Shown here piece after piece: positions 1 to 14,892 of a stretch of 14,892 bases of DNA. A program made the position numbers and the translations under genes. Under the pieces are notes generated by a model. The model was not told the DNA's origin. It searched no databases and saw nothing but the letters and a program-made list of their open reading frames with translations. The stretch covers positions 1 to 14,892 of the forward strand of contig JAGWRQ010000031.1 in NCBI GenBank assembly GCA_028869615.1. The letters run 5' to 3'. Positions within the stretch are counted from its first letter, which is position 1. Each line of letters begins with the position of its first letter. The stretch comes from Candidatus Methylomirabilota bacterium. Lineage in GTDB: Bacteria > Methylomirabilota > Methylomirabilia > Methylomirabilales > Methylomirabilaceae.

Positions 1-1091
1 ACGTCCAGCGAGTCGTCGTAGCCCAGCCGCGCCTTGAGCATACAAGCGGAGAAGCACAGGATCCCCCCGCCCGCCCCGATGACAATCGCCGGCATCGGGC
101 CGACGAAGCCGGACGCCGGGGTGATGGCGACAAGCCCGGCGACGGCGCCGCTGGCCGCCCCCAGGACAGTTGGGTAGCCCCTGGAACTCCACTCCGCGAA
201 CATCCAGGCGAGCGCCGCCGCCGCCGTCGCGAGGTGGGTGACGACAAAGGCATTGGTGGCCAGCCTGTTGGCAGCGGCAGCGCTTCCTGCGTTGAAGCCG
301 AACCAGCCGAACCAGAGCAGGGCCGCGCCGGTGACGGTCATCGTGAGGTTATGGGGCGGCATCGGTTCCTGAGGGTGGCCGCGGCGTCGCCCCACGATCA
401 GGGCTGCAGCCAGGGCCGAGATACCGGAACTGATATGGACCGCCGTGCCGCCGGCAAAATCGAGTGCGCCCATGTTGCGCAGCCATCCGCCCATCCCCCA
501 GACCCAGTGCGCGAGCGGATCATAAATCAACGTCGCCCACAGTACGGTAAAGAGCAGGAACGCGCTGAACTTCATCCGCTCGGCCACGGCGCCCATGATG
601 AGGGCCGGGGTGATCACGGCAAACATCATCTGGTAAATCATATACGCTTGGTGCGGGATAGTCGCCGCATAATCGGGATTGGGATCCAGCCCTACACCGC
701 GAAGCCCCACCCAGGCGAGGCTTCCGATGATCCCGCCTGTATCTGGGCCGAAGGCCAGGGAGTAGCCCCACAGCGCCCACTGTATACTGATTAAGGCCAG
801 AATGATGAAGCTCTGCATGATCGTTCCCAGCGCGTTCTTTCGACGGACCAACCCTGCATAAAATAAGGCGAGGCCGGGCGCCGTCATCAGCAAGACCAAT
901 GCCGAAGAGGTGAGCACCCACGCCGTATCCCCGGAGTCGATCTTGGGCGGCGCCGGCGGGGCGGGTGTGGAAGCCGCTACGGAAGGTTGGTCAGGAGGGG
1001 CCGGTTGAGCGAGAGAAGCGACTGGGGCATACAGCAGTGCGCCCGCAAGAACCAGCAGGATGACGGCGTTCATGATACGTCGTTGTGGCAT
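1..1091 (-). CDS. amt: Ammonium transporter Amt, 5' part (cut by window start)
   Basis: This encodes an inner-membrane Amt/Rh-family channel that takes up ammonium. The 363 visible residues begin with a cleavable signal peptide (about residues 1-28, ending SLA/QP) and a Pro/Ala-rich linker (30-50), followed by membrane helices. Family signatures are clear: GLALFYAGLVRRKN (73-86), FAVITPALIMGAVAER (157-172, containing the Phe-gate position), DFAGGTAVHISSG (211-223, with Asp211 and the first pore His at 219) and LLWFGWFGFNAGS (258-270). The second pore His lies beyond the window edge; the visible end, ARLGYDDSLD, normally sits just before it. The ATG at 1091 is chosen because AAGGAG lies about 6 bases upstream and the signal peptide follows directly. 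The reading frame is open throughout. A sigma-54 promoter lies upstream. A PII gene (glnK) often neighbours amt but would be outside the window. Identity is secure; the C-terminus is unseen. Confidence 0.95.
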   Translation of the reverse strand, partial: MPQRRIMNAVILLVLAGALLYAPVASLAQPAPPDQPSVAASTPAPPAPPKIDSGDTAWVLTSSALVLLMTAPGLALFYAGLVRRKNALGTIMQSFIILALISIQWALWGYSLAFGPDTGGIIGSLAWVGLRGVGLDPNPDYAATIPHQAYMIYQMMFAVITPALIMGAVAERMKFSAFLLFTVLWATLIYDPLAHWVWGMGGWLRNMGALDFAGGTAVHISSGISALAAALIVGRRRGHPQEPMPPHNLTMTVTGAALLWFGWFGFNAGSAAAANRLATNAFVVTHLATAAAALAWMFAEWSSRGYPTVLGAASGAVAGLVAITPASGFVGPMPAIVIGAGGGILCFSACMLKARLGYDDSLD

Positions 1092-1147
1092 GGCTGCTCC
1101 TTGTTGTGGTATGGGACAATGTGACGAACCTGCAACAGTGTTGAACA

Positions 1148-1161
1148 CGACATTTTTGTCG
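1148..1161 (-). other. Small hairpin in the amt leader
   Basis: CGACA (1148-1152) and TGTCG (1157-1161) form a perfect 5-bp stem with a 4-base loop, between the sigma-54 promoter and the amt start. It could be a leader hairpin or an operator half-site pair. The stem is short enough to be chance. Confidence 0.25.
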
Positions 1162-1185
1162 GTACAGACGTTAGGTGTAGAAGTG

Positions 1186-1201
1186 AGCAGTTTCCGTGCC
1201 A
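1186..1201 (-). promoter_or_regulatory. Sigma-54 (-24/-12) promoter for amt
   Basis: On the minus strand the sequence reads TGGCACGGAAACTGCT. The sigma-54 consensus is TGGCACG-N4-TTGCW; this site differs only at the first T of the -12 box. The diagnostic GG and GC are separated by exactly 10 bases. It points toward amt, giving a predicted leader of roughly 80-85 nt. Nitrogen-controlled sigma-54 transcription of amt is well known in other bacteria. I found no clear NtrC site upstream. Confidence 0.75.
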
Positions 1202-1237
1202 ACACCTTTCACTGGCACAAGTATTGAGATTGGAATG

Positions 1238-1400
1238 CGTCGTTGCGAGCGCAGCGCCTGGTCCCCGTCATTGCGAAGCGGAGCCGAAGCAATCTCATCC
1301 GTGCCCACCCGGCGCTGGGAGGTTGCCACGGTCGCTCCGCTCCCTCGCAACGACACTGCGTGTCGAATTGCCGCGCGCCCTTCGGGTGCTCGCAATGACA
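1238..1400. repeat. Palindromic interspersed repeat with four GTCRTTGCGAG motifs
   Basis: Two nested inverted pairs share the core GTCRTTGCGAG: an outer pair at 1239-1250 and about 1389-1399 (reverse), and an inner pair at 1267-1296 and 1319-1354 (reverse). The inner arms match over roughly 30 bases with a few gaps (AGCGGAGC core, CAAYCTC at the inner ends). Short open frames on both strands here read as low-complexity Arg/Ser/Ala-rich peptides and overlap each other, as expected for a structured repeat rather than genes. The architecture resembles dispersed GTCATTGCGAG-type repeats found between genes in many bacterial genomes. It lies between the divergent amt and bc-complex genes. Confidence 0.75.
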
Positions 1401-1495
1401 ATAATAGTTTTCCCTCACCCTCTCGTGACTATAAAATCGGCAGAGTACAGTTGTGGTGCTTATAACTTGGGCGTGTCCTTTTTGCCTTTTTCGCC

Positions 1496-1524
1496 TTGAC
1501 AGGTGCAGGGTGCTATACTATTTA
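1496..1524 (+). promoter_or_regulatory. Possible sigma-70 promoter for the bc-complex gene cluster
   Basis: A perfect TTGACA (1496-1501) is followed after 17 bases by TATTTA (1519-1524), a weak -10 match. A better-looking TATACT (1514-1519) is only 12 bases from TTGACA, too close to pair with it. The site lies about 90 bases before the Rieske gene. Confidence 0.4.
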
Positions 1525-1612
1525 TGCTGCGTGCGGAGTGGAAGGAGATGGTGTTGACGAAGTCAGAGACTTGAGGGCTCGACGAGACCGATCGTCACAG
1601 TAGAGGTGGGCA

Positions 1613-2173
1613 TTGGCCGATCAGATTACCACCGGAGGGGATCGAGAAGATCACGTGATCGCGACGCCAGAGGAGGATAGTGCGACCCTCTGGTCGCGCC
1701 GCGATATTTTTTGTCTTGCGGGATGGTGTGGAATAGCGGCCGGGCTTGGTGTCGGCGGCGTGGCGTTCGGACGCTTTATGTTTCCCCGGGTGCTCTTCGA
1801 GCCGGCAGCGGTCTTCAAGGCCGGCCCTCCGGAAGAGTATCCGGTCGGCACCGTGAGCGAGCGGTGGAAACAGGAGGAGCGCGTCTGGATCGTCCATGAG
1901 CCCGACGGATTTTACGCGCTCCTCGCGATCTGCACACATCTCGGCTGTACCCCAAACTGGCTGAATGCGGAGAACAAGTTCAAATGCCCCTGCCACGGCA
2001 GTGGCTTCCGCAGGAGCGGGATCAACTTTGAGGGTCCCGCCCCTCGGCCGCTGGAGCGGGTCAAGATCACTCTGAGCGACGACGGGCAGCTTGTGATCGA
2101 TAAGAGTGTTCAGTTCCGTTTCGAGCGAGGCGACTGGACCAAGCCGGGGGCGTTTCTCCCGCTTAAAGTGTAG
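1613..2173 (+). CDS. petC: Rieske [2Fe-2S] protein of a cytochrome bc complex
   Basis: This is the Rieske subunit, which takes one electron from quinol at the Qo site and passes it to a c-type cytochrome on the periplasmic side. The 186 residues show a twin-arginine motif SRRDIF (28-33) directly before one membrane anchor (about 34-56), the usual Tat-dependent topology. The cluster motifs follow: C107-T-H-L-G-C112 and C125-P-C-H-G-S130, giving ligands Cys107, His109, Cys125 and His128, with Cys112 and Cys127 able to form the stabilising disulfide. The start is TTG at 1613, supported by GAGGTG about 5 bases upstream; no ATG in frame would keep the Tat region. It is the first gene of the cluster, 39 bases before the cytochrome b gene. 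petC follows b6f naming; qcrA would serve equally well. Confidence 0.95.
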   Translation: MADQITTGGDREDHVIATPEEDSATLWSRRDIFCLAGWCGIAAGLGVGGVAFGRFMFPRVLFEPAAVFKAGPPEEYPVGTVSERWKQEERVWIVHEPDGFYALLAICTHLGCTPNWLNAENKFKCPCHGSGFRRSGINFEGPAPRPLERVKITLSDDGQLVIDKSVQFRFERGDWTKPGAFLPLKV

Positions 2174-2212
2174 CGCCGTTCCAACCGACGCGGTGAAAGG
2201 GTACGATTCTGG

Positions 2213-2983
2213 ATGCCCAACCTGAACGAGTTGAAGAAAAGGATCGTCGAGTCGCAGCTATGGCGCTCGATGTTTCGCCACGATTATCCGGATACCCCAC
2301 GCAACCGGGTGCTGCAGATCATGGCGAATGTCTGGCTGCACCTGCACCCCCCCAAAATACGACGCCATGCCATCAAGATCCGCTTCACCTGGTGCATGGG
2401 CGGCGTTACCTTCCTGATGTTCCTGGTCACGGTGGTGACCGGTGTCATCCTGATGTTCTACTATCGCCCGGTGGCTGAGTACGCCTATGCCGACATGAAA
2501 TACCTGCAATACGATGTACCGTTCGGGATGATCATGCGCAATATGCATCGGTGGGCGGCCCACGGCATGGTGATTACCGTTTGGCTGCACATGTTCCGCG
2601 TGTTTATGACCGGCTCATACAAGCCGCCGAGAGAGTTCAACTGGGTCGTAGGGGTCGTGCTGCTGACCATCACGCTGCTCCTGAGTTTTACGGGCTACCT
2701 GCTGCCATGGGACCAGCTTTCGATCTGGGCCGTGACGGTCGGCACCAACATGGCCAGGGCTACCCCCTTCGTTGGAAGTGAGGGTCCATTTGGCGAGGTG
2801 GTCGGTGTGACCCCGCGGTATGATGCTAGGGCCTTCTTGCTTGGCGGCACCCTCGTCGGACCTCCTGCGCTCCTCAGGTTTTACGTACTGCATTGTATTT
2901 TCTTACCCATCCTGATCAGCCTTCTCATGATCGTGCATTTTTGGAGGATCAGGAAAGACGGGGGGATCTCGGGCCCATTATAG
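2213..2983 (+). CDS. petB: Cytochrome b6-type subunit (N-terminal half of split cytochrome b)
   Basis: This quinol-oxidising membrane subunit carries the two b hemes. It is 256 residues long with four main hydrophobic helices, the size of b6 rather than of full-length mitochondrial-type cytochrome b. Heme ligands are the pairs His112/His126 ([15 protein letters not shown]) and His227/His242. The second pair is 15 residues apart, as in b6, rather than 14 as in bc1. Cys61 in RFTWCMGG aligns by context with the b6 Cys that covalently holds the extra heme c_i. GYLLPWDQ (161-168) and the terminal [10 protein letters not shown] are also b6-like. The ATG at 2213 has only a weak purine-rich stretch upstream (GAAAGGG, about 11 bases away). 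A heptad repeat starts at its stop codon. Confidence 0.95.
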
Positions 2984-3023
2984 TGATTAGTGGTCAGTGA
3001 TGAGTGAAGAGTGGTAGCTGACA
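2982..3023 (+). repeat. Tandem heptad repeat (AGTGRNN) in the petB-petD gap
   Basis: Five consecutive 7-base units begin AGTG: AGTGATT, AGTGGTC, AGTGATG, AGTGAAG, AGTGGTA. They start inside the petB stop codon, and a diverged unit GCTGACA follows. The array fills most of the gap before the next gene. It resembles heptanucleotide STRR-type repeats and the second heptad array at 7361-7443. Confidence 0.7.
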
Positions 3024-3042
3024 ACCAGCGGCGAGCGAAGCG

Positions 3043-3852
3043 ATGGCCGAAGCAAAAGAGAATACGACGCCGAAACCGACTGTACAATCTGCCGATGCGA
3101 AAGAACCCGCAGTGGCGGATAGGGTCCATGTCTGGCCCTACCTCGTCCGTAACGAGTTCATCTGTTCGATCATCGTGATGGTGATTCTGACCGTCTGGTC
3201 GATCACGATCGACGCCCCTTTGGAGGAGCCGGCCAATCCGACACAGACCCCCAATCCAAGCAAGGCGCCATGGTATTTTCTTGGACTTCAGGAGATGCTG
3301 GTCTATTTCGATCCCTGGTTTGCCGGCGTCGTCCTGCCCAGCTTGATCATCGTCGGGCTCATGGTCATCCCATACGTCGATGTGAATCCTAAGGGTAACG
3401 GGTATTACACCTTTCGAGAGCGTCCCTTCGCGATTACGACGTTTCTATTCGGCTTTTTCTTCCTATGGATCTCGCTCATCATCACGGGCGTGTTCTTCAG
3501 AGGTCCAGGCTGGAACCTCTTCTGGCCGTGGGAGATCTGGGACCCCCACATGGTCATTGCGCTTACTAACGTCGATCTGCCTGCGTGGGGTCCGCTCCGG
3601 TGGATGGGCAATCCCAAGATCTTTGGGGTTGAGGTGATCGGGCTCGTATTGATTGCGCTCTACTTCGGCACGGCGCTCGTTTTTTACTTCCTGAAACGGG
3701 ATACGAACGACACGATCCGTCAGTTGGGTCCTGTACGTTACGGGATCGTGGCCTTCCTCTTCCTGACGATGATGAGCCTACCGATCAAGGCGTTTCTCCG
3801 TCTGGCATTCAACATCAAGTACGTCTGGGTGACGCCCTGGTTCAATATCTAA
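3043..3852 (+). CDS. petD: Cytochrome b subunit IV-like protein (C-terminal half of split cytochrome b)
   Basis: This is the partner of the b6-type subunit, completing the Qo pocket. It is 269 residues long, against about 160 in chloroplast subunit IV. Membrane helices lie near 39-55, 92-110, 132-152, 194-216 and 233-251, so two helices extend beyond the usual three. The Qo motif is A75-P-W-Y78, followed by FLGLQEML, in place of PEWY, so the usual Glu is absent. PxWY variants are associated in the literature with menaquinol-using complexes. The ATG at 3043 follows a weak GAGCGAAG; stops just upstream leave no better start. It lies between petB (59-base gap filled by heptad repeats) and the octaheme gene (21-base gap). 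Confidence 0.93.
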   Translation: MAEAKENTTPKPTVQSADAKEPAVADRVHVWPYLVRNEFICSIIVMVILTVWSITIDAPLEEPANPTQTPNPSKAPWYFLGLQEMLVYFDPWFAGVVLPSLIIVGLMVIPYVDVNPKGNGYYTFRERPFAITTFLFGFFFLWISLIITGVFFRGPGWNLFWPWEIWDPHMVIALTNVDLPAWGPLRWMGNPKIFGVEVIGLVLIALYFGTALVFYFLKRDTNDTIRQLGPVRYGIVAFLFLTMMSLPIKAFLRLAFNIKYVWVTPWFNI

Positions 3853-3873
3853 CGCTACAGTCGAGGATGCCTG

Positions 3874-6525
3874 GTGCAGTCGTGGAGAGGGTGGCGCACG
3901 CGTAAGCTGGCAGAGCAGCGATCCTTACGGATTCTGTTCTTTGTTTCGAGCATACTCTTTGTGTTGGTCGCCGTCTGGGCCGTGTGGAATGAGGAAAAGA
4001 CCCGGCGTCCGTGGAAAGCATACCAGCAAGAGTTTAATCGGCTGGAGTATGAACAGGTCGCTAGGGGACTGGCCGAGGAGCGATCGAAGCTCAACACGCC
4101 GGACGTTCGGGCCACCCTTGCCAAGTTGCAGGCGGACCTCAAGGCGGCGCAGGGGAGGTTGGTCGGACCCGAGTCGGCCAAAGCGCAACAACTCCTTGCG
4201 CAACGCGAGTCCGAGTATGCAGCGATGAATATGAAAGCCCAGTTTCTCAAGAGCGAACTGGATGAAGCGCTCTATTGGGTAGAGCATGCCATTCAGGAAA
4301 AAAAAGATACCACACAGCCCCGAGCCAAGGCAGCGGCGATTGAAAAACAGCTACAGGGAGTCACCGCGCAGGCGGATAGGCTGAACGCGCAGGCGGAGGA
4401 GGCTCGCGGGATCGTCAAGCGGTTTCAGGGCGATGTGGATGCCATTCAGGGCCGGATTGAGGAACTCAATGCCCCGGTTATCAACCTTGAGCGACGTCTG
4501 GAGTCGATCAGGGCTCGCTCTCCAGAGATCAAGCAGATTGTTGTGGAGGGCCTGGCGACCAATGAGTTCAAGGAGCCGATCCTGACTGTCGATCGCTGCG
4601 CGACATGCCACCTTGCGATCGACCGGCCCGGCTTTGAGCAGGTCAAGCAACCGTTCCGCACCCATTCGTATCGGGAGGTCCTGTTGGGCAATCATCAGAT
4701 CGCCCGCTTCGGTTGCACAGCGTGCCACCAGGGACAGGGACCGACCCTCGATGTTGACGCGGCGCACGGCGAGGTCCCTCACTGGAATCGTCCGTTGCTG
4801 CGCGGCGACTTTGTGCAGACAAGTTGTCGGAAATGTCATGCCGACAAGAAGGAGTTTGCGCTGGCGCCCGTCTATTCGCGCGGTAGACAGATGGTGGAGG
4901 AACGCGGTTGTTTCGGGTGTCACAGTATGCCGGGGTTCGAGAAGGTTCCGAAGGTGGGGCCGGATCTGACACGGATCGCCAACAAGGTCGATCCGAGTTG
5001 GCTCGTCCGCTGGATCAAGAAACCACGAGAGTACCTCCCCAAGACGAAGATGCCCCATTTTGAGCTGTCTGATGACGACGCGTTGAGCATCGCGGCGTAT
5101 CTTCTCCGTGCTTCCCAGCCCATGCCGGAGCTTCAGGGGACGTTTCAGGCTCTCGCCTCGGCCGAACGCGGAAAGGAGATCGTGAGCAAGGTCGGCTGCC
5201 TTGGCTGTCACCGGATCCCCGGAATTGAGGCGCAGACTCCGCCTTCCGGCGCGCCATCCGCTACATCTCCGGTTCAGGCCCTTACTGCGCAGTTCGCCCC
5301 TCCTCCCTTGCCGGAGGATCAGGATTTCGCGCCGGATCTTTCAAACATCTCCGGCAAGGTGAACGCGGACTGGCTGTTCGCCTGGGTCAAGAATCCGAAG
5401 CAGTTTCGGCCGACAACCAGGATGCCCAATCTGCGTCTCTCCGACGACGAGGCTCGGGCAGTCACCGCCTTCCTGATGACGCTGGGACAGAAGCAACGGG
5501 TTGCCGGCCTGGAGCAGGAGGTGAAAAAGGCCCAGCGGGTCGCGGCAGGTGAACGCCTGATCCGCAAGCGGGGTTGTTTTGGCTGCCACGACGTTAAAGG
5601 GTTTGAGACGTCGGAGAAGATTGCGCCGGATCTCAGCAACTTCGGCCAGAAGCGATTGCTGGAGCTGTTCTTCGGCGAGGCGGTCCAGGTCAAGCAGACT
5701 TGGCAGGATTACACCTTCTGGAAGCTGAAGAATCCCCGGATCTACGCCACCGAACGGGTGGAGCAGTTGATGCCGAACTTTGGCTTTACCGACGAAGAGG
5801 CAAAGACGCTGAGGGTCTACCTGAAGAGCCTCAGCGTCGAGCGTGTCCAGCCGCAGTTCCAGAGGGGTCTTTCCGATGAAGAGCTGGCCATTCAGAACGG
5901 ACGGACCCTTGTAAAACGCTACAACTGTAACGGATGTCACGTCATCGAGGGACAGGGTGGCGCAATAGCTGCTTTTTACGCTAACGAGACCAGAATTCCG
6001 CCTCCCCTTGAGGTGGGAATGATGCATGAGGGGGAGAAAGTCCAAGCCACCTGGCTGTACCAATTCCTTGGGCGACCAATCCCACTCAGGCCGTGGCTGG
6101 ACGTCCGGATGCCGACATTCGGCCTCAGCATCGAGGAATCCACTGCCTTGACGAAGTATTTTGCGGTGATGGGCAAGCAGCATGTGCCCTATGAGTATGT
6201 CTCAGTGGGGGAGCCATCCCACGAGTTGATGAAGGCCGGTCGATTACTGATGTCGAAGGACTACTTCGACTGTTTCACATGTCACCAGCAGGGTGAGAAA
6301 AAGCCCGAGGGCCCGCCGGAGAGCTGGGCGCCTGATCTGAGTCTGGCCAAGCGCCGCTTGCGGCCGATCTGGATCGGCAAGTGGCTGAAGGATCCGCAGA
6401 AGATCCAGCCCGGGACCAAGATGCCCAGCTACTATCCGGACGGTCCGGGCGATATCCTCGAGGGGAAGGAGGACCGGCAGATCCAGGCGATTACTGAATA
6501 CCTGATGCGCTTAGGGGAGAACTGA
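3874..6525 (+). CDS. Membrane-anchored coiled-coil octaheme cytochrome c of the bc complex
   Basis: This is probably the electron acceptor of the complex, replacing cytochrome c1/f. The 883-residue protein has a short basic N-terminus, one uncleaved membrane anchor (about 20-39) and a long Gln/Glu/Ala/Arg-rich region with coiled-coil character (about 45-225). Eight CXXCH motifs follow, with first Cys at 242, 281, 318, 346, 442, 568, 685 and 800. The first three form a tight module without Met-Pro motifs. Each of the last five sits in a monoheme class I-like domain with a later Met-Pro (Met393, 517, 633, 746, 850) as the likely sixth ligand. A Pro-rich insert lies near 452-482. Start is GTG at 3874 with GAGG 7 bases upstream; it follows petD by 21 bases. 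The exact family is not recognised, and its role is inferred from position. Confidence 0.9.
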   Translation: MQSWRGWRTRKLAEQRSLRILFFVSSILFVLVAVWAVWNEEKTRRPWKAYQQEFNRLEYEQVARGLAEERSKLNTPDVRATLAKLQADLKAAQGRLVGPESAKAQQLLAQRESEYAAMNMKAQFLKSELDEALYWVEHAIQEKKDTTQPRAKAAAIEKQLQGVTAQADRLNAQAEEARGIVKRFQGDVDAIQGRIEELNAPVINLERRLESIRARSPEIKQIVVEGLATNEFKEPILTVDRCATCHLAIDRPGFEQVKQPFRTHSYREVLLGNHQIARFGCTACHQGQGPTLDVDAAHGEVPHWNRPLLRGDFVQTSCRKCHADKKEFALAPVYSRGRQMVEERGCFGCHSMPGFEKVPKVGPDLTRIANKVDPSWLVRWIKKPREYLPKTKMPHFELSDDDALSIAAYLLRASQPMPELQGTFQALASAERGKEIVSKVGCLGCHRIPGIEAQTPPSGAPSATSPVQALTAQFAPPPLPEDQDFAPDLSNISGKVNADWLFAWVKNPKQFRPTTRMPNLRLSDDEARAVTAFLMTLGQKQRVAGLEQEVKKAQRVAAGERLIRKRGCFGCHDVKGFETSEKIAPDLSNFGQKRLLELFFGEAVQVKQTWQDYTFWKLKNPRIYATERVEQLMPNFGFTDEEAKTLRVYLKSLSVERVQPQFQRGLSDEELAIQNGRTLVKRYNCNGCHVIEGQGGAIAAFYANETRIPPPLEVGMMHEGEKVQATWLYQFLGRPIPLRPWLDVRMPTFGLSIEESTALTKYFAVMGKQHVPYEYVSVGEPSHELMKAGRLLMSKDYFDCFTCHQQGEKKPEGPPESWAPDLSLAKRRLRPIWIGKWLKDPQKIQPGTKMPSYYPDGPGDILEGKEDRQIQAITEYLMRLGEN

Positions 6526-6597
6526 TGTATATTGTCGGCGCGATGGGCGAAGTCCAACGAAGCTGAGTCATATACCGACAGAAGGAGGCAATGCTCC

Positions 6598-7323
6598 ATG
6601 CGCAGGATACGCGAAATAGTCGCAGTGACCGTTGCGGCGGGTTTTTTTCTTGGAACCGCCGTTCAAGCCTTCGCTTATGAGGGCGGCGAGATAAAAGACG
6701 GCGGGACGATCACCGGTACGATTAAGTTTGCCGGTACCCCACCAGCGCGGAAGGAACTCCAAGTCACCAAAGACAAGGAGATCTGCGGGAAGAAACCACA
6801 CCTGGGCTGGGATCTTATTGTCGGTCCGAACAAAGGGATCGAAAACGCTGTGGTGAGTCTGCTTGATGTGAAAAAAGGGGAGAAGTGGACGATCACGAAG
6901 GCCACGCTGGATCAGAATGGGTGTGTTTATGTGCCGCATGTCGTGGTGATGCCTGCGGGCGGCGACCTGGATATCCTGAACAGCGATGGGATTCTCCACA
7001 ACATTCATACCTATGGTAAGGCGAACCCATCGATCAACAAGGCTCAACCGAAATTCAAGAAGGTATTAACCGAAAAGTTCGCGAAACCGGAGATTGTCAA
7101 GGTCACCTGCGATGCCCATAGTTGGATGCTTGGCTGGCTTGTTGTCTCCGACCATCCGTATGTCGCCGTCACGAACGATAAGGGCGAGTTCACCCTCAGC
7201 AATGTTCCACCAGGACACTATAAACTTGAGGTCTGGCAGGAGACGCTCGGCAAGAAGGTGCAGGACGTGGTCGTCAAAGCGAAGCAGGAGACCAAGCTCA
7301 ACATCGAGCTCGCTAAGCAGTAG
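6598..7323 (+). CDS. Exported cupredoxin-like protein with C-terminal carboxypeptidase-regulatory-like domain
   Basis: This is a periplasmic protein of 241 residues with a signal peptide (MRRIRE... to about residue 26, VQAFA). The middle is a plastocyanin-like fold: LHNIH supplies His134 or His137, and C171-D-A-H174-S-W-M177 supplies the Cys, His and Met expected at a type 1 copper site. The last 65 residues (from about VAVTNDKGEFTLSNVPPG) look like a carboxypeptidase regulatory-like beta sandwich. Start ATG 6598 has GGAGG 9 bases upstream and the signal peptide immediately after; an in-frame TTG at 6532 would put 22 unrelated residues in front, and the ATG at 6591 is out of frame. It follows the octaheme gene by 72 bases, so it may accept electrons from the complex. 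That role is inferred. Confidence 0.85.
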   Translation: MRRIREIVAVTVAAGFFLGTAVQAFAYEGGEIKDGGTITGTIKFAGTPPARKELQVTKDKEICGKKPHLGWDLIVGPNKGIENAVVSLLDVKKGEKWTITKATLDQNGCVYVPHVVVMPAGGDLDILNSDGILHNIHTYGKANPSINKAQPKFKKVLTEKFAKPEIVKVTCDAHSWMLGWLVVSDHPYVAVTNDKGEFTLSNVPPGHYKLEVWQETLGKKVQDVVVKAKQETKLNIELAKQ

Positions 7324-7358
7324 AGCTTACGCAACTAAATTTACAGTTCATCGTTCGT

Positions 7359-7445
7359 AAGCGTTCAGCGGTCAGCAATCAGCCGTCAGCCTCGGACCAA
7401 ACGGAAGGGCATAGTCAGAAGCTGACCGCTGCTGGCTGAAGGCTT
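7359..7445. repeat. Heptad-repeat inverted pair (hairpin) between cupredoxin and ppdK genes
   Basis: The left arm holds four 7-base units GCGTTCA, GCGGTCA, GCAATCA, GCCGTCA (7361-7388). The right arm holds three units in the opposite orientation, TGACCGC, TGCTGGC, TGAAGGC (7423-7443). The outer ends AAGCGTTCAGC and GCTGAAGGCTT pair almost perfectly, so the RNA could fold into a hairpin with a loop of about 30 bases. It sits between the stop of the cupredoxin gene and the start of ppdK. No T-run follows, so it is not a standard intrinsic terminator. Confidence 0.7.
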
Positions 7446-7472
7446 GCCATAGTCCAACTCATGGGGGAAAAA

Positions 7473-10136
7473 ATGGGGATCGCCAAAAAATATACGTACT
7501 TCTTCGGAAAGGGTCGGGCTGAAGGCAGGGCGGAGCAAAAGAATCTTCTCGGGGGCAAGGGGGCGAACCTCCATGAGATGACTACCCTCAAGATCCCGGT
7601 GCCGCCCGGCTTTACCATCTCTACCGACGCCTGCATTGAATACTTCAAGCAGGGGAGACGCTTCCCACGTGGGCTCTGGTCCGAGGTCGAGGCCCAGGTT
7701 GCCAAGCTGGAGCGCGCTATGGGAAAGCGGTTCGGCGATCCAAAAGATCCCCTTTTGGTCTCTGTCCGCTCAGGGGCGCGGATCTCCATGCCGGGGATGA
7801 TGGACACTGTGTTGAACCTGGGGTTGAACGACGAAACGGTCCAGGGTCTTATACAGCGTTCCCACAACCCGCGCTTTGCCTACGATAGTTACCGGCGGCT
7901 TCTCCAGATGTTTGGGGACGTGGTGCTGGGCATCAAAAAAATAGCGTTTGAGGGGCTCCTCAGCGAAAAGAAGCGGCAGAAAAGGGCTGCGGCTGACACG
8001 GATCTGAACGCCAAAGATCTTCTGGACTTGGTCGGGAAGTTTCAAGCGATTGTTCGGCGCGAAGCGGGGCGGGAATTTCCCCAGGATCCCCAGGAGCAGC
8101 TTCGTATGGCGATCGGAGCCGTGTTCGAATCCTGGAACAACAAACGGGCTATCGAGTACCGGCGGATCTATAAGGTGCCGGACGACTGGGGTACCGCTGT
8201 GAATATCCAGGCCATGGTCTTCGGCAATCTGGGCGAGGACTCCGGAACGGGCGTCGCGTTCACCCGCGATCCGTCTATAGGGGACAGACGAATCTACGGG
8301 GAGTTTCTCCAGAATGCCCAAGGGGAAGACGTGGTGGCGGGCATCAGGACTCCCCGTCCCATTGCGGCCTTGAAGGAGGCGTGGCCTCGCGTCTACCGGG
8401 AGTTTGAGCGGATCTGCAGAACGCTGGAGCGCCATTATCGGGACATGATGGACATCGAGTTCACCATCGAGGACGGGAAGCTCTACATGCTGCAGTGCCG
8501 CGTCGGCAAGAGGACGGCCCACGCCGCCATCAAGATCGCCGTGGACATGGCCAAGGAGCGCCTGATCGACCGAAAGGTGGCCGTCTTGCGGGTGGAACCC
8601 TGGCAACTCGAACAACTGCTACACCCGAGGATCGATCCGAAGTTGCAGATCCGCAAGGTCGCGAAGGGTCTGCCGGCCTCACCGGGCGCTGCCGTCGGGA
8701 AGGCGGTCTTCACAGCGGAGGAGGCGGTGGAGGCCGCGGAGCGGCGCGAGAAGGTCATCCTGGTCAGGCCCGAGACCTCTCCGGAGGACATCGCGGGGAT
8801 GGTGGCCGCCCAGGGGATCCTCACTGCTCGAGGAGGCCTCACCAGCCATGCTGCCGTGGTGGCGCGGGGCATGGGGAAGGCCTGTGTTGCCGGCTGCACC
8901 GATATCGTCGTCAACGAGGAAGACGGATACTTTCAGGTGGCGAATCTGACCGTTCGACGAGGAGACCCGATCACGATCGACGGCACGACGGGTGACGTCA
9001 TCATCGGAGAGGTGAAACTGACTCAGCCTGAAGAGCTGACCGGTGAGTTTGGCGCTCTGATTGCGTGGGCAGACGGCTTTCGGAAGATCGGTATCAGGAC
9101 CAACGCCGATACGCCGAAAGATGCGCAGGTCACGCGACAGTTCGGCGCCGAGGGAATCGGCCTCTGCCGAACCGAACATATGTTCTTCGAGGGGGATCGG
9201 ATCGTCGCCGTACGGGAGATGATCCTGGCCAAAGACGCTGCCGAGCGTCGGAAGGCCCTGGCCAAGCTCCTGCCGATGCAGAAGCAGGACTTCAAGGCGA
9301 TCTTCGAACTCATGGACGGTCTCCCTGTTATCATCAGGACGTTGGATCCCCCATTGCATGAGTTCCTCCCGAGAAAGGACGAGGAGATTCGAAAGGTCGC
9401 GGAGAACATGGGGGTATCGGAGGAGGCGCTCAAGGAAAAGGTTCGCTTCCTCCAGGAGTTCAATCCGATGCTGGGCCATCGTGGCTGCCGCCTCGGGATT
9501 ACCTACCCTGAGATCACCGAGATGCAGGCGCGGGCGATCTTTGAGGCGGCTTGCGAGCTGAAACGGGAAGGGAAGCGCCCATTTCCGGAGATCATGATCC
9601 CTCTCGTCGGCCACGTGAAAGAGCTGCAGCTCCAGCGCGAGATCGTAGATCGGGTTGCTCGAGAGGTGATGAAGGAGTATGGTGTGAAGGTCCGCTACCT
9701 TGTGGGGACCATGATCGAGCTGCCCAGGGCGGCGTTAGTGGCCGATCAGATCGCCGAGGCGGCCGACTTCTTCTCCTTCGGGACCAACGACCTGACCCAG
9801 ACCACCTTCGGGTTTTCGCGGGACGACTCTGGCCGGTTTCTCCCCCTCTATTTAGAGAAAGGGATCCTTTCGTCCGATCCCTTCGCCGTCCTCGACGAAC
9901 AAGGAGTGGGAACGCTCATGCGGATCGGGATAGAAAAAGGACGGCGGGCCAAGCGACAGTTGGAGGTCGGCATCTGCGGCGAGCATGGGGGCGAGCCCAA
10001 CTCCGTCGAGCTCTGCCACCGGTTAGGCCTGGATTACGTGAGCTGCTCCCCGTACCGTGTCCCCATCGCCAAACTGGCGGCGGCCCATGCCGTCCTGAAG
10101 GGGCAGGTCAAGGTCAAGGAGATGGGGGAGAAATAG
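7473..10136 (+). CDS. ppdK: Pyruvate, phosphate dikinase
   Basis: This cytoplasmic enzyme interconverts pyruvate, ATP and phosphate with phosphoenolpyruvate, AMP and pyrophosphate. It serves gluconeogenesis or PPi-linked glycolysis. The 887 residues match the usual length. The N-terminus KKYTYFFGKG...LLGGKGANLHEM and the nucleotide-binding segment SVRSGARISMPGMMDT are characteristic. The phosphorylated His459 lies in GGLTSHAAVVARGMGKA. The C-terminal PEP/pyruvate domain has GTNDLTQTTFGFSRDD and the catalytic Cys835 in VGICGEHGGEP. I chose ATG 7473, which matches family N-termini and has a GGGGGA stretch just upstream; the in-frame ATG at 7461 would add four residues without a good ribosome site. 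A heptad hairpin lies just upstream. A diverged stub of its C-terminus recurs at 13409-13465. It is metabolically unrelated to its neighbours. Confidence 0.97.
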   Translation: MGIAKKYTYFFGKGRAEGRAEQKNLLGGKGANLHEMTTLKIPVPPGFTISTDACIEYFKQGRRFPRGLWSEVEAQVAKLERAMGKRFGDPKDPLLVSVRSGARISMPGMMDTVLNLGLNDETVQGLIQRSHNPRFAYDSYRRLLQMFGDVVLGIKKIAFEGLLSEKKRQKRAAADTDLNAKDLLDLVGKFQAIVRREAGREFPQDPQEQLRMAIGAVFESWNNKRAIEYRRIYKVPDDWGTAVNIQAMVFGNLGEDSGTGVAFTRDPSIGDRRIYGEFLQNAQGEDVVAGIRTPRPIAALKEAWPRVYREFERICRTLERHYRDMMDIEFTIEDGKLYMLQCRVGKRTAHAAIKIAVDMAKERLIDRKVAVLRVEPWQLEQLLHPRIDPKLQIRKVAKGLPASPGAAVGKAVFTAEEAVEAAERREKVILVRPETSPEDIAGMVAAQGILTARGGLTSHAAVVARGMGKACVAGCTDIVVNEEDGYFQVANLTVRRGDPITIDGTTGDVIIGEVKLTQPEELTGEFGALIAWADGFRKIGIRTNADTPKDAQVTRQFGAEGIGLCRTEHMFFEGDRIVAVREMILAKDAAERRKALAKLLPMQKQDFKAIFELMDGLPVIIRTLDPPLHEFLPRKDEEIRKVAENMGVSEEALKEKVRFLQEFNPMLGHRGCRLGITYPEITEMQARAIFEAACELKREGKRPFPEIMIPLVGHVKELQLQREIVDRVAREVMKEYGVKVRYLVGTMIELPRAALVADQIAEAADFFSFGTNDLTQTTFGFSRDDSGRFLPLYLEKGILSSDPFAVLDEQGVGTLMRIGIEKGRRAKRQLEVGICGEHGGEPNSVELCHRLGLDYVSCSPYRVPIAKLAAAHAVLKGQVKVKEMGEK

Positions 10137-10189
10137 GACCTCCCCTATTTAGGGAGCGCAGGCGCGGCTACCGTGAGATCTGGGAAGCA
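10074..10189. repeat. Junction repeat, copy A (ppdK 3' end plus peroxidase 3' stub)
   Basis: This segment aligns with 13409-13516 in direct orientation. By hand there are about 13 mismatches in about 100 aligned positions, with one 6-base and one 2-base gap. Here the ppdK side belongs to the intact gene, while the peroxidase side is a stub. The 6-base gap keeps the ppdK frame. Copies A and B flank the three-gene operon 10227-13265. Confidence 0.85.
10145..10189 (-). pseudogene. Stub of a diheme peroxidase C-terminus (ccp2-like)
   Basis: Read on the minus strand, this 45-base piece translates as CFPDLTVAAPALPK plus a TAG stop, against CPDLKVAAPALPK plus TAG at the true end of the peroxidase gene at 13472. 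Beyond 10189 the similarity stops abruptly. It is a gene remnant left by a duplication or insertion, not a working gene. Confidence 0.8.
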
Positions 10190-10226
10190 CTGGCTCCCTC
10201 ACGTCGGTTTTCCGCTGGCCATTTGC

Positions 10227-10967
10227 TTAATGTTTTCCTGGGTCCAAGGTCTTCCCCGCGCGCGCAGAGAGGATATACGCTTCCAGAGCCTTCATCTTGG
10301 AATCGTCACCCGTAAGTTTCTTCCCCTCCATCGGGTTTTCGATGCACCAATTAATCATGTCCCTGAGGAGGGCGAGCGCCTTCAACTGCGTCTGGAACTT
10401 GGGATAGGTCTCGGGATGTGTGTTTGAAGCATTCGGATGGCACATGTCACAGGAAATGCCGTTGGTTCCCAGCGACGAACTGTGAAAGAGGTTATAGCCT
10501 TCCTCGATCACCCGCTTCTGCTCGGCGGCCCAGACGCGCAACTCCCGCTCCGTGTGCAGCACCCCCCCGTGGACGAGTAGAAGGGGCAAGTTCTGTTCGA
10601 CTTCTCTCATCTCGACGAATGGCTGGCCGTCGATGGACAGATAGACTGTCGTCTCCTGCTGGGGGAGTCTGGCGAGGACGCGGTAGTCACAGTACTTCAT
10701 CAGCGCCATGAGGAGCTTCGCCACCTGTCGGGCTTTCTCCGGGGGGAGTACCGTGCCCTGCCGATAGCCCTCCACGATGACCGTCTTCTTCTTATCGCAT
10801 GCCGTCACCGTTTTCGTGACCCATGGCTCATCGGAAGCAGAGGCCACATGCATGGCGAAAGGTCCGGCAGCGCCTGTGGCATTGATGTGCCGCGTAACGA
10901 AGAGGGCGCCGGCTACAGCCATCACGGCAATGAGGCCGAGCGCCCCGACAACCAATCGTATTCGCAT
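10227..10967 (-). CDS. Exported monoheme cytochrome c with a SoxA/TsdA-like heme domain
   Basis: This is a 246-residue periplasmic protein with an N-terminal signal or anchor (about 5-24). Residues 45-165 form a domain I do not recognise, containing Cys57 and Cys93. The C-terminal heme domain has C173-D-M-C176-H177 followed by PNASNTHPETYP and LRDMINWCIENPMEGKKL, then an ALEAYI helix. This layout recalls the heme domains of SoxA/TsdA-type cytochromes, where a conserved Cys can be a heme ligand; Cys208 is at a suggestive position. No obvious Met ligand follows in a class I Met-Pro motif. ATG 10967 has AGGAGG about 8 bases upstream. It is the last gene of the operon, 24 bases after the phosphoesterase gene. 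Its partner and substrate are unknown. Confidence 0.85.
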   Translation of the reverse strand: MRIRLVVGALGLIAVMAVAGALFVTRHINATGAAGPFAMHVASASDEPWVTKTVTACDKKKTVIVEGYRQGTVLPPEKARQVAKLLMALMKYCDYRVLARLPQQETTVYLSIDGQPFVEMREVEQNLPLLLVHGGVLHTERELRVWAAEQKRVIEEGYNLFHSSSLGTNGISCDMCHPNASNTHPETYPKFQTQLKALALLRDMINWCIENPMEGKKLTGDDSKMKALEAYILSARAGKTLDPGKH

Positions 10968-10991
10968 CGCTTTCCCTCCTTTTCCCCAATC

Positions 10992-12101
10992 TTAATACGA
11001 GGGGCCTGGGGCAGCTGCTTTGCCGGATGCCAGTTGAGCCGCGGCGACGACCGTCGGGTTCCGATCCCACGGTCTGTAAATTTTGTTCGCTTGCCCAGTC
11101 GCGAGGAGATCCACGTTCCCCCATCCACAGCCATCAAACTGGTTGAACGGATCAGCCCGATCCATCTGGACGGTGAGCTTGGGAAGCCCCTCGGGAGCGT
11201 ACGGCCAGGGCCAGGCCGTAGAGAGCACACCGTGAAAGTGAATGTTACCGATCCTGTTCGTCAGGACCTGGTGGGTGTGGGCGTGGATTACCGTCACAGA
11301 CGTGAAAGGCGCCAGGAGCTTTTGCACCGCTTCGGCATCGTCGGTCCAGAAGTTCCAGGGCTTGTAGTACTTGTACAGGGGGGAGTGGGAGAAGATCACG
11401 AGGGGGGTCGTCTTATCTACCTGGGCCAGATTCTTCCCGAGCCAGTCTCGTTGCTCCTCGCCGACCGTGAACGGCCTGCCCTTCGGATTGTCGAGCTGGG
11501 CCATAAAGAGCATCCGCTCCATCGGTTTCATCTTAGGGGCTGTCCAGTAGTCCTCCACGATGACGCTGTTCAGGACGACGAAATGGACCCCCTTGTGGTC
11601 GAAGGCATACCACGGGTTGCCGAACAGCTCGCGCCACTTCTCCCCCATGTCGAAGTACCAATCGTGCTCCCCGACCATCATGTACCGTTTCACTTTCAGT
11701 TCATCAAGGATTTCTTTGCCGAGCTTCAGCTCCTCAGCTTGGCCGAGCTGGGCCAGATCGCCCCCGAAGAGCACGAAATCGGGCGGTGGGCTCATGGCAT
11801 TGACATCTTGCACCGCCTTCAGGGCGGCCTTCGCGAAGCGGTGCGTCATCCCTCGGGCGAAGAGGTGAGTGTCGGACACATACGCGAGGGTGAACTTGTC
11901 GGCGCCATAGGCCAGCTCCACAGGCTGGAAGGAATGCGGCGCGTAGGAGATGATGTGGTGCCCGAATCGCACCACCAGATCCGAGGCGGCGGCCATGGCG
12001 GCCACCTTCCCGGCGGCTGAGAAGAACTCCCGTCGGCTCATCTGTTGCAGTGAGGTGAAGAGCTTCTCCCGTTTCTCGGGACGCAGCATCTGTTGCTTCA
12101 T
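10992..12101 (-). CDS. Tat-exported calcineurin-like metallophosphoesterase
   Basis: This is a dimetal phosphoesterase of the calcineurin-like superfamily, predicted to be periplasmic. The 369 residues begin with a Tat signal, SRREFFSAAGKVAAMAAAS (22-40). Metal-site motifs run in order: D77-T-H79 in YVSDTHL, G-G-D115, GEH146-D147, H239 in FSHSPLY, and HAH275-T-H277. The usual GNHD is GEHD here, so Glu145 replaces the conserved bridging Asn. It is much shorter than SoxB/5'-nucleotidases and lacks their C-terminal domain. Its substrate is unknown. ATG 12101 has AAGGAGG about 8 bases upstream. It is the middle gene of the operon, 18 bases after the peroxidase gene and 24 before the cytochrome. 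A Tat-exported phosphoesterase between two cytochrome genes suggests a redox-linked or cofactor-linked role, which is inference. Confidence 0.9.
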   Translation of the reverse strand: MKQQMLRPEKREKLFTSLQQMSRREFFSAAGKVAAMAAASDLVVRFGHHIISYAPHSFQPVELAYGADKFTLAYVSDTHLFARGMTHRFAKAALKAVQDVNAMSPPPDFVLFGGDLAQLGQAEELKLGKEILDELKVKRYMMVGEHDWYFDMGEKWRELFGNPWYAFDHKGVHFVVLNSVIVEDYWTAPKMKPMERMLFMAQLDNPKGRPFTVGEEQRDWLGKNLAQVDKTTPLVIFSHSPLYKYYKPWNFWTDDAEAVQKLLAPFTSVTVIHAHTHQVLTNRIGNIHFHGVLSTAWPWPYAPEGLPKLTVQMDRADPFNQFDGCGWGNVDLLATGQANKIYRPWDRNPTVVAAAQLASGKAAAPGPSY

Positions 12102-12119
12102 CTGTCCTTCCTCCTTGAA

Positions 12120-13265
12120 CTATCGATCCCCTCTACGCTCGAGTTCCTTGACGAGCGAGGGCAGATCGTCGCTGGTCAGGGCCTTCAGGAGTTCGATGAG
12201 ATCCTCTCGCTCCTGCTCCGAAAGACCAAGAGGCCGTATTCCGCCATCGAGATTCGGGTTCGGCACTCCGCCCTTGTCATAGAACTCAATCATGCTCTTC
12301 AGGGACGCTTCACTCCCGTCGTGCATGTATGGCGCGGTCAACGCGATGTTCCTGAGCCCTGGGGTCTTAAAGGCACCGATATCCCTGGGCTGCTTCGTGA
12401 CGAGATACCGGCCCAACTCGGCAGCCCCAGACTCATGGGCCAGCCCGGCAACATCCGTTTCGATAGCGGCCTTCCGAGCCAGAGCTTCGAAGTTGACGTC
12501 CTTCATCGCAACCCCGATGTTGTGGAATTTGTTGTCGGTGAAGAAGGGATAGGAGGCGTTGAACTCATGGCAGGTTATGCAGCGAGCCTTGCCCTGGAAT
12601 AGCTCCCATCCTCGCTGAGCAGAGGGACTGAGGGCAGTTTTGTCGCCGGCAATGAAGCGATCGAAAGGAGAGTTAAAGGTGTTCAGGGTCCGTTCGAAGG
12701 CTGCGATGGCTTTCGCCAGTTGATCGATGGTCAACTCCGCTGTCCCGAAGACTTCTTGGAATCCTCGGCGGTACGTCGGGATCGTCCGTAGTTTCGTCAC
12801 GAGGGCATCATGTGATGGCATCCCCATTTCAACGGGATTCACAAGGGGCCCTTTGGCTTGCTCCTCCAGGGTCGGAGCGCGGCCGTCCCAGAACTGGGCG
12901 TCCAGAAAGGCGGTATTCAACGTGGTGGGACTGTTCCTGACCCCCTTCTTCTGTTGGATTCCCTCGGCGACCTTTTTCCCATCCGCAAATCCAAACTTGG
13001 GGTTATGGCAGGTAGCACAGCTAACGGTGTCGTCGAGAGAGAGCCGTTTGTCAAAGTAGAGGGTTCGCCCCAGCGCCACCTTCCCTTCGGTCAGCGGGTT
13101 ATCCTCCGGGATGATGGGCTCGAGGACGCCGTGCGGCAGTGCTAACGTGTAAGGCCCGGATTCCTGTCGTTGTGCAGAAAAGACCTGTACATCATTGACC
13201 GGCCAAAGGCTTACTCCAATGAGTACAGCGCTCAGAGTGACTACAGCGAGTCCCGAGGGTCTCAT
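12120..13265 (-). CDS. Diheme cytochrome c peroxidase (CcpA/MauG family)
   Basis: This is a periplasmic diheme enzyme, most likely reducing hydrogen peroxide with electrons from a c-type cytochrome. The 381 residues begin with a signal peptide or anchor (about 6-31). The low-potential heme site is C83-A-T-C-H87, with Glu146 in NPVEMG matching the conserved active-site Glu. The second heme is C229-I-T-C-H233, and Met314 in APYMHDGS is the usual distal ligand of the high-potential heme, as in classical bacterial peroxidases (MauG has Tyr there). GAFKTPGLRN before it is also typical. ATG 13265 has AAGGAGG about 8 bases upstream. It is first in the operon, so the downstream cytochrome might be its electron donor. 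MauG-type protein modification cannot be excluded. Confidence 0.93.
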   Translation of the reverse strand: MRPSGLAVVTLSAVLIGVSLWPVNDVQVFSAQRQESGPYTLALPHGVLEPIIPEDNPLTEGKVALGRTLYFDKRLSLDDTVSCATCHNPKFGFADGKKVAEGIQQKKGVRNSPTTLNTAFLDAQFWDGRAPTLEEQAKGPLVNPVEMGMPSHDALVTKLRTIPTYRRGFQEVFGTAELTIDQLAKAIAAFERTLNTFNSPFDRFIAGDKTALSPSAQRGWELFQGKARCITCHEFNASYPFFTDNKFHNIGVAMKDVNFEALARKAAIETDVAGLAHESGAAELGRYLVTKQPRDIGAFKTPGLRNIALTAPYMHDGSEASLKSMIEFYDKGGVPNPNLDGGIRPLGLSEQEREDLIELLKALTSDDLPSLVKELERRGDR

Positions 13266-13289
13266 GCGTCAGCCTCCTTGGTGGAATAG

Positions 13290-13318
13290 AACGTAAAGAT
13301 TCAAACGGTGTTTGTCAA
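13290..13318 (-). promoter_or_regulatory. Possible promoter of the peroxidase-phosphoesterase-cytochrome operon
   Basis: On the minus strand a perfect TTGACA (13318-13313) is followed after 17 bases by TACGTT (13295-13290), a poor -10 box. It ends 25 bases before the peroxidase start codon. The perfect -35 is the main support. Confidence 0.35.
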
Positions 13319-13402
13319 GCTATTTCAGGATGGTACTTCAGTGTGCGGCCGGGTAAAAATCGCTTGGCGGGTCAAGGACGAAAGGAGATACTAAGATTGC
13401 GA

Positions 13403-13419
13403 GCCGCCCTGTCGGCGGC
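13403..13419. other. GC-rich hairpin near the junction repeat
   Basis: GCCGCC (13403-13408) and GGCGGC (13414-13419) form a perfect 6-bp stem with a 5-base loop at the left edge of junction copy B. No T-run follows, so it is not a clear terminator. Confidence 0.35.
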
Positions 13420-13465
13420 CTATGCCGTCAGGCGGGTCAAGGTCAAAGAGATGGGGGAGAAGTGA
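13409..13465 (+). pseudogene. Stub of the ppdK C-terminus
   Basis: The frame reads LSAAYAVRRVKVKEMGEK followed by TGA, against LAAAHAVLKGQVKVKEMGEK at the end of the intact ppdK. The difference includes an in-frame two-codon gap, which argues that the ancestor was coding. Nothing resembling ppdK precedes it in the gap, so only about 18 codons remain. Confidence 0.8.
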
Positions 13466-13516
13466 CCTCTCCTATTTAGGAAGCGCAGGCGCAGCTACCT
13501 TGAGATCAGGGCAGCT
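13409..13516. repeat. Junction repeat, copy B (ppdK 3' stub plus ccp2 3' end)
   Basis: This is the direct repeat of 10074-10189. Here the peroxidase side is the intact gene end and the ppdK side is the stub. Together the copies enclose 13190-13516 minus-strand promoter-side sequence and the whole operon downstream of it, from 10227 to 13265. Confidence 0.85.
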
Positions 13517-14503
13517 CAGCGACTTCAGGAACGCCACCAGATCCCCCTTTTCCTGGGACGTCAAATGAAGCGGCTTGATCTCTTTCGAGAGGTGGGGATT
13601 CTTTGTGCCGCCCTTATCGTAGAAGTCGATCACGTCCTCAAGAGTCTTCGCGCTACCGTCATGCAGATAGGGCGCGCTGGCGGTGATGTTACGCAACGTC
13701 GGCGTCTTGAACGCTCCCTTTTCGGACTCTTTCTTCGTGACCTTAAAGCGGCCAAGATCCGGGTCCGCCTTGTCCATGCCCACGCCGATGTTATGATAGC
13801 TTTCATCGGTGAAATTGAAGCCCGTATGACAGGTCTCACAGTTCGCCTTTTCTCGAAAAAGGATGAGCCCACGCTTGGCGCTCAGAGTGAGGGCCTTTTG
13901 GTCCCCGGCCGCAAACCTGTCAAAGGCAGAGTTGCCACAGAGGAGGGTTCGCTCGAAGGATGCGATGGCCTTGCCGACTCCGTCTTTGGTCACAGGAGTG
14001 CCGAACACCTTCTTGAATTGCTCCCGGTATCCCTCCAACTTATCCAGGGTCGAAACCATCCCTTGCAGGGTGTGACCCATCTCGATCGGGTTTTGGACCG
14101 GGCCCAGCGCCTGGTCTTCCAGCGAGGGCGACCGGCCATCCCAGAACTGATCCTGGCTGAAGAGGCGATTGATCGTGACCGGGGCATTGCGCCCGCCCAC
14201 CTGGCCTTTAATCCCAGTGGAGGTGGGGCGGCCGTCTGAAAACCCTTTGTCCGGCGCGTGACAGGTCGCGCAAGCCACGGTCCCGTCGGCTGAGAGTCGC
14301 TTGTCAAAATAGAGCTGTTTGCCGAGGTTGATCTTGGCGGCCGTCAACGGATTGTCTGGGGGGATATACGCCGCATCCTCTTGCAGACCCAACGGCATCT
14401 TGAGCTTGTACGCTTCCTCCGCGCCGCTTCCCATAACGGAAAGACCCAATACCATGGAGAATAGCGTGCCAACAATGAGTACCCCTCTCGCCCGTCGTTG
14501 CAT
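13472..14503 (-). CDS. Diheme peroxidase-like protein lacking the distal Met ligand
   Basis: This second CcpA/MauG-family protein has 343 residues with a signal peptide (about 1-28). Heme sites are C78-A-T-C-H82 and C222-E-T-C-H226; Glu141 in NPIEMG is kept, as are GAFKTPTLRN and FYDKGG. At the position of the high-potential heme Met the sequence is APYLHDGS, so Leu280 cannot ligate iron as Met or Tyr would. It is therefore not a standard peroxidase at that heme. I chose ATG 14503, with GGGAGGG about 6 bases upstream and the signal peptide following; the upstream in-frame ATG at 14563 would add 20 charged residues ahead of the signal. It shares strand and family with the peroxidase at 12120-13265 but has a 206-base gap to it, so it may be transcribed separately. 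Confidence 0.9.
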   Translation of the reverse strand: MQRRARGVLIVGTLFSMVLGLSVMGSGAEEAYKLKMPLGLQEDAAYIPPDNPLTAAKINLGKQLYFDKRLSADGTVACATCHAPDKGFSDGRPTSTGIKGQVGGRNAPVTINRLFSQDQFWDGRSPSLEDQALGPVQNPIEMGHTLQGMVSTLDKLEGYREQFKKVFGTPVTKDGVGKAIASFERTLLCGNSAFDRFAAGDQKALTLSAKRGLILFREKANCETCHTGFNFTDESYHNIGVGMDKADPDLGRFKVTKKESEKGAFKTPTLRNITASAPYLHDGSAKTLEDVIDFYDKGGTKNPHLSKEIKPLHLTSQEKGDLVAFLKSLSCPDLKVAAPALPK

Positions 14504-14605
14504 GCTGTCCCTCCCGGTCCTCGTGTGACCGCCGCGTTTACGCAGCAATTCAGGCCTGTTCACCTTCGCCCCGTCAACAGCTCCTTGCCATCACTTCGGC
14601 GTTTT

Positions 14606-14640
14606 TATATAGCACATCCGAAGAGGCAACACAATGACTG
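14606..14640 (-). promoter_or_regulatory. Possible promoter of the second peroxidase gene
   Basis: On the minus strand TATATA (14611-14606) is preceded by TTGTGT with a 17-base spacer; the -35 match is only partial. It lies about 100 bases upstream of the chosen start. This is the AT-richest spot of the divergent spacer between this gene and the heme A synthase gene; the rest of 14504-14773 shows nothing else I can name. Confidence 0.3.
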
Positions 14641-14711
14641 AGACATCATTTTTTTAGGGTGCGTCGAGCGGTCTACAGCCGGAGGTGGCGCAAGGGGATA
14701 CCCGTTTTTCA

Positions 14712-14740
14712 TTGACTTCGCTTCGCGGCTCGGCTAGATA
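14712..14740 (+). promoter_or_regulatory. Possible promoter of the heme A synthase gene
   Basis: TTGACT (14712-14717) and TAGATA (14735-14740) are 17 bases apart. The -35 is a 5/6 match and the -10 is weak. The start codon follows 33 bases after the -10 box. Confidence 0.35.
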
Positions 14741-14773
14741 ACGTAGTCTATGCTGAATCATAGCGAGAGGTCA

Positions 14774-14892
14774 ATGACCCATACCCGTGCACGAGTTCAC
14801 AACCCCTGGCCCCATCGATTCGCCCTGGCGACCGCGACATCAACGTTGTTGTTGATCTTTGTAGGCGGCCTGGTTACGAACACCGGAGCGGG
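14774..14892 (+). CDS. ctaA: Heme A synthase CtaA/COX15, N-terminus only
   Basis: This encodes the inner-membrane enzyme that oxidises heme O to heme A for aa3-type oxidases. Only 39 codons are visible. They read a short polar head, HNPWPHRFALATA, then a first helix ending LLIFVGGLVTNTGAG, which is the typical COX15/CtaA start (GGLVTNTGSG in relatives). ATG 14774 has GAGAGG about 4 bases upstream. It is divergent from the second peroxidase gene. Oxidase assembly or subunit genes commonly follow this gene and would lie beyond the window. Confidence is limited by the short visible part. Confidence 0.8.
   Translation, partial: MTHTRARVHNPWPHRFALATATSTLLLIFVGGLVTNTGA

Follow-up and report, generated by a model that had tools for sequence, protein, structure and literature searches.

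Probable in-place replacement of a resident redox cassette between ppdK and a dihaem peroxidase gene in a Methylomirabilota genus

In this study, we describe a three-gene redox operon located between ppdK and a dihaem peroxidase gene (CCPa) on a 14,892-nucleotide stretch of DNA from a Candidatus Methylomirabilota bacterium (contig JAGWRQ010000031.1; the window hereafter), and consider it probable that this foreign operon has replaced a different, resident cassette in place. The operon, designated type B, has the order CCP381-MPE369-cytochrome c, and the cassette found at the same site in relatives, designated type A, has the order CnaB-MPE410-cytochrome c-SoxYZ-CCPb. Replacement in situ is the most likely origin of type B because the DNA upstream of it is type A-like and because the duplication of the ppdK/peroxidase junction around it appears older than the operon.

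The features of the window are listed in Table 1. The preliminary description of this DNA had recognised a three-gene redox operon at 10227-13265, and its three minus-strand genes indeed matched redox and phosphoesterase families. They fill the stretch between the junctions, and no integrase or transposase gene was found in a scan covering these three genes. The TIGR03791 and TIGR04039 matches of CCP381 fell below the family cut-offs; the MauG model (TIGR03791, cut-off 443.85) was reached by neither CCP381 (249.5 bits) nor CCPa (267.9 bits), and the type B cytochrome c scored 36.8 bits against SoxA (TIGR04484), under the cut-off of 110. The N-terminal SRREFF of MPE369 resembles a Tat signal motif and is a candidate for such a signal. 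Judged from the families, type B would probably act in the periplasm, combining redox chemistry with the hydrolysis of phosphoesters, and electrons would probably pass between its dihaem protein and its monohaem cytochrome c.

Table 1. Features of the ppdK-CCPa region in the window
Feature	Position	Strand	Basis and remarks
ppdK, pyruvate phosphate dikinase, intact	7461..10136	+	Pfam PPDK_N, PEP-utilizers, PEP-utilizers_C; left flank of the putative exchange site
J1, junction copy 1	10074..10188	+	ppdK 3' end and peroxidase tail stub
Dihaem peroxidase tail stub	10145..10189	-	14 codons and stop; in-frame translation CFPDLTVAAPALPK*
Type B gene 3, SoxA/TsdA-type cytochrome c, 246 aa	10227..10967	-	One CXXCH; PF21342 E 3e-11
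Type B gene 2 (MPE369), calcineurin-like metallophosphoesterase, 369 aa	10992..12101	-	PF00149 E 6e-15; trees
Type B gene 1 (CCP381), CCP/MauG-type dihaem protein, 381 aa	12120..13265	-	Two CXXCH; PF03150 E 2e-60
Putative promoter and leader, apparently inherited from displaced type A	13263..13344	-	Aligned to CnaB upstream DNA of G007, G003, G005, G013 and G008; predicted: start codon, AAGGAGG (13273-13279), TACGTT (13290-13295), 17-nt spacer, TTGACA (13313-13318)
J2, junction copy 2	13409..13515	+	ppdK tail remnant and intact peroxidase 3' end
ppdK tail remnant	13409..13465	+	18 codons and stop, in frame; ends ...VKVKEMGEK*
CCPa, resident CCP/MauG-type dihaem peroxidase, 363 aa as called	13472..14563	-	Start codon uncertain; PF03150 E 5e-61; right flank of the putative exchange site

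The junction between the ends of ppdK and the peroxidase gene is duplicated, as the preliminary description had stated. J1 and J2 aligned over 115 columns with 83% identity and 8 gap columns, and a chance likeness was ruled out by the local score of 134, the best of 300 single-base shuffles being 30 (the shuffles for the junction, upstream and ppdK-remnant scores preserve single-base composition only). The pair was also the top-listed direct repeat in an independent repeat search. Mismatches occupied 12 of the 107 ungapped columns, and this divergence of about 11% is close to the 13 per 100 positions estimated earlier. Each copy has one intact gene end and one stub, and the two stubs previously noted, a peroxidase tail of 14 codons and a ppdK tail of 18, are both in frame; the latter scored 80 against the ppdK end of the same genome, a value reached by 0/2000 shuffles. 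The same layout, comprising both junctions and the three-gene operon, was found in a second genome, G004, so an assembly artefact was ruled out; the J1 stub is present there as well, with 40/45 nt identical.

Eleven ppdK loci of the same genus (the window ppdK being 86-95% identical to the other ten) fell into four states; G001, G002, G006 and G011, which have no usable ppdK locus, were left out of this count. Type B was present at two loci, those of the window genome (G000) and G004, and type A behind ppdK at five, of which four (G003, G005, G008, G013) were complete up to CCPa and one (G012) was interrupted by a contig end. At two loci (G009, G010) ppdK was directly convergent with a peroxidase gene, without a cassette, and in two genomes (G007, G014) type A was on a different contig from ppdK. 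The flanks, ppdK on one side and CCPa with ctaA on the other, are common to G000, G004 and the four complete type A genomes. Beyond the genus, type A was also present in more distantly related genomes of the class (G035, G037, G039, G069, G076). Each of the 15 same-genus genomes searched contained at most one copy of this metallophosphoesterase, and the single copies of G000 and G004, both draft assemblies, were of type B; six genomes had neither version, four of these being only 80-83% complete. An ancestor with both cassettes in tandem, from which lineages lost one or the other, would account for the common site and the similar upstream DNA of the two types, but it is highly improbable: both types together were found in none of the 15 genomes, type B would have to have been lost in every other lineage, and between its two carriers type B is less diverged than the flanks.

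A plain ppdK-ccp2 arrangement had been proposed as the likely ancestor, with the suggestion that strains showing it be sought. Such loci were found, in G009 and G010; however, five same-genus loci carry type A, and the plain loci look derived, by later losses, because they are sisters of type A loci, G010 pairing with G005 (100/100) and G009 with G003 (100/99) in the ppdK tree. In the same tree the window and G004 formed a pair (84/88), and the backbone among the type A lineages was open. The G010 peroxidase, checked as a possible hybrid from cassette loss, was CCPa-like throughout; the last 300 columns of the G009 peroxidase were not CCPa-like, 16 sites resembling CCPa and 21 CCPb, which is weak evidence. 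In the peroxidase tree the CCPb sequences of six genomes across the genus formed one clade with good support (99/98), and the copies at the CCPa position fell outside this clade. The window CCPa grouped with the CCPa-position copies of G004, G005, G008 and G013 and the G010 peroxidase (93/97); the CCPa-position copies as a whole lacked support as a single clade.

The duplication had likewise been attributed to the arrival of the operon. A degraded ppdK remnant, however, lies beside CCPa, the second peroxidase, in the type A genomes G005 (2/2000 shuffles as good) and G013 (4/2000), and also in G004; it was weak in G008 (83/2000) and absent from G003 in the shuffle-scored alignment. The direct repeat is seen at the window operon and the ppdK remnant also in genomes without type B; because this remnant occurs in G005 and G013, the duplicated junction probably predates type B. 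Of the origin first proposed, the duplicated junction has stood and the operon does look foreign to the site; the ancestor and the order of events were not supported and call for revision.

The DNA upstream of CCP381 looks homologous to the type A promoter. Against the DNA upstream of the first type A gene it scored 85 (G007), 74 (G003), 50 (G005), 42 (G013) and 40 (G008), with shuffle maxima of 20-28, whereas six type B relatives gave only 15-17 when their upstream DNA was compared (the MJC1 plasmid stretch in this comparison ending 38 bases before the annotated start). The predicted promoter boxes and their spacing were retained in all five type A genomes aligned, and TTGACA, the 17-nt spacer and TAnnTT were kept in the window and in 6/6 loci compared; an automated promoter scan gave no report for this segment. 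A dispersed promoter element was ruled out, as the window genome held no second good copy of this DNA and one weak extra match (21 bases, E 0.25).

Two other routes to the layout, corresponding to the two options of the preliminary description, were weighed against these observations. In a Campbell-type single crossover, a circle bearing type B and a junction would have recombined with the resident ppdK-CCPa junction, thereby making the direct repeat; this predicts that each copy pairs an intact gene end with a stub and that the peroxidase tails at the two junctions are similar, as is observed, and plain ppdK-peroxidase loci exist. This route is nevertheless unlikely. Neither the type A promoter DNA between type B and J2 nor the ppdK remnant of the type A carriers follows from it, except in the case of a circle derived from a relative in which this layout was already present, and the plain loci look derived. 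Alternatively, the ppdK-CCPa region may have been duplicated in tandem and reduced by deletions, type B being dropped between the copies simultaneously; the stubs would then be the two inner ends of the duplicated unit, and the somewhat CCPa-like J1 tail would fit. We regard this as very unlikely; a fresh duplication is unneeded, given that CCPa and CCPb already occur as a duplicate pair throughout the genus and that the upstream DNA matches type A.

The J1 stub counts somewhat against displacement in situ, under which a CCPb tail would be expected. It appears somewhat more CCPa-like, matching the window CCPa at 39/45 nt and the nearest CCPb (G005) at 35/45, although half of the six CCPa tails match it no better than that CCPb does (G004 35, G013 34, G003 28). 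The intergenic hairpin of the relatives, which does fold (G010 z -4.65), is missing at J1 and likewise in G012, a type A carrier. To account for the stub and the hairpin, displacement in situ requires the two junctions to have undergone gene conversion, or else a different route. The faint ppdK remnant of G008 and its absence from G003, the uncertain place of the window and G004 among the type A lineages, the lack of a single supported CCPa-position clade and the incompleteness of four genomes with neither metallophosphoesterase also weigh against it. A bidirectional terminator keeping the J1 stub was unsupported by folding (z 0.35 and -0.16 in the window, -1.30 and -0.91 in G004).

The metallophosphoesterases of types A and B have separate ancestry. 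The two types were split in a first tree (100/99) and in a second (100/100) from which the long rows G017 and G312 had been dropped, and grouping those of the genus together was rejected (AU p 4e-49); the operon thus looks foreign to the site, as had been suggested. The other type B gene placed in trees, CCP381, joined the Methylocystis plasmid copy, apart from CCPa and CCPb. The kin of type B lie in Beijerinckiaceae, one of them on that plasmid. The CCP-metallophosphoesterase-cytochrome c operons of this family (e.g. Methylocystis sp. MJC1 plasmid NZ_CP107559.1) share with type B both the three gene families and their order, with 51-53%, 56-59% and 36-43% identity to type B in four genomes and the plasmid; for the type B cytochrome c, the third gene of four Beijerinckiaceae-type operons gave 41-43% identity and that of a fifth 36%. 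They differ from the window in their neighbours and in upstream DNA, which is without similarity, and the MJC1 plasmid copy is near a Tn3-family transposase gene. A CCP381 search of seven wider genomes and the Methylocystis plasmid gave matches in 3/8, the best being the plasmid (53%). A ppdK scan of wider genome contigs yielded 80 loci, none closer than 64% and none with synteny; some of these were used only as entry points for the CCP381 search.

We infer the following order of events and recombination route for the displacement. The genus ancestor would have carried a type A cassette between ppdK and CCPa, in the order CnaB, metallophosphoesterase, cytochrome c, SoxYZ-like carrier and CCPb, the last convergent with ppdK, and a leftover ppdK tail would have lain between the type A promoter and CCPa; this leftover and the CCPa/CCPb pair would together amount to a long-standing duplication of the ppdK/peroxidase junction. 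In the window/G004 lineage, foreign type B would have replaced the whole segment that began at the start codon of the first type A gene and stopped some 14 codons short of the CCPb end. The J1 peroxidase stub is taken as the left end point of this segment, and the old promoter and leader would have been retained in front and the peroxidase tail behind.

In-situ xenologous gene displacement within operons is a known phenomenon in comparative genomics. The present case resembles it in that a distant homologous set appears to have taken the place of the resident set while neighbours and control DNA were kept: the incoming metallophosphoesterase is not descended from the resident one, the flanks are the same, the resident version is absent from both draft assemblies and the resident control DNA appears to be retained. 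It differs in that the exchange would have involved a whole cassette of partly different gene content and would have taken place within a junction duplicated earlier, the end points being marked by its stubs. Types A and B have two gene families in common, metallophosphoesterase and SoxA/TsdA-type cytochrome c, and within the genus also the site and promoter DNA, but type A has CnaB and a SoxYZ-like carrier as cassette genes instead of the dihaem protein, and the two metallophosphoesterases are only about 50% identical.

It is conceivable, if rather doubtful, that redox cassettes are naturally exchanged at the ppdK-CCPa stretch. With its fixed promoter at one end and ppdK/peroxidase ends repeated at both, ordinary homologous recombination could swap cassettes there, remove them or spread them again from lineage to lineage, without an integrase. 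Should this hold, the lower divergence of type B between G000 and G004 (83/484 fourfold sites, against 408/1425 in the flanks; the type B value is about 0.15-0.22 of sites) would be a trace of later spread. The dip is suggestive only, because several type A cassette genes also fell below the flanks in two pairs (G005/G013 and G005/G003) of the six formed by four type A genomes, although synonymous divergence of the cassette genes mostly tracked the flanks.

The locus thus offers an unusually legible operon replacement, in which cassette states, the old promoter and leftovers of both flanking genes are visible within one genus. It links two cassette types that have metallophosphoesterase and SoxA/TsdA-type cytochrome c genes in common, and suggests that their work is interchangeable; going by their families, type B would be likely to stand in for type A with the control unchanged. 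This offers a way into operons whose roles family models leave unsettled.

Alignment of the two junction copies (J1 and J2), each made up of the 3' ends of ppdK and of a dihaem peroxidase gene, gave 83% identity over 115 columns and a score of 134, the best of 300 shuffles reaching 30. The ppdK/peroxidase direct repeat noted in the preliminary description is real, and the truncated gene end reported for each copy was also confirmed. The coordinates are collected in the table.

Features of the window around and outside the duplicated junction
Feature	Position	Strand	Description
Open frame	3-1205	minus	cut by the window's start; by eye, a candidate ammonium transporter
Rieske/split cytochrome b set	1613-3852		on one side of the multihaem cytochrome c gene; cytochrome b presumed, by eye
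Multihaem cytochrome c gene	3874-6525		883 aa
CnaB-like gene	6532-7323		on the other side of the multihaem cytochrome c gene
J1 (junction copy 1)	10074-10188		intact ppdK end and 14-codon peroxidase tail
CCP381	between J1 and J2	minus	CCP/MauG-type dihaem protein
MPE369	between J1 and J2	minus	metallophosphoesterase
Type B cytochrome c	between J1 and J2	minus	SoxA/TsdA-type, one CXXCH
J2 (junction copy 2)	13409-13515		18-codon ppdK tail and intact end of CCPa, the second dihaem peroxidase

The ppdK search took in 60 genomes, including that of the window, and the loci were then fetched; usable same-genus ppdK loci numbered 11, again with the window's, and another four genomes of the genus yielded no ppdK locus that could be used. 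Every gene of the window's locus had its counterpart in G004 (ppdK 95%, CCP381 94%, MPE369 95%, cytochrome 92%, CCPa 85%), which is thus the second carrier of the type B cassette, made up of CCP381, MPE369 and the cytochrome c. In G003, G005, G008 and G013, ppdK was followed by the type A cassette, in the order CCPb (the peroxidase convergent with ppdK), SoxYZ-like carrier, cytochrome c, metallophosphoesterase and CnaB-like protein, and then by CCPa and ctaA-ctaB; G003 had one extra gene ahead of CCPa, which we take, by eye, to encode a YVTN-repeat protein. The locus of G012 began in the same way, its contig ending inside the metallophosphoesterase gene. In G007 and G014, type A adjoins ctaA on a contig other than that of ppdK, with only 1.1 and 2.3 kb visible after ppdK; no CCPa was seen there between ctaA and the YVTN gene (L119, L120, L191-L193).

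By metallophosphoesterase, 2 of the 15 same-genus genomes carried type B, 7 type A and 6 neither, four of these six being only 80-83% complete; the two cassettes were mutually exclusive among the 15. Type A looks like the resident cassette, since more distantly related class members (G035, G037, G039, G069 and G076) had it as well. Its SoxYZ-like fusion carrier shares an operon with the metallophosphoesterase, SoxA/TsdA-type cytochrome c and CnaB-like protein (L116 of G005 and type A loci of the class), and a Sinorhizobium americanum plasmid carries a similar CnaB-metallophosphoesterase-cytochrome c set.

Upstream of CCP381, the DNA aligned with that preceding CnaB, the gene that opens the type A cassette, with scores of 85 (G007), 74 (G003), 50 (G005), 42 (G013) and 40 (G008), the shuffle maxima being 20-28 (300 shuffles per comparison). 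For G003 the alignment started ten bases beyond the start codon, for the other four type A loci at the start codon itself; it included the ribosome-binding site and extended, in G007, over 82 window bases. All five type A loci share with the window and G004 the boxes TTGACA and TAnnTT, set 17 bases apart. Upstream regions of six type B relatives scored 15-17 against that of CCP381, which did not reach their shuffle maxima, and the scores of five controls were 13-16; elsewhere in the window's genome, one further match only was found (21 bases, E 0.25). A promoter scan of the window did not report the CCP381 upstream site, whose second box, TACGTT, fits the consensus at three of six positions. 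On the simplest reading of these alignments, type B would have been set behind the resident promoter, its roughly 3.1 kb taking the place of the type A genes.

Matches at E 1e-60 or better were obtained in 22 of 95 phylum genomes, namely those of the window, G004 and 20 others, all of the latter only 43-51% identical (gene context viewed for 12). Among 199 genomes from the family of Rhodoblastus acidophilus, presumably Beijerinckiaceae, 14 had a match that reached or passed E 1e-80, and in four of these the identity was 60-61%. The type B order (CCP, metallophosphoesterase, cytochrome c) was found in all four, in three further viewed genomes of that family, on a plasmid of Methylocystis sp. 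MJC1, and in G312, the 1 matching genome of 24 from the phylum to which a Nitrospinaceae record belongs. Each of the three type B proteins had its best match among plasmid records in that of MJC1. On this plasmid (L210, 4008-9852) the operon and a Tn3-family transposase gene are 1.3 kb apart, and toxin-antitoxin and IS genes also occur in the vicinity. In metallophosphoesterase trees the window's protein grouped with these type B kin, apart from type A (support 100/99 and 100/100), and forcing the genus together cost 161 log units (AU p 4e-49). A long branch separates the window's protein from all sampled kin, and for this reason no donor is proposed.

Between the window and G004, fourfold sites differed at 83/484 in type B versus 408/1425 in seven flanking genes (Fisher p 4e-7). 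The metallophosphoesterase and CCP381 carry this dip (56/364 versus 113/432 in ppdK, p 2e-4), the type B cytochrome showing no difference from ppdK at these sites (p 0.48). A later spread of type B between lineages would fit these values, but when type A genomes were compared with one another, several cassette genes showed similar dips in two of the six pairs.

Directly before CCPa, a remnant of the ppdK tail scored 80 in the window's genome and 65 in G004 (0 of 2000 shuffles reaching either). The remnant was also detected in the type A genomes G005 (44; 2/2000 shuffles) and G013 (40; 4/2000), was marginal in G008 (28; 83/2000), and was not found before CCPa in G003. These alignments indicate that the duplicated junction predates type B. 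In the peroxidase tree, CCPb copies of six genomes spread over the genus grouped together with support (99/98). The CCPa-position copies lay outside this clade, in two groups (93/97 and 89/86) that the tree does not unite; the peroxidase duplication is therefore ancestral to these lineages. Strains with ppdK directly convergent with a single peroxidase, as envisaged in the preliminary description, do exist (G009 and G010). In the ppdK tree, however, each plain locus has a type A partner (G010 with G005, G009 with G003). Starting from a type A ancestor, this takes two losses, a simpler history than repeated gains, so that the plain arrangement, proposed earlier as the ancestor, is probably a derived state. 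Before the duplication there was likely an even older ppdK-CCP ancestor.

Between convergent ppdK and peroxidase, G010 (L114; folding z -4.65) and other same-genus loci have a strong intergenic hairpin (TAGACTGAAGGCTGAAGG... and its inverse). A second copy adjoins CCPa in G013 and G003, so that the hairpin region, too, is duplicated. The relatives' hairpin was absent from both J1 and J2, and the window's genome, searched with the G010 hairpin, gave nothing beyond a 19-base match.

A J1 stub that was a plain CCPb end should resemble CCPb, yet it is nearer to the CCPa tail of the window's genome (39/45 nt for the window stub and 39/45 for that of G004) than to the G005 CCPb tail (35/45). Some CCPa tails, however, are no nearer to it than G005 CCPb (G013, 34 and 35; G003, 28 and 28), and 45 bases are too few to decide between the two. 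Gene conversion between J1 and J2 may have shaped the stub, or it may stem from an integration in which a CCPa tail was copied. J1 lacks the hairpin that most relatives have, but so does G012.

No type B protein reached the curated SoxA and MauG family scores, and the type A SoxYZ-like protein, whose closest model was that of the quinoprotein dehydrogenase-associated SoxYZ-like carrier, stayed under the cut-off there as well (104 bits, cut-off 140). By protein family, the dihaem CCP/MauG-type protein, the metallophosphoesterase with a Tat-like N-terminus and the cytochrome c with one haem site suggest that type B is a periplasmic redox unit, and the similar promoter DNA before both cassettes suggests that type A and type B answer the same need.
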